DNA from: Microbacteriaceae bacterium | GTDB lineage: Bacteria; Actinomycetota; Actinomycetes; Actinomycetales; Microbacteriaceae | Assembly: GCA_025464975.1 (NCBI GenBank) | Contig: JAODMT010000004.1 | Span: 1-64,000 of the forward strand | DNA length: 64,000 nt | Reading direction: 5' to 3' | In this document: positions 1 to 64,000 of the stretch, piece after piece | Position numbering within the stretch: position 1 is the stretch's first letter | Layout: each line of letters begins with the position of its first letter | Program-made: the position numbers and the translations under genes | The notes under the pieces: generated by a model | Database searches by the model: none | What the model was told of the DNA's origin: nothing | What the model saw: the letters and a program-made list of their open reading frames with translations, nothing else

Positions 1-123
1 GCGATCGGAAACAACGGGCTCGCCATCCTCGGCGCGCCGATCTTCACCCAATACATGTTCTCAGGCGGCCTCCTCGTCGTTGCCGTCGCACTCGGAAGTG
101 TGAGCAGACGTTATGCAGGATGA
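1..123 (+). CDS. ABC transporter permease, C-terminal fragment (5' truncated by window edge)
   Basis: Frame 1 reads AIGNNGLAILGAPIFTQYMFSGGLLVVAVALGSVSRRYAG*; overlaps the start of the ATPase gene at 113. Confidence 0.7.
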   Translation, partial: AIGNNGLAILGAPIFTQYMFSGGLLVVAVALGSVSRRYAG

Positions 124-904
124 CACGATAACAACCATCGCGGGCGACACGACGACCACGGCGCTCGTCCGCCTCGACCGGGTGAGCAAGCTGTTCGGAG
201 GAGTACACGCGCTCGAGGACGTCTCGTTCGAGCTGAGCAAGGGCGATGTCGTCGGCCTGGTCGGCGACAACGGTGCGGGAAAGTCGACCCTCGTCAAGAT
301 GCTCTCCGGAGTGTTCGGTCCGACCTCCGGAAGCATTCTCATCGAGGGCGAGCCGCAGACGCTGACGCCGCCGGCTCGAGCGCAGAAGCACGGCATCGAG
401 ACGGTGTACCAGGATCTCGCACTCGTGAGCTCGTTCACCGTTGCCGAAAACTTCTTCGTGGGACGTGAGCGCTCCTGGGGCAGGGGACCGCGACTGTTCC
501 AGATCATGAACCGGCGGTCGATGACGAGCACCGCTGCATCCGCCCTTGAGGACCTCAACATCACCATCCCGCACCTGAAGTCGCGGCCGGTGGAGCGGAT
601 GTCCGGTGGGCAGCGCCAGATGGCGGCCATCGCTCGAGGTGCATTCTGGAGTGAACGGCTGCTGCTGCTGGACGAGCCGACTGCAGCGCTCGGCGTGCGT
701 GAATCGCACGAGGTGTTAGAGCTCGTCCGAGCGCTCAGCGCGCGCGGTCTGACCATGCTGATGGTGACCCATAACCTCGAGCACCTGTGGTCCGTCTGCA
801 ACCGGGTAATCGTGATGCGACGCGGCAAGAAGGTCGCCGACTTGCGGAGTGCAGACACGACCATGGATGAGGTCGTCGCGTACATCACCGGAGCGAAGTC
901 GTGA
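113..904 (+). CDS. Sugar-type ABC transporter ATP-binding protein (single NBD)
   Basis: Walker A GDNGAGKST, signature MSGGQRQ, Walker B LLLLDEPTAAL. Confidence 0.93.
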   Translation: MQDDTITTIAGDTTTTALVRLDRVSKLFGGVHALEDVSFELSKGDVVGLVGDNGAGKSTLVKMLSGVFGPTSGSILIEGEPQTLTPPARAQKHGIETVYQDLALVSSFTVAENFFVGRERSWGRGPRLFQIMNRRSMTSTAASALEDLNITIPHLKSRPVERMSGGQRQMAAIARGAFWSERLLLLDEPTAALGVRESHEVLELVRALSARGLTMLMVTHNLEHLWSVCNRVIVMRRGKKVADLRSADTTMDEVVAYITGAKS

Positions 905-1854
905 CGGCCCAGCCGTCCATCGAGCAACTACTGGCCGACGCGCCGAACAACTGGGGCAAGTGGGGCGAGAACGATGAGATCGGATCGCTGAACTACCTCA
1001 CCAGGGAGCAGGTGCTGCAGGGCATCGCAACAGTGCGACGGGGCGAGGTGTTCCCGTTGGCGACTCGGATAGCTCGGCCCGAAGGCGATCCGGTGATGCC
1101 GGGACGCTGGCCACCGCGCAAATTCATGGTGGCGGACCGCGCCGGCTTCGTCAGCGGACGATGGCACGACATGCCCGGAGGGATGGAGTTCGCTGACGAC
1201 TACCTGACCGGTTTCGCCCAGTCCGGCACCCACAGCGACGCCCTCGGTCACATGTGGTTCGGGACCGAAATCTGGAACGGCCATCCTGCAGACAGCACGA
1301 ATGGCGGCATGTCGTATGCCGGGATCGAACCGATCGCCGGCCACGGAATAGTCGGTCGCTGCGTGCTGCTCGACATCGCCAGGCATCGCGGCAAGCCGCG
1401 CCTGGAGCGTGCAGAGACGATCGGGCTCGATGACCTGTTGGCTTGCGCCGCGGCCCAGGGCACCGAGCTGCCACCCCGTTCCATCCTGCTCATCAGGACC
1501 GGCTGGCTTGCTGCCGTCGAGCGCGGCGAAGAACTCGTCGACGAGAACTACTGGGAGCCGGGGCTCACCTATTCGCCCGAGCTCGTGTCCTGGTTCCAAG
1601 AGAACGAGATCCCCTGCCTCGTCACCGACACGATGGCGAACGAGACCACGTACGAACCGGTGACCGGCATTCAACTTCCATTGCACGCCGCCCTGATGAG
1701 AAATCTCGGCGTGGTCTTCACCGAGATGGCCGACCTCGACGCGCTGGCGGACGACTGCGCGAAAGACGGCGAATATCAGGCGTTCTTCTGCGCCAGCCCA
1801 TTGAAAATATCGGATGCGACCGGGTCATCGATCAACCCGGTCGTCGTGAAGTAA
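901..1854 (+). CDS. Cyclase family protein (kynurenine formamidase-like metal hydrolase)
   Basis: SGTHSDALGHMWFG motif, RSILLIRTGW; ATGA-type overlap with preceding gene. Confidence 0.87.
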   Translation: MTAQPSIEQLLADAPNNWGKWGENDEIGSLNYLTREQVLQGIATVRRGEVFPLATRIARPEGDPVMPGRWPPRKFMVADRAGFVSGRWHDMPGGMEFADDYLTGFAQSGTHSDALGHMWFGTEIWNGHPADSTNGGMSYAGIEPIAGHGIVGRCVLLDIARHRGKPRLERAETIGLDDLLACAAAQGTELPPRSILLIRTGWLAAVERGEELVDENYWEPGLTYSPELVSWFQENEIPCLVTDTMANETTYEPVTGIQLPLHAALMRNLGVVFTEMADLDALADDCAKDGEYQAFFCASPLKISDATGSSINPVVVK

Positions 1855-1864
1855 AGGACCAATC

Positions 1865-3325
1865 ATGACCGACGACCTCTTCTTCGAATCTGCCGGCTCG
1901 ATCGCCGCCCGCCTCAAGGCAGGACAGGCGACCGCGGTTGAGACGGCGGAGGTGTTCCTGCGCCGCATCGATGACGAAAACCCGCGCCTCAACGCCTTCA
2001 CCACCGTCACCTACGACCTGGCGCTCGAAGCTGCCGCACGGTGCGATGCGGCTGCGGCCCACGGACGTTCGCTCGGTCCGCTGCACGGGGTCCCGGTGGC
2101 GATCAAAGATCTGAGTGACGCGCGCGCGGGCATCCGCAGCACCTTCGGCTCGTTGCCGCTGAAGGACTACGTTGCGACCGAGACCAGCATCTTCATCCAG
2201 AGGCTCGAGGATGCCGGGGCGGTCATCGTCGGCAAGACGAACGCCCCGGAGTTCGGCCACAAGGGCGTCACGGACAACTTCGTCTCCGGCCCGACCCGTA
2301 ACCCGTTCGACACCACCAGGAACTCGGGCGGATCGTCCGGGGGAGCGGCGGCGGCGGTGGCCGGGGGAATGGTGCCGATCGCCCAGGGATCCGACGGCGG
2401 CGGATCTGTGCGAATCCCGGCATCCTGGTGCGGCATCTACGGACTGAAGCCGTCGTTCGGCCGGATCGCAGACATCGCCCGCCCGAACGCGTTCATCACC
2501 GGAAGCCCGTACTCCTCGGTCGGACCGCTGGCGCGGTCGGTGGATGACGCCGCTCTCATGCTGTCGGTGATGGCGGGCCCAGACGTGCGCGACCCGTTCA
2601 GCCTCCCGGCCACGGAGTCGTCGCTTGCGACGGTCGCTGCCAATGGGCTCAGGGGCAAGCGGGTCGGATTCAGCGCCGACCTCGGCGGGTTCCCGGTTGA
2701 CCCTGATGTCGCGGCGGTTGTGGAGCAGTCGCTTGAGGCGCTGGAACGTGCCGGTGCCATCGTCGAGCCGGTGTCGATGGTGCTCCCCGCCGACCAGCTC
2801 GAGCTCGCCCAGTTGTGGGGACGCCTGATGGGCGGGCTCTACTCCGACACCCTGGCCGGCCTCCGTGACGAGGGCTACGACCTCCTGAAGGACCACCTCG
2901 ACGAGCTGACCCCAGCCTTGCGCGACATGCTGGTGGCGGCGCAGTCCCGCTCGGCGATGGAGGCCCGCGCCGACGAGCATCTGCGCACCGCAGTACTCGA
3001 CTCGATCGAGGATGCGTTCGTCGGTTTCGACCTGTTGGCGTCGCCGACGCTTGCGATTACCGCGGTGAAGAACCGTGTCGACGGGCTCACCACCGGTCCG
3101 AGCGAGATCGGCGGCGTACCGGTCGATCCCTCCATCGGCTGGTGCCTGACCTACCCGTTCAACTTCACCGGGCATCCGGCGGCATCGCTTCCGGCCGGCC
3201 TCTCGAACGGGCTTCCGGTCGGGCTCCAGCTGGTCGCCCCTCGTCATCAGGATGCTGCGCTGCTCGCGGCGAGTTCCGCCTTCGAGCGGGAGTCGCCCTG
3301 GTCGGTCTGGCCCGGAATCTCCTAG
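1865..3325 (+). CDS. Amidase (amidase signature family)
   Basis: GPLHGVPVAIKDL, GKTNAPEFG, NSGGSSGGAAAAVAGGM...GSDGGGSVRIPASWCG. Confidence 0.95.
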   Translation: MTDDLFFESAGSIAARLKAGQATAVETAEVFLRRIDDENPRLNAFTTVTYDLALEAAARCDAAAAHGRSLGPLHGVPVAIKDLSDARAGIRSTFGSLPLKDYVATETSIFIQRLEDAGAVIVGKTNAPEFGHKGVTDNFVSGPTRNPFDTTRNSGGSSGGAAAAVAGGMVPIAQGSDGGGSVRIPASWCGIYGLKPSFGRIADIARPNAFITGSPYSSVGPLARSVDDAALMLSVMAGPDVRDPFSLPATESSLATVAANGLRGKRVGFSADLGGFPVDPDVAAVVEQSLEALERAGAIVEPVSMVLPADQLELAQLWGRLMGGLYSDTLAGLRDEGYDLLKDHLDELTPALRDMLVAAQSRSAMEARADEHLRTAVLDSIEDAFVGFDLLASPTLAITAVKNRVDGLTTGPSEIGGVPVDPSIGWCLTYPFNFTGHPAASLPAGLSNGLPVGLQLVAPRHQDAALLAASSAFERESPWSVWPGIS

Positions 3326-3381
3326 TTTCCGGCCCGAAACAATTCGGAAATACGCAGTCGTTACGCTCCAAAATTAGAACC

Positions 3382-3418
3382 TGAAATCGATTTCACAACC
3401 ATTCTGAGATCGATTTTC
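3382..3418. promoter_or_regulatory. Candidate tandem operator upstream of the ABC operon
   Basis: Perfect 14-bp palindrome TGAAATCGATTTCA (3382-3395), then related TGAGATCGATTTTC (3405-3418), centres 23 bp apart. Confidence 0.5.
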
Positions 3419-3486
3419 GGATGGCTCGGCGCGCGGTTGCGTTGGGGCAAGACCGGTAACTTTCTTTCCGATCACAGGAGGCTCCA

Positions 3487-4998
3487 ATGCAGCAGAATCC
3501 GTTCATCTCGCTTCGTGGGATCGGAAAACGGTATGGCACCGTGGAGGTGCTCCGGGGGGTAGACCTCGAGATCGTCGCGGGGAGCTGCATCGGTCTTGTT
3601 GGTGAGAACGGGGCGGGGAAGTCGACGCTCCTCGGCATCGTGAGCGGCAAGATCCCGCAAACGGCTGGAACGATCATGCTCGCGGGGGAGGAGCGCAACT
3701 TCCGCTCGCCCCGCGAGGCGCGGGCCGCGGGAATCGAGATCATTCCGCAGGAACTGGCCTACATTCCGCACCTCTCGGTGGCCGAGAACCTGCTTCTCGC
3801 GAATTGGCCGCGCCGCCGATGGTGGGTGTCCCAGCGGGCAATGGTTCGCGCCGGTACCGCGGCCCTCGATCGGCTCGGCCTATCGATCGATGTGCGCAGG
3901 AAGATGACAGAGCTCTCGCTCGCCGAACGCCAGCTGGTCGAGATCGCCAAGGCGCTTCTCGGAGACGCGCGCCTGCTCATCCTCGACGAACCCACCGCCT
4001 CCCTGCACGCGAGGGAGACAGAGTTTCTGATGGGCAAGCTGCACGAGCTCAAAGCGAGCGGCGTCTCCTTGATCTACGTGAGTCACCACCTCGACGAGAC
4101 GTTCGAGATCAGCGACGAAATCGCCGTTTTGCGAAATGGCGGCCTTGAAGACCTCTCGGCGCGGGAGGCGACGACGATCGATCGCACCGTGTCTCTCATG
4201 CTTGGCCAGGACCACGCATTCGGGGTGACCAAGGACCGGCCGATGATCGAAGAGTCCGGGCGGCCAATCCGACTGACCGGATGGAACACCTCGACCCAGC
4301 CGGTACTGGTCGACTGCGACATCGAACTCCGCCACGGCGAGGTACTCGGCGTCTTCGGGCTGGTCGGCTCGGGGGCCGAATCCATTGCCAGGGGTCTTGG
4401 CGGTCACCAGCGTGACATCACCGGATCGGTAACGGAGGAATCGAACACCTTTCGCGTTCCCCGGTCTCCACGGGCGGCACGCGCCATGGGCATTGCCTAT
4501 GTTCCAGCCGAGCGCAAGACCGACGGGCTGGCCCTGAACCAGAGCGTTGCGGAGAACCTCACCGTGATGGTCCTCGGCCGGTACTCCGGATTCGGGTCTT
4601 GGCTGCGTCGGCGGGCACAGCTCTCGCAGGCCAAGGTGAGCGTGCAGAATTCGGCCGTCCGCTGTCAAAGCGTGCTGCAAGAAGTCGGCGAGTTGAGCGG
4701 CGGCAACCAGCAGAAGATCCTTCTCGCCAGTCGGTTGCTGGCCGAACCCTCCATCCTCGTGCTGCACGAACCCACCCGCGGGGTCGATATCGGTTCGCGC
4801 AACCAAATCCATTCCCAACTCGGGGAGTACGCCCGCAAGGGCGGCGCAGTACTGCTCGTCACTTCAGACGTGCAGGAAGCGATCGATGCGACCGACCGAC
4901 TACTCGTGATGCGCGACGGTCGGGTCATCGACGAGCTGGCCGGTGCACGAAAGACCAAGAATCTCGCCCTTTCTATCGCAGCTGGGAGCCACGAATGA
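3487..4998 (+). CDS. Sugar ABC transporter ATP-binding protein, two NBDs (RbsA/XylG-like)
   Basis: GENGAGKST in N half; LSGGNQQKILLASRLL and LHEPTRGVDIGS in C half. Confidence 0.95.
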   Translation: MQQNPFISLRGIGKRYGTVEVLRGVDLEIVAGSCIGLVGENGAGKSTLLGIVSGKIPQTAGTIMLAGEERNFRSPREARAAGIEIIPQELAYIPHLSVAENLLLANWPRRRWWVSQRAMVRAGTAALDRLGLSIDVRRKMTELSLAERQLVEIAKALLGDARLLILDEPTASLHARETEFLMGKLHELKASGVSLIYVSHHLDETFEISDEIAVLRNGGLEDLSAREATTIDRTVSLMLGQDHAFGVTKDRPMIEESGRPIRLTGWNTSTQPVLVDCDIELRHGEVLGVFGLVGSGAESIARGLGGHQRDITGSVTEESNTFRVPRSPRAARAMGIAYVPAERKTDGLALNQSVAENLTVMVLGRYSGFGSWLRRRAQLSQAKVSVQNSAVRCQSVLQEVGELSGGNQQKILLASRLLAEPSILVLHEPTRGVDIGSRNQIHSQLGEYARKGGAVLLVTSDVQEAIDATDRLLVMRDGRVIDELAGARKTKNLALSIAAGSHE

Positions 4999-5996
4999 CA
5001 AACGCACAGGAACAGAAGACCATCGGGACGCCGGCACCGACATCGGCACCAACCAGGAGCTTTCTCGCACGCCTGCCAGCTGCAGCGATCGTCGGCATCT
5101 TCCTGGTTATCGTGATCGTCCTCTTCAGCACGTCGGCCAGTGGATTCCTCACGCTGAACAACGTGACGACGATAATCTCCGCGGCGAGTGTGATCATGAT
5201 CGCCGCGTTGGGTCAGCTGCTCGTCGTCATCTCTGGAGGATTCGACCTCTCGGTCGGAGGAGTCATTCCGCTGGCCGCGGTCTTGTTCTCAGTGCTCACC
5301 ACCAGGGGCTGGCCGACGGCCGGCGCGTTGTTCGCATGCCTCCTGGTCGGTGCGGTTGTCGGTCTCATCCACACCTTTTTCATCGTGTACTTGAAGGTCA
5401 ACCCTCTCATCACGACTCTCGCCACGCTCTCGGTGACCGGCGGAATCGCCTTCATCGCCTCCAACGGTCAGACGCTCTCGGTGCCTGCCGCAGCCGGCAT
5501 CCTCGGCGACCAGGTCGTCGGAACACTCCCGTGGCACGTCCTGCTCATGGTGCTGCTGGTCGTGCTCATGCACTTCGTCCTGCAGCACTCGATACTCGGG
5601 CGTCGCATCTACATGATCGGTGGCAACCCAGAGGCAGCGCGCATCGCCGGAGTGCGGGTGATTGTTATCGGCGGATCCGCTTATGTGCTCTCCGCGGTAT
5701 TCGCATCGTTCGCCGGGGTGGTTCTCGCAAGCCAACTGCTCGCCGCATCGGGGACCATGGGAAGCCAGATCACCCTGCAGAGCCTGGCCGCGGTCGTCCT
5801 CGGCGGCGCCGCGCTCACCGGCGGTCGAGGGAGCGTGCCCGGCGCCGTGATCGGCGTACTCCTGCTCGGTGTCATCGCCAACGGAATGACCATCCTTCTC
5901 ATCCCGAGCTTCTACCAACAGGTTGTCTCCGGCGTCGTCCTGCTCGCAGCGGTCACGTTCAGCCGGTTACAAGAGCGAGCAAAACGCGTCGCTTAA
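4995..5996 (+). CDS. ABC transporter permease (RbsC-like)
   Basis: MTNAQEQ start with ATGA overlap; multi-TM, GGFDLSVGG, ALTGGRGS. Confidence 0.93.
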   Translation: MTNAQEQKTIGTPAPTSAPTRSFLARLPAAAIVGIFLVIVIVLFSTSASGFLTLNNVTTIISAASVIMIAALGQLLVVISGGFDLSVGGVIPLAAVLFSVLTTRGWPTAGALFACLLVGAVVGLIHTFFIVYLKVNPLITTLATLSVTGGIAFIASNGQTLSVPAAAGILGDQVVGTLPWHVLLMVLLVVLMHFVLQHSILGRRIYMIGGNPEAARIAGVRVIVIGGSAYVLSAVFASFAGVVLASQLLAASGTMGSQITLQSLAAVVLGGAALTGGRGSVPGAVIGVLLLGVIANGMTILLIPSFYQQVVSGVVLLAAVTFSRLQERAKRVA

Positions 5997-6050
5997 GCAC
6001 GAACCGTTTCACTTCACGCGCCACAGAACGGAAAGAGAGAAGCCCAAGCA

Positions 6051-7187
6051 ATGAAACGCACACGGAAACGCTTTGCCATCCTCGTGTTCACCTGTATTGC
6101 CGCACTGGTCCTGAGCGCATGCTCTGGCACCGCAGCCAGCGGAGGGATCAAAGGCGACAGCCTCAAGGGAGTAAAACTGGCCTTCGCGGTGTCGACGGCC
6201 GCGGCGTCGGTGGACGTCTCCCAGGCGAATATCTTCGTCAAGCAGGCCGAGAAGCTCGGCGCGACGGTTCACATCTACGACAACAACAGTGACGCGGCAA
6301 CGATGCTGAGCAACGCGTCGCTGATGGCTGCAGCGAAGCCCGACGTGATCGTCGAATATCCGTCCGCGGCGAACGCCACCGACCGGGTCGGCCAGACCTT
6401 CACCGCTGCCGGCATTCCTTGCATTGCCATCAACGTTCCAGTGAAGGGCTGCAGCTTCTTCAACTTCGACCAGCCGGCGCTGGCCGCCCTCGGCGCCGAA
6501 ACCATCGCGGCGAAGATGAAGGAGAAGGGATGGGATGGCACCAACACGACCGTCGTGATCGGACAGGCCTCACAGCTCGGCGCATCCGTGAACATCGCGG
6601 TGACCAGCTTCTACGCGAAACTTTCCGAGCTCGTGCCCGGGATGACCAAAGTCGCGGCATCCGACATCGGACCTTCGACGACCAAGATCAATTCACAGGG
6701 GCTCCAAATCGATACCGGCATCACTTTGGACGGGGGTTTCAACGCGGTTCAGACCGCGTTGCAGACAATTCCGGTCGACCGGAATGTCGTCGTCTACTCA
6801 GTGGCGGATGACTCCACCCAGGGCGCAATTCGCGCGCTCACCGCACAGAACCGGCAGTCGAGGGCCATGGTGTCCGGCTACGGCGGAGCGGACGAGAGTT
6901 TGAGCGCGATCCGCGCCGGCGGGATCTGGGTCAGCGACCAGGTCGGCTTCTTCCCATACTGGGGCGAATTCCTCCTGGCCATGGCCGTGGCTATGCACAA
7001 CGGAGTCACGCCGCCCGCGCTGACCGCGCCATCGCAGGTGGTCATCACCAAGGACAACATCGACAAGTACTTCAAGCCTGGCACGGCGGAGGTCACCATA
7101 ATGCCGCCGATTCCCAAGGAGTCGGAATACCTGCTGAAGACCGGCATCTTGCAGAAGTTTGGCAACATCCAGGGCGCAACCAGCTAG
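6051..7187 (+). CDS. Sugar-type ABC transporter substrate-binding lipoprotein
   Basis: Lipobox LVLSACSG; periplasmic-binding fold; follows permease. Confidence 0.92.
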   Translation: MKRTRKRFAILVFTCIAALVLSACSGTAASGGIKGDSLKGVKLAFAVSTAAASVDVSQANIFVKQAEKLGATVHIYDNNSDAATMLSNASLMAAAKPDVIVEYPSAANATDRVGQTFTAAGIPCIAINVPVKGCSFFNFDQPALAALGAETIAAKMKEKGWDGTNTTVVIGQASQLGASVNIAVTSFYAKLSELVPGMTKVAASDIGPSTTKINSQGLQIDTGITLDGGFNAVQTALQTIPVDRNVVVYSVADDSTQGAIRALTAQNRQSRAMVSGYGGADESLSAIRAGGIWVSDQVGFFPYWGEFLLAMAVAMHNGVTPPALTAPSQVVITKDNIDKYFKPGTAEVTIMPPIPKESEYLLKTGILQKFGNIQGATS

Positions 7188-7195
7188 GCGGCCCC

Positions 7196-7232
7196 GGTGG
7201 CGGCGTCCCGCAACGTGCGGGGCGCCGCCACC
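7196..7232 (+). terminator. Strong 17-bp hairpin between binding-protein and cyclase genes
   Basis: ggtggcggcgtcccgca-acg-tgcggggcgccgccacc; 17 pairs, one being U.G wobble. Confidence 0.6.
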
Positions 7233-7266
7233 CATCCGTTATTCCTTCACGACCAAGGAGCAGTAC

Positions 7267-8064
7267 ATGCAGATCGATTTCAGCGCGGCCGTTGAGGTGG
7301 TCGACCTCGGCCATCTGATGACGAGCGACATGCCGAGTTTTCCGAGTGCCCCTCCGTTCAGGATGGTGCCGTATTACCGCCTCGGAGACTTCGAACTCGC
7401 CAACGGGTACTGGGGGTGCAATGAGTTCGTGACGATGTCCGGGCACTCTGGCACTCACCTTGATGCCTTCGGCCATGTGGCCCAGGACGGCAAGGTATTT
7501 GGCGGCGCCGACGCGCTCGATGCGCAGGATGGGCTCGCCGGTCTGGTCGTGAACGCGATTCACCAGGTCGCACCGATCGTGCGCCGCGGGGTGCTTCTCG
7601 ACGTCGCGACCTTCCTCGGTGTCGATTCGCTCGATGGAGCAGCGGTGATCGGTCCAGACCTGATCCTGTCGACTGCGGAGTGGGCAGGCGTCGAGTTTCG
7701 CCCCGGCGATTGCGTGCTCATCCGCACAGGCTGGGAGCGGCACTGGGGCGATGCCCAGCGGTACCTCGGATTTGTGGACGGTGTTCCCGGGATCGACCTG
7801 GATGCCGCGGTGCTGTTGGCCGAGCGCGGAGCGTTCCTCATCGGCGCGGACACCGGGGGAGTGGAGGTAAGCTACGCGGTCGAATCGGAGCTGCCCGTCC
7901 ACATGGAAATGCTTGCGAAGCGAGGCATCCATCTGCTCGAGAATCTGTCGTTGCAGGCGCTGGTGCCTTACCGTAAGGCGGAATTCATCTTCTTCTGCTC
8001 GCCCCTCAAACTGCGCGGTTCGAGCGGCTCACCAGTTCGTCCGGTTGCAGTGTTCCAGCACTAA
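7267..8064 (+). CDS. Cyclase family protein (second copy in cluster)
   Basis: MSGHSGTHLDAFGHV motif; VLIRTGWERHW. Confidence 0.88.
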   Translation: MQIDFSAAVEVVDLGHLMTSDMPSFPSAPPFRMVPYYRLGDFELANGYWGCNEFVTMSGHSGTHLDAFGHVAQDGKVFGGADALDAQDGLAGLVVNAIHQVAPIVRRGVLLDVATFLGVDSLDGAAVIGPDLILSTAEWAGVEFRPGDCVLIRTGWERHWGDAQRYLGFVDGVPGIDLDAAVLLAERGAFLIGADTGGVEVSYAVESELPVHMEMLAKRGIHLLENLSLQALVPYRKAEFIFFCSPLKLRGSSGSPVRPVAVFQH

Positions 8065-8096
8065 TTAGCTGGTCGTGACGGCGGAAGCCCGCGTCG

Positions 8097-8591
8097 TCAC
8101 TGTCTCTGTGCGAGGTCCCGAAGGAGCGAGGGCCAGAAGACATCCAGCTCCTGCCGGTTGCGGTCGCTGGCGAAGTTGTCACCGGGAAGACGAATGGAGA
8201 TCTCGTCATACGTGACTCGAATCTCGAGTCCACCCTCGAAAGTGCCGGGTTGATCGCCTGCCATGAAGTTCGGTGCCGAAAGCAGTTCTGCGGCGCGAAT
8301 CGATTTGCGGCTGACGACTGTGGTGGTGATGTGGTCCACCATGGGGTCGTAGCTGAGCTGAAAAACATGGTCGTCAGTGAAGACCGCGACGTTGAATGCC
8401 GCCTCGGCGGTGGGCGAGGCCATGTCGACGGCGATGAAACGCGGTGGAGCCTCACGCACGCAATAGGTGAGTTTGGAGACCAGTCGGCTCAGTAGGAGCG
8501 GGTGGTCGCGAAAGACAGGGTGCTGGTCGAGGTCGCGTCGAGAGCCCGCCAGCTGCGCAAGAAGCGCCTTACCCAAGTCGATAAGTTCCAT
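8097..8591 (-). CDS. Hypothetical protein
   Basis: ORF with plausible RBS before MELIDLGKALL (ORF extends to 8630). Confidence 0.6.
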   Translation of the reverse strand: MELIDLGKALLAQLAGSRRDLDQHPVFRDHPLLLSRLVSKLTYCVREAPPRFIAVDMASPTAEAAFNVAVFTDDHVFQLSYDPMVDHITTTVVSRKSIRAAELLSAPNFMAGDQPGTFEGGLEIRVTYDEISIRLPGDNFASDRNRQELDVFWPSLLRDLAQRQ

Positions 8592-8746
8592 GCCTTTTCT
8601 TCCCTCCCGAGTGAGTATGCGACGGGACATACTCGTTCACCGTACACGTGGCGACCGCCAGTTTTTTGACCCGCATGCAGCTTTATCATTGTTATGAACG
8701 GGGACGGTGCGCTCGCACCGCTGGAACGAAGGGTCGAGTTCGGGTA

Positions 8747-9088
8747 GTGGGAAGGCTTGTATACGGTCCAGGCACAACCAACGCCGGCATGGAGATCGAC
8801 GATCGAACGCTTGCGCACGTGCAGATTGTCATGCTCGCAAAGCTCCGCCGCGGGGAAAGTTTTTCCTTTACCTATATTCCCGTGCCCTCCAGCGGTGAAG
8901 GACGAACGGTTGTCTGGGTGCACCCAAGTCAGTTTCTGAGCTTCAAATACAACGGCGGCAGGGTGCCAGCCATCAACAGGGAGTGGGTGGAAGAGTTGAT
9001 GGCAACCGCAAATAGCGTTGCCGGACTCCATATCGTCCCCGAACTATCAGCGAACGTCCAACGAGAACCTTCGATTCTGGAGCCGTAG
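8747..9088 (+). CDS. Small conserved protein resembling DUF7882 / DNA-ligase-like proteins of Microbacteriaceae
   Basis: GTG start; MGRLVYGPGTTNAGMEIDDRTLAHVQIVMLAKLRRGESF; family name from memory. Confidence 0.6.
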   Translation: MGRLVYGPGTTNAGMEIDDRTLAHVQIVMLAKLRRGESFSFTYIPVPSSGEGRTVVWVHPSQFLSFKYNGGRVPAINREWVEELMATANSVAGLHIVPELSANVQREPSILEP

Positions 9089-9130
9089 CGGACCTCGGAT
9101 GGTCCGTCGAGGCGCACCAGGTCGGCTCCC

Positions 9131-10063
9131 TCATCCGGCGCGACTCGCACGCCCCATCAGGGCCGCCTCGAATCCGCGCGTCTGAGCACGCAGGGCGTCG
9201 GCGACCGCGGCGACGGCGGGCTGGCGTAGCGACTCGGTGCGAAGCACCATCCAATACGGCAGTTGCTCGGCGAAGTCACCCGGCAGCAGGCGCACGAGGT
9301 CGGGATGCCGGTCGGCCATGAAGCAGGGCAGGAAGCCGATGCCCGCGCCGGCGCGCGTCGCCTCAACATGCACGAAGACGTTCGTTGAGCTGATCGAGTC
9401 CCGCATCGTCGGCACGAGTCGTCGCGGTGCGTCGAGATCGTCCACCTGCAGCATCGAGTCGACGAAGTACACAATCGGATGCTCGGTGAGCTCGTGCACG
9501 GTCGTCGGTGTCCCGTGCTCGGCGAGATAGTCGCGCGACGCGTACATGCCGAGCATGTAGTCGCCGAGCTTGAACGCCTCGGCACGGTGCACCTGTGGAT
9601 CACCCACAACGACCTCGATGTCGAGTCCCGAGCGGTGCTGCATCACGCGCCGGGTCACCGTGACGATCTCCACGCTGAGGTTGGGGTTGTTGCGCCGCAG
9701 CGAGGCGATCGCGGGCGTGGCGACGTACGCGCTGAATCCATCGGTCGCAGACATGCGCACAACCCCGCTCAGTTGGGGCGCGGCATCGCCCGACCCGCCG
9801 AGGGTGGATACCGCCGACTCGACCTCCTCTGCGGCGCGCACGGCGCGTCGGCCGAGGTCGGTGAGCTCCCAACCGCCGAGGGTGCGCGAGAGCACCCGGC
9901 CGGCGAGGTTCTTCTCGAGCGCCGCGACCCTGCGCGACACCGTCGTGTGATTGAGGCCGAGACTCTCGGCCGCGGTTGTGAACCTGCCGGTTCTCGACAC
10001 TGCGAGCAGGATGAGAAGGTCCACGGGGTTCGGGGGTGTCGAGGAAGCAGTCGGATCCACCAT
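9131..10063 (-). CDS. LysR family transcriptional regulator
   Basis: N-terminal HTH LLILLAVSRTGRFTTAAESLGLNHTTVSRRVAALEK; substrate domain. Confidence 0.92.
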   Translation of the reverse strand: MVDPTASSTPPNPVDLLILLAVSRTGRFTTAAESLGLNHTTVSRRVAALEKNLAGRVLSRTLGGWELTDLGRRAVRAAEEVESAVSTLGGSGDAAPQLSGVVRMSATDGFSAYVATPAIASLRRNNPNLSVEIVTVTRRVMQHRSGLDIEVVVGDPQVHRAEAFKLGDYMLGMYASRDYLAEHGTPTTVHELTEHPIVYFVDSMLQVDDLDAPRRLVPTMRDSISSTNVFVHVEATRAGAGIGFLPCFMADRHPDLVRLLPGDFAEQLPYWMVLRTESLRQPAVAAVADALRAQTRGFEAALMGRASRAG

Positions 10064-10075
10064 ATCTGCAAGTAT

Positions 10076-10090
10076 GCACACGACGTGTGC
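10076..10090. promoter_or_regulatory. Candidate operator in lysR/MHS intergenic region
   Basis: Perfect dyad GCACAC-GAC-GTGTGC just upstream of lysR start. Confidence 0.4.
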
Positions 10091-10209
10091 GCAAACGGTC
10101 ATTGAGGCCCGCGGGGTCTGCATGAATACTCAGTGGAGTCTTGTCGTGCATCATTCGAGCACGGTGGGTCCCCATGACAGGTGTCAGCGACGACACTGGA
10201 GGAGAGACA

Positions 10210-11616
10210 ATGAGCGACAGCAGAAGCGTCGGAGCCGTTGAGTCCGCGAACGGGGGATCGGACCGCGACTGCACCGGGACGTCCGGGCTCAAGAAGATCG
10301 TGGTCGCTTCCATGGCCGGAACGGTTGTGGAGTGGTACGAGTTTTTTCTCTACGCCACCGCCGCGAGCCTTGTCTTCGGGACCCTGTTCTTCCCGAACGC
10401 TGGCACGCAGCTCGACGGCATCATCGCCGCCTTCCTCACCTACGCGGTCGGCTTCATCGCCCGACCCATCGGCGGCATCGTCTTTGGTCAGATAGGCGAC
10501 CGGCTCGGGCGTAAGCACACGCTCCAGATGACGATCATCCTGGTCGGCGTCGCGACGTTCCTCATGGGCTGCCTGCCGGGCTTCAACACGATCGGCTACT
10601 GGGCACCCGCCCTGCTCGTGGCGTTGCGCTTCATTCAGGGCTTCGCTGTCGGCGGCGAATGGGGCGGCGCGGTGCTTCTCGTCGCCGAGCACAGCCCGAA
10701 CAAGTCGCGCGGCTTTTGGTCCAGCTGGCCGCAGTCGGCCGTGCCGGTCGGCAACCTACTCGCGACGCTCGTGCTCCTCACAATGTCATGGATCCTTCCC
10801 TCCGCGGAGTTCCTCAGCTGGGGCTGGAGGGTCGCCTTCTGGCTATCCGCGATCATCGTGGTGCTCGGCTACTACATCCGCTCGCAGGTGAGCGAGGCGC
10901 CGATCTTTCTCGAGGCGCGCGCCAAAGTCGAAACAGAAACGGCGGTCAGCTACGGCGTCGGCGAGGTCATTCGCAAATACCCCGTGGGCATCCTCCAGGC
11001 CATGGGCCTTCGTTTCGCGGAGAACATCCTCTACTACATCATCGTGAGCTTTTCGATTGTCTACCTCGTGGCGGTGCACAAGTACAACACCAGCCAGTTG
11101 CTGCTTGCCCTCGTGATCGCCAACGTCGTGCACTTCCTGGTAATCCCACAAGTCGGCAAGCTCTCCGACGCGATTGGACGCAAACCGGTCTACCTTATTG
11201 GGGCCGTTCTCGGGGCGGTCTGGCCCTTCTTGGCCTTCCCGATGTTCGACACTCTCAATCCGGTGATCATTGCCATGGCTATCACGATCGGCCTGATTTT
11301 CCACGCGTTTATGTACGCCGGGCAGCCGGCGATCATGTCCGAGATGTTCCCCACGAGAATGCGCTACTCCGGCGTCTCGCTGGGCTACCAGGTCACCTCG
11401 ATCCTCGCGGGCTCGCTCGCCCCGATCATCGCGACCGCGCTGCTGCAGCAGTACAACTCGTGGCTGCCGGTTGCCTTCTACATCGTGATTGCCTGCGCCA
11501 TCACTGCCGCCACGGTGCTTTCGCTCCGCGAAACGAAGGGAGTCTCGCTGCGCGACGTCGACTTCGACGATGCGAAGAAGCACGGGTTGGCAACGGCAGA
11601 CGTCCCTCTCGTCTAG
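10210..11616 (+). CDS. MFS transporter, metabolite:H+ symporter (MHS) family
   Basis: VEWYEFFLYATAASLVFGTLFFP, GQIGDRLGRKHTL motifs. Confidence 0.93.
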   Translation: MSDSRSVGAVESANGGSDRDCTGTSGLKKIVVASMAGTVVEWYEFFLYATAASLVFGTLFFPNAGTQLDGIIAAFLTYAVGFIARPIGGIVFGQIGDRLGRKHTLQMTIILVGVATFLMGCLPGFNTIGYWAPALLVALRFIQGFAVGGEWGGAVLLVAEHSPNKSRGFWSSWPQSAVPVGNLLATLVLLTMSWILPSAEFLSWGWRVAFWLSAIIVVLGYYIRSQVSEAPIFLEARAKVETETAVSYGVGEVIRKYPVGILQAMGLRFAENILYYIIVSFSIVYLVAVHKYNTSQLLLALVIANVVHFLVIPQVGKLSDAIGRKPVYLIGAVLGAVWPFLAFPMFDTLNPVIIAMAITIGLIFHAFMYAGQPAIMSEMFPTRMRYSGVSLGYQVTSILAGSLAPIIATALLQQYNSWLPVAFYIVIACAITAATVLSLRETKGVSLRDVDFDDAKKHGLATADVPLV

Positions 11617-11706
11617 CGCGACGTTCGCTCAGTCGATCGCGGGCGTCCTATCCGGACGGCCGCGTTCGCTGTCCCTATTGCCGCTGCCCACGACGGGGTG
11701 CCCTGC

Positions 11707-12042
11707 TCAGTCGCGGGATGCGACGGATGGCATCGACTTAGTTCCCCGCTGGGTCGCCCGGGTGCCACCCACGTGATGGCTGCCAGGTCCCATTCCTATG
11801 TTGACGACCGCGAATACGGTGCCCGGTCCGATGAGCAGTAGTTCGACGCCGTCCTTGTGGAGCAGCGGAACCAACTCGGTGTCGGCTCGTGCTATGACAT
11901 CCTGTGCTCGCGCCGAGAAGATTGACGCCATCACTTCGGTTGCCAGAAAGTCGCGACCACCGTGGTGCACGACCCTGTTAAAGGTGCGCTCGGTGCGGCC
12001 GTCATCGTCAAGTTCGCGAACGTTGGGGGAATGAATTGTCAT
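11707..12042 (-). CDS. Hypothetical protein
   Basis: ORF only; no recognised family. Confidence 0.35.
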   Translation of the reverse strand: MTIHSPNVRELDDDGRTERTFNRVVHHGGRDFLATEVMASIFSARAQDVIARADTELVPLLHKDGVELLLIGPGTVFAVVNIGMGPGSHHVGGTRATQRGTKSMPSVASRD

Positions 12043-12092
12043 CGTGGATCCTTAGCTGACTCAGCTCTGATGCTGTTGCGCACGAAGAGGAC

Positions 12093-12115
12093 TACCGCGA
12101 TCTTAGATCGCGGTA
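12093..12115. repeat. Perfect 10-bp inverted repeat, 3-nt loop
   Basis: taccgcgatc-tta-gatcgcggta. Confidence 0.7.
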
Positions 12116-12235
12116 TTCGGCCAAAAATAGGCATTGACAGATCGCTGAATTCACCAGTTCGGGGGAGGAGGTCACCCGCGGGGTTGACCGCGCCCGCAAA
12201 GCCGTGGAAGTTGAACAGCGACCCAGGGAGAAAAC

Positions 12236-12418
12236 ATGCGATCAAGACTTGTGCCAATGGTGTTGGTGGCGCTCGCCGCCTACGTGCTCGGCGCCCGCGC
12301 CGGCCAGGAGCGCTACGAGGCAATTAAGCGAATGGCCACGAAGGGTTGGAGCGATTCTCGAACTCAGAAGTCGAGGATGAACGCAAGGCGGGCGCGTCCG
12401 AAGGCAGCACGAGCATAA
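12236..12418 (+). CDS. Small membrane-associated hypothetical protein (YtxH-like)
   Basis: MRSRLVPMVLVALAAYVLGARAGQERYEAIKRMATKGW. Confidence 0.6.
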   Translation: MRSRLVPMVLVALAAYVLGARAGQERYEAIKRMATKGWSDSRTQKSRMNARRARPKAARA

Positions 12419-12604
12419 CGAGTCATCGTCATATTCACCCCCGTTTTGGGGCCAACGCGCTCGACACATCGTATCGTCGTCGCTGCTAACTTTGACCCAG
12501 ATGTTCGGGAGAAATTCCTGCATCACCTGCTGATCATGCGCCGAACGCGGGGGCGTTTTTGGCATGATTCACAGGTCATGTTTCGGTTCGGGAACTGAGA
12601 CTCA

Positions 12605-12640
12605 CCGGTCGCCGTCGCTCTTCGGAGCGGCGGCGACCGG
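12605..12640. terminator. Very stable hairpin with TTCG tetraloop
   Basis: ccggtcgccgtcgctc-ttcg-gagcggcggcgaccgg; 16-bp stem, one T/G pair; no adjacent U-tract. Confidence 0.5.
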
Positions 12641-12843
12641 CTTCAGCGTCGCAGACGAGGACGGGCGTTGCTCAGCGCGCCGGGCGCACGGTGCCGGTGC
12701 GGCGGCAGAAACGACCAACCCTGCGAACGGCTAAGCCAAGAACTGCCGCGCTAGCCCGCGGACCGTCCCGTCCGCCGAGCGGGATCGCGGGAGCGAATGA
12801 GCGCCCGGGCCGGCACGACGGTGCCGGACGACAGGAGCTGCGG

Positions 12844-13377
12844 CTACGCTGCTTGCCGGGAAATGAACGACTCGGCGCTGGCTGCGGCCTCCGAAGCAGC
12901 CTCGACCTCGGTCTCGCTGTCGTCGGTCTCGACCTTGGAATCCACCTCGACCTCGGAATCCAGCTCGGAATCCACCTCGGAATCCGAATCGACCGCCGAT
13001 TCAGCGGCGACGTCGGCCTCCGACTCGATGATCAGCGGCTCGATCGACATCTCACTCGGTGACTCCGACTCGAGCCAGTGGGTGTCGCTCTCCGCGATTT
13101 CCACGTCGGTTTCCGTCGCGATCTCGGCAACGGCGTCGTCGGAGGAGACGGCCACCGGCGTCGTGACGTGGGTGGCGATGTCGCGAGCGATGAACTCGGC
13201 TATCGTCTCGCCAAAGAGGGAGTCGGTGTCTGTCGCGCTGCGAAACTGCAGCGTCCACATTCCCGCTGCGCCAACGGCCTTGAGGAGCCGTTCGCGCACC
13301 AGGTCGAAAACGAGTTCCTCGAGCTCGTGCGAGTCTGCCGGAGACAGGCCGCCACTGTGCTTGCGTGATTCAATCAC
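12844..13377 (-). CDS. Acidic Ser/Glu/Asp-repeat protein of unknown function
   Basis: GTG start with GGAGGG RBS; C-terminus ESAVDSDSEVDSELDSEVEVDSKVETDDSETEVEAASEA. Confidence 0.7.
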   Translation of the reverse strand: MIESRKHSGGLSPADSHELEELVFDLVRERLLKAVGAAGMWTLQFRSATDTDSLFGETIAEFIARDIATHVTTPVAVSSDDAVAEIATETDVEIAESDTHWLESESPSEMSIEPLIIESEADVAAESAVDSDSEVDSELDSEVEVDSKVETDDSETEVEAASEAAASAESFISRQAA

Positions 13378-13467
13378 GACTCACCCTCCACTCTAGGTTC
13401 GTTACTTGCTCAGTATGAATTAGGTACCGAGAACAGTGGGGGTGACACGCCGGTGACAGTTGCTCGC

Positions 13468-15009
13468 CTAGGGCGTGAAAACCTCGTCCTCCATCGCGTC
13501 GTAGCCCTCCGCCTGAGGGTCGCCGTGAAGCCCGCCGCTGAGCGCGTATTCCTCCTCGGGGGAGAGCACGAGACGGTTGCGACCGACGAGGGCGAAAATG
13601 AGAAGGCCCGCGGCGAAAATGACAAGCCCGGTGAAGATCGCCGGCCGGAAGTCGATGACGAAGACGATACCGAAGAAGGTAAGGGCGGCGATTGCGCCCG
13701 CCACTACCGCGCCGAAGACGCCGACCGGGCTCCGATAGGGCCGGTTCGCGTTCGGAAACTTACGGCGGAGGATGACGAACGAGACCATCTGCATCACGTA
13801 CGAGATGACGGCGCCGAACACCGCGATAAACAGGATTATCCCGTTTGCTGCGGTCGAGGCGGCTTCGCTTGCCGCGGATATCCACTGCACCACGAGTAGA
13901 ACGATGAAACCGACCACAGCCCCGACGATGAGCGCGACCCACGGGGTCTCGTGTTTGCGTCCGGTGAGGGAGAGGAACTTCGGGTAGTACCCGGCGCGAG
14001 ACAGCGAGTACATGTTGCGGCCGGCAGCGAACATGATGCCCTGCAGCGACGCCAGCAGGCCGATCAGCGCGAACAGCGCCAGAATCGCGGCGACACCGTC
14101 GGGCAGGAACGCCCGGAAGCCGTCAAGTAGCGGTTCCCCCGACGCGGCGATCTGCTTCGAGCCCGTCACCGCTGGGTTGAGGAAGAGCACGAGAAGTCCG
14201 AAGAATGCGAGGGTGACAATGCCCCAAATGCCGGCGCGGGGGATGTCCTTGGTGGGGTTGTGCGCCTCTTCGGCCGCGAGGGGAAGTTCTTCGATTCCGA
14301 GGAAGAACCACGTCGCAAATGGAAGAGCAAACAGAACTCCGCTCCAACCAAACGGAAGGAATTGGCTGTTGCCCTCGGTCGGGGCGATGTTCAGCAACCG
14401 GCCGAAGTCGACGGCTCCAAACGCCAGGGCCATGACGGTGAAGATCATCAGCACCGCTATGGAAATGATCGCCACGATGAGGGCGAAGCGAAAGCTTGCC
14501 TGCGCCCCGAGCGAGTTGAGGCCGACGAAGACGATGTACAGGATGACCCACCAGAGCCAGCCGGGGAGGCTGAAGTGCAACAGTTCCTTCGTGATGGAGT
14601 CTGCGTAGTACGCGGAGAACAGCACGACGACGGCGGTCGTGACCACGTATTCGATTGTCTCGGCGAGGCCGGTTATGAAGCCTCCCCACGGTCCCATCGC
14701 GGCTCGTGCGAACGAATACGCGCCGCCGGTATGCGGCATGGCGGCGGACATTTCTCCGATGGAGAAGAGCATTCCGAAGTACATGATGATGATGACGATC
14801 GTTGCGATGAGCAGCCCGCCCCACCCCGCCTGCCCGAGACCGGGATTCCAGCCGGAAAAGTCGCCGGAGATGACGGCGGCAATTCCGATGCCCCACAGGC
14901 CCCAGAATCCGGCCGTGCGCTTGAGGCTTCTTTTCTCGAAGTAGCCCTCCACGGCCTTGGTGTAGGTGACTCCGGAGACTCTGTTTTCGGCCATGAATTC
15001 CTCCAGCAA
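13468..15009 (-). CDS. APC family permease, ethanolamine permease-like
   Basis: GFWGLWGIGIAAVISGDFSGWNPGL, GGAYSFARAAMGPWGGFITGLAETIEYV. Confidence 0.88.
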   Translation of the reverse strand: MLEEFMAENRVSGVTYTKAVEGYFEKRSLKRTAGFWGLWGIGIAAVISGDFSGWNPGLGQAGWGGLLIATIVIIIMYFGMLFSIGEMSAAMPHTGGAYSFARAAMGPWGGFITGLAETIEYVVTTAVVVLFSAYYADSITKELLHFSLPGWLWWVILYIVFVGLNSLGAQASFRFALIVAIISIAVLMIFTVMALAFGAVDFGRLLNIAPTEGNSQFLPFGWSGVLFALPFATWFFLGIEELPLAAEEAHNPTKDIPRAGIWGIVTLAFFGLLVLFLNPAVTGSKQIAASGEPLLDGFRAFLPDGVAAILALFALIGLLASLQGIMFAAGRNMYSLSRAGYYPKFLSLTGRKHETPWVALIVGAVVGFIVLLVVQWISAASEAASTAANGIILFIAVFGAVISYVMQMVSFVILRRKFPNANRPYRSPVGVFGAVVAGAIAALTFFGIVFVIDFRPAIFTGLVIFAAGLLIFALVGRNRLVLSPEEEYALSGGLHGDPQAEGYDAMEDEVFTP

Positions 15010-15205
15010 CGCGGGTGTGTCGGGTGTTGGTCAAATGGGGCAACGTTCACGCTTATCGGAGAGCATGACGTTTATTGGTACTCGGTGTCTACCTTTGGGG
15101 GCAAAAAGCTGTGAGCCCGTTTAGGATCGTGGACATGCCGTCGGAGATGTAATGGTCGGCACGCCGCATTCAAGCCGTCCGCCGAACCGAGGAAGAGGAC
15201 ACCAG

Positions 15206-16573
15206 ATGGCCGCTCGAACCGGAATGCTCACAACAGATCGACTCAACGAGCTCATCGATGCCGGGGAGATCGACACGGTGATCGTCGCCTTCACCGACAT
15301 GCAGGGACGACTGGTTGGCAAACGAACCTCGGCCCGGCTGTTCAGAGAGGAGGTCAGCCAGCACGGCGCGGAATGCTGCAACTACCTGCTCGCGGTGGAT
15401 GTCGAGATGAACACCGTCGACGGGTACCGGATCTCCTCCTGGGAGCGTGGCTACGGCGACATGGCCATGATTCCCGACCTGGCGACGCTTCGATTGGTTC
15501 CCTGGCTTCCCGGAACCGCGCTCGTGCTCGCCGACCTCACCTGGCTGGACGAGAAGCCGGTCACCCCTGCTCCTCGCGAGATTCTGAAGCGGCAGATCGA
15601 CCGGCTTGCCGAGAAGGGGCTGATCCCATACGTGGGCACCGAGCTGGAGTTCTTGGTGTTCGAGAACAGCTACCGTGACGCCTGGTCGAAGGGATACGTC
15701 GGACTGACACCCGCGAGCGACTACAACATCGACTACGCGCTGCTTGCCTCCACGCGGATGGAGCCGTTGCTGCGCGACATCCGGGTCAGCATGGAAAACG
15801 CCGGCATGTACTGCGAGGGAGTCAAGGGCGAGTGCAATCTGGGGCAGCAGGAGATCGCCTTCCGCTATGACGACGCCCTGACCACATGCGACAACCACTC
15901 CGTCTACAAGAACGGGGCCAAGGAGATCGCCGACAAGCACGGCAAGTCGTTGACCTTCATGGCCAAATTCAACGAGCGCGAGGGCAACTCGTGTCACATC
16001 CACATCTCGTTCCGGGACGCCGACGGCGGTGCGGTCTTTGCCGACCCGGAGGACGAGCTGGGGATGTCGAAGATGTTCCGGCACTTCCTCGCCGGTCAAC
16101 TCAAGACCATGCGGGAACTCACCCTCTTCTTCGCCCCCAACATCAATTCCTACAAGCGCTATGTCGAGGGGAGCTTCGCGCCGACCGCGGTCGCCTGGGG
16201 CCTCGACAACCGGACCTGTTCGCTTCGGGTAGTCGGTCACGGGCTCGGCTTGCGAGTGGAGAACCGGGTTCCCGGCGGCGACGTCAACCAGTACCTCGCG
16301 ACGGCCGCCCTGATCGCCGGGGGGCTCTACGGAATCGAGCACGAGCTTGAGCTCGAACCGGCGCTTGAGGGAAACGCCTACGGCAGCGACGCACCGAGGG
16401 TGCCGGCAACCCTCCGCGAAGCTGCCGAGCTGTTCGGCAGGTCGGAGATCGCCCGCGATGCCTTCGGGTCGGACGTCGTCGAGCACTATCTGAACAACGC
16501 ACGGGTCGAGGTGCGGGCCTACGATGCCGCGATTACCGATTGGGAGAGAGTTCGTGGCTTCGAACGATTCTGA
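15206..16573 (+). CDS. Glutamine synthetase-like gamma-glutamyl-amine ligase
   Basis: TDMQGRLVGKR; GTELEFLVFENSY; CNLGQQEIAFRY; NSYKRYVEGSFAPTAVAWG. Confidence 0.9.
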   Translation: MAARTGMLTTDRLNELIDAGEIDTVIVAFTDMQGRLVGKRTSARLFREEVSQHGAECCNYLLAVDVEMNTVDGYRISSWERGYGDMAMIPDLATLRLVPWLPGTALVLADLTWLDEKPVTPAPREILKRQIDRLAEKGLIPYVGTELEFLVFENSYRDAWSKGYVGLTPASDYNIDYALLASTRMEPLLRDIRVSMENAGMYCEGVKGECNLGQQEIAFRYDDALTTCDNHSVYKNGAKEIADKHGKSLTFMAKFNEREGNSCHIHISFRDADGGAVFADPEDELGMSKMFRHFLAGQLKTMRELTLFFAPNINSYKRYVEGSFAPTAVAWGLDNRTCSLRVVGHGLGLRVENRVPGGDVNQYLATAALIAGGLYGIEHELELEPALEGNAYGSDAPRVPATLREAAELFGRSEIARDAFGSDVVEHYLNNARVEVRAYDAAITDWERVRGFERF

Positions 16574-17330
16574 AAATATCAGCGGGCCAGTCATCGGACT
16601 CACCACCTACCTCGAACAGGCGCGAACGGGGGTGTGGGACGTTCCCGCGGCCTTCCTGCCAAAGGTCTACTTCGACAGCGTGGTTCAGGCGGGCGGCGTC
16701 GCCGTGTTGCTCCCGCCGCAGCCGGTGACGGCCGGCATCGCGGCCCGGGTGCTTGACGGCCTCGACGGCCTCATCCTCACCGGTGGCAAAGACGTCGATC
16801 CCGCCCGCTACGGCCAGCAGCCGCACGAGAAAACCGACGAGCCGCGACGGGATCGCGACGCGTGGGAGGCCGCCCTCATCACCGCCGCCATCGAGCGGCA
16901 GTTGCCGTTCCTCGGCATCTGCCGTGGCGCTCAACTGCTCAATGTGACCCTCGGCGGCACCCTCCAGCAGCACCTGCCCGACCTGCTGGGGACGACCAAA
17001 TACCAGCGAGGCGGCGGCGAATTCAGCCGCATCGACGTGCTCGTCGACTCGGCCAGCGCAGTCGGTCGACTCGTGGAGACTACCGACCTCTCGGTCGAGG
17101 TCTATCACCACCAGGCCATCGACGAGTTGGGCGACGGACTCCGCGTGACGGCGAGGAGCGAGGACGGGGTCGTGCAGGCCCTCGAGCTTGAGACCGTGCC
17201 ATTCGGGCTTGCGGTGCAGTGGCATCCGGAACAGTCACCGGAAGACATCCGGCTGTTCGGAGGACTCGTGGATGCCGCGCGCGACTATCACCTCGCGCGA
17301 CGCGGCGATGCGGCGAGGGCGGACGCATGA
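16554..17330 (+). CDS. Gamma-glutamyl-GABA hydrolase family (PuuD-like class I glutamine amidotransferase)
   Basis: LILTGGKDVDPARY; FLGICRGAQLLNVTLGGTLQQHL; VQWHPE. Confidence 0.92.
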   Translation: MASNDSENISGPVIGLTTYLEQARTGVWDVPAAFLPKVYFDSVVQAGGVAVLLPPQPVTAGIAARVLDGLDGLILTGGKDVDPARYGQQPHEKTDEPRRDRDAWEAALITAAIERQLPFLGICRGAQLLNVTLGGTLQQHLPDLLGTTKYQRGGGEFSRIDVLVDSASAVGRLVETTDLSVEVYHHQAIDELGDGLRVTARSEDGVVQALELETVPFGLAVQWHPEQSPEDIRLFGGLVDAARDYHLARRGDAARADA

Positions 17331-18712
17331 GCGATCGGTTCCCTCGCCCGCCCGCGGGGACACTGCTACTCAATCCAGCCGACGAAACCGAGCTTCGGGT
17401 GGTGCCGCACTCGAGCCGTGAAGAAGTCGATGAGGCTGTGGCCCGCGCCGCGGCGGCCCAGCGCATTTGGGCGACACTCGCTCCCGCCGAGCGCGCCGCG
17501 GGACTCCGGCGATTCGCTGCGGCCGTCGAGGGCGACCTCGAGACCCTCGCCGGCCTCGAGGTGCAGAATTCCGGCCACCCCATCACGCAGGCGCGGTGGG
17601 AGGCTGGCCACGTCAGGGACGTTCTCAACTACTACGCGGCGGCGCCCGAACGGCTGCTCGGACGGCAGATTCCGGTGTCCGGCGGAATCGACGTGACCTT
17701 CCTCGAACCGCTCGGCGTCGTCGGGATCATCGTGCCGTGGAACTTTCCGATGACGATTGCGGCGTGGGGCTTCGCGCCGGCGCTCGCCGCAGGCAACGCC
17801 GTCTTACTCAAGCCCGCGGAGTGGACGCCACTCACAGCCATCCGGTTGGGCGAGCTCGCCATCGAGGCGGGCCTTCCCCAGGGTCTCTTCACGGTTCTTC
17901 CCGGCCGCGGCGACGTCGTCGGCGACCGATTCGTGACGAACGCGGGAGTGCGGAAGGTCGTCTTCACCGGGTCGACCGACGTGGGGAAACGCGTCATGGC
18001 CGGTTGCGCCGAGCAGGTGAAGGCGGTGACGCTTGAGCTCGGCGGAAAGTCGGCCAACGTGGTGTTCGCCGATTCCGACCTGGAGAAGGCTGCGGCGACG
18101 GCGCCCTATGCGGTGTTCGAGAACGCCGGTCAGGACTGCTGTGCGAGAAGCCGGATCCTGGTCGAGCGAAGCGCCTACGACCGGTTTCTCGAGCTTCTCG
18201 AGCCTGCAGTCAAGGGCGTGCGGGTTGGCGCCCCGACCGACGAGGCGACCGAGATGGGTCCGCTCGTCTCCGCGGCGCACCTCGAACGGGTCCGCTCCTA
18301 CGTGACCGACGAGTCCCGGGTCGCCTTCCGCGGCAGCGCACCGGATGGTGCGGGGTTCTGGTTCGCGCCGACCGTGCTGTTGCCCGCCTCGCGCTCCGAT
18401 CGAACGGTCACCGACGAAATATTCGGACCGGTCGTGACGGTGCTCCCTTTCGACGACGAGGCTGACGCGATCGCGCTCGCGAATGACAGCATCTACGGGC
18501 TTAGCGGTTCCATTTGGACCCGTGACACCGGCCGTGCGCTTCGGGTGTCCCGGGGAATCGAGAGCGGGAACCTGTCCGTGAACTCACACTCGTCGGTGCG
18601 CTACTCGACGCCGTTCGGTGGGTTCAAACAGAGCGGACTCGGCCGCGAACTTGGCCCAGACGCGGCCGTCGGGTTTACCGAGACCAAGAACGTTTTCATC
18701 AGCACGGACTGA
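17327..18712 (+). CDS. Aldehyde dehydrogenase
   Basis: GIIVPWNFPMTIAAWGFAPALAAGNAVLLKPAE; LELGGKSANVVFAD; NAGQDCCARSR. Confidence 0.95.
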   Translation: MSDRFPRPPAGTLLLNPADETELRVVPHSSREEVDEAVARAAAAQRIWATLAPAERAAGLRRFAAAVEGDLETLAGLEVQNSGHPITQARWEAGHVRDVLNYYAAAPERLLGRQIPVSGGIDVTFLEPLGVVGIIVPWNFPMTIAAWGFAPALAAGNAVLLKPAEWTPLTAIRLGELAIEAGLPQGLFTVLPGRGDVVGDRFVTNAGVRKVVFTGSTDVGKRVMAGCAEQVKAVTLELGGKSANVVFADSDLEKAAATAPYAVFENAGQDCCARSRILVERSAYDRFLELLEPAVKGVRVGAPTDEATEMGPLVSAAHLERVRSYVTDESRVAFRGSAPDGAGFWFAPTVLLPASRSDRTVTDEIFGPVVTVLPFDDEADAIALANDSIYGLSGSIWTRDTGRALRVSRGIESGNLSVNSHSSVRYSTPFGGFKQSGLGRELGPDAAVGFTETKNVFISTD

Positions 18713-18748
18713 CACAACTCCACCACCACACGCAGGGAGCGCACCACA

Positions 18749-19537
18749 ATGGCAGTACCGAAGATCGATCTCACCCGGCGTCTCGCCGGAAAGGTGGCCG
18801 TCGTCACCGGCGGAGCGAGCGGCATTGGCCTCGCCACGGCGAAGCGGTTCGCCGCGGAGGGGGCAACGGTGGTGATCGCCGATTTCAACCCCGCCACCGG
18901 TGCCGCCGCGGCGAAGGAGGTCGATGGGCTTTTCGTGCAGGTCGATGTCACCGACGAGGAACAGGTCAACAACCTTTTCGCGGTGACCAACGAGACCTAC
19001 GGCTCGGTAGACATCGCTTTCAACAACGCAGGGATATCGCCGCCCGACGACGATTCGATCGAAACCACTGAACTGCCGGCATGGCAAAACGTGCAGGACG
19101 TCAACCTCAAGTCGGTGTACCTATGCTGCCGTGCCGCGCTCAAGTACATGGTCGCGCAAGGATCCGGATCGATCATCAACACCGCGTCGTTCGTTGCCGT
19201 GCTCGGATCGGCGACGAGTCAGATCTCCTACACGGCGTCGAAGGGCGGGGTGCTCGCGATGAGCCGAGAGCTCGGAGTGCAGTTCGCTCGCCAGGGGATT
19301 CGAGTCAACGCCCTATGCCCCGGACCGGTGAATACCCCATTGCTTCAGGAGCTGTTCGCCAAGGATGAGGAGCGGGCACAGCGCCGCCTCGTGCACATTC
19401 CCACGGGACGGTTCGCGGAGCCGGAGGAGCTTGCGGCGGCCGTCGCCTTCCTCGCGAGCGACGACGCCTCATTCATCACGGCATCCACCTTTCTCGTGGA
19501 CGGCGGAATCAGCGCCGCGTACGTCACGCCGCTCTAA
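18749..19537 (+). CDS. SDR family oxidoreductase
   Basis: TGGASGIGLATAKRFAAEGA; SYTASKGGVLAMSREL. Confidence 0.93.
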   Translation: MAVPKIDLTRRLAGKVAVVTGGASGIGLATAKRFAAEGATVVIADFNPATGAAAAKEVDGLFVQVDVTDEEQVNNLFAVTNETYGSVDIAFNNAGISPPDDDSIETTELPAWQNVQDVNLKSVYLCCRAALKYMVAQGSGSIINTASFVAVLGSATSQISYTASKGGVLAMSRELGVQFARQGIRVNALCPGPVNTPLLQELFAKDEERAQRRLVHIPTGRFAEPEELAAAVAFLASDDASFITASTFLVDGGISAAYVTPL

Positions 19538-20286
19538 TGAGTGAGTCGGGAGCGGTCGGGGATCGACCCGACATCGCCGGCGAGGCGTTGTTTCGACCGG
19601 TCCGCGCCGGCAACGCGTTCGAGGAGACCGTCAGCCGTCTCCTTCAGGCGATCAGGTTGGGAATCGTGCCGCCCGGGGAGGCGCTTCCGGCGGAGCGCGA
19701 ACTTGCGGCCCGATTCTCCGTGAGCCGTGACACGGTGCGGGATGCCATCCGCTCGCTCTCGGAGGCCGGATTCGTGGTATCAAAGCGCGGTCGCTACGGC
19801 GGGACCTTCGTAGCGGGCGCAACACCGGGCGCGGCTCGGGCGGTGGACGGAGCCACCAGGTTGCGACCGACGGGCGCCGAGATCGACGACATCCTCGCAA
19901 TTCGGGAGATTCTCGAAGTCGGGGCCGCCCGTGCTGCGGCCAGCAACAGCCTGTCCGCGGAAGATCGCGATCTGCTGTGGGGACGGCTCGGCGAGACGGC
20001 CGCGGCGTCGATCGACGACTATCGGCGGCTGGATTCCCGCCTGCACCTGACGATCGGGGAGCTGGTCAAAGCTCCGTCCCTCGTGCCGTTGCTCGCCGAC
20101 AACCGGATGCGGGTCAACGGCCTGTTAGACGAGATTCCGTTGCTCCAACCGAACATCGAACACTCAAACCAGCAGCACGAAGCGATCGTCATCGCGATTC
20201 TCACCGGAGATGTCGAGCGAGCCGCATCCGCAATGCTCGAACATCTCGAGGGTTCGGCCGCGCTGTTGCGCGCCTTCCTCGGCTAA
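19537..20286 (+). CDS. GntR (FadR/FCD) transcriptional regulator
   Basis: PPGEALPAERELAARFSVSRDTVRDAIRSLSEAGFVVSKRGRYGGTFV. Confidence 0.92.
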   Translation: MSESGAVGDRPDIAGEALFRPVRAGNAFEETVSRLLQAIRLGIVPPGEALPAERELAARFSVSRDTVRDAIRSLSEAGFVVSKRGRYGGTFVAGATPGAARAVDGATRLRPTGAEIDDILAIREILEVGAARAAASNSLSAEDRDLLWGRLGETAAASIDDYRRLDSRLHLTIGELVKAPSLVPLLADNRMRVNGLLDEIPLLQPNIEHSNQQHEAIVIAILTGDVERAASAMLEHLEGSAALLRAFLG

Positions 20287-20319
20287 CAGCGCGCTGATCT
20301 CTGATCTGCTCGACGCGGC

Positions 20320-20976
20320 CTACTTCGCGTCGGGGCTCTTCGGGGTGCGCGAGCGCGTTGTGCTGCGAGCCGGCGGAACGATCGGGAGGGTGGCGGAAGT
20401 ATCACCGGATGCCTTCGTGGTGACCGGCTTGGCTGCGGAGGCGGTGGCGGCGGTCGACCCCGACGCTCGCTTGCTTGCCGATGTGCTGGCGGGAGCCGCG
20501 ACGATCTGGGCGGTCGTGGCGACCGACGAAGCTGCGGGTGGCACGGCAGGAGCGGTAGTCGCGGGAGCGGCGGCGCGGGCGGAAGTCGCCGGAGCGGCGG
20601 TGCGGGCGGAAGTCGCCGGAGCGGCGGTGCGGGCGGAAGTTGCGGGGGCGGAAGTCGCAGGAGCGGAAGCCGCGGGAGCGCCGGTGCGAGCGGATGTCGC
20701 AGGCGCCGCGGGAGCGGTAGTCGCCGGAGCGACGGTGGCAGCGGGAGGCGCGACGGAGGAGGTGGCCGGAGCGGCCGGGCCACCCGGCTTCGGCGGCTCG
20801 TTGCGGGCGACGTAGAGCTGCGCCGCCCGGGTTCCGACGAGGAGGAATCGCACGAGCAGGAAGATCAGCCCGATGCCGACCGCGAGAAGCACCAGCATGA
20901 AGAACGCCCACACGATGAAGCCGAACAAGCCGAGAACCCCGGCGCCGACGCCATCGAATCCTGGGATGAGTGGATT
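20320..20976 (-). CDS. Membrane protein with Ala/Pro/Thr-rich repeat tail; start uncertain (possible ATT start; ORF open to 21126)
   Basis: TM segment GVLGLFGFIVWAFFMLVLLAVGIGLIFLLVRFLL then PATSARTAA repeats. Confidence 0.65.
   Translation of the reverse strand, partial: NPLIPGFDGVGAGVLGLFGFIVWAFFMLVLLAVGIGLIFLLVRFLLVGTRAAQLYVARNEPPKPGGPAAPATSSVAPPAATVAPATTAPAAPATSARTGAPAASAPATSAPATSARTAAPATSARTAAPATSARAAAPATTAPAVPPAASSVATTAQIVAAPASTSASKRASGSTAATASAAKPVTTKASGDTSATLPIVPPARSTTRSRTPKSPDAK
20570..20660. repeat. About 30-bp tandem repeat
   Basis: gcgggcggaagtcgccggagcggcggt repeated consecutively. Confidence 0.8.
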
Positions 20977-20984
20977 GAAAATGG

Positions 20985-21176
20985 TTACTCCTCTAGACGG
21001 GCGGCATCCTGAGATTGCTTGATCACCGTGCCGATTGCTATAGCTACGGTAGCGCCCCAGCTGATCCACATGAGAATCAACCGCCAGTCCCGTGGACCCT
21101 TTCGGGTGGTTTGAAGCGTTCCCCAACCACCGAGCACCGCGCTGATGAGATTACTGCTGAAGATGAATTTGCGCAC
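20985..21176 (-). CDS. Small hypothetical membrane protein
   Basis: MRKFIFSSNLISAVLGGWGTLQTTRKGPRDWRLILMWISWGATVAIAIGTVI. Confidence 0.65.
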   Translation of the reverse strand: MRKFIFSSNLISAVLGGWGTLQTTRKGPRDWRLILMWISWGATVAIAIGTVIKQSQDAARLEE

Positions 21177-21295
21177 GGTATGCCTTTCGAATCACTGATT
21201 TTCCACGCTACTCCGCCAACATAAGCGAGCGCACCCCGGCTACAGAGCGCACCGCGGCTACAGTGAACTGCCGGACCGGCTACCGAAGGGATGTC

Positions 21296-22453
21296 GTGCG
21301 CACAGCCATATTGGGGGCCGTCCTCCTTCTGGTGGGTGGCCTCGCAATCGCCTTTCGCATCCTGTCGGTCAGTGACGCCCTCGCGATAGCCGACCGGGTG
21401 TGGCCGATCCTGCTCTTCGTGGTGGCCATCACCGTGGTAACCGAACTCGCCGCCGAGGCCGGACTGTTCCGCGTGGTCGCCGAGCGGACCGCCAGCTGGG
21501 GGCGAGGCCGAGCCTGGGTGCTCTGGCTTCTCGTGCTCGGACTCGCCGTCGCTGGCACGATTTTCCTGTCGCTCGACACCACCGCGGTCCTGCTCACCCC
21601 GGTCGTCGTCATCCTGGCCCGCCATGTTGGCCTGTCACCGCTGCCGTTCGCCCTCACGACGGTGTGGATGGCAAACACCGCTTCTCTTCTGCTGCCGGTG
21701 TCGAACCTCACCAATCTGCTGGCCGAACACGAGCTTGCCGGCATCGGCCCCGTGCGGTTCGCTGCCCTCACCGTCGTGCCGGCCGCGCTGTCGATCGCCG
21801 TGCCCGCCGTCATTCTCTTCGTGGTCTACCGCCGCAAACTGCTCGTTCGTTACGAGCCAGCCGAGCGCGAGTCGACCGACGACCGGGTACTTCTCGTCGC
21901 AAGCGGTGTGGTCATTGCCGTGCTCATCCCGCTTCTGGTGTCGGGTCTGCCGGTCTGGATCCCGGCCGTCGCGGGCGCGGCAACGCTCGCGGTGTTCTTC
22001 GCGGTGCGCCGCCGCGCCGTTCTGCGCTTCGGCCTGCTTCCGTGGCAACTCGTACTGTTGGCCGCCGGGCTCTTTCTCGTGGTCGAGGCCGCACACTCCC
22101 TCGGCCTCGGCTCGGCCCTCGCCGCCGTCTCCGGCACCGGTCACGGTCTTCCCGACCTCCTCCGCCTCGCCGGAGTCGGCGCCGCCGGAGCGAACGCCAT
22201 CGACAATCTTCCCGCCTACCTCGCGCTCGAACCGGTCGCCGGAGACCCGACCCGCCTCGTCGCTCTCCTCATCGGGGTGAATGTCGGACCGCTCATCACC
22301 CCGTGGGCCTCACTCGCCACGCTGCTCTGGCATGAGCGACTCACGGCCCTCGACGTGCGAATCTCGTGGGGTCGGTACGCGTTGCTTGGCCTGATCGCCG
22401 CTCCGGCCACGGTTGTCGTGGCGACGATCGGCCTCGCGTATACAGTGCGCTGA
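21296..22453 (+). CDS. SLC13/ArsB-like anion permease
   Basis: ARHVGLSPLPFALTTVWMANTASLLLPVSNLTNLL; GANAIDNLPAYLAL. Confidence 0.85.
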   Translation: MRTAILGAVLLLVGGLAIAFRILSVSDALAIADRVWPILLFVVAITVVTELAAEAGLFRVVAERTASWGRGRAWVLWLLVLGLAVAGTIFLSLDTTAVLLTPVVVILARHVGLSPLPFALTTVWMANTASLLLPVSNLTNLLAEHELAGIGPVRFAALTVVPAALSIAVPAVILFVVYRRKLLVRYEPAERESTDDRVLLVASGVVIAVLIPLLVSGLPVWIPAVAGAATLAVFFAVRRRAVLRFGLLPWQLVLLAAGLFLVVEAAHSLGLGSALAAVSGTGHGLPDLLRLAGVGAAGANAIDNLPAYLALEPVAGDPTRLVALLIGVNVGPLITPWASLATLLWHERLTALDVRISWGRYALLGLIAAPATVVVATIGLAYTVR

Positions 22454-22488
22454 CGCCCCCGACACGAAGCTGTCAATCAACTGCCAAA

Positions 22489-22523
22489 CTGACCGATCGG
22501 TCAGATGCTGTCCCATCGGTCAG
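22489..22523. promoter_or_regulatory. Candidate TetR autoregulatory operator
   Basis: Perfect 16-bp palindrome CTGACCGATCGGTCAG (22489-22504) and extra half-site ATCGGTCAG, 15-34 bp upstream of tetR start. Confidence 0.65.
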
Positions 22524-22537
22524 CTAGCGTCGGATGC

Positions 22538-23110
22538 ATGTCCACTTCGTCAGACGACTTGCGCTCGATCGCGCTTGCCGAGTTCGCGACCGCCGGGTAT
22601 TCCGCGACCTCGCTTCACCGCATCGCCGACCTCGCCGGGTTGTCCAAGTCAAGCGTGCTGTACCACTACTCGTCGAAGGAGACGCTGCTCGAGGCCACCA
22701 TCGCCCCGGCGCTCGACCGCATGGAGCAGATCCTCGACGCCCTCGAGGCGCGGACGCTGAGCCCCGAGGGACGCACCGCCTTCCTCGCCGAGTTCGTCGA
22801 CTTCATCCTGCAGTACCGGCTCGAGGTGAACATGTTCATCAATCAGGGGCCGTCGCTCGTCGACGTGCCGGTGATCGACCGGGCCAATGACCTCGTGGTG
22901 AGGCTCTCGGAGTACTTCGCCGCGAACACCGGTTCAGTGGAGGAGAAGATGCGCTTCGGAATCGCCCTCGGCGGTGCGGCGTACATGCTCTGCAGAGCGG
23001 ATTCACTCAACTTCGAAAGCGCACCGATCGAGCAGACACGGGTTGCTCTCGTGAACATCCTCACCGAGCTTCTCGCGCCGGTCGACCCGATTACCACGAA
23101 CAGGATCTGA
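22538..23110 (+). CDS. TetR family transcriptional regulator
   Basis: IALAEFATAGYSATSLHRIADLAGLSKSSVLYHYSSKETLLEA. Confidence 0.93.
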   Translation: MSTSSDDLRSIALAEFATAGYSATSLHRIADLAGLSKSSVLYHYSSKETLLEATIAPALDRMEQILDALEARTLSPEGRTAFLAEFVDFILQYRLEVNMFINQGPSLVDVPVIDRANDLVVRLSEYFAANTGSVEEKMRFGIALGGAAYMLCRADSLNFESAPIEQTRVALVNILTELLAPVDPITTNRI

Positions 23111-23111
23111 C

Positions 23112-26018
23112 ATGGCGACCCTTCTCTATCGGCTCGGTCGATTCTCGTATCGCCGGTCCTGGACCGTGATCGGCGTCTGGCTCGTGCTCGTCGTCGGCGT
23201 GCTCGGCGGAAGCGTCGCGCTCGGCGGTCAGACCCAGGAATCGTTCGCGATTCCCGGGACAGAGTCCCAGAACGCGCTGGACCGGCTCCAGGCCGTGTTC
23301 CCCTCGGTCGCGGGTGCAAGCGCGCAAGCCATAATCGTCGCCCCGAAGGGTGAGTCGATCACGGATGCGCCGGTCAAGGCGGCGATCCAGACGTTGGACG
23401 CGAAGATCGCTTCGATCAAGGGAATCGACTCCGTCGTCGGCCCGTTCTCCAAATACGCCGGCAACGCGATCAGCAGCGATGGGCGGTACGCGAGAAGCCA
23501 GATCCAGTTCACCGGGGCGTCTACCGACGTGACCGCCACGACACTGTCACAGCTCAAAGCCACTTCGGCGATTGGAACGAGCGCTGGACTGACCGTCGCG
23601 TTCGGCGGTCAGGTGTTCCAGGACAACACCTTTGGCATCACCATCACCGAGGTCTTCGGGCTGCTGTTCGCCGCGGTGGTGCTCATCATTACCTTTGGCT
23701 CCCTGGTCGCGGCCGGTATGCCACTCCTCAGCGCCATGATCGGGGTGGGGATCGTCATCGGCGGCATCGGCGCCGTCTCCGCGTTCACAACGGTATCGAG
23801 CTCCGCGCCGCTGCTCGCACTCATGATCGGGCTCGCGGTCGGCATTGACTATTCGCTTTTCATTCTGTCGCGGCATCGAAGTCAGCTCGCCGCCGGCCAG
23901 GATCCGGAGGAATCGGCAGCGACCGCGGTTGGCACGGCAGGCAGCGCCGTCGTCTTCGCGGGAGTCACCGTGATCATCGCGCTTCTCGGGCTGCTCGTTG
24001 TCGACATCCCGTTCCTCAGCGTCATGGGCGTCGGCGCAGCATTCGCGGTGCTCATCGCGATCGGGGTCGCCACGACCCTCCTCCCGGCTCTGCTCGGCCT
24101 CGCCAAGGGGCGACTGGCGCCGAAGCCCGGGTCCCGGGCGTTTAAGCGCGCCATGGTGCACGGTGACGGGGGCACCCCGACCATGGGCCTCCGCTGGGTG
24201 AGAGGCGTCATGAAGCGCCCGATCTTCGCCACGGTCAGCGTAGTGCTTGTGCTCGGAGTGCTCGCCATTCCCGCGCTCAGCCTGGACCTCAACCTGCCCG
24301 ACGGCGCATCGGAGCCGAAGGGTTCGACCCAGCGGGAGGCCTACGAGCTGATCAAGGATGGCTTCGGTCCGGGCTACAACGGACCGCTCATCATCGCCGT
24401 CGACATCACCCAGACCACCAACATCCAGTCCGATCTGGACGGCATCGCGGCGCAGCTCAAGACCCTCAAGGACGTCGAGTACGTCAGTCCGGGGCTTCCG
24501 GATCCCGGACTCGACACCGCGATCATCCAGGTCATCCCCTCCAGCGCCCCCGATGCTCCGCAGACCAAGGCCCTCGTTCAGTCCATCCGAAACCTTGCGC
24601 CGACCATCGACAAGAAATTCGACACCCCGATCTCGGTCACCGGGTCGACCGCGGTCGGAATCGACATCTCAAACCGGTTGACCAACGCCCTTGTCCCGTT
24701 CGGCGCGATCGTCGTTGGCCTCTCGATCGTGCTCCTCATGATGGTGTTCCGCTCGGTGCTCGTTCCGATCAAGGCAGCGCTCGGATTCCTGCTCTCGGTG
24801 ATGGCCTCGTTCGGGGTCGTGGTGGCGATCTTCCAGTGGGGCTGGTTTGGCCAGCTGCTCAACGTGCAAACGCCCGGTCCGATCCTGAGCTTCATGCCGA
24901 TCATCCTCATGGCCGTTCTGTTCGGTCTCGCGATGGACTACGAGGTGTTTCTCGTGTCCGGGATGCGCGAGGAGTTCGTGCATTCCGGTGACGCGAAGCG
25001 ATCGGTGAGCCGCGGATTCGCCAACGGCTCGCGCGTGGTCACCGCCGCGGCCCTCATCATGTTCTTTGTCTTCTTCGCCTTCGTTCCGGAGGGCTCGAAC
25101 ACGATCAAGCCGATCGCCCTTGGTCTCGCCGTCGGGGTGGCGTTCGACGCCTTCCTGGTGCGGATGACCCTGGTCCCGGCGATCATGACCCTGCTTGGCC
25201 GAGCCGCCTGGTGGATGCCGAAGTGGCTTCGACGCGCACTGCCCAACATGGACATCGAGGGCGAGAACCTTCGCGAGCACCGGGAGGCCGTCGACTGGAC
25301 GCTCGGACAGGACGGCGCCGCCGTGAGTGCGGAAGCGCTCGTCGCCGGCTCGGAGCGGTTCGCCGTCGGACCGATCGACCTGGCCGTCCCAGCCGGCTCG
25401 GTCGTCCTCGCGAGTGGCGAGCCGAGCGTGCGCCGCCTGATCGCCGCCACGATCGCCGGTCGTATCGACGCGCTCTCCGGTCGGGCCCAGGTCATGGGGC
25501 ATCCGCTGCCGTCCGAGGCCGGGCGGGTCGCTCGACTCGTCGCGATGGCCGACGTCGGCGGGGTGGAACGCGCGGAGACCACGGTGACGCTCGGCGAACT
25601 CCTCGACGAACGGCTGCGCCTCACCGGTCCGGTGCGCAGGTTGGGACGCGCCCGCACGGCAGATCGATGGGTAACCCGAATCAACTCGGCGGTTTCAGAG
25701 GTCGCCGGCCGGGCGGCGACGCCCGTGACCATCCGATCGACGCTTCGGGAACTGCCGCAGCTCGAACGGGCGATCGCACTCGCGACGGTCGCCCTGTCCG
25801 AGGGCACTCCCGTCGTCGCGCTCGACCTGCTCGACTCGTTCGCCGAGACCGACGAACGCGCCTTCCTCGCCGCGGTGTGTCAACTCGCGGCCCCGACCAC
25901 TACCCTGCTGCTCTTCTCGCCGCTGCCGGTTCGGACCTCGAGTTCGGGTTGGGGAGGCGACCGCCCCCTCACCATCCTCGATCTCACAGCGCTCGACACC
26001 AGAGGAGTCCTTAAGTGA
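23112..26018 (+). CDS. MMPL/RND family transporter with C-terminal degenerate ABC-ATPase-like domain
   Basis: Twelve-TM MMPL organisation (FGLAMDYEVFLVSGMREE); residues after about 715 resemble an NBD lacking Walker A GKS/T. Confidence 0.9.
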   Translation: MATLLYRLGRFSYRRSWTVIGVWLVLVVGVLGGSVALGGQTQESFAIPGTESQNALDRLQAVFPSVAGASAQAIIVAPKGESITDAPVKAAIQTLDAKIASIKGIDSVVGPFSKYAGNAISSDGRYARSQIQFTGASTDVTATTLSQLKATSAIGTSAGLTVAFGGQVFQDNTFGITITEVFGLLFAAVVLIITFGSLVAAGMPLLSAMIGVGIVIGGIGAVSAFTTVSSSAPLLALMIGLAVGIDYSLFILSRHRSQLAAGQDPEESAATAVGTAGSAVVFAGVTVIIALLGLLVVDIPFLSVMGVGAAFAVLIAIGVATTLLPALLGLAKGRLAPKPGSRAFKRAMVHGDGGTPTMGLRWVRGVMKRPIFATVSVVLVLGVLAIPALSLDLNLPDGASEPKGSTQREAYELIKDGFGPGYNGPLIIAVDITQTTNIQSDLDGIAAQLKTLKDVEYVSPGLPDPGLDTAIIQVIPSSAPDAPQTKALVQSIRNLAPTIDKKFDTPISVTGSTAVGIDISNRLTNALVPFGAIVVGLSIVLLMMVFRSVLVPIKAALGFLLSVMASFGVVVAIFQWGWFGQLLNVQTPGPILSFMPIILMAVLFGLAMDYEVFLVSGMREEFVHSGDAKRSVSRGFANGSRVVTAAALIMFFVFFAFVPEGSNTIKPIALGLAVGVAFDAFLVRMTLVPAIMTLLGRAAWWMPKWLRRALPNMDIEGENLREHREAVDWTLGQDGAAVSAEALVAGSERFAVGPIDLAVPAGSVVLASGEPSVRRLIAATIAGRIDALSGRAQVMGHPLPSEAGRVARLVAMADVGGVERAETTVTLGELLDERLRLTGPVRRLGRARTADRWVTRINSAVSEVAGRAATPVTIRSTLRELPQLERAIALATVALSEGTPVVALDLLDSFAETDERAFLAAVCQLAAPTTTLLLFSPLPVRTSSSGWGGDRPLTILDLTALDTRGVLK

Positions 26019-27877
26019 GTCCGTCCATTTCTCCCGCACGCCGTTCGCTCGCCCATCGGGCGGCGATCATCGCCGTGGTGCTCGTCCCACTCGCGTTTGC
26101 CGGCCTGTTCGTCGGCGCGCTCGCGCAGGCGACCACGGCCGTTGACCGCATCCCGGCGGCGATCGTCAACTCCGACAAACTCGTCTATTCAACGGCCGCC
26201 GACGGCACGAAGTCGCCCATCTTCGCCGGCCGACAGCTCGTCACCGAACTGACCGGGGGCAGCAAGGGCTTCGACTGGACCATCACCAACAGCGCCGATG
26301 CCGAGCAGCAGCTCAAGGACGGCACGGTGGACGCCATCCTCACTGTGCCGAAAAACTTCTCTTCCTCGATCATGTCGCTTTCCTCGTCCTCACCGGAGCG
26401 GGCGAACCTCGCCATCCGCACCGACGACTCCCACAGCTATCTCACCGGGGCCGTGGCGCAATCCGTTGGCGACGGCCTCGTCAGTGCCTTCGGTGTGGCG
26501 ATCACGGAGCAGTACATTTCCGGGATCTCGGCCGGAATCGGGACCCTGGGTAGCTCTCTGCACTCGGCGGCGAACGGAGCGAGCAGCCTCGCGTCCGGTG
26601 CGACCGGCCTCAGCGGCGGCCTCGGAACCCTCTCCGGTGGGGTGTCATCCGCCGCGAGTGGTGCGTCATCCCTCGCGGGTGGCGTCACCCAGTACACCGG
26701 CGGAGTGGATTCGCTCAGCTCGGGACTCCGCAAGCTCAACGCCGGGGCGGCGAACCTCACCCCCCTCAGCAACGGCATTTCCGGAGTGGCCGGCGGCGTG
26801 GCGGCCCTGTCGGCGCAGCTCGCGGCAGCGACCGCGGCCCCCGTCCCCGACCAGGCAGCGATCGCCACGATAAGTCAGCAGCTCGCCGCGGCCTCCGCCG
26901 AACTCAGCGCCTTGAGCGGCCAGAATGCATCGCTTGCGACGGGCATCCAATCCGGTGTCAAGCAGAGTGCGTCCGGCTCTACCCAGCTTTCGGCCGGTTC
27001 GGAGTCCCTTCGGTCGGGTGCGAGCTCGCTGTCCGCGGGACTCGGGGAGCTCTCCGCGGGAGCAACGTCCGCCTCTACCGGCGCTGCTCAGCTTGCGACC
27101 GGGGTTTCGCAGCTGGCCGGCGGCCTCCAGAGTGGAGCGGATCAGGTTCCCGCGACTTCGCCGTCCGCCGCGGCGCAGACCGCGAAGATCGCCGCCGACC
27201 CTGTCGGCCTCACTGTGACGCGGGACAACAAGATCTCAAGCCTCGGCCAGGTCATCGCGACGTTCTTCGTGCCCCTCGGCCTATGGGTCGGCGCGCTCGC
27301 CGTGTTCCTGGTGCTCCGACCGCTCTCCCGACGCGCGCTCTCCTCCTCGGCCGGCAACGGGCGGCTTGTGCTCTCCGCCCTCGGCCGGGCCAGTGCGGTC
27401 ACCGTCGCCCAGGCGGTGTTGCTCGTGGCGCTCTTGCACGTCGCACTTCACGTGTCGTGGGCTCTGCTTCCGGCGACTCTGGGGTTCTCGCTCGTGCTCG
27501 CCCTGGCCTTCACCGCGTTCCACTACCTGCTGACGATCGCGTTCGGCCGTGCCGGACTCGTGATCTCGCTGCTGTTGCTCGCGATTCAGGTGACGTCGAC
27601 GGGAGGGCTCTACCCGGTTCAGATGCTCGCGGCCCCGTTCCAGCTGATCAGCCCGTTCCTGCCGCTCACCTACGGGGTTGCCGGGATGCAGGGGATCATC
27701 GCCGGAGGGAATGCCGGTTCCGTTGTCGCGGCAGCGTTCACCCTGCTCGCCTTCGGGCTCGCCAGCGTGCTCGTTTCGCTTCTGGTGGTCCGTCGCACCC
27801 GACGAGCCCAGGCGCTCGGGCTAACCTCGGCCCTCCCGCTGGGGAGTCATGGCGGCCAGGCACCGCAGGTCGCCTAG
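26015..27877 (+). CDS. YhgE/Pip domain membrane protein (ABC-2 type permease-like)
   Basis: N-terminal TM, heptad-like LSSGxxxLSAGxxxL repeats, C-terminal TMs; GTGA overlap with MMPL. Confidence 0.9.
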   Translation: MSPSISPARRSLAHRAAIIAVVLVPLAFAGLFVGALAQATTAVDRIPAAIVNSDKLVYSTAADGTKSPIFAGRQLVTELTGGSKGFDWTITNSADAEQQLKDGTVDAILTVPKNFSSSIMSLSSSSPERANLAIRTDDSHSYLTGAVAQSVGDGLVSAFGVAITEQYISGISAGIGTLGSSLHSAANGASSLASGATGLSGGLGTLSGGVSSAASGASSLAGGVTQYTGGVDSLSSGLRKLNAGAANLTPLSNGISGVAGGVAALSAQLAAATAAPVPDQAAIATISQQLAAASAELSALSGQNASLATGIQSGVKQSASGSTQLSAGSESLRSGASSLSAGLGELSAGATSASTGAAQLATGVSQLAGGLQSGADQVPATSPSAAAQTAKIAADPVGLTVTRDNKISSLGQVIATFFVPLGLWVGALAVFLVLRPLSRRALSSSAGNGRLVLSALGRASAVTVAQAVLLVALLHVALHVSWALLPATLGFSLVLALAFTAFHYLLTIAFGRAGLVISLLLLAIQVTSTGGLYPVQMLAAPFQLISPFLPLTYGVAGMQGIIAGGNAGSVVAAAFTLLAFGLASVLVSLLVVRRTRRAQALGLTSALPLGSHGGQAPQVA

Positions 27878-28168
27878 CTGTACTGCTCACGGGATGTTGT
27901 CATCCGGCAGACGGGTGGTTGATATGCCGGCCGAGCATCGTCGTCGCGCTAATGGCTAGGATGCTGACCATGAATCCCCGCAAGTCTTAGCGTCTGCGCT
28001 TGATGCAGCGGAGGAGTCTGCCCATTTTCGGCTGAGACTCGCGCTCTAGCGAACGGTCAACGACCTCGCTCCAAGAGCCGTCGCCGACCAGTGTGCGACG
28101 CCCGCTGCATCTGTACCGCCAGACCATGGACGCGTCACTGTGCGCGAAGTCTTCTTAGGGGTTCTCAG

Positions 28169-29437
28169 ATGCAACAAAACAACGATGTGCCTACCGCACT
28201 TTCTGGAAATATCGACTTCCATCTTCTTGTTGGAGGCCAGCTCGTCTCTCAAGTGGGCAACCAATTGCAGAGCCTCGCTCTGCCGCTGGTAGTCCTCACG
28301 CTTACCGGCTCCGCAGTGCAGGCAGGCGCGATCCTCGCGATCAGCACTGCCACATACCTGTTGTTCGGGCTTGTAGCAGGTGCCTTAGTGGACAGGTGGG
28401 ATCGGAAGCGCACAATGATCTGGTGTGAGGTAGGTCGCGCAGTGCTCACCGCCTCCATCCCGGTCGCTTTCCTCTGGAACGCCGTGAGCATCCCGCAGTT
28501 GTACGCGGTCGCGATCATCACCGGTGCGCTTGGGGTGCTCTTTCAGACCGCAAATAGCACGGCGATGCCGCACGTTGTGGCGCCGCAGCAACTCCCGGCG
28601 GCGCTCGGCATAAGCCAGGCGGCATCCAGCGCCGTGGGTATCGCCGGGTCCGGTCTCGCGGGAGCCGCCTACGCGGTGGGCCGGTCTATCCCGTTCCTGG
28701 TGAACGTGGCTTCTTTCCTGGTCTCCGCCGCAACGCTGAGCGCCATTCGACCCCAATTTCAGGGTGCGCGTATTGATTCCGCTCGCGGCCCAGGCGATCT
28801 TCTCGGCGAGATTCGCGAGGGACTCGTTTGGGTCTGGCGCCAGCCTGTAATCCGTCTGCTTACCATCGTCGAGGCCGCGGACGGTCTCCGGTACGGTGCT
28901 GGGTATTTGCTGATCATTGAGCTGGCTCGCCAGGTCAGCGCCGATGCCTTACAGATCGGTTTCGTGTTCGGCGGGGCTGGTCTGGGGGGACTCGTGGGCG
29001 GCTTGCTGGCAGCTCGCGCCACGAAACGCTATCCGCTGGGGCGAGTCGCGATCGTGCTTCTCTGGGCGGAAGCTGCCGCGTTCCCGCTCTACGCATTCGC
29101 ACCGTCGTGGGCTTGGCTTGCCCTCGTCGCGCTCCTGGAGAGCGTTCTCGTGCCGATCTACTCGGTTGCGATGAACAACTACCGACTGACGATCACTCCG
29201 GATCGGATGCGGGGGCGAACCAACAGTGCTGTGAGCACTCTCGTCACCGGCGCGATGTCGATCGGTACGATCGCGAGCGGACTCCTGCTCGAACAAATTG
29301 GCGCCACGGCCCTCGCTCTCGCCTGCGCCGGCTGGTTGCTCGTACTCGCCCTGGCGACAACGGCAAGCCGAACGATTCGAACCGCCGGAGCGCCAGCCAC
29401 GCCCCGGTTGAGCGGCACGTCGGACAGGAGCATCTGA
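28169..29437 (+). CDS. MFS transporter
   Basis: GQLVSQVGNQLQSLALPLVVLTLTGSAVQAGAILAIS; GALVDRWDRKRTM. Confidence 0.92.
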   Translation: MQQNNDVPTALSGNIDFHLLVGGQLVSQVGNQLQSLALPLVVLTLTGSAVQAGAILAISTATYLLFGLVAGALVDRWDRKRTMIWCEVGRAVLTASIPVAFLWNAVSIPQLYAVAIITGALGVLFQTANSTAMPHVVAPQQLPAALGISQAASSAVGIAGSGLAGAAYAVGRSIPFLVNVASFLVSAATLSAIRPQFQGARIDSARGPGDLLGEIREGLVWVWRQPVIRLLTIVEAADGLRYGAGYLLIIELARQVSADALQIGFVFGGAGLGGLVGGLLAARATKRYPLGRVAIVLLWAEAAAFPLYAFAPSWAWLALVALLESVLVPIYSVAMNNYRLTITPDRMRGRTNSAVSTLVTGAMSIGTIASGLLLEQIGATALALACAGWLLVLALATTASRTIRTAGAPATPRLSGTSDRSI

Positions 29438-29531
29438 GGCGGCAATCATGTCTGGCGGGTGGTGAAGGGCGAGACCGAAGGCTTCGTTTATTTGCCTTGT
29501 AGGTTATTTAGCCAATCGGTATAGTAGCCGC

Positions 29532-29873
29532 ATGACGACCGCGCAATTGGATGCCACCTTCTTGGCGCTGGCCGACCCCACCCGTCGGGCGATCATCGGC
29601 CGCCTCGCGCTGGGGGATGCCACGGTGAACGAGTTGGCCGAGCCGTTCGCCATGACGCTCCCGGCGGTATCGAAGCACCTCAAGGTTCTGGAGCGCTGCG
29701 GGCTGATCTCGCGATCGCGCCGCGCCCAGTTCAGGCCGTGCCACCTCGAAGGGGCCGCCCTCGACGCCGCGGAATCCTGGATCGAAGAGAACCGCCGCCT
29801 CTGGTCCGATCGCTTCGACAAGCTCGATGCGCACCTCCGTGACATTCAAAATCCCGGGAGAGGCCAGCAATGA
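29532..29873 (+). CDS. ArsR family HTH regulator (cassette A)
   Basis: LADPTRRAIIGRLALGDATVNELAEPFAMTLPAVSKHLKVLERCGLI. Confidence 0.95.
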   Translation: MTTAQLDATFLALADPTRRAIIGRLALGDATVNELAEPFAMTLPAVSKHLKVLERCGLISRSRRAQFRPCHLEGAALDAAESWIEENRRLWSDRFDKLDAHLRDIQNPGRGQQ

Positions 29874-30376
29874 CAAACAATCCCGCGGCGCCCATCGGGC
29901 ACGTCGAACCCGCAAGCGAGCTCAACTTCTTCCGGCTATTCGAAGCGCCCAGGGCCCTCGTCTTCCGCTGCATGATCGACCCGCAGCACCTCACGCGCTT
30001 CTGGGGGCCCACCGGAGTGACCACCCCGATTGACGGCATCGTGGTCGACGCTCGCCCTGGCGGCGCGTTCGAGACGACGATGGTCAACGACAGAGACGGC
30101 AGCCGATACCGGATGCGCGCAGTCTTCAACGAGGTCACCGAACCCGAGCGGCTGGTCTGGACCGACGTCGACTCCGGCATGATCACCACGACCGTCTTCA
30201 CCGACTTGGGTGACGATCGCACCGAGGTGCACATCCGCCAGACCCTCGTTCCCGCACCGGTCATGGCGGGCGACGCGCAGGCCGGCTTCCTCACCTCGCT
30301 CGATCGTTTCACCGCGTACACGAAATCCCTCACCGAACGAGCCACCGGCTCCGCACCCCAGCGGAGGAACGAATGA
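29870..30376 (+). CDS. SRPBCC/AHSA1 domain protein (cassette A)
   Basis: FEAPRALVFRCMIDPQHLTRFWGPTGVTTPI. Confidence 0.92.
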   Translation: MTNNPAAPIGHVEPASELNFFRLFEAPRALVFRCMIDPQHLTRFWGPTGVTTPIDGIVVDARPGGAFETTMVNDRDGSRYRMRAVFNEVTEPERLVWTDVDSGMITTTVFTDLGDDRTEVHIRQTLVPAPVMAGDAQAGFLTSLDRFTAYTKSLTERATGSAPQRRNE

Positions 30377-31146
30377 CCACGGTGCATTCAGCAGATGGGA
30401 CCCCGATCAGCTTCGATCAAACCGGATCGGGCCCACCGCTCGTCCTGGTGCTCGGCGCCTTCAACGAACGCCCGGCCGGGGAAGCATTGGCCGCCTATCT
30501 CGCGCCGCACTTCACGGTTGTCAATTACGACAGGCGGGGCCGCGGCGAGAGCGGTGACACACAGCCCTACGATGTGGATCGCGAGGTTGAAGATCTGGGA
30601 GCGATGATCGAGGTGGCCGGTGGCACCGCCGCGGTATTCGGATACTCCTCCGGCGCCGTCCTCGCCATGATCGCCGCCGAGAAGGGCCTGCCGATCACCT
30701 CGCTCGCGCTGTACGAGCCGCCCTATCCGCTTGAGGGCAGGGCGCCGGAGTTCTTTGATCAGCTGGCGTTCGATATTCGTGCCTTGCTGGCGGAGGGCAG
30801 GCGCGGCGACGCCGTAGAACTCTTCCAGACTCGCGCCGTCGGCATCCCGCCCGGGGTCGTCGCGCAGATCCGCCAGGCACCGTTCTGGCCGGCACTGGAA
30901 CGGATCGCTCCCACTCTCGAATACGAGTCGATCATCCTCGCCGCCGACCCGCGCCTGCCGGAGCGAGTCGTTGCACCCACGCTCGTGATCGCCGGATCCG
31001 ACAGCCCGCCCATCGTCGCCAATGCGGCAAAGACACTAGCCGGCCGCCTTTCGGATGGCACGCTTCGCGTGCTCGAAGGCCAGACCCACGACATCGTCGC
31101 CGATGCGGTGGGCCCGGTGGTCGCGGGGTTCCTGACACCGGCGTGA
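30373..31146 (+). CDS. Alpha/beta hydrolase (cassette A)
   Basis: NYDRRGRGESGDTQPYDVDREVEDLGAMIE; GYSSGA nucleophile elbow. Confidence 0.93.
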   Translation: MTTVHSADGTPISFDQTGSGPPLVLVLGAFNERPAGEALAAYLAPHFTVVNYDRRGRGESGDTQPYDVDREVEDLGAMIEVAGGTAAVFGYSSGAVLAMIAAEKGLPITSLALYEPPYPLEGRAPEFFDQLAFDIRALLAEGRRGDAVELFQTRAVGIPPGVVAQIRQAPFWPALERIAPTLEYESIILAADPRLPERVVAPTLVIAGSDSPPIVANAAKTLAGRLSDGTLRVLEGQTHDIVADAVGPVVAGFLTPA

Positions 31147-31264
31147 CCGATTGCGTCGTGAACAAGCCGGGGCGGGCGGCGGTCTCCCTCCGCGCCACAC
31201 GTGTTTCGCAAGGCGAACGTGGACCCGAGTGAGTAGGGGTCGAGCTGCCAGTAGAGAGTGCCCG

Positions 31265-31915
31265 TCAGGCTTGAAGAGGTGGGATTATCTGGCGGTGACG
31301 CCGCGTGAGATCCACAGCGCCGACTATCCCGGCGCCAATGACGGCGAGGGCGCTGGTTGCATACAGCGGCAATGCCCACGGCGAGTGGTCGCCTCCGCGG
31401 ATCATGTACGTGTCGGCGAGTCCCATTCCTGTATGAAAGGAGGCCACAAAATAGGCGGGCGCTCCGAGCATGAGAACCACTAGGTAAAGGAAGGCGGCAG
31501 TGAGGGGTGCCATGTCGCGGCGAGCTAATACCAGGACGAGTACGAAGATCGCGAGCGCGACGCCGAGGCCGAGAAACCCCACGACGAAAGGTGCGCCCAG
31601 TGATTCATTCGCCGCGGCCATGTCCTCCCGTATCCGATCCAGGTCTTTTCCTGGAGCGGCTGCGAGCGGATTCAGCACGAGGATCTGGAGGCCCGCCAGA
31701 AACGAATACACCGCAACTGCAACGGTCCCCGTTACGGCGATTGCGATGGTCACAGCTCGAGGACTCACGGGCGGACGCATACCCCGACCATAAGCGTGCC
31801 GCGCGGCCCAGCCAATAGCGCCGCCGAAAACGCATCCGACGGAGCATCCGGCTGCTGACGCCGTTGCGCGACAAGCGTGGCGCCGCTCGGCGACTGTTCG
31901 ATCCTCATGCGGCAC
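31265..31915 (-). CDS. Hypothetical membrane protein
   Basis: Several TM segments; GTG start abuts upstream stop (TGAGTG). Confidence 0.65.
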   Translation of the reverse strand: MPHEDRTVAERRHACRATASAAGCSVGCVFGGAIGWAARHAYGRGMRPPVSPRAVTIAIAVTGTVAVAVYSFLAGLQILVLNPLAAAPGKDLDRIREDMAAANESLGAPFVVGFLGLGVALAIFVLVLVLARRDMAPLTAAFLYLVVLMLGAPAYFVASFHTGMGLADTYMIRGGDHSPWALPLYATSALAVIGAGIVGAVDLTRRHRQIIPPLQA

Positions 31916-32470
31916 TCATTCCTTCACCACCCGGTACGTGTTGACCAGGGCTCCCGTTTGGAAGCGGTCGGAGCTGATGAACTCTAGTCTTTGGGGCTCG
32001 GGAAAGAGTTTTTTCCCTGAGCCGAGTGCGGTGGGGTGGACCGTCAGCCTGAGTTCATCCACGAGGCTTTCGTGGAGCATGGAGGCGATGAAGTCAGACC
32101 CGCCGGTGACCCCGATCGTGCCGCCTGAACGTTCTCGAAGGGCGGCAATCTCTTCTGCGGGGGACGTAGAGGCGATTCGTGAACGCTGCCATTTGGCGTC
32201 GGAGAGGGTTCGGCTGAAGACGAGTTTTTCGTGCCCGTTGACGACGGAGGCGAGGGGGTCATCGGCGGTAGGCCAGTAGGCGTACTGCTCCTCGTAGGTC
32301 ACTCGTCCCATGAGCATTGTGTCGATGTGCTCGAGATAGCTCTTGGTCGCTGCGATCAAATCTGGTGTGAGATCGCCGTGGATCCAGTCGATGCGTCCGT
32401 TGGACCTGGCGATGTAGCCGTCGGCGGAGATTTGCATGGCGAGCGATACAATTCGCACTTTTCTCATCAT
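31916..32470 (-). CDS. Dihydrofolate reductase family protein (RibD C-terminal-like)
   Basis: ISADGYIARSNGRIDWI; GTIGVTGGSDFIASML. Confidence 0.9.
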   Translation of the reverse strand: MMRKVRIVSLAMQISADGYIARSNGRIDWIHGDLTPDLIAATKSYLEHIDTMLMGRVTYEEQYAYWPTADDPLASVVNGHEKLVFSRTLSDAKWQRSRIASTSPAEEIAALRERSGGTIGVTGGSDFIASMLHESLVDELRLTVHPTALGSGKKLFPEPQRLEFISSDRFQTGALVNTYRVVKE

Positions 32471-33177
32471 GGTCGTTGACCGGCCCGCTGTGTCGTCGCG
32501 TTCCGTAGATGGGCGGCTGTGACGGCCAGCCAGATCCAGGCGAGGATGACCGCTGCGGTGAAGCCCAAAACAATTACGGCCGAGGTCGACCCGCTGGCAA
32601 TGCCGACGAATGCGAGCAAGAAGAAGCCGCCGGTGACGATGGAGAACGCGCCGAGTACACGGTTTCCCGAGACGAAGAACCGACGCGAGAGAACGAAGCA
32701 GCCCGCGATGAGTCCAATGAAGCCGAGGCCACCTGTTACGAAGTGGAGGAATCCGTGCACGGAACCGGTGGTCGCGTGTCCGGGGGGCGTTCCCGGGGGG
32801 AATCCGTTCATGGGGTCGGCGATGAAAATGCCGGCGCCAAGGAGGCCGACTCCGTAAAGGCCGATGAGGAGCGGACCCCAGGTTGAACTTCCTCCGGGGT
32901 AGAGCGAGCGGCGGATCCCCATGGAGCAGAGCAGGATGAGGATTCCGGTGAGGACGAGGTTGGTTGTCTGGATCCAGCCGAGGTCGCCGTTGGCTAGCAC
33001 GCTGAGGTCGTTGTGGGCCGCGTCGAAGCCGGGCCGGAGGAATGCCTGGGCGAAGCCGACGACAAGGTAGAGCGGCCCGGCGGCAATCCCGCAGGCAAGC
33101 AGGGCGCGGGAGGTGCGGGTGGCGGCATTCTGCGTGTGGGGGCTGTGTGCCGCGGGCGGGTAATCGGTTTTCGGCAT
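32467..33177 (-). CDS. DUF998 family membrane protein
   Basis: GIAAGPLYLVVGFAQAFLRPGFDAAHNDLSVLANGDLGWIQTTNLVLTGILIL. Confidence 0.85.
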   Translation of the reverse strand: MPKTDYPPAAHSPHTQNAATRTSRALLACGIAAGPLYLVVGFAQAFLRPGFDAAHNDLSVLANGDLGWIQTTNLVLTGILILLCSMGIRRSLYPGGSSTWGPLLIGLYGVGLLGAGIFIADPMNGFPPGTPPGHATTGSVHGFLHFVTGGLGFIGLIAGCFVLSRRFFVSGNRVLGAFSIVTGGFFLLAFVGIASGSTSAVIVLGFTAAVILAWIWLAVTAAHLRNATTQRAGQRP

Positions 33178-33235
33178 AGTTGTACTCCTGAGGTGCGGCA
33201 ATGGCTGATTTTGCGTGAGGCTGAGCGTCGTACGG

Positions 33236-34051
33236 TCAGGCGGCGAAGAAGGCGCGAAGCTCCGGGGCCATGGCCGCGTTTGATACTTGATGCGTCTGAC
33301 CATCGAGAGTGTGGTGCAGAGACGTCGGCACCGACGCGGTGATCACGGACTGAGCGGCCACCATCGCTGGGGCAGCCTTTCCGCCGACCATGACCAGGGT
33401 CGGAACGGGGATCTGTGGAAGCCGATCGATAGGGACGGTGAAGCCATTGAGAACTGCGGTCTCGTACGGGAGCGTGTTTGCGGAGGCTGTCTGGCTTTTC
33501 CACACCCCCGGGATGAAGCGAAGCATGATCGGGACAAACGCTGGGACACCGATCATTGTCACCAAGAAGTACGAGACCATCGCGCCGCGCTTGTTCTCGG
33601 CGAGCAGTTTCTTCAAATGGCCTTCATGATCAACAGGAGTCCCATCGATGACACCCACCCCGGTGTATGGGGCCTCGTAGATGGCGAGCTTACTCATCGG
33701 CACCCCGGCAGCGGCCGCCTCAAGTGCAAGCGCCGCGCCCGAGGAAATACCGTAGACGAAGGCGTTGCCGCCCGCGTGGTGGATCACAGCAGCGAGATCT
33801 TCGATTTCGCGTTGCACCGCGTATGGCTTGGTATCCCCGCTGTCCCCGCGGCCCCGTCGATCGTAGAAGTACACGCTGAACGAGTCGGCAAGCTCCTGTG
33901 CAAGCCCGCGAGCCGGGCCAAAGGATCGGCCGCAAAACGCCCCATCCACCAGCACGAGCGCCGGGCCCGACCCGATTCGCTCAACCGAAATCGTTGTTCC
34001 GTCCGCCGAGGTGACCAGGTCGATCGTGGTCTCATGAGTTGTGGTGTTCAT
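33236..34051 (-). CDS. Alpha/beta hydrolase (cassette B)
   Basis: FYDRRGRGDSGDTKPYAVQREIEDLAAVI; GISSGA. Confidence 0.93.
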   Translation of the reverse strand: MNTTTHETTIDLVTSADGTTISVERIGSGPALVLVDGAFCGRSFGPARGLAQELADSFSVYFYDRRGRGDSGDTKPYAVQREIEDLAAVIHHAGGNAFVYGISSGAALALEAAAAGVPMSKLAIYEAPYTGVGVIDGTPVDHEGHLKKLLAENKRGAMVSYFLVTMIGVPAFVPIMLRFIPGVWKSQTASANTLPYETAVLNGFTVPIDRLPQIPVPTLVMVGGKAAPAMVAAQSVITASVPTSLHHTLDGQTHQVSNAAMAPELRAFFAA

Positions 34052-34518
34052 GCTGAGTGCCTTTCAAGAATCGTGTCGAGTGTGGCGAAGGAGAGGACCC
34101 AACCGGCGAGCGTCATGTCGCGGACCTCGTCTGTGAAGGGACCCTGATGAAGGGTCATCCGTGTTCGGTCGCCGTGGTCGTGGAACTCAAGTCGCAGGAT
34201 GATGTCGTCGACGAATCCTGCGGAAGTCTCCGCGGCCATCTGGATCTCCAGAAATTCGGGCTCGTGAAACGAGAGGATCCGGCCGCGGATGGGGTGGATG
34301 ACTCCGGTCGAGGTGTCGACCATAGAGAGTTCCCACCGGCCGCCGATGACGAGATCTACCGCGACACTTTCGATGGGCACTGTGACTCCTTTCGGACCGA
34401 ACCAGCTCGCTAGACGCTCGGGTTCAGTCCAGAACCGCCACACCACATCGCGGGGCGCCTCGAATGCACGAGAGACGAAGACGTCCCGTTCCGTTACCTC
34501 CCGCCCAGCCCTAGACAT
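34048..34518 (-). CDS. SRPBCC/AHSA1 domain protein (cassette B)
   Basis: FVSRAFEAPRDVVWRFWTEPERLASWFGPKGVTVPI. Confidence 0.92.
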   Translation of the reverse strand: MSRAGREVTERDVFVSRAFEAPRDVVWRFWTEPERLASWFGPKGVTVPIESVAVDLVIGGRWELSMVDTSTGVIHPIRGRILSFHEPEFLEIQMAAETSAGFVDDIILRLEFHDHGDRTRMTLHQGPFTDEVRDMTLAGWVLSFATLDTILERHSA

Positions 34519-34873
34519 CCCCACTCCGAACGTGGTGATCCGAATCGCGCTGAAACGCGCCAAGAGCGCCGTCGAGCTTGTCGAACGACTCACCCCAGAA
34601 TTTCCTGTACCGCTCCACATACTCGCTCGCTTCCTTCAACCGATCGGCCTCCAGATGGCTCAATCGAGCGGTCGCAACTCGACTGCGCGAAATCAGGCCC
34701 GCGTCTTCCAGCACCTTCAAATGTTTAGAGACCGCCGGCTGACTGATCGCAAACGGCGCAGCCAGATCAGAAACTTGAGCGTCGCCCTCGGTCAGTCGCT
34801 GAAGAATCGCGCGACGCGTCGGATCGGCCAACGCACCGAAGATCGCGCTAAGTCCGTCGACATTCGTTTGCAT
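34511..34873 (-). CDS. ArsR family HTH regulator (cassette B)
   Basis: LADPTRRAILQRLTEGDAQVSDLAAPFAISQPAVSKHLKVLEDAGLI. Confidence 0.95.
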   Translation of the reverse strand: MQTNVDGLSAIFGALADPTRRAILQRLTEGDAQVSDLAAPFAISQPAVSKHLKVLEDAGLISRSRVATARLSHLEADRLKEASEYVERYRKFWGESFDKLDGALGAFQRDSDHHVRSGDV

Positions 34874-34888
34874 AACCCATCCTTTCTG

Positions 34889-34902
34889 AAACCAAGTGGT
34901 TT
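34889..34902. promoter_or_regulatory. Candidate ArsR operator (cassette B)
   Basis: Perfect dyad AAACCA-AG-TGGTTT 16 bp upstream of arsR start. Confidence 0.55.
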
Positions 34903-34956
34903 TAGAGTATCGGGTGCGCACGCGTTGTCAAGCGCTTTGGGATGCAGGATTGACAA

Positions 34957-35991
34957 GTGACCGATACGGAGACGAATGGCGTCGCCCTCTCGCGGGCCTT
35001 CTTCCACGAGGTCGTGGGACCGACGCTGGCGGAGCGGTTCCCGGACCTCCCTTACTCTGCTGGCCGGCTTGGCGCTGGCTCTGACGTCCTCGGCCTCGAC
35101 GACGCCGTCTCGCGCGATCATGACTGGGGTCTGCGGCTGAGCCTGTTCGTACCGGATGCGGCAGTCGCTGAGGTAGACCTGGAGCTGGAGCGGCTGCTTC
35201 CCGTCAGCTTTCGAGGGATGCCCCTCCGATTCGCCTTCACAGGCCAAACGGCGCGGCGGCACCATGTCGAAGTGACCAGCGTGTCCGATTTCCTGAACTC
35301 GCATCTGGGCTTCGATCCTCGTGCGGGCGCGTCGGCGCGCGATTGGCTCTCGGTCTCCGGGCAAGCTGCACTCGAAGTCGTCGCCGGCCCGCTCTTTGCT
35401 GACACCTCCGACGAGCTCGCCTCAGCCCGACGCGCGCTCGAATGGTACCCGGACGACGTCTGGCGGTACGTGCTCGCCTGCGACTGGATCCGTATCGAGC
35501 AGGAGCTTCCCCTGATGGGACGCGCAGCCGATGTTGGCGACGATGCCGGCTCCCGCATTATCGCGGCACGGTTGGTGCACACCGTCATGCACCTGGCGTT
35601 CATGCTGGAACGCCGCTGGCCCCCCTACGCAAAGTGGTTCGGCACTCTCTTCCACACGTTGACGTGCGCAGCCGAGGTGGGGGAGTCTGTTGACTCCGCA
35701 CTCCGCGCCAACGACTCGGCCGGTCGACAGCTCGGAATCGCCGCCGCACTGGATTCACTGCTCCAGCGGCAGAGCGCGCTCAAATTGACCGCGACGACCC
35801 GGGCAACGATCTCGTTCTGGGATCGGCCATATCTGCAGCCGGACCCGGACATTGTTGCCCAACTCCTGGACGGGATAGCGGATCACAGCATCCGACATCT
35901 GCCGCGTGGCCGCGGGTCCATTGATCAACGAACCGACAATGTCGATGTCCTCGTCGACGTCGAAGCACGCAGGTCCGCAGTCGCGAACTGA
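34957..35991 (+). CDS. DUF4037-like nucleotidyltransferase-fold protein
   Basis: GAGSDVLGLDDAVSRDHDWGLRLSLF. Confidence 0.8.
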   Translation: MTDTETNGVALSRAFFHEVVGPTLAERFPDLPYSAGRLGAGSDVLGLDDAVSRDHDWGLRLSLFVPDAAVAEVDLELERLLPVSFRGMPLRFAFTGQTARRHHVEVTSVSDFLNSHLGFDPRAGASARDWLSVSGQAALEVVAGPLFADTSDELASARRALEWYPDDVWRYVLACDWIRIEQELPLMGRAADVGDDAGSRIIAARLVHTVMHLAFMLERRWPPYAKWFGTLFHTLTCAAEVGESVDSALRANDSAGRQLGIAAALDSLLQRQSALKLTATTRATISFWDRPYLQPDPDIVAQLLDGIADHSIRHLPRGRGSIDQRTDNVDVLVDVEARRSAVAN

Positions 35992-36066
35992 GCAGCCACA
36001 TCACCGGTGAGGGACCCCGGTGCAGAGTCGTCCGGGTGCGCAGTGCGTCGCCGGATGAGCGTGCAA

Positions 36067-36474
36067 TTAACGGGCGTAGGTCGCGAATCTTTCAATCGCC
36101 GCGGGGGTGACCGGTGTGAAGAGGTTGATCAGGTTGCCGTCGGGGTCGCGGAACAGCAACGACCTGTTGCCCCAGGGCATCGTCGTTGGTTCATTCACGA
36201 ACGTGGTAACCCATTCCTTCAATCTCAGGTATTCCGTGTCGACATCCTCCACGAGGAATTCGATGATCGCTGTGTGGTTGTCTGCTGGCCGAGCCGAACC
36301 CGGGCCGAAGAGACCGACGGTTGCGGTGCTTCCAATGGCGACGGTTCCGGATGGCGTGCGAACCTCGGCGAATTGCTCGTTCAAGTACACGGCCGTGCCG
36401 CCCGTGACGTGATCGTAGAAGCTGGTCAGCAGGGCGACGTCGTCAGTGATGATACGGATCGATACGAGGTTCAT
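36067..36474 (-). CDS. VOC/glyoxalase superfamily protein
   Basis: SIRIITDDVALLTSFYDHVTGG; LLFRDPDGNLINLFTPV. Confidence 0.88.
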   Translation of the reverse strand: MNLVSIRIITDDVALLTSFYDHVTGGTAVYLNEQFAEVRTPSGTVAIGSTATVGLFGPGSARPADNHTAIIEFLVEDVDTEYLRLKEWVTTFVNEPTTMPWGNRSLLFRDPDGNLINLFTPVTPAAIERFATYAR

Positions 36475-36572
36475 GGGGGTTCCGTTCCTGTCGGGACGAT
36501 CCCGACCTTTTCCATCGTGGATGACGGTGACGACAGCCCCCTGTCGGTGTTTAGCGCGGAGTGATCGCTGAT

Positions 36573-37271
36573 TCAGGTGATTGTCAGCTGCCGAACGTCG
36601 CCGTAAGGGATGTTGAGGTCCTCTGTTCGGAGTTCCCTTGGTTCCGGGATCTCTGAAGTCATGACGCTGGATGTGATGCGATCTGTGCGAAAGGCTCGAA
36701 CTCCGTTACGAAGCCGGCACCAGCCGATCAGGTACCAATTGGTCGGCGTGCCTACGTAGCCGAGGGGTTCGATTTCACGCGAGGTGGGAACGCCGTCCCT
36801 GTCTTGGTAGCTGATCCGGAACACGTTCCCGGCAGAGAGTGCATCCGCGATGAGAGCCGGCACAGAAGGACGTGCAGCTCCCGACCCGAGCAGGTGCACG
36901 CGTGCTGCGAGTTTCCGGGCCACAGCAGCGTCGCTGTCGTGCATCACCGCGACCAGCTTTCGCAGGGCTGTTTGGGCTGACTGCTGGAACGGAGTACCCG
37001 CCATTCCTTCAAGTGCGACGGCCATCGCGACGGCTTCCGGCGGCGTCAGATTAACTGGTGGGAGCGTTCTGAGCGGATCAAGGCAGTACCCGCCCGTTCG
37101 GCCAGGCTCCGCCCATATCGGGGTACCCGCCTGTTGAAGGGCGCTGACGTCTCGCTCGATGGTCCGCACACTGACATCGAACCGGTCGGCCAGCCACCGA
37201 CCGCTCCGCGGCCGAGGCGCGATCGCGCGTAACTCCTCTACGAAGGCATACAAGCGATCTGTTCGGTTCAT
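36573..37271 (-). CDS. HTH/WYL domain (YafY-like) transcriptional regulator
   Basis: RLYAFVEELRAIAPRPRSGRWLADRFDVSVRTIERDVSALQQAGTPI; WYL-like region NWYLIGWCRLRNGVRAFRTDRI. Confidence 0.92.
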   Translation of the reverse strand: MNRTDRLYAFVEELRAIAPRPRSGRWLADRFDVSVRTIERDVSALQQAGTPIWAEPGRTGGYCLDPLRTLPPVNLTPPEAVAMAVALEGMAGTPFQQSAQTALRKLVAVMHDSDAAVARKLAARVHLLGSGAARPSVPALIADALSAGNVFRISYQDRDGVPTSREIEPLGYVGTPTNWYLIGWCRLRNGVRAFRTDRITSSVMTSEIPEPRELRTEDLNIPYGDVRQLTIT

Positions 37272-37351
37272 GCTTCGAACCTAAGCCACCAGCGGCGAAC
37301 GTCATTTGCGCTTGGAGCACCCCTCACCATCGCCTCAGTACAGCCGCGAGA

Positions 37352-38323
37352 TCAAGCTCGGAGGAGGTTGGTCGAAACTGTCCAGAGGCGTTCAGCGGCG
37401 GCAGGATCCAGAGCCCAAGCCTTCACGCCGTGCGGGTGCTGCGCGAGCTCCGCGTCATTCGGCACGGTGTAGGCCTCCCGCGCGTCGTCGAGGTAGTGGC
37501 CTCCCGATCGAGCGAACTCCGGGGCGACTGCTGCGACGATGCTGGTGGCGGCCCCCTGTTCGACCGTCTTGTAGGCGAAGACCCCGGCGGCGGCAGCGGC
37601 CTCGAGCGACGCCTTCTGCCGTGTCGTAAAGTTCCGTTGCAGTCCGGTCGCGACGCCGCCGGGGTTCACCGCGTTGGCGACAATGCCATCGGACGCCCAA
37701 AGACGGGTTGCCTCGACGGCGAAGAGCGAGTTCGCCGTCTTCGATTGGGCATAGGCAATCTGGGGGTCGTAGTCGCGACGCTCGAAATGGAGGTCGTCGA
37801 AGTCGATGTCGGAGCGCATGTGCGCCGTCGAGCTGAGGGAGACGATCCGTGCTTCGTCGCGTTCGGACGCCCCAAGGGCCAGGGCGTCGTGAAGACCGGT
37901 GGCGAGGGCAAAGTGGCCGAGGTGGTTGGTGGCGAACTGCAGTTCCCAGCCCTCTGGGGTTCGCTCGAGGCCGCTGGTGACCAGCCCGGCGTTATTGATG
38001 AGCAGGTGAAGGGAGCCATCCCACGCATCGACGAATCGCTCGATGGTGATGCTGTCCGCGAGGTCGAGCTGGAGGACCCTGGGCCGGACGGCTCGAGTCG
38101 ATTTCTCGATCGCGTCGGCGACCGCGAAGCCTGCCGCCGTGTTCCGGACGGCCAGCGTAACCTCCGCGCCGGCGGCCGTCAGTGCGCGAGCCGTCTCGAC
38201 GCCGAGGCCGGAAGAGGCTCCCGTCACGATCGCGCGAACGCCAGCGAGGTCGATGCCGTGTAACACCTCTTCCGCGGTGCTTGCGGCGGTGAAAGGCGTC
38301 GAGATCGGTTCGTGATCGGTCAT
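37352..38323 (-). CDS. SDR family oxidoreductase
   Basis: VTGASSGLGVETARALTAAGA; NNAG; YAQSKTAN. Confidence 0.92.
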   Translation of the reverse strand: MTDHEPISTPFTAASTAEEVLHGIDLAGVRAIVTGASSGLGVETARALTAAGAEVTLAVRNTAAGFAVADAIEKSTRAVRPRVLQLDLADSITIERFVDAWDGSLHLLINNAGLVTSGLERTPEGWELQFATNHLGHFALATGLHDALALGASERDEARIVSLSSTAHMRSDIDFDDLHFERRDYDPQIAYAQSKTANSLFAVEATRLWASDGIVANAVNPGGVATGLQRNFTTRQKASLEAAAAAGVFAYKTVEQGAATSIVAAVAPEFARSGGHYLDDAREAYTVPNDAELAQHPHGVKAWALDPAAAERLWTVSTNLLRA

Positions 38324-38334
38324 GGCGGCAACTA

Positions 38335-38356
38335 TACAGTCTGGTCACAAACTGTA
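38335..38356. promoter_or_regulatory. Candidate TetR operator in SDR/tetR divergent region
   Basis: TACAGT-N10-ACTGTA inverted repeat. Confidence 0.5.
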
Positions 38357-38386
38357 AAGCGCGTCTTCGCGCCATATGCTCGTACC

Positions 38387-38959
38387 ATGAGCAGGCACGA
38401 CTCCGGCCTGGCGGCATCGACGGTCGCCGACTCCGATCGTCGAGAATCGGTTCTCGAGTCCGCTCTGGTCACGTTCGCGAGATTCGGATACCGAAAGACT
38501 TCCATGGAGGAGGTGGCGCGGGCCGCGCACATCTCCCGGCCGGGCCTGTACTTCCTGTTTACCTCGAAAGAGGTACTGTTTCGTGCCGCGGTCACCCAGG
38601 CGTTGGAGCGAGACATCGCCGCAGTAGAACGGTTTCTGGCCGACAGCGACCGTCCCCTTCGGAAGCGGCTTTTGGAGTCCTTCGATCAGTGGGCCGGCCG
38701 GTACGTCGGTCCGATGACCCGCGACATTACGGCGGTCATCGACGACAACCCCGACCTGCTCGGAACGATCGTCGAGACCATACCGCGACGCTTTGAAACA
38801 CTGATAGCGGACGCGATCGCGGTCGAGTCAGGGCGACAGGTGGCCATGAGGTTGACGCAGACCCTGATCAGCACATCGATCGGTATCAAGCATCAGGTCG
38901 AGGCGCGAGACGCCTACATCGAACGATTCACGGTCGCCGTCGACCTAATTCTGCGCTAG
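38387..38959 (+). CDS. TetR family transcriptional regulator
   Basis: ALVTFARFGYRKTSMEEVARAAHISRPGLYFLFTSKEVLF. Confidence 0.93.
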   Translation: MSRHDSGLAASTVADSDRRESVLESALVTFARFGYRKTSMEEVARAAHISRPGLYFLFTSKEVLFRAAVTQALERDIAAVERFLADSDRPLRKRLLESFDQWAGRYVGPMTRDITAVIDDNPDLLGTIVETIPRRFETLIADAIAVESGRQVAMRLTQTLISTSIGIKHQVEARDAYIERFTVAVDLILR

Positions 38960-38988
38960 CAGTACGAGCCACCGATAGCAGGGGTGCG

Positions 38989-39378
38989 ATGCTTGACAAC
39001 CAGATGACGAATACCGGCAGCTCGGGCGAACGGTCGTCGTCCGCGGGGATGATCGCGCTTTTCGTGGTCCAGGTGGTTCTATCGGCTGTCGCTCTGCTGC
39101 TGGCGGTCGGAAATGGAATGGCCACTGACAGTTGCGGTCCAGTCAAGACGACGGCTTGTGACTACGGTCTGGCAGAAGCGTCCGGCGTGTTCACGGTCAT
39201 TGTGATACCCGTGGCGTTATTCGGTGCCGCGGTGTGGTCGGCAGAACTCCAAGCCAGGGGACACCGTGGCATCTGGGGACCGTTGGGTGGCTCAATCATC
39301 GTTGTACTGGCGATCGCAGTGAACATGGTGCTGAATATTGTGGCCATACCCGGTCTCCTGCAAAACCAGGGGCTATAG
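38989..39378 (+). CDS. Hypothetical membrane protein
   Basis: Three hydrophobic segments. Confidence 0.65.
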   Translation: MLDNQMTNTGSSGERSSSAGMIALFVVQVVLSAVALLLAVGNGMATDSCGPVKTTACDYGLAEASGVFTVIVIPVALFGAAVWSAELQARGHRGIWGPLGGSIIVVLAIAVNMVLNIVAIPGLLQNQGL

Positions 39379-39408
39379 ACCCTGGCGTAGCTACACCTAG
39401 CGTGCGCG

Positions 39409-40377
39409 TTACACCCAGTCGCGCTTCTTGAACTGCAGATAGAGCAGGACGGATGTCGCGGCGATCAGCACGAGCGAGAGCCAGGTGCCCCATCCGGTGC
39501 CGAAGCCGGCGAACGCGACGTTCTGGCCGAACCAGCCCGTGATGGCCGTCGGCACCGCGATGATCGCCGCCCAGCTCGTCACCTTCTTCATGATGAGGTT
39601 CATGCGGTTGCCCTGGATGCTGAGATTGGTCTCGAGGATGGTCGAGACCAGGTCGCGCAGTGACTCCGTCCACTCGGTGGCCCGCAAGACGTGGTCGTAG
39701 ACATCCTGGAAGTAGGGGCTCATCTCCTGATCGAAGGCGTCGAGGTCACGGCGCAGCACCGTGTTGACCACCTCGCGCATCGGCAGCACCACTCGACGAA
39801 GCAACACGAGAGACTTGCGGAACTCGAATGACCGCTTTTGCACCTCCTTCTCACGCGGGCGCTCGTCGAAGAGGGCATCCTCAAGCTCGTCACACGCCGC
39901 GTCGAGCTCCTGCACGGTGTCGAAGTGGCCGTCGACGATCACATCGAGCAGTCCCCAGAGCAGGAACGCGACCCCGTGCTTCGACAGATCCCGGTCTCGG
40001 TCCCAGCGCTCCGTCACTCTCGAGATGTCGAAGTCGGGACTGTGCACCGTGACGAGGGCCCTCGGTGTGATGAACGCCTTGATCTCGTGGGTTGTCAGCT
40101 GTCCCGTCGTTGAGTCGAGCTGCACGGCGTATGCGGCGAGAAAGAAATGCGTGTCGTATCGGTCGAGCTTCGGGCGCTGCGACGAGTGCAGGGCGTCCTC
40201 GACGGCCAGCGGGTGAAGGCCGAGCTCCTCCTCGATCACCTTCAGGTCGGCCTCGGTGGGTGAGGCGAAGTCGGCCCACACGGTGCAGTCTCCGGCCGAG
40301 ATGTGATCCGAGATGTCCTCAACGGGAAAACCCTCGGTCTTCAATTTTCCGTCGCTGTACAGACGAGTGGTAACCAT
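39409..40377 (-). CDS. corA: CorA-family Mg2+/Co2+ transporter
   Basis: C-terminal TMs with GWFGQNV (GMN-like) and long cytosolic domain. Confidence 0.88.
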   Translation of the reverse strand: MVTTRLYSDGKLKTEGFPVEDISDHISAGDCTVWADFASPTEADLKVIEEELGLHPLAVEDALHSSQRPKLDRYDTHFFLAAYAVQLDSTTGQLTTHEIKAFITPRALVTVHSPDFDISRVTERWDRDRDLSKHGVAFLLWGLLDVIVDGHFDTVQELDAACDELEDALFDERPREKEVQKRSFEFRKSLVLLRRVVLPMREVVNTVLRRDLDAFDQEMSPYFQDVYDHVLRATEWTESLRDLVSTILETNLSIQGNRMNLIMKKVTSWAAIIAVPTAITGWFGQNVAFAGFGTGWGTWLSLVLIAATSVLLYLQFKKRDWV

Positions 40378-40458
40378 CGGGCAATGCTAGTTCTGTCGAC
40401 TGGTAACGTTGAATTGGCTTACCGACATTCGGCTTACCGACGAGGGTGCAGCATAAGG

Positions 40459-41979
40459 ATGAGAGTTAGCGAAGCTATGGCAGGCACGGAAACGTCCACG
40501 AACAGCGGAAAGCACGACTTCGTTGTCGTATCCAACCGGCTCCCCGTCGACCGGGTGATCGAGCCGGACGGAACCGCGTCGTGGGCGAGATCTCCCGGCG
40601 GTCTCGTCACCGCGCTCGAGCCGGTAATGAAGCAAAACGATGGCGCCTGGATCGGGTGGTGTGGCCAGCCGGACCTCGAGTTCGACCCGTTCGAATCCGA
40701 CGGCATCCACGTCATCCCGGTCTCGTTGAGCGCCAACGACATCGAGAACTACTACGAGGGCTTCTCGAACGACACCCTGTGGCCGCTCTATCACGACGTG
40801 ATCGCGCCGCCGAGCTACCACCGGGACTGGTGGGAATGCTATGTCGAGGTGAACCAGCGGTTCGCGGATGCCGCGGCCGAGGCCAGCGCGCCGGGAGCCG
40901 TCGTCTGGGTTCAGGACTACCAGATGCAACTCGTGCCGAAGCAGCTTCGATTGTTGCGCCCCGACCTGACGATCGGATTCTTCAACCACATTCCCTTTCC
41001 GCCATACGGCATCTACTCTCAGCTTCCCTGGCGCACGCAGATTATCGAGGGACTGCTCGGGGCGGACGTCATCGGATTCCAGCGGGCGGCCGACGCGAGC
41101 AATTTCCAGCGCGCCGTTCGCCGGCTCAAGGGCTACGCCACAAAGGGGTATCAGGTCGAGGTTCCGCTCGTCGACCAGTCGCCCGGAGTTCGAGTCTTCG
41201 GCGAGATAAAGCGCCAGGGTCCGTTCCGCACCGTCGAGGCCCAGAAGTTTCCGATCTCTATCGACGCCCAAAGTTTCGAGCAACTTGCGCGGACCCCGGC
41301 CATCCAGGAGCGGGCGCGGCAAATTCGCGAAGACCTCGGAAACCCGTCGGTCATCATGCTCGGGGTAGACCGACTCGATTACACCAAAGGCATCGGCCAC
41401 CGGCTCAAGGCCTACGGTGAACTGCTCGCGGACGGCAAGGTCAATGCGGACGACATCAGCCTCGTGCAGGTGGCGAATCCGAGTCGCGAGCGAGTGCAGG
41501 CGTACATGGCGCTCCGCGACGAGATCGAACTGACGGTCGGGCGCATCAACGGCGACTACGGCACGATCGCGCACGTTCCCATCAGCTATCAGCATCACGG
41601 CTTCCCCCGCGAAGAGATGGTGGCCCTCTACCTCGCGGCCGACGTCATGCTCGTCACGGCGCTTCGCGATGGCATGAACCTCGTCGCGAAGGAGTATGTC
41701 GCGTGCCGTTTCGACGAGGACGGCGTGCTCATCCTCAGCGAGTTCGCCGGAGCATCCGACGAGTTGAAGCGGGCGCTGCTGATCAACCCGCACGACATCG
41801 ACGGCGTGAAGGACGCGATCCTTCGCGCCATCGCCATGCCGAAGCGCGAGCGCACCGCCCGCATGCGCTCGATGCGTAAGCGCGTGATCGAACACAACGT
41901 TTCGCGCTGGTCAAACGAGTTTCTTAAGGTGCTGGAGAGTCGTGCGCACCTCGGCTCTTCCGGACACGAGCTGGGCTGA
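40459..41979 (+). CDS. otsA: Trehalose-6-phosphate synthase
   Basis: VSNRLPV; WVQDYQMQLVPKQLR; HIPFPP; GVDRLDYTKGI; DGMNLVAKEY. Confidence 0.96.
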   Translation: MRVSEAMAGTETSTNSGKHDFVVVSNRLPVDRVIEPDGTASWARSPGGLVTALEPVMKQNDGAWIGWCGQPDLEFDPFESDGIHVIPVSLSANDIENYYEGFSNDTLWPLYHDVIAPPSYHRDWWECYVEVNQRFADAAAEASAPGAVVWVQDYQMQLVPKQLRLLRPDLTIGFFNHIPFPPYGIYSQLPWRTQIIEGLLGADVIGFQRAADASNFQRAVRRLKGYATKGYQVEVPLVDQSPGVRVFGEIKRQGPFRTVEAQKFPISIDAQSFEQLARTPAIQERARQIREDLGNPSVIMLGVDRLDYTKGIGHRLKAYGELLADGKVNADDISLVQVANPSRERVQAYMALRDEIELTVGRINGDYGTIAHVPISYQHHGFPREEMVALYLAADVMLVTALRDGMNLVAKEYVACRFDEDGVLILSEFAGASDELKRALLINPHDIDGVKDAILRAIAMPKRERTARMRSMRKRVIEHNVSRWSNEFLKVLESRAHLGSSGHELG

Positions 41980-42794
41980 TGGTTGACGTCGACACCCCTC
42001 CTAAGTTCTCACGACTCCCCGAGCCGTTCATCGGGGCGTTGCGGGAACTGGCCAGGACTCGCCGACTGCTCGTCGCCGTCGATTTCGACGGAACCCTTGC
42101 CCCGGAGGTTGATCGACCGGATCAGGCTCGCGCCCTCCCGGAGGCCAAAGCCGCCGTGCTTCGGCTCGGCGACATGCCGAACACCCGGGTCGCTCTCGTT
42201 TCAGGGCGCAGCCTGAAGAGCCTCATCGAGGTGTCCGACCTGCCGGACAGTGTGCTGCTCGTCGGCTCACACGGCATCGAGTTGCGGTTGGACAACCCCG
42301 ACGACGGGGTCCCGCTCGACGCAGACGAAACCAAGCGAGTCGGGGTGCTCGGTGAGGTGCTCGGCGAGGTCGCCGACTCCTTCGATCAGGTCTGGCTCGA
42401 AGAAAAGCCCGCGGGCTTCGCCCTGCACACCCGTCTCGCGACCGAGCGGAACAGCCGGATCGCCCACCTGGTGGCTCGCAGCGAGACCGCAGCGGAACTC
42501 GACGACCTCACCGTGCGAAGCGGAAAAAACGTGCTCGAGTTCTCGGTGCGCTCGACCACAAAGGGCGAGGCGCTCGAGCACCTGCGAAAGTACACCTCGG
42601 CGACCGCCGTCTTCTACGCCGGCGATGACGTGACCGACGAGGACGCGTTCGCAGCCCTCGGGCCGGACGATGTCGGGCTGAAAAGCGGGGACGGCGCGAC
42701 CCTCGCCAACTTCAGGGTGCCGGGTCCCATCGATGTCGCTCGCGGGTTGAACCTGCTCGCCGATTTTCGCGAGGGCGACGTTCACGAGCAATGA
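41979..42794 (+). CDS. otsB: Trehalose-phosphatase
   Basis: VDFDGTLAPEVDRP; VSGRSLKSL; GDDVTDEDAF. Confidence 0.95.
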   Translation: MVDVDTPPKFSRLPEPFIGALRELARTRRLLVAVDFDGTLAPEVDRPDQARALPEAKAAVLRLGDMPNTRVALVSGRSLKSLIEVSDLPDSVLLVGSHGIELRLDNPDDGVPLDADETKRVGVLGEVLGEVADSFDQVWLEEKPAGFALHTRLATERNSRIAHLVARSETAAELDDLTVRSGKNVLEFSVRSTTKGEALEHLRKYTSATAVFYAGDDVTDEDAFAALGPDDVGLKSGDGATLANFRVPGPIDVARGLNLLADFREGDVHEQ

Positions 42795-42836
42795 CGCCGT
42801 AAAAGTCCCAGCTGACGGCAATCTAGACTCGTATCT

Positions 42837-44546
42837 ATGGCTGACGACACGTCCACGACACCCGACTGGAAGCCCCGCTCACGTACAGTGACCGACGGCA
42901 TAGAGGCTATGACCTCGCGCGGCATGCTTCGCGCGGTGGGCATGGGAGACGCCGACTGGGAGAAGCCGCAGATCGGCATCGCCAGTTCCTGGAACGAGAT
43001 CACCCCGTGCAACCTGTCGCTCGACCGGCTGGCTCAGGCGGCCAAGGAGGGCGTGCACTCCGGCGGGGGATACCCGCTGCAGTTCGGCACGATCTCCGTC
43101 TCCGACGGCATTTCGATGGGACACGTCGGCATGCATTTCTCGCTCGTGAGCCGCGAGGTCATCGCCGACTCGGTCGAAGTCGTCATGGAGGCCGAGCGGC
43201 TGGACGGCTCCGTGCTGCTCGCCGGTTGTGACAAGTCGCTGCCCGGAATGCTGATGGCCGCAGCGCGGCTCAACCTCTCCTCCGTCTTCCTCTACGCCGG
43301 ATCGGTGGCACCGGGCTGGGTCAAGCTCAGCGACGGCACCGAGAAGGACGTCACGATCATCGACTCGTTCGAGGCGGTCGGCGCGGTGAAGGCCGGAACG
43401 ATGAGCGACGCCGACGCCTACGCGATCGAGTGCGCGATCGTGCCAGGCGAGGGTGCCTGCGGCGGCATGTACACCGCGAACACCATGGCGAGCGTCGCAG
43501 AAGCGCTCGGGATGGCGCTGCCGGGCTCGACGAGTCCGGGGGCCGCCGACCGGCGACGCGACTACTTCGCCCACCAGAGCGGCGAGGCCGTCGTCAACCT
43601 CCTGCGACTCGGCATCACGACCCGCGACATCCTCACCAAGGATTCGTTCGAAAACGCGATCACCGTCGCGATGGCGCTCGGCGGGTCGACAAACGTCGTT
43701 CTGCACCTCCTCGCCATCGCCTACGAGGCCGGGGTTGACCTGTCGCTCGACGACTTCAACCGCATCGGCGACAACGTGCCACACCTCGCCGACATGAAGC
43801 CGTTCGGACGCTTCGTCATGAGCGACCTCGACCGCCGAGGCGGGGTCCCGGTGCTCATGAAGGCTCTCCTCGAGGCCGGTCTGCTGCACGGCGACGCCCT
43901 GACGGTGACCGGCAAGACCCTCGCCGAGAACCTCGCCGAGATGAACATCGCGCCGCTCGACGGCGAAGTGCTCCGCACCCTGGACAACCCGATCCACGCC
44001 ACCGGAGGACTCACGATCCTCAGTGGGTCGCTCGCGCCGGAGGGCGCAGTGGTCAAGACGGCCGGCTTCGACGCCAAGGTCTTCGAGGGGCCCGCGCGGG
44101 TGTTCGAGCGCGAGCGGGCCGCGATGGACGCGCTCACCGAGGGAAAGATCGGCAAGGGTGACATCGTCGTCATCCGCTACGAGGGACCGAAGGGCGGCCC
44201 GGGGATGCGGGAGATGCTCGCCATCACCGCGGCCATCAAGGGCGCAGGCCTCGGGAAGGATGTACTACTGTTGACGGACGGACGATTCTCAGGCGGCACA
44301 ACCGGCCTGTGCATCGGCCACATAGCACCCGAAGCAGTGGACGCAGGTCCGATTGCCTTCGTGCGCGATGGTGATCTGATACGGGTCGATATCGCAGCTC
44401 GCTCCCTCGACCTACTAGTCGACCCTGCTGAGCTTGCAGCTCGCCAATCTGGCTGGGCTCCGCTCCCTCCGCGCTACACCCGTGGCGTTCTCGCTAAATA
44501 CTCGAAGCTCGTTCACTCCGCTGCGGAGGGCGCGATCACCGGGTAG
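42837..44546 (+). CDS. ilvD: Dihydroxy-acid dehydratase
   Basis: [45 protein letters not shown]. Confidence 0.97.
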
Positions 44547-44603
44547 CAGTGCGGCGCCTTCCGGCTCCACTCATTCACGTAACCCTCTCGCAAGGAAAAT
44601 TTG

Positions 44604-46394
44604 ATGTCCACGGAATCGACCCCCGTGCCCAAGGGCTCGCCCAGTCGGCCTGAGATCCTGACCGGATCCGGCGCCATCCTGCGCTCGCTCGAGCTCCTGG
44701 GCATCACCGACGTCTTCGGCCTCCCCGGCGGAGCGATCATGCCGTTCTACGACGAACTCATGTCGTCGAAGGGCATCCGGCACATTCTCGTGCGCCACGA
44801 GCAGGGCGCCGGCCATGCGGCGGAGGGCTACGCGTCATCCTCCAACCGGGTCGGTGTCGCGATCGCGACCTCCGGACCGGGGGCAACCAACCTCGTCACG
44901 GCGATCGCGGATGCCCACATGGATTCGGTGCCGCTCATCGCGATCACGGGCCAGGTCTTCTCCACCTCGATGGGAACCGACGCGTTCCAGGAGGTCGACA
45001 TCGTCGGCATCACCATGCCGATCACCAAACATTCCTTCCTCGTCACCCGCCCGGAGGACATTCCGGCGACGATCGCCGCGGCTTATCACATCGCGACAAC
45101 CGGCCGCCCGGGACCCGTGCTCGTCGACGTGACCAAGGACTGCCAGCAAAACAGCGCCCCGTTCGTCTGGCCGCCGAAGGTTGACCTGCCGGGTTATCGC
45201 CCGGTGACCAAGGCGCACGGCAAGCAGATTCAGGCCGCGGCGCAACTGCTCGCCGAGGCCAAGCGTCCGGTGTTCTACGTCGGCGGCGGCGTCATCAGGG
45301 CGCAGGCCTCGCCTGAGCTTCTCGAACTCGCCGAACTGGTCGGCGCTCCCGTCGTGACGACCCTCATGGCCCGCGGCGCGTTCCCCGACTCCAACCGGCT
45401 CAACCTCGGAATGCCGGGAATGCACGGCACCGTTCCCGCGGTGCTCGCCATCCAGGAGTCCGACCTGCTGATCTCGCTCGGCGCTCGATTCGACGACCGG
45501 GTGACCGGGAAGCCGAGCGAGTTTGCGCCGCACGCCAAAGTCATCCACGTGGACATCGACCCGGCGGAGATCTCCAAGATTCGTCTCGCCGACGTTCCGA
45601 TCGTCGGCGATGCCAAAGACGTCATCGCCGACCTCACTGTCGCATTCCGCGACGCGCTAACTTCGACCACCCCGGATCTCACCGAGTGGTGGGTGCGTCT
45701 CGACTCCCTCCGCGCTCAATTTCCGCTCGGCTACGACGAGCCGGATGACGGGCTGCTTTCGCCGCAGTATGTGATCGAGCGCATCGGGCAGATCACCGGA
45801 CCGGAGGCCGTCTACGCCGCCGGAGTCGGTCAGCATCAGATGTGGGCGGCGCAGTTCATCAAGTACGAACGTCCGAACGCCTGGTTGAACTCCGGCGGGG
45901 CCGGCACCATGGGCTACGGACTCCCCGCCGCCATGGGGGCGAAGGTCGCCGAGCCCGACCGCACGGTGTGGGCGATCGACGGTGACGGCTGCTTCCAGAT
46001 GACCAACCAGGAGCTTGCGACCTGCACGATCAATCGCATTCCGATCAAGGTTGCGATCATCAACAACTCCTCCCTCGGCATGGTCCGTCAGTGGCAGACA
46101 CTGTTCTACGACGGACGTCACTCCTTCACCGACCTGAACACCGGCCACGACACGGTGATGATCCCCGACTTCGTGAAAATGGCCGACGCGTACGGCGCCC
46201 TCGGCATCCGGGTAACCAAGAAGGAAGACGTCGACGCGGCAATTCGCCTCGCCAACGAGACCAACGACCGCCCGGTGGTGATCGACTTCATCGTGAGTCG
46301 CGACTCCATGGTGTGGCCGATGGTGCCGCAGGGAGTCGGAAACTCCTCCGTCCAGTACGCGCGGGAGCACGCGCCAGAGTGGGAAGAGGAGTAG
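44604..46394 (+). CDS. ilvB: Acetolactate synthase large subunit
   Basis: [27 protein letters not shown] motif [14 protein letters not shown]. Confidence 0.97.
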
Positions 46395-46398
46395 GCCA

Positions 46399-46905
46399 AT
46401 GACACACGTTCTTTCCCTCCTTGTCGAAGACAAACCTGGACTTCTGACTCGCGTCGCCGGGCTATTCGCCAGGCGCGGCTTCAACATCGAGAGCCTCGCC
46501 GTGGGTCCGAGCGAGATTGACGGGCTGTCCCGCATCACCGTTGTGGTCGACGTCGAGGAACTGCCGCTCGAGCAGGTGACCAAGCAGCTCAACAAGCTCG
46601 TCAACGTGATCAAGATCGTCGAGCTCGATCCATCGCAGACCGTCGAACGCGAGCACATGCTCATCAAAGTGCGCGTCGACAATTCCACGCGGAGCCAAAT
46701 TCTCGAGGCAGCCACCCTGTTCCGGGCGCGGATCGTGGATGTCGCGACCGATGCCCTCGTGATCGAGGTCACCGGCGACACGGCCAAGGTGCAAGCGCTG
46801 CTGAAGGTCCTCGAGCCCTACGGGATCAAGGAAATTGCGCAGTCGGGACTCCTCGCAATCGGCCGCGGCGGCAAGAGCATCACCGAGCGAGTTTTCAAGA
46901 ACTAG
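46399..46905 (+). CDS. ilvN: Acetolactate synthase small subunit
   Basis: ACT domain HVLSLLVEDKPGLLTRVAGLFARRGFNIESLAVG. Confidence 0.97.
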   Translation: MTHVLSLLVEDKPGLLTRVAGLFARRGFNIESLAVGPSEIDGLSRITVVVDVEELPLEQVTKQLNKLVNVIKIVELDPSQTVEREHMLIKVRVDNSTRSQILEAATLFRARIVDVATDALVIEVTGDTAKVQALLKVLEPYGIKEIAQSGLLAIGRGGKSITERVFKN

Positions 46906-46917
46906 TACACCTGTGTG

Positions 46918-46998
46918 GGTTGAGTAGGCCGCCCGCGGCCGTTTCGAAACCCTCACGACAACCACACCCGCAGGTTTCGATTCGGTCGCTGAGCGACC
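46918..46998. repeat. Intergenic palindromic (REP-like) element between ilvN and ilvC
   Basis: GGTTGAGTAGG...GTTTCGAAACC, with TCGAAACC/GGTTTCGA arms and GGTCGC-TGA-GCGACC hairpin. Confidence 0.6.
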
Positions 46999-47014
46999 AT
47001 CTCGACCCGCATAA

Positions 47015-48058
<1,044 letters not shown>

Positions 48059-48078
48059 TCACCGCTCGTTGGAGCAAC

Positions 48079-48113
48079 AACGGCCCCGGTTCGAGAGAAC
48101 CGGGGCCGTTTCG
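48079..48113 (+). terminator. Intrinsic terminator downstream of ilvC
   Basis: Perfect 14-bp stem aacggccccggttc-gaga-gaaccggggccgtt followed by tcg. Confidence 0.85.
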
Positions 48114-48143
48114 TCGCGCGAGACTGTTTCGTGGTGAGAGGTC

Positions 48144-49493
48144 CTAGTCGACCTCGGCCAGGTCGACCTCCGGCGGAGCCTTGCGGAAGAACCGGGTGAT
48201 CACGAGCAAGTAGACCACCCCGATTCCCAGCCAGATGAGCCCGAGACGCAGGGCGTTGCCATCCAGCTGAGTCAGCAGATAGACCGACACGATTGCACCG
48301 ATCGCCGGGATCACGACGTAGAGCAGGACGTTCAGCTTCTGCTCGCCGCGGTGGCGCACGAAGTAGGCGACGACGGCGACGTTCACCATTGTGAAGGCCG
48401 TGAACGCCCCGAAGTTGATGAACGAGGTGGAGGTCGCGACGTCGAGGAACAGGGCGATCAGCCCGACGATTCCGGTGATCCCGATGCTCACGGCCGGGGT
48501 GTGAAAGCGGGCGCTGACCGCGGCGAAGACCCGCTTCGGGAGCACGCCATCCCGTCCCATCGCAAAGAGCAAGCGTGACGCGCCAGCCTGGGCGGCGAGC
48601 CCGGAGGCGAACTGGGCAATCACGAGGCCCGCGAGGAAGAAGCTGCTGAAGAGCGTTCCACCGATCTTCTGCGCGATGTCGAAGGCGGCGGAAGCCTCAT
48701 CCGTGAAGCGGCCGCCCGGATGCACCAGCTGAGTGACGTAGGCCACGATCACGAAGATCACGCCGCCGATGAGCGCGACGAGCATGATCGCGCGCGGCAC
48801 GGTCTTGCGCGGGTCGATGGTCTCCTCGGTGAGCGTCGTGACGGCGTCGAATCCGAGGAACGAATAGGCGGCGATCGCGGCTCCCGCGGAGATGCCGGCA
48901 AACGAACTCGACGGGTTGGCGAACGGACCGGCGCTGAGCAGCCCGCCGGCGCCCTTGGTCGCGACGACATTGCCGATGGCGAGGGCGACGAAGATCACGA
49001 TCACGAGGATCTGGAACGCCATCAGCGCGAAGTTCGCCTTCTCGGCCACCTTGATGCCGAGCACGTTCAGCACGGTCGTCGTTGCGATGAAGGCGACGAT
49101 CCAGACCCAGTTCGGAACCGCCGGGAATTGCGCATGCAGGTAGGAGGCGCCGATGAGCCAGATGACCATGGGCAGGAACAGGTAGTCGAGCAGCACGGCC
49201 CAGCCCACGAGGAAGCCGACGCGGGAATCGACCGCCTTGCGCACGTAAGAGTACGCGGAGCCGGCGACGGGATAGGCGGCGGCCATCCGTCCGTAGCTCG
49301 AGGCGGTGAACAGCATCGCCACGAGTGCGAGGAGGTAGGCCGACGAACTCGCCCCTCCCGTTGCCGACGCGATGATGCCGAAGATGCCGAGCACGATGAT
49401 CGGGGTCATATATGCGAGCCCGAACAGCACGAGCGATGGAAGTTTGAGCGTTCGAGTGAGCGCGTTGGCGAGGGGAGGAGCGGTTGTCGTCAT
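48144..49493 (-). CDS. APC family amino acid permease
   Basis: LPSLVLFGLAYMTPIIVLGIFGII; AYPVAGSAYSYVRKAVDSRVGFLVGW. Confidence 0.92.
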   Translation of the reverse strand: MTTTAPPLANALTRTLKLPSLVLFGLAYMTPIIVLGIFGIIASATGGASSSAYLLALVAMLFTASSYGRMAAAYPVAGSAYSYVRKAVDSRVGFLVGWAVLLDYLFLPMVIWLIGASYLHAQFPAVPNWVWIVAFIATTTVLNVLGIKVAEKANFALMAFQILVIVIFVALAIGNVVATKGAGGLLSAGPFANPSSSFAGISAGAAIAAYSFLGFDAVTTLTEETIDPRKTVPRAIMLVALIGGVIFVIVAYVTQLVHPGGRFTDEASAAFDIAQKIGGTLFSSFFLAGLVIAQFASGLAAQAGASRLLFAMGRDGVLPKRVFAAVSARFHTPAVSIGITGIVGLIALFLDVATSTSFINFGAFTAFTMVNVAVVAYFVRHRGEQKLNVLLYVVIPAIGAIVSVYLLTQLDGNALRLGLIWLGIGVVYLLVITRFFRKAPPEVDLAEVD

Positions 49494-49501
49494 GAGAGCC
49501 T

Positions 49502-50389
49502 TTACTCGGGGTCGGCGGAGCGAGGATGCCAGCGATCGGGTTCGAGTCGCCCGCGGTACAACGGAAGGTCGATGGGGTGGTCGGTGGGCCGGAACTGCTC
49601 CCATACTCGGTTGAGCCCGGCTGTGCCGAGGGCGCGCACCCGGGCGACGTCATCGAAATCGATCACGTGGCTGAGGGTGGCGGGGGCGTCATCCGCCCAC
49701 TGCTCGATCACGGTTCCCTCGGCATCGACCACGATGCTTCGCCCCATGCCCACCGGGCCGGCGCAGTTCACGCTCACCGTGACCACCTGGTTGACGATGG
49801 AGTTGGCGCGAGCGAGCACGAGCTCCTGTTCGCGATCGGGGGTCGTGGTCTTGACGATATTGAGCACCACCTCGGCGCCCATCCAGGCGAGATGCCGCGT
49901 GAGCTCCGGGAACCAGGCGTCGTAGCAGATCGAGAGACCGAGCCGGCCGACGGCCGGGATGTCGAAGACGACGAAGTCACTGCCGGGCTCGTACGGCTCG
50001 TAGGGCCGCCAGGGGAACATCTTGCGGTAGCTTGCGACCCGTTCGCCGGCGGGGGAGTAGACCACCGCGGTGTTGAAAAGTTCGCCGTTCGGGCCAAGTT
50101 CGCAGACGCTGCCGGGCAGCAGCCAGATGTCGAGTTCCGCAGCCAGCGCGCGAAGTCGGTCGTCGAGCGGGCCGTCGAGCGGCCGCGCCGATGCGCGGAG
50201 GTGCGCGTTCCGAGTCTCGGGCGAGCCGAGTTCGGAGCCGAAGAGGTGCAGTTCCGGGTAGACCACGATGCGTGGGTTCGACGACTCTCGGGAGGCGATC
50301 CCGCGCACCTCGGCTTCGAAGGCGTCGAGCGGTTCCCCGATTTCTCGAGGCGGCGCCTGCACCGCGACAACGGACAGCATGCGGCTCAT
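49502..50389 (-). CDS. Carbon-nitrogen hydrolase (nitrilase superfamily)
   Basis: VVYPELHLFG (Glu), SYRKMFPW (Lys), LGLSICYDAWFPELTRHL (Cys). Confidence 0.93.
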   Translation of the reverse strand: MSRMLSVVAVQAPPREIGEPLDAFEAEVRGIASRESSNPRIVVYPELHLFGSELGSPETRNAHLRASARPLDGPLDDRLRALAAELDIWLLPGSVCELGPNGELFNTAVVYSPAGERVASYRKMFPWRPYEPYEPGSDFVVFDIPAVGRLGLSICYDAWFPELTRHLAWMGAEVVLNIVKTTTPDREQELVLARANSIVNQVVTVSVNCAGPVGMGRSIVVDAEGTVIEQWADDAPATLSHVIDFDDVARVRALGTAGLNRVWEQFRPTDHPIDLPLYRGRLEPDRWHPRSADPE

Positions 50390-50468
50390 CGGTGACCTTC
50401 CGTCAGGGCGTGTGCCTAAAGTAGTTCATTCTGATCAGTTCAGGCTAGTGCCGATTTATGCTGGGGGA

Positions 50469-51215
50469 GTGAGCGATGCTACGACGAAGCGCAGGCCGGG
50501 GCATCCCGCCCTCGTCGACCCGGCTGTGGCGAGGATCACCCGACTCACGGCGATCGACACGGTCCGAGCCAGAATCGCCCTGGCCATCTCTCTCGGATTG
50601 ATGGCGGCGGGGGATCGCCTGCCGAGCGAGAGGGAGTTGGCGCACGCGCTTGCCGTGAGCCAGATAACCGCGAGGAGAGCGCTTGTCAGCCTCACAGAGG
50701 AGGGCATCCTCACCCGCCGCCCCGGCCGAGGCGGAGGGACCTTCGTCGCGCAATCTCCGCCGATGCGACTGCCCCTCACCGAAAGCTACCTCGCCGACGG
50801 AGACGAAGTCCACGCGCTCATCGACCGTCGCGTGCTGCTCGAGATAGCGGTGAGTCACTATGCGGCCCTGAATGCGACGGACGCCGACCTGGCCGCGATG
50901 CGCGCAGCGATCCAGCGGATGTCCACGGCCGTCGACTGGGCCGCCTACCATGCCGCAGACGAGCAGTTCCATCTCGCCGTAGCGGCCGCGAGCGCGCTCA
51001 AGTTCGCGCAGGCGCCCTATGCCTCCGCCCTGACGGATCTCTACCGATACTTCCTGCCCTACCCGATCGCCTACCTCCATGGCGTAAATGACGACCATGG
51101 GGCCCTCGTCGAGGCGATTACCCGCCGAGATCCGGCCGCGGCCGCCGAGATCGCCCGCCAGCACGTGAGCGCGCTGCACCTGTCGATGTTCCCGTCGCTC
51201 GCGCCCCCGGAGTGA
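50469..51215 (+). CDS. GntR family (FCD) transcriptional regulator; start uncertain
   Basis: AAGDRLPSERELAHALAVSQITARRALVSLTEEGILTRRPGRGGGTFV. Confidence 0.9.
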   Translation: MSDATTKRRPGHPALVDPAVARITRLTAIDTVRARIALAISLGLMAAGDRLPSERELAHALAVSQITARRALVSLTEEGILTRRPGRGGGTFVAQSPPMRLPLTESYLADGDEVHALIDRRVLLEIAVSHYAALNATDADLAAMRAAIQRMSTAVDWAAYHAADEQFHLAVAAASALKFAQAPYASALTDLYRYFLPYPIAYLHGVNDDHGALVEAITRRDPAAAAEIARQHVSALHLSMFPSLAPPE

Positions 51216-51236
51216 CGCAGCCGTCAAAGCGGAGCG

Positions 51237-52385
51237 TCAGGGGACGAAATCGAATCTTCCCGGTGCCAGGGAACCGCCGAAGTTGTCCCCTCGAGGACCG
51301 TTTCGCCTGGGGTCCGCCTTCGGCCTGACCTCAGGGGACGAAATCGCATCTTCCCCGGGCCATGGAACCTCCGAAGTTGTCCCCTCGGAGGCTGTCTCGC
51401 ACCGTGGGGTGCACCTAACTTGGATCATCGCGAAAGCGCGCACGGGAAACGTTCCGAACGAGGAGATCCTCGGCGGTGCCGCAGTGAAGGTCGCGCCTCT
51501 CGGCGGGAGCTGCTCGAGCCCGGTGAGGTGCTCAACGATCGGGATGCCGGCGGCGAGCAGGAGCGTGTGCGCGGGCCTCCGACCCCCGCTGGTCTGGTCC
51601 GTGTTGTCGATGTTCACCGAGTCGATGCCCACCAGGCGTGCCTTCCTCTCGACGAGGAAGCGCGCCGCCGCTTCGGTGAGGTAAGGGGCGTCGTCGGCGT
51701 AGCCGGGTGTGCCCCAGGCCGCGTCGCCGCCGGTGTGCAACAGCACCGCTTTGCCGGCGACGTCGAGGGCGGCGAGTGAACTGACGTCGACGGCACGATC
51801 TTTGCTGCCGACGGTGCGGGCGACGACAGCGTCAAGCAGGGCAAAGGAGGAGAGCGGCAACTCAGCCAGATCGGTCCCGTCGGCGTAACGGTGCCACGGA
51901 CTGTCGATGTAGGTGCCCGTGTTGCCGACCATGCTGATGCGGTCGATCGTGAACTGGGTGCCCTCCGCGTAGACGGCGCGACTGGCTTCCCGCGCCAGGT
52001 GGGACGAGATCTCGGGCGCGGGCAGACCCGGATACGTCGCCATCCCCGCGACGATCGGGTGGCTGAGCTCAACCAATCGCGAGCCCGACGACGTCCGCCG
52101 GTCGGGGGTGGAGTCGCTCGGACCGCCGCGGGTGCCCTTGTGCGGCTCCGGAAATACCCGCATCCGGTCGAGGCGCACCTCTTCGGTCATCAACAGTCCC
52201 AATGATTTGACGAACAGGGCGGCCACTAGGTCTTCGGTGACATCGTGGGAGGGGACGTCAACGCGAAATTTCTCGGCGAGCAGGCCGCCCCCGTTGGTGA
52301 AGGTAACCTTCGCGTCGAACTCGGCCCGATATTGTTTCTCACTTTTCGTCACTGGCTCATGATGCACCAAAGCGGCCCGACGCAT
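51237..52385 (-). CDS. Cyclase family protein with repeat-derived C-terminal tail (start may be GTG at 52352)
   Basis: LVELSHPIVAGMATYPGLP; MVGNTGTYIDSPWHRY; tail overlaps direct repeats. Confidence 0.85.
   Translation of the reverse strand: MRRAALVHHEPVTKSEKQYRAEFDAKVTFTNGGGLLAEKFRVDVPSHDVTEDLVAALFVKSLGLLMTEEVRLDRMRVFPEPHKGTRGGPSDSTPDRRTSSGSRLVELSHPIVAGMATYPGLPAPEISSHLAREASRAVYAEGTQFTIDRISMVGNTGTYIDSPWHRYADGTDLAELPLSSFALLDAVVARTVGSKDRAVDVSSLAALDVAGKAVLLHTGGDAAWGTPGYADDAPYLTEAAARFLVERKARLVGIDSVNIDNTDQTSGGRRPAHTLLLAAGIPIVEHLTGLEQLPPRGATFTAAPPRISSFGTFPVRAFAMIQVRCTPRCETASEGTTSEVPWPGEDAISSPEVRPKADPRRNGPRGDNFGGSLAPGRFDFVP
51239..51291. repeat. 53-bp palindromic element, copy 1
   Basis: AGGGGAC...GTCCCCT ends; internal TTCCC/GGGAA; about 48/53 identical to copy 2. 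Confidence 0.85.
51333..51385. repeat. 53-bp palindromic element, copy 2
   Basis: Direct copy offset by 94 bp from copy 1. Confidence 0.85.
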
Positions 52386-52401
52386 GTGTCAGGCTGGTCG
52401 G

Positions 52402-53034
52402 ATGACCGCACGGGCCAGGGCTGCCACTCGGGCGGTGTGTTGCACGATCGCCATGGCGCTCGTCGTGTTGTACATATCGGTCGATGTCGTACTCCAACTG
52501 CTTCCACCGCACTACTCCGTGGTGAGCGACGCCGAGAGCGACCTCGCGGTCGGCCCGTTCGGCTGGGCCATGCAGGTCAATTTCGCGGCGCGCGCGGTGA
52601 TGAGCGGATGCGTCGTTGCCGCCGTTCTGCTCACCGGGCTGCCATCCCGCCGGCGCACGGCCGGAGCGGTTCTGCTCGGCATCGCCGGGTTGTGCTCGGC
52701 CGCCCTCGTCGTCTTCGCCACCGATGTGAATCGCGTGGGCGAGTTCGGCATGCAGCCCCGCACCGCGGTCGGCACGGTACACGTCGTGTTCGCGACCACC
52801 GGATTCGTCACGGTGCTCGCCGCGCTCCTGCTGCTGACGCCGTGGCTCGGTGAGGTACTTCGGTCGCACCGTACCGCGACCGCGTTTCTCGTTCTGGCGT
52901 GCGTCGGGCTGCTGTTCCTCGCCGCGAGCCTAGTCTTTGCGCCGAGGGTGGTCGGCCTCGCGGAACGGAGCTGCCTCGCCGGCATCCTCGGCTGGGCGTT
53001 CGCGGTCGCGGCGGGCCTTCGCACGCAGCGCTAG
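52402..53034 (+). CDS. DUF998-like membrane protein
   Basis: VLQLLPPHYSVVSDAESDLAVGPFGWAMQVNFAARAVMSG. Confidence 0.8.
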   Translation: MTARARAATRAVCCTIAMALVVLYISVDVVLQLLPPHYSVVSDAESDLAVGPFGWAMQVNFAARAVMSGCVVAAVLLTGLPSRRRTAGAVLLGIAGLCSAALVVFATDVNRVGEFGMQPRTAVGTVHVVFATTGFVTVLAALLLLTPWLGEVLRSHRTATAFLVLACVGLLFLAASLVFAPRVVGLAERSCLAGILGWAFAVAAGLRTQR

Positions 53035-53288
53035 CGCGGCACCTTCAACCAGGCCATGCCGCGCAGTTCGATGCAGACGCTGTCGGGCTCTTGCACGACG
53101 ACCATCAGCACGTCGTCGCACCGCGAGCAGCGCACGACGTAGCCGGTCGGGTCGGGGTAGACCATGGCGCGGGCGAGTTCCGACACGTCGCCACAGCCGA
53201 GGCAGCGGGCCGATGCCATGGTGAGGTCCACGGCGAACAGCTCGGAGAGCGGTCCCGCGAGGGAGTTGCCGTCGACGTGTTCACCCAT
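53031..53288 (-). CDS. DUF6510-like zinc-ribbon protein
   Basis: CLGCGDVSELARAMVYPDPTGYVVRCSRCDDVL (paired CxxC); family name from memory. Confidence 0.75.
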   Translation of the reverse strand: MGEHVDGNSLAGPLSELFAVDLTMASARCLGCGDVSELARAMVYPDPTGYVVRCSRCDDVLMVVVQEPDSVCIELRGMAWLKVPR

Positions 53289-54049
53289 CAGGCCCCTCCG
53301 AACCGTTCGGTCTTCACCTTGTGCGGATCGTGGCCGAGAGCGACGAGAGCCGTGGCGACCGACTCAACGAAGCCGGTAGGCCCGCAGACGAAGACCGCCG
53401 GCGACAGGGACGCCGCGAATGCGGATCCTGCGAGGTCGTCGACCGTGATGCGTCCGGGCGGGCGACCCCAGCCCTCCGGGGCCACGCGGGTGTACAGCCA
53501 GGTGACGTCGAGTCCGGGAGTGGGCGTGTCGAGCTCGGAACGAAAGAACGCGTCATCCGGGCTGCGAACGGAGTAGAGGAGCCGGAAGGGGGCGTCGCTT
53601 CCGCTTGCGGTGTGCGAGCGGATCATCGCCATGAGCGGAACGATGCCGGAGCCGCCGCCGATGAGCTGCACGGCGTCGGGGAGCGACGGGGTCCAGACGA
53701 ACCAGCCCCCGAGCGGACCACGGAGTTCGAGTTGGTCCCCGGGCCGCAACTCGTCGACGAGATAGGGCGACACCTCGCCGGTGGGGAGTCGGTCGACGGC
53801 GAGCTCGACCCGGTCGCCGTTGCTTACGGACGCGATCGAGTATGACCGTACGGCCTGGTAACCATCCGCGGCGGTGAGGCGCAGGTCGGCGTGCTGGCCG
53901 GCAATGTTGCCGCCCCAGCCGGGCACGTCGAGCACGATGCTGCGGCCGGTCGGAGACTCCGTCTTCGTGGAGACGACCACACCGGCGTGCCATAGACCGA
54001 TGCGATGGGGGGCGGCGTCGCGGGTCTCGCGTTCGCTTAGCGTGCTCAC
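53288..54049 (-). CDS. FAD/NAD(P)-binding ferredoxin reductase-type oxidoreductase
   Basis: QAVRSYSIAS (FAD motif), GPLGGWFVWTP, LIGGGSGIVPLMAM, VFVCGPTGFVE. Confidence 0.92.
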   Translation of the reverse strand: MSTLSERETRDAAPHRIGLWHAGVVVSTKTESPTGRSIVLDVPGWGGNIAGQHADLRLTAADGYQAVRSYSIASVSNGDRVELAVDRLPTGEVSPYLVDELRPGDQLELRGPLGGWFVWTPSLPDAVQLIGGGSGIVPLMAMIRSHTASGSDAPFRLLYSVRSPDDAFFRSELDTPTPGLDVTWLYTRVAPEGWGRPPGRITVDDLAGSAFAASLSPAVFVCGPTGFVESVATALVALGHDPHKVKTERFGGA

Positions 54050-54639
54050 CAGTAGCGCTGTTCGAGCCACGGGTCGCCGTACATGTTGTAGCCGTTCTGC
54101 TCCCAGAACCCGGGCTGGTCTGCGGGCATCATCTCGAGGCTCCGGATCCACTTGGCGCTTTTCCAGAAATACAGGTGCGGGACGAGCAGCCGGGCCGGGC
54201 CGCCGTGCTCCGGGTCGAGCGGTTCGCCGTCGAACTCGAAGGCGATCCAGGCCTTGCCGCCCAACAGGTCGTCGAGCGGAATGTTGGTGGTGTACCCGCC
54301 GTAGGAGTGCGCCATCACAAATCCATCGGTGGTCTCGATGTCGGCGAAGAGCGTGTCGAGCGAGACTCCGCGCCAGCTGGTGCCGAACTTCGACCACCGG
54401 GTCACACAGTGGATGTCGGTGTCGATGTCCTCGATCGGCAGCGCGTGGATCTCGTCCCAGTTCCACGTGTGGAGGGTCGCGTCATCCGTGCGGATGCTGA
54501 ACTGCCAGTCCGCGGTGTCGATATCCGGCGTCGGTCCGGCGGACAGCACGGGAAAGTCGGCGGTGAGGTACTGCCCGGGCGGGAGGTCCGGTGTGTGATC
54601 GCGTCCGCGGCCGGTGAAACCGCGAGAGATGACTGCCAT
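54046..54639 (-). CDS. Molybdopterin-dependent sulfite oxidase-like oxidoreductase
   Basis: DIHCVTRWSKFGTSWRGVSLDTLF (Mo-coordinating Cys), YGGYTTNIPLDDLLGG. Confidence 0.93.
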   Translation of the reverse strand: MAVISRGFTGRGRDHTPDLPPGQYLTADFPVLSAGPTPDIDTADWQFSIRTDDATLHTWNWDEIHALPIEDIDTDIHCVTRWSKFGTSWRGVSLDTLFADIETTDGFVMAHSYGGYTTNIPLDDLLGGKAWIAFEFDGEPLDPEHGGPARLLVPHLYFWKSAKWIRSLEMMPADQPGFWEQNGYNMYGDPWLEQRYW

Positions 54640-54712
54640 AAGGTGCTCCTTCGGGTCAGGTTCAAGAATAGCGAAAGGTACCCCGCGCGGCGGAACACCG
54701 TAGGCTAATTTC

Positions 54713-55780
54713 ATGCCCGCCCTCGCCCTCGGAATCCCGAGTATTCGCCGCGATCCGGCTCAGATGCCGTCGGTGACCGGCCGCCCGGAGGTGCCGGGGC
54801 TTGTCGACCGGTTCGGGCGAACGGCGCGGGACCTTCGAGTCTCCATCACGGAAAAATGTTCGTTGCGCTGCACCTACTGCATGCCCGAGCAGGGCCTGCC
54901 GGCGATCGCCCGGGAGAATCTGCTCACCGCGACCGAGATCGCGCGCCTCGTCGGAATCGCCGTTCGCGATCTCGGGGTGCGCGACATCCGCTTCACCGGC
55001 GGCGAACCGCTCATGCGGGCGGACCTTGCCGAAATCATCCGTCGGTCCGCCGCGGTCGCGGCCGGGGCGTCCATCTCGATGACAACCAACGGCATCGGCC
55101 TCGACCACCGAATCCACGACCTCGTCGATGCCGGCCTGACCCGCATCAACATCTCGCTCGACACCGTCGACCGCGACCACTTCGCCAGGCTCACCCGCCG
55201 CGATCGCCTTCCCGCCGTGTTCGCTGGCATCGAAGCGGCAAAGGCCGCGGGGCTCACTCCCCTGAAGATCAACGCGGTGCTCATGCGGGACACCCTCGGC
55301 GGGGCGGCCGACCTGCTTGAGTGGGCGGTGGTCAACGGCGTGCGCCTGCGGTTTATCGAGCAAATGCCGCTCGATGCGGACGAGGCCTGGGCACGCGACA
55401 GAATGGTGGATGCCGCCGAGTTGCTCGGTGTGCTCGGCGCCCGGTTCTCGCTCACGCAACCTCACCGTGAAGATCCGTCGGCGCCGGCGGAGGAGTGGCT
55501 TGTCGACGGCGGGCCGGCGACGGTCGGAATCATCGCGTCGGTGACCCGATCGTTCTGCGCCGCCTGCGACCGAACGAGACTCACCGCCGAGGGGACTGTG
55601 CGCTCGTGCCTGTTCGGCGACGACGAAACCGACCTGAGGGCCCTTCTTCGCGGCGGGGCGGACGACTACACGATCGCGGACTGGTGGCGAGCGGCGATGT
55701 GGGGCAAGCAGGCCGGGCACGGCATGGAACGAGCCGACTTCGTTCGCCCGGCTCGCAGCATGGGAGCCATCGGTGGCTGA
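54713..55780 (+). CDS. moaA: GTP 3',8-cyclase MoaA
   Basis: Radical [14 protein letters not shown]-terminal [21 protein letters not shown]; terminal GG. Confidence 0.97.
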
Positions 55781-56015
55781 GGTTTTCGTCCGATACTTCG
55801 CCTCCGCGGCCGAGGCGGCCGGGCGCGAAGAGGAGACCCTCGAATCGGTGCCGACCGTCGGGCAGCTGCGGAGGGTGCTCGTGGATCGCTACGGCGACGC
55901 GATGGCGAGGGTGCTCGCCTCCGGATCGTTCCTCGTCGACGGGGTGGTCAGCCGGGACGACGCGCGCGCCCTCGGCCTGCGCGTCGACGTGCTTCCGCCC
56001 TTCGCCGGCGGTTGA
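55773..56015 (+). CDS. moaD: MoaD/ThiS family sulfur carrier
   Basis: Ubiquitin-like, C-terminal LPPFAGG. Confidence 0.92.
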
Positions 56016-56022
56016 ACGGACG

Positions 56023-56458
56023 TTAGAGGCCGACCCACTCGGTCGCACCGTCGGCGAGATTCTGACGTTTCCAGATCGGAACTCTGAGCTTGATCAGGTC
56101 GACGAGCGCTTCGCACGCGGCGAACGCCTCGCCGCGGTGCGGAGCGGCGACGGCCGCGAAGAGGGCGACGTCGCCGATGGAGAGCGGGCCGGTGCGGTGC
56201 ACGGCCGCTACCGTGAGGCCGGTGTCCCGCGCTATTGTTTCGCAGCACTCGCGCAGGAATCGTTCCGCCTCCGGATGGGCCGAGTACTCGAGGGAGTGCA
56301 CCGCGAGTCCGTGGTCGTGATTGCGCACGACTCCGCGAAAGGTCACGAGCGCGCCATCCCCGGCGGTCATCACGAGCGTCTCGATCGCGGCCTCATCGAT
56401 CGGCCCGTCCGTGACGCTGCCGAAAACGACAGCGTGGGCGTCACCACCCAATTCGCCA

Positions 56459-56466
<8 letters not shown>
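56023..56466 (-). CDS. moaE: Molybdopterin synthase catalytic subunit
   Basis: VTFRGVVRNHDHGLAVHSLEYSAHPEAE; VHRTGPLSIGDVALF; PIWKRQ. Confidence 0.95.
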
Positions 56467-57423
<957 letters not shown>

Positions 57424-57427
<4 letters not shown>

Positions 57428-58653
57428 AGTGTCACGGTCTCCACTTGGTCGCCCTCTCTCAGTTGGGTCGTGTGCGCGGGGATGTCGATAAGAACATCGG
57501 ATGCCGCGAGGCCGGCGACGAGGTGGGAACTCGGCCCACCGACGACCTCCACTCTCGCACCATCCAGCAACCGGCCGCGAAGGAACTGACGCTTGCCGGG
57601 CGCCGAGCGCACCTCCGCAGCGAGGAGTCGGGGTTGCCGAATCGCGGATGCTTGCCCGGCGATCTCCCGCAGGATCGGGGCGACGAAGATCTCGAATGAC
57701 ACCTGGGTGCTCACCGGGTTTCCCGGGAAGCTGACGACCGGTATCCCGTCGACGGTCGCGGTAGCCTGCGGACCGCCGGGCTGCATCGCGATGTGGCCGA
57801 CGCGGGCGCCGAGCGGCTCGAGCACCTCCCGCACCACCTCGTACTCGCCCATCGAGATGCCGCCGGAGGTGATCACGAGGTCGGACGTCGCCACCGCGGC
57901 GTCGAGGGCCGCCCGCATCGCCTCGTGGTCATCGGTGACCCGTTTCGCGACAGAGACGACGGCGCCGGCTTGCACGACGGCTGCGACGAGGGCGACGGAG
58001 TTGGCGTCGTAGACCTGACCGATGGTCGCCGGGCCGCCCGGGGCAACGAGTTCGGCTCCCGCCGTGATGACGGCGACCCGCACCCGTTCGGTCACCTCGA
58101 CCCGGCCGATCCCGGCGGCGGCCAGCGCGGCAAGGTGCCGCGACGCGAGGCGAACCCCGGCGGCGAGCAGTTGTTCACCGGCGCGGAGGTCGCTCCCGCG
58201 GTCGCGCACGAACTCCCCGCTCACCCGGCCACGGCGGATCGTCACCGTCTCGCGTCCGCCATCCGTGTCCTCGACCGGAACGATCGCATCCGCGCCATCC
58301 GGAACCACGGCGCCGGTCATGATGCGAACGACGGTTCCTGGATCGAGTCGCGCAGGGCGACCGGGAGCCGCGGCGATCTCGCCGACGACCGGGAGCGTGG
58401 CCGGGAGCGCGGTGAGGTCGGAGGCGAGCACCGCGAATCCGTCCATTTGCGAATTGCGGAACAGCGGAAGGTCCACGGGGGAGAGCACGGCGCTCGCCGT
58501 CACTCGCCCGACGGCGGCCTCGAGCGGCACGCTCTCGGTCGGCCGGCTGCCGAGCGGTTCGAGCAGGCGACGGATGTGGGCGGCGTGCTCCTCGACGGAC
58601 GGATCGCTGTGGGTCGTGGGCGCGTCGCGACCATCAAGACCTCGCGACACCAT
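57424..58653 (-). CDS. moeA: Molybdopterin molybdenumtransferase
   Basis: NSQMDGFAV, RIMTGAVVPDGADAIVPVE, ITSGGISMGEYE, FPGNPVS. Confidence 0.95.
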
Positions 58654-59756
58654 CAGTACCTCGCGACCGTCGGGTCGATGCGCCGCGACCACGCGTCGAT
58701 GCCGCCGGTGAGGCTGCGGGCGCCGCCGATGCCTTTCGCGCGCAGCAGTTCGACGGCGCGAGCCGACCGCACTCCGACGTGGCAATACACGACCAACGGC
58801 TTCGAGGTGTCGAGTTCGTTGATGCCGATTCCTGGGCCGGTTCCCGTGCCGCTCTCGAGCGCGCCGAGAGGGATGTTTATTGCGCCGGGAAGTGCGGCGA
58901 GCCGCACCTCCCACGGCTCTCGGACGTCGAGCAGGGTGACGTCCTCGATCCGGCCGGAGAGTTCATCGACGCTCACGGTGTCGGTCGGCACCCCGCAGAA
59001 CAGCTCGTAGTCGACGAGTTCCGTCACCGGCTCGGCCGACGGGTCGCGGTCGTAGGCGAGGTCCCGGAATGCGCCGGTCAGGGCGTCGAAGGTGGTCACC
59101 CGGCCGATGAGCGGAGTGCCGACCCCGGTGAGGATCTTGAGCGCCTCACCGGCCATGATCCCGGCGATCACCGCGACGACGGTCGGGAAGACCCCGCCGG
59201 CCTCGCAGGAGAGCACCGATCCGGGAGCCGGTGGGGTGGGGAAGAGGTCGCGGTAGCTCGGCCCGCGGGCCGCCCAGGCGACGCCGACCTGGCCGGAGTA
59301 CTGGGAGACCGCGCCCCAGACGAGCGGGATGCCGCAGATGGCGGCGGCGTCGTTGGTGAGGTAGCGCGTCGGGAAGTTGTCGCTCCCGTCGACGACGAGG
59401 TCGTAGTCGGCGAAGAGGTCGAGCGCGTTGGACGAGTCGAGTCGCGATTGGAGCGCAATGACAATGGTCTCCGGATCGATCGCGGCGACCGCGTTCGCGG
59501 CGGACCGTGCCTTCGCCGTCCCGACATCTGCCGTGCCGTGAATGAGCTGTCGGTGCAGGTTGCTCAGCTCCACGGTGTCGTCGTCGACGATGCCGATCGT
59601 GCCGACGCCGGCGGCGGCGAGCGCGGGAATGACTCCGCTGCCGAGGCCCCCGGCCCCGATCACGAGAACCCGGGCGGCACGGAGGCGCTCCTGCGCCGCG
59701 GAATTGAACCCGGGGAGCGCCGTCTGTCGGCTGTACCGCTCGGCTCGAGTGTGCAT
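58653..59756 (-). CDS. moeB: MoeB/ThiF adenylyltransferase with C-terminal rhodanese domain
   Basis: YSRQTALPGF, VIGAGGLGSGVIPALAAAGVGTIGIVDDDTVELSNLHRQ; rhodanese VVYCHVGVRSARA. Confidence 0.94.
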   Translation of the reverse strand: MHTRAERYSRQTALPGFNSAAQERLRAARVLVIGAGGLGSGVIPALAAAGVGTIGIVDDDTVELSNLHRQLIHGTADVGTAKARSAANAVAAIDPETIVIALQSRLDSSNALDLFADYDLVVDGSDNFPTRYLTNDAAAICGIPLVWGAVSQYSGQVGVAWAARGPSYRDLFPTPPAPGSVLSCEAGGVFPTVVAVIAGIMAGEALKILTGVGTPLIGRVTTFDALTGAFRDLAYDRDPSAEPVTELVDYELFCGVPTDTVSVDELSGRIEDVTLLDVREPWEVRLAALPGAINIPLGALESGTGTGPGIGINELDTSKPLVVYCHVGVRSARAVELLRAKGIGGARSLTGGIDAWSRRIDPTVARY

Positions 59757-59839
59757 CCGTCAATTCTCGCAGCAGCGTTGTCGAAAGCGGGGCGGACGGC
59801 GACGAATGCCCATCCCATTTCCGCACCGTCGGAGATAAC

Positions 59840-60253
59840 ATGGCTTTCATGCCGCAAATACGGATAAAGGATGCCGCGCTTTACCTGGGCGTGAGCGACG
59901 ATACGGTGCGCCGCTGGGTGGATAACGGTGTGCTCGAGAGCCAGAAGGACGAGACCGGTCGAGCGGTGGTCGACGGGTTCGCCCTCGCCACCGTCGCCAG
60001 GCAGAATGCCGTGCTGCCGGAGGACCCGTCCGGTGTCGGTCGCTCGGCCCGCAACCGCTTCGTCGGCCTCGTGACGGACATCGTGATGGACACCGTCATG
60101 GCGCAGGTCGAACTGCAATGCGGGCCGCACCGCGTCGTGTCCCTGATGAGCAGCGAGGCCGTGCGGGAACTCGGTCTCGAACTCGGATCGGTCGCCATTG
60201 CTGTGGTCAAGGCGACGACGGTCATCGTTGAGACCCCGAACGGAGCGCGATGA
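59840..60253 (+). CDS. HTH + Mop/TOBE domain molybdenum-binding protein
   Basis: IRIKDAALYLGVSDDTVRRWVDNGVL then TOBE-like SARNRFVGLVTDIVMDTVMAQVELQCGPHRVVSLMSSEAVRELGL. Confidence 0.9.
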   Translation: MAFMPQIRIKDAALYLGVSDDTVRRWVDNGVLESQKDETGRAVVDGFALATVARQNAVLPEDPSGVGRSARNRFVGLVTDIVMDTVMAQVELQCGPHRVVSLMSSEAVRELGLELGSVAIAVVKATTVIVETPNGAR

Positions 60254-61053
60254 GTCTCCGTTCGGTCGCCGCGGTCGCCTTCGCCGCGGTCCTCGCAGTC
60301 GCGGTCACGGCGTGCTCCGCCGGTACCCCGGCCTCACCGACAGCAGAATCTGGGCCGGCTGCCAAGACCGTGTCGGCACGCGGGTCGATCACCGTCTTCG
60401 CCGCAGCCTCTCTCACCGCGACCTTTTCGGAACTGGCGAAGAAGTTCGAGGCCGCACATCCGGGCGTATCGGTCGAAACCAGTTTCGCCGGGTCATCCGA
60501 GCTCGTCGCTCAGATCAGCGCCGGAGCACCGGCCGATGTGTTCGCCTCGGCCGACACCGCGACCATGGCCAAACTGACCACAGCCTCCCTCGTCGCCGGA
60601 GCGCCGGTGAACTTCGCGACAAACGTGCTCGAGATCGCCGTGCCTCCGAAGAATCCCGCCGCAGTGCGGTCGTTCGCCGACTTGGCTCGGCCGGGCACGA
60701 AGACCGTCGTCTGCGCCTCGGTGGTGCCGTGTGGCGCGGCGACCGTCGCCGTCGAGAGATCGACCGGTGTTGCGCTGTCGCCGGTGAGCGAAGAGAACTC
60801 GGTGACCGACGTGCTCGGCAAGGTCTCCTCCGGGGAAGCGGATGCCGGAGTCGTCTACGTCACCGACGTCAAGGCCGCCGGTTCGAGCGTGCGCGGCATC
60901 GCCATTCCACGGGCGAAGCAGTCGGTCAACACCTATCCGATCGCCGTCCTGAAGGGGGCGGCGAACCCGACGACGGCCCGAGCCTTCGACCGGTTCGTGA
61001 CCGGACCAATCGGTCGTTCGGTGCTCGTCGCCGCCGGGTTCGGCGCGCCGTAA
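60250..61053 (+). CDS. modA: Molybdate ABC transporter substrate-binding protein
   Basis: Lipoprotein; [57 protein letters not shown]. Confidence 0.96.
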
Positions 61054-61054
61054 G

Positions 61055-61915
61055 GTGAACCGCTTCCGGGGTGGGTTCGAGGCGGTCCCCCGCTGGACCA
61101 TCGTCGTCGCGGCGGTCGGGGGAGCTCTCGTGCTTCTGCCGCTCGCGGCAATGGCGACTCGAGTGAACTGGGGCGGATTCCTCGCGCTCGTCTCATCGGA
61201 GTCCTCCGTCGCCGCGCTCGAGTTGAGCCTGCGCACCTCCCTCGCCGCGACTGTGTTGTGCGTGCTGTTCGGCGTGCCGATGGCGCTCGTTCTTGCGCGG
61301 ACATCCTTTCCCGGGCAGCGTGTGGTGCGAACGGTTGTTCTGCTGCCCCTCGTTCTTCCGCCTGTGATCGGCGGAATCGCGCTGCTCGCCGCATTCGGAC
61401 GGCAGGGTCTGCTCGGACACACGCTCGAGGTATTGGGAGTGGAGATCGCCTTCTCGACGACCGCCGTGGTGATCGCTCAAACGTTCGTCGCGCTGCCGTT
61501 TCTCGTTCTCAGCCTCGAGGGATCGCTTCGAGTGGCCGGCACCCGCTACGAGGCCGTTGCGGCGACCCTCGGCGCGAGACCGACGACGGTGCTCGCCCGA
61601 ATCACCCTCCCGCTGGTCTTCCCCGCGCTGCTCTCCGGCGCGGTGCTCTCCTTCGCGCGTGCCCTCGGTGAGTTCGGCGCCACGCTCACCTTCGCGGGAA
61701 GCCTGCAAGGAACGACGCGAACCCTTCCGCTCGAGATCTACCTGCAGCGCGAGATGGATCCGGATGCCGCGGTGGCGCTCTCCCTCGTGCTGGTCGTCGT
61801 CTCCCTCGTCGTGGTCGGGCTCACGCTGCGCACGGTTCCCGACGGTCAAGCTTCCGACCGCGGCTCCGGTCGCTCGTTCCTTGGACTAGGCAGCCGATCC
61901 GGCGGCCTGTCGTGA
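61055..61915 (+). CDS. modB: Molybdate ABC transporter permease
   Basis: GTG start; [28 protein letters not shown]. Confidence 0.95.
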
Positions 61916-63063
61916 GCGGTCTCACCCCCGAATTTGGGCTCGGACTCCGCCTCGAGGCGACGGTCGCCGCGAGGGACTTCGACGTGTCGCTCGACCTCCC
62001 CGACGGGCAGACCGTCGCCGTGCTCGGGCCGAATGGTGCGGGAAAGTCCACGCTGCTGTCGGTGATTGCGGGCCTGCTTCGACCGGACACCGGACGGGTC
62101 GTGGTCAACGGCGATGTGCTTGTCGACGACGGGGTGTGGGTGCCGCCGCATCGGCGCGGCATCTCGCTGCTGGCCCAGGATCCGCTGCTCTTCCCGCACC
62201 TCACCGCCCTCGACAACGTGGCGTTCGGGCCGAGGAGTGCCGGGCATGCGACCCCGGCGGCGCGGGAGATCGCGCGACGTTGGCTGTCGGAGGTCGAGGG
62301 CGCGGATCTCGCCGTCCGCCGTCCTGCCCGACTCTCCGGCGGGCAGGCGCAGCGGGTGGCCATTGCCCGCGCCCTCGCCTCCGACCCGCGGGTGCTGTTG
62401 CTCGACGAGCCACTCGCGGCCCTCGATGTGGCCGTCGCTCCGACCATCCGGCGCATGCTCCGGCGCGTGCTCGAGGGACGCACCGCCGTGCTCGTGACCC
62501 ACGAGGTGCTCGACGCGTTGACCCTCGCCGATCGAGTGATCGTGCTCAACCGCGGGCGGGTGGTCGAGCAGGGAGCGACGAGCGAGGTGTTGCAGCGCCC
62601 GCGGCATCCATTCACCGCGGAACTTGCTGGACTCAACCTGCTCACCGGCACACCAACCCCGGATGGACTGGTCACCGACGAAGGATTCCGCGTGGTCGGA
62701 TCGCGAGAGGCGGGAGGCACGGCGCCGACCGGCCCGGCGGCCGTCGGTTCGCGTGATGGTTCGCGGGACGGTGTTCGTCACGGTGTTCGGGATGGCGTTC
62801 TCGTCGGTGCTCGGCTCGGTGCTCGGCTCGGCGCCGCGGTGCGCCCGTCGGCGATCGAGGTGCACGAGCATCGCCCGGAGTCGCTCAACGTCGTGCGGGT
62901 GACCGTTCGCGATCTCGAGCCGCGCGGTGACCTCATCCGGGTGCGCACCGAGACGCTCTCGGCGGATGTGACCCCCGGCCAGGCGGCGGCCCTCGACGTG
63001 ACGCCCGGCACACCGCTCTGGTTCGCGTTCCCGGCGACCGCCGTCGCCATCTACCCCCTCTGA
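61912..63063 (+). CDS. modC: Molybdate ABC transporter ATP-binding protein
   Basis: GTG start; [43 protein letters not shown]-terminal TOBE. Confidence 0.95.
62746..62829 (+). repeat. 12-bp tandem repeat (about 7 degenerate units) inside modC
   Basis: [28 protein letters not shown] encoded by ggt(t/g)(c/t)(c/t)cg... units. Confidence 0.85.
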
Positions 63064-63119
63064 CGGGTCCGCCCGCGGTCGCGCACCCCACGGGGACTGT
63101 TTCCGGGGCGAGTACTTAG

Positions 63120-63192
63120 AACGCAGGAGATTCACCACCGTGGTGCGTCTTTGCGGCGTGGCGGCGGCGTTCGGTGGTGATTCTCCTGCGTT
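63120..63192. repeat. Long intergenic inverted repeat
   Basis: AACGCAGGAGATTCACCACC ... GGTGGTGATTCTCCTGCGTT; 19/20 complementary, 33-nt loop. Confidence 0.8.
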
Positions 63193-63266
63193 TTCGGTTA
63201 GCAGGGGCGGGTGAGCACGTGACCGCCGAAGTGATTGGGTCGGGGATGAGCAGATAGGGTTTTGGC

Positions 63267-63671
63267 ATGACCGCTCTACCCGATGACGACGCCCTCAGCT
63301 GGGGCGGATCGACCGATCCGACCCACGTCGAGAGCCCGGTTGTCGAGTCGCCGGATGGCGACGGGCAGACGAATGCCGCGGAGCCGGGCACCTCGTCAGG
63401 CCTCCTCGTCGCCTACGGAGCGTTCGGCTTAGTCTTCATCGTTTACCTCGTCGGCTGGCTGATCGCCATCCAGTCGGCCCCTGCCGGACTCTCCGGCTCG
63501 CTCGCCGTCGTGATGGACCGAATCGGCCAGTTTCTCGCCTTCCTGTCACCGGCGCTCTGGTTCTTCGGGGTGTTCCTGCTCGCTCCGGAGTCCCGGGCCC
63601 GCACCCGCATCGTGTGGCTCGCAGTCGGTGTTGTGATCCTGGCCCCGTGGCCGTTCATCCTGGGCTATTAG
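63267..63671 (+). CDS. Hypothetical membrane protein
   Basis: Acidic N-terminus, three TM segments. Confidence 0.7.
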   Translation: MTALPDDDALSWGGSTDPTHVESPVVESPDGDGQTNAAEPGTSSGLLVAYGAFGLVFIVYLVGWLIAIQSAPAGLSGSLAVVMDRIGQFLAFLSPALWFFGVFLLAPESRARTRIVWLAVGVVILAPWPFILGY

Positions 63672-63679
63672 GAGCGCAC

Positions 63680-64000
63680 ATGACTATGAATTCGAATCGA
63701 TCGTCCGCCGGCCTCTGGGCGACCATGATCATCGCCGTGGTGTTCGGCCTCGTCTTCGCCTTCTACCTCTACGAAGCGATCTCCCAGGCAATCTCTCTCG
63801 CGCAGTACGTGGCCGTGCAAAATCCGGTGCTGAAGCGGGTCGGCCACGCGCTTTTGAGCTTCCCATGGCTCGTGATCGGCGCCTACGTCGTCTTGCCGAT
63901 CGTCACCTTCGTGCTTGCCGTGGTGATCGGACGCCGCCGCACCGTTCCGATCAGGGTCGGCATTTTTGTGCTCGCCCTCGCCGCGCTCTCCGCCGCCAGT
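63680..64000 (+). CDS. Hypothetical membrane protein (3' truncated by window edge)
   Basis: MTMNSNRSSAGLWATMIIAVVFGLVFAFYLYEAISQAISLAQYV; open to the window end. Confidence 0.7.
   Translation, partial: MTMNSNRSSAGLWATMIIAVVFGLVFAFYLYEAISQAISLAQYVAVQNPVLKRVGHALLSFPWLVIGAYVVLPIVTFVLAVVIGRRRTVPIRVGIFVLALAALSAAS

Follow-up and report, generated by a model that had tools for sequence, protein, structure and literature searches.

The MMPL transporter encoded in the analysed stretch of Microbacteriaceae DNA (64,000 nucleotides, in the following referred to as the window) carries a C-terminal tail that is, by fold and by descent, an ABC nucleotide-binding domain (NBD). Sequence comparison and structure modelling give good support to the interpretation that a former YhgE-type NBD was joined to the MMPL pump, followed by loss of the P-loop in the lineage of the window. 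A full-text literature search identified no paper on such an MMPL-NBD fusion.

The open reading frame of the transporter has no internal stop codons (Table 1). A Pfam scan placed PF03176 on two stretches, corresponding to two repeats, through the first approximately 715 residues, and residues 1-715 represent an ordinary member of the MMPL family (PF03176; MmpL3/ActII-like). Ordinary MMPLs, however, end about 15-40 residues past the last helix and do not adjoin YhgE, and the window's protein differs in both respects. An earlier, sequence-only reading had described a 968-residue MMPL protein with a C-terminal ABC-ATPase-like domain, which was confirmed for the open reading frame, the separate tail domain and the NBD fold; the start it gave for the tail, 25258, is one base out of frame, the in-frame start being 25257. 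The tail is conserved across the genus and many genera of the window's family, the Microbacteriaceae.

Table 1. Features of the TetR-MMPL-YhgE cluster and of two related fusions. Positions are those of the window, except for L334 and L342, which are numbered on their own loci.
Feature	Position	Strand	Remarks
TetR-family regulator, first gene of the conserved TetR-MMPL-YhgE cluster	22505..23110	+	PF00440, E 3e-11
MMPL (RND superfamily) transporter with C-terminal pseudo-NBD	23112..26018	+	968 residues; PF03176, E 8e-84
Pseudo-NBD tail	25257..26015	+	Residues 716-968, folded part about 724-957; AlphaFold2, Foldseek, profile against PDB
Walker A-equivalent position	25413..25436	+	SGEPSVRR in place of GxxGxGK[ST]; alignment to stand-alone relatives
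Signature-equivalent segment	25743..25775	+	LRELPQLERAI, LSGGQ absent; aligned to LSGGQR of MsbA/TmrAB
Walker B-equivalent	25812..25835	+	VVALDLLD; Asp905 retained, Leu replaces the catalytic Glu
Shine-Dalgarno-like AGAGGAG and GTGA stop/start overlap into YhgE	26001..26018	+	Within the final codons of the tail; read from the sequence
YhgE/Pip-family ABC-2-type membrane protein	26015..27877	+	620 residues; TIGR03061/TIGR03062, PF12698
P-loop-bearing MMPL-NBD fusion L334	733-3840	-	YhgE adjoining
P-loop-bearing MMPL-NBD fusion L342	541-4398	+	YhgE adjoining

The order TetR-MMPL-YhgE recurs at tail-bearing loci. The YhgE gene starts with a GTG at 26015 that overlaps the MMPL stop codon, and as the Shine-Dalgarno-like sequence lies inside tail codons, the recurring C-terminal end of the tail (..RGVLK, ..KGALQ) may in part be due to the ribosome site of the YhgE gene. 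The assignment of this overlapping gene to the ABC-2-like YhgE/Pip proteins was upheld, as it exceeded the cut-offs of both TIGR03061 (131.9 bits versus 96.15) and TIGR03062 (176 versus 102.2 bits), a membership shared with the YhgE/Pip family (phage infection protein, EsaA-like), and matched PF12698 (ABC-2) with an E of 1.5e-24. The AlphaFold2 model of the YhgE protein was moderate (pLDDT 76, pTM 0.51), and its fold matches, to an ABC-2 transporter domain, ABCG25 and ABCA1, were weak (E 0.004-0.1 for ABCG/ABCA). An ArsB/CitMHS-type transporter gene (21263-22453, +) is located immediately upstream of the cluster.

YhgE/Pip proteins are widespread and mainly known as phage-infection factors; to our knowledge, neither their transport function nor their energy source is settled. 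Pip of Lactococcus and Enterococcus has been described as a phage infection factor, and the available portions of these two reports make no mention of a dedicated ATPase partner (PMC5156332, PMC4999554). In Saccharopolyspora hirsuta, F1721_04135 (YhgE/Pip) and F1721_04140 (MMPL) share one table of ranked expression changes (PMC9782250). The window's genome contains a second YhgE-type gene on contig C24 (L298, 4842-7223, -) with no family NBD or MMPL adjoining. Tandem YhgE-type genes with open frames of 755 and 971 residues and no NBD gene were observed at another locus (L301, 2618-4882, -, and 4882-7794, -), and paired YhgE matches a few kb apart also occurred in further distant members of the phylum.

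The identity of the tail was determined by structure prediction and profile searches. AlphaFold2 yielded a model with a pLDDT of 90.7 and a pTM of 0.89, and Foldseek comparison of this model to the PDB returned 1007 matches at E<=1e-3; the 50 matches listed were all ABC NBDs or ABC transporters, with FtsE as the best (E 1.6e-10). The predicted structure thus had the NBD fold that had been anticipated from the sequence. When a profile of 28 tails was run against all PDB sequences, each of the best 60 matches was an ABC protein (best E 2e-4); several of them spanned the domain from before Walker A to past Walker B, and LPQLER of the tail aligned on LSGGQR. When scanned on its own, the tail had no significant match in Pfam or NCBIfam, and ABC_tran in Pfam was reached by only 5/28 family members even at E<10 (best 0.011). 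Among the stand-alone relatives described below, 8 of the 10 tested passed the gathering score of ABC_tran. As the profile, AlphaFold2/Foldseek and these relatives all point in the same direction, the resemblance to NBDs is not due to chance. A phmmer search of the PDB with the single tail sequence also gave a beta-lactamase resemblance (E ~0.1), which was judged spurious.

The tail shares the fold, the order of the elements and the Walker B Asp with ABC NBDs (PF00005; FtsE, the MsbA NBD, TmrAB), but it lacks the P-loop GK[ST], LSGGQ, the catalytic Glu and the H-loop His and is fused to an RND-type pump. The two segments highlighted by the sequence-only reading are present where they had been placed: when aligned to real NBDs, GPIDLAVPAGSVVLASGEPSVRR falls on the Walker A position, with GxGK[ST] absent, and LRELPQLERAIALATVALSEGTPVVALDLLD on the signature/Walker B position, with LSGG absent. 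Motif counts were based on 104 non-redundant full-length fused sequences of the window's clade. None of these retained the P-loop GK[ST]; the position of the P-loop Lys was occupied by Arg in 101/104, and an Arg-Arg pair located within a conserved block (G....RR..AATLAGRL...G..QV.GHPLPSE) replaced Lys-Ser/Thr in 89/104. LSGG was absent from all 104, the signature position of the window's tail being occupied by LPQLER, the catalytic Glu occurred in none (Leu in the window's tail), and His was absent from the stretch around the H-loop in 104/104. The Walker B Asp (hhhhD, here VVALD) was retained in 93/104. Within the Q-loop region of the tail (LVAMADVGG), where the alignment is gapped, the Gln was not visible.

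Searches for relatives of the tail also led to separate open reading frames of about 230-350 residues without MMPL, with a YhgE gene overlapping or closely downstream. This pair of stand-alone NBD and YhgE spans the Actinobacteria and is also present in families of the order and of the class to which the window does not belong. The stand-alone genes (L111, L117, L309, L313; ABC_tran matches) exhibit whole-domain homology to the tail and occupy the same site directly upstream of YhgE, but they are separate genes and have mostly kept the P-loop. Common to both are ERLxxxQPWYR after the Q-loop region and LxPLER replacing LSGGQ. Among 66 non-redundant stand-alone NBDs that are followed by YhgE, GK[ST] or GR[ST] was found at the P-loop in 63 (29 Lys, 34 Arg), LSGG in a single one and the catalytic Glu in none, with Asp, Asn, Gly or Gln instead; the H-loop His is also missing from these relatives. 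Family-search matches without YhgE were mostly canonical ABC ATPases, and the only clearly family-like one was situated at a contig edge (L020/L117). A number of stand-alone YhgE-linked NBDs (L171-L173; L174, 3668-4543, -; L175, 3215-4219, +) have GRGRT P-loops and VVGG where VVDD is usual in Walker B, indicating that degeneration of the NBD occurs without fusion as well. Two further stand-alone NBD-like genes adjoining YhgE have eroded P-loops with no MMPL fusion at the locus (L299, 6465-7241, -; L300, 6264-7124, -).

The P-loop was kept in MMPL-NBD fusions of three genomes, which belong to one genus of another family. It reads GPSGSGKT in L334 and L342 and GSDGAGKT in L350, and the Walker B of these fusions is LVVDDADD or VVVDDADD. 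A second fused group, forming a sister clade, has a shortened, variable pseudo-NBD with mixed P-loops, ranging from GPHRSGKS and GPHRSGRT to unrecognisable. The survey for stand-alone NBDs or for fusions with intact Walker motifs that the earlier reading had suggested recovered stand-alone NBDs and, as fusions with an intact P-loop, L334, L342 and L350. As fusions with GPSGSGKT exist, the P-loop was lost after the fusion; as the stand-alone relatives are already without LSGGQ, catalytic Glu and H-loop His, the loss of ATPase function largely predates it. The order of fusion and loss in the earlier proposal thus holds for the P-loop but not for these other motifs.

The association between tail and YhgE was determined for 196 MMPL open reading frames that are followed by 700 nt or more of DNA, a sample partly gathered by tail similarity, in which YhgE was the next gene for 153/153 tail-bearing and 0/43 tail-less MMPLs. 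In an MMPL-driven sample, every tail-bearing locus with enough DNA had YhgE and no tail-less one did, and a further MMPL-driven sample gave the same picture (tailed with YhgE 9/9, tail-less without YhgE 21/21). The tail is accordingly not a general extension of MMPLs, the outcome that would have spoken against the earlier reading: tail-less MMPLs are common and never adjoin YhgE in the sample. MMPLs with long frames elsewhere were considered as further carriers of the same tail, but 0/20 had the tail or a YhgE neighbour, and most of the long frames were due to upstream extensions. Three MMPLs (L368, 742-3426, +; L369, 951-3620, +; L370, 2-3115, +) end in an extension of another kind (about 105-155 residues), which contains VYGTVRSSDGTALPGAIVTLTDLRGRQIG, looks carboxypeptidase-regulatory/Ig-like and is not adjoined by YhgE. 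The MMPL frame of L047 is split by a stop codon (5947-7377 and 7381-9006, +), which may point to a recently formed pseudogene or to an error of the assembly.

The 103 tail-bearing sequences all fell into one clade of the MMPL tree (support 0.84; 1.0 for 101 of them), within which the intact-P-loop fusions L334 and L342 were placed. NBD trees built with FastTree resolved window, intact/short fused and stand-alone clades with low to moderate support, and the fused forms were not all grouped. Unlike in the MMPL tree, the window clade did not group with the intact fusions, possibly because the P-loop-less clade evolves fast. A single fusion event is likely. The dN/dS against homologues was 0.17-0.47 for the tail and 0.04-0.22 for the pump part; as the values for the tail are below 1, the domain is maintained by purifying selection, and its faster evolution may be due to relaxed constraint. 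Co-divergence was determined from distances over 70 complete clusters. The partial distance correlation between tail and YhgE, with MMPL and TetR controlled for, was 0.48 +/- 0.07, a mirror-tree signal that may be affected by unequal rates, but only 0.01 +/- 0.06 between tail and MMPL, despite both being part of one polypeptide. As the distances of the tail follow YhgE and not MMPL, the natural reading is that YhgE is the main partner of the tail. The idea that a former NBD of the YhgE permease has been fused to an RND-type pump is thus backed by fold, transitive homology, gene neighbourhood and co-divergence.

We propose that the ancestor of the tail was the NBD gene that is located directly upstream of YhgE in other actinobacteria, that this NBD became attached to an MMPL pump at its cytoplasmic C-terminus, and that the P-loop was then lost in the window's lineage. 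The C-terminus of an MMPL is expected to be cytoplasmic, as in MmpL proteins. The pseudo-NBD would most likely still sit where an NBD binds the YhgE permease on its cytoplasmic side, without hydrolysis. YhgE, an ABC-2-type protein with a long extracytoplasmic coiled-coil region, would thereby be held beside the proton-driven MMPL pump, and both may act as a single complex for envelope export that runs on the proton gradient and not on ATP. In this proposal, we infer the absence of ATP use, the physical docking, the energy coupling and the substrate. As ABC-2-type permeases naturally pair with an NBD on the cytoplasmic side, docking of the pseudo-NBD on YhgE is the most economical proposal, and the most likely role of the tail would be to dock YhgE to the proton-driven pump. 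The docking or coupling module suggested by the earlier reading is thus a hypothesis for which the circumstantial support is good. We consider it fairly probable that a dead NBD from a stand-alone YhgE-linked gene, fused to the MMPL C-terminus, now serves as a non-hydrolysing dock for YhgE. More tentatively, the complex may be a hybrid exporter, in which the retired ATPase of YhgE acts as an adaptor into the proton-driven RND-type pump, so that one superfamily re-powers another.

Several other roles of the tail are conceivable. It may be a scaffold or stability tag that equalises dose and place of both proteins without mechanical or energetic coupling, which would agree with the relaxed selection relative to the pump domain and with the shortened and variable pseudo-NBDs of the sister clade; however, the internal motifs are highly conserved over many genera and the association with YhgE is constant, and we regard this role as rather unlikely. 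The tail might also act as a regulatory sensor, an NBD-shaped domain whose conserved Arg-Arg binds a phosphate-bearing ligand, such as a nucleotide or a lipid phosphate, by which the pump or YhgE is gated. The residues that took the place of Lys-Ser/Thr are themselves conserved (R 101/104, RR 89/104) within a conserved block, which argues for a sensor, since function loss alone is not expected to keep the pair. However, the Arg pair could be simply structural, and the tail tracks YhgE rather than MMPL, rendering a sensor unlikely.

Alternatively, the fused NBD may still be an ATPase together with a second, intact NBD, in an asymmetric dimer like that of heterodimeric ABC exporters. Pairs of degenerate sites with one good site are well known from ABC exporters, and in TM287/288, TAP and CFTR a degenerate NBD is kept despite lost catalytic residues, its partner in the ABC transporter being an intact NBD. 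The tail was likewise kept after the loss of catalytic residues, and the Walker B Asp, retained in 93/104, would fit such a dimer; however, the tail has lost the site entirely and is attached to a pump of another superfamily. In addition, when the window's genome was searched with the tail, the only match at E<=1e-3 was the tail itself, which was also the only strong match of the family profile in this genome. The cluster has no NBD gene, and the stand-alone relatives are also without the signature and the catalytic Glu, all of which makes an ATPase of this kind very unlikely. Finally, a coincidental resemblance, with the tail being an unrelated MMPL extension, could be read from the lack of a significant Pfam or NCBIfam domain match of the tail alone, but the NBD fold and the chain of homologues refute it, as profile, fold and transitive homology agree; tail-less MMPLs are common, and this explanation retains practically no probability.

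The loci presented here give YhgE a dedicated NBD-like partner gene across the Actinobacteria and show this partner in fusion with an MMPL pump. They also provide a naturally occurring example of a polypeptide that joins two transporter superfamilies. With the graded series of stand-alone NBDs with a P-loop, fused NBDs with a P-loop and fused NBDs without one, it is now directly testable whether YhgE is an ATP-driven exporter or can draw its power from a different pump.
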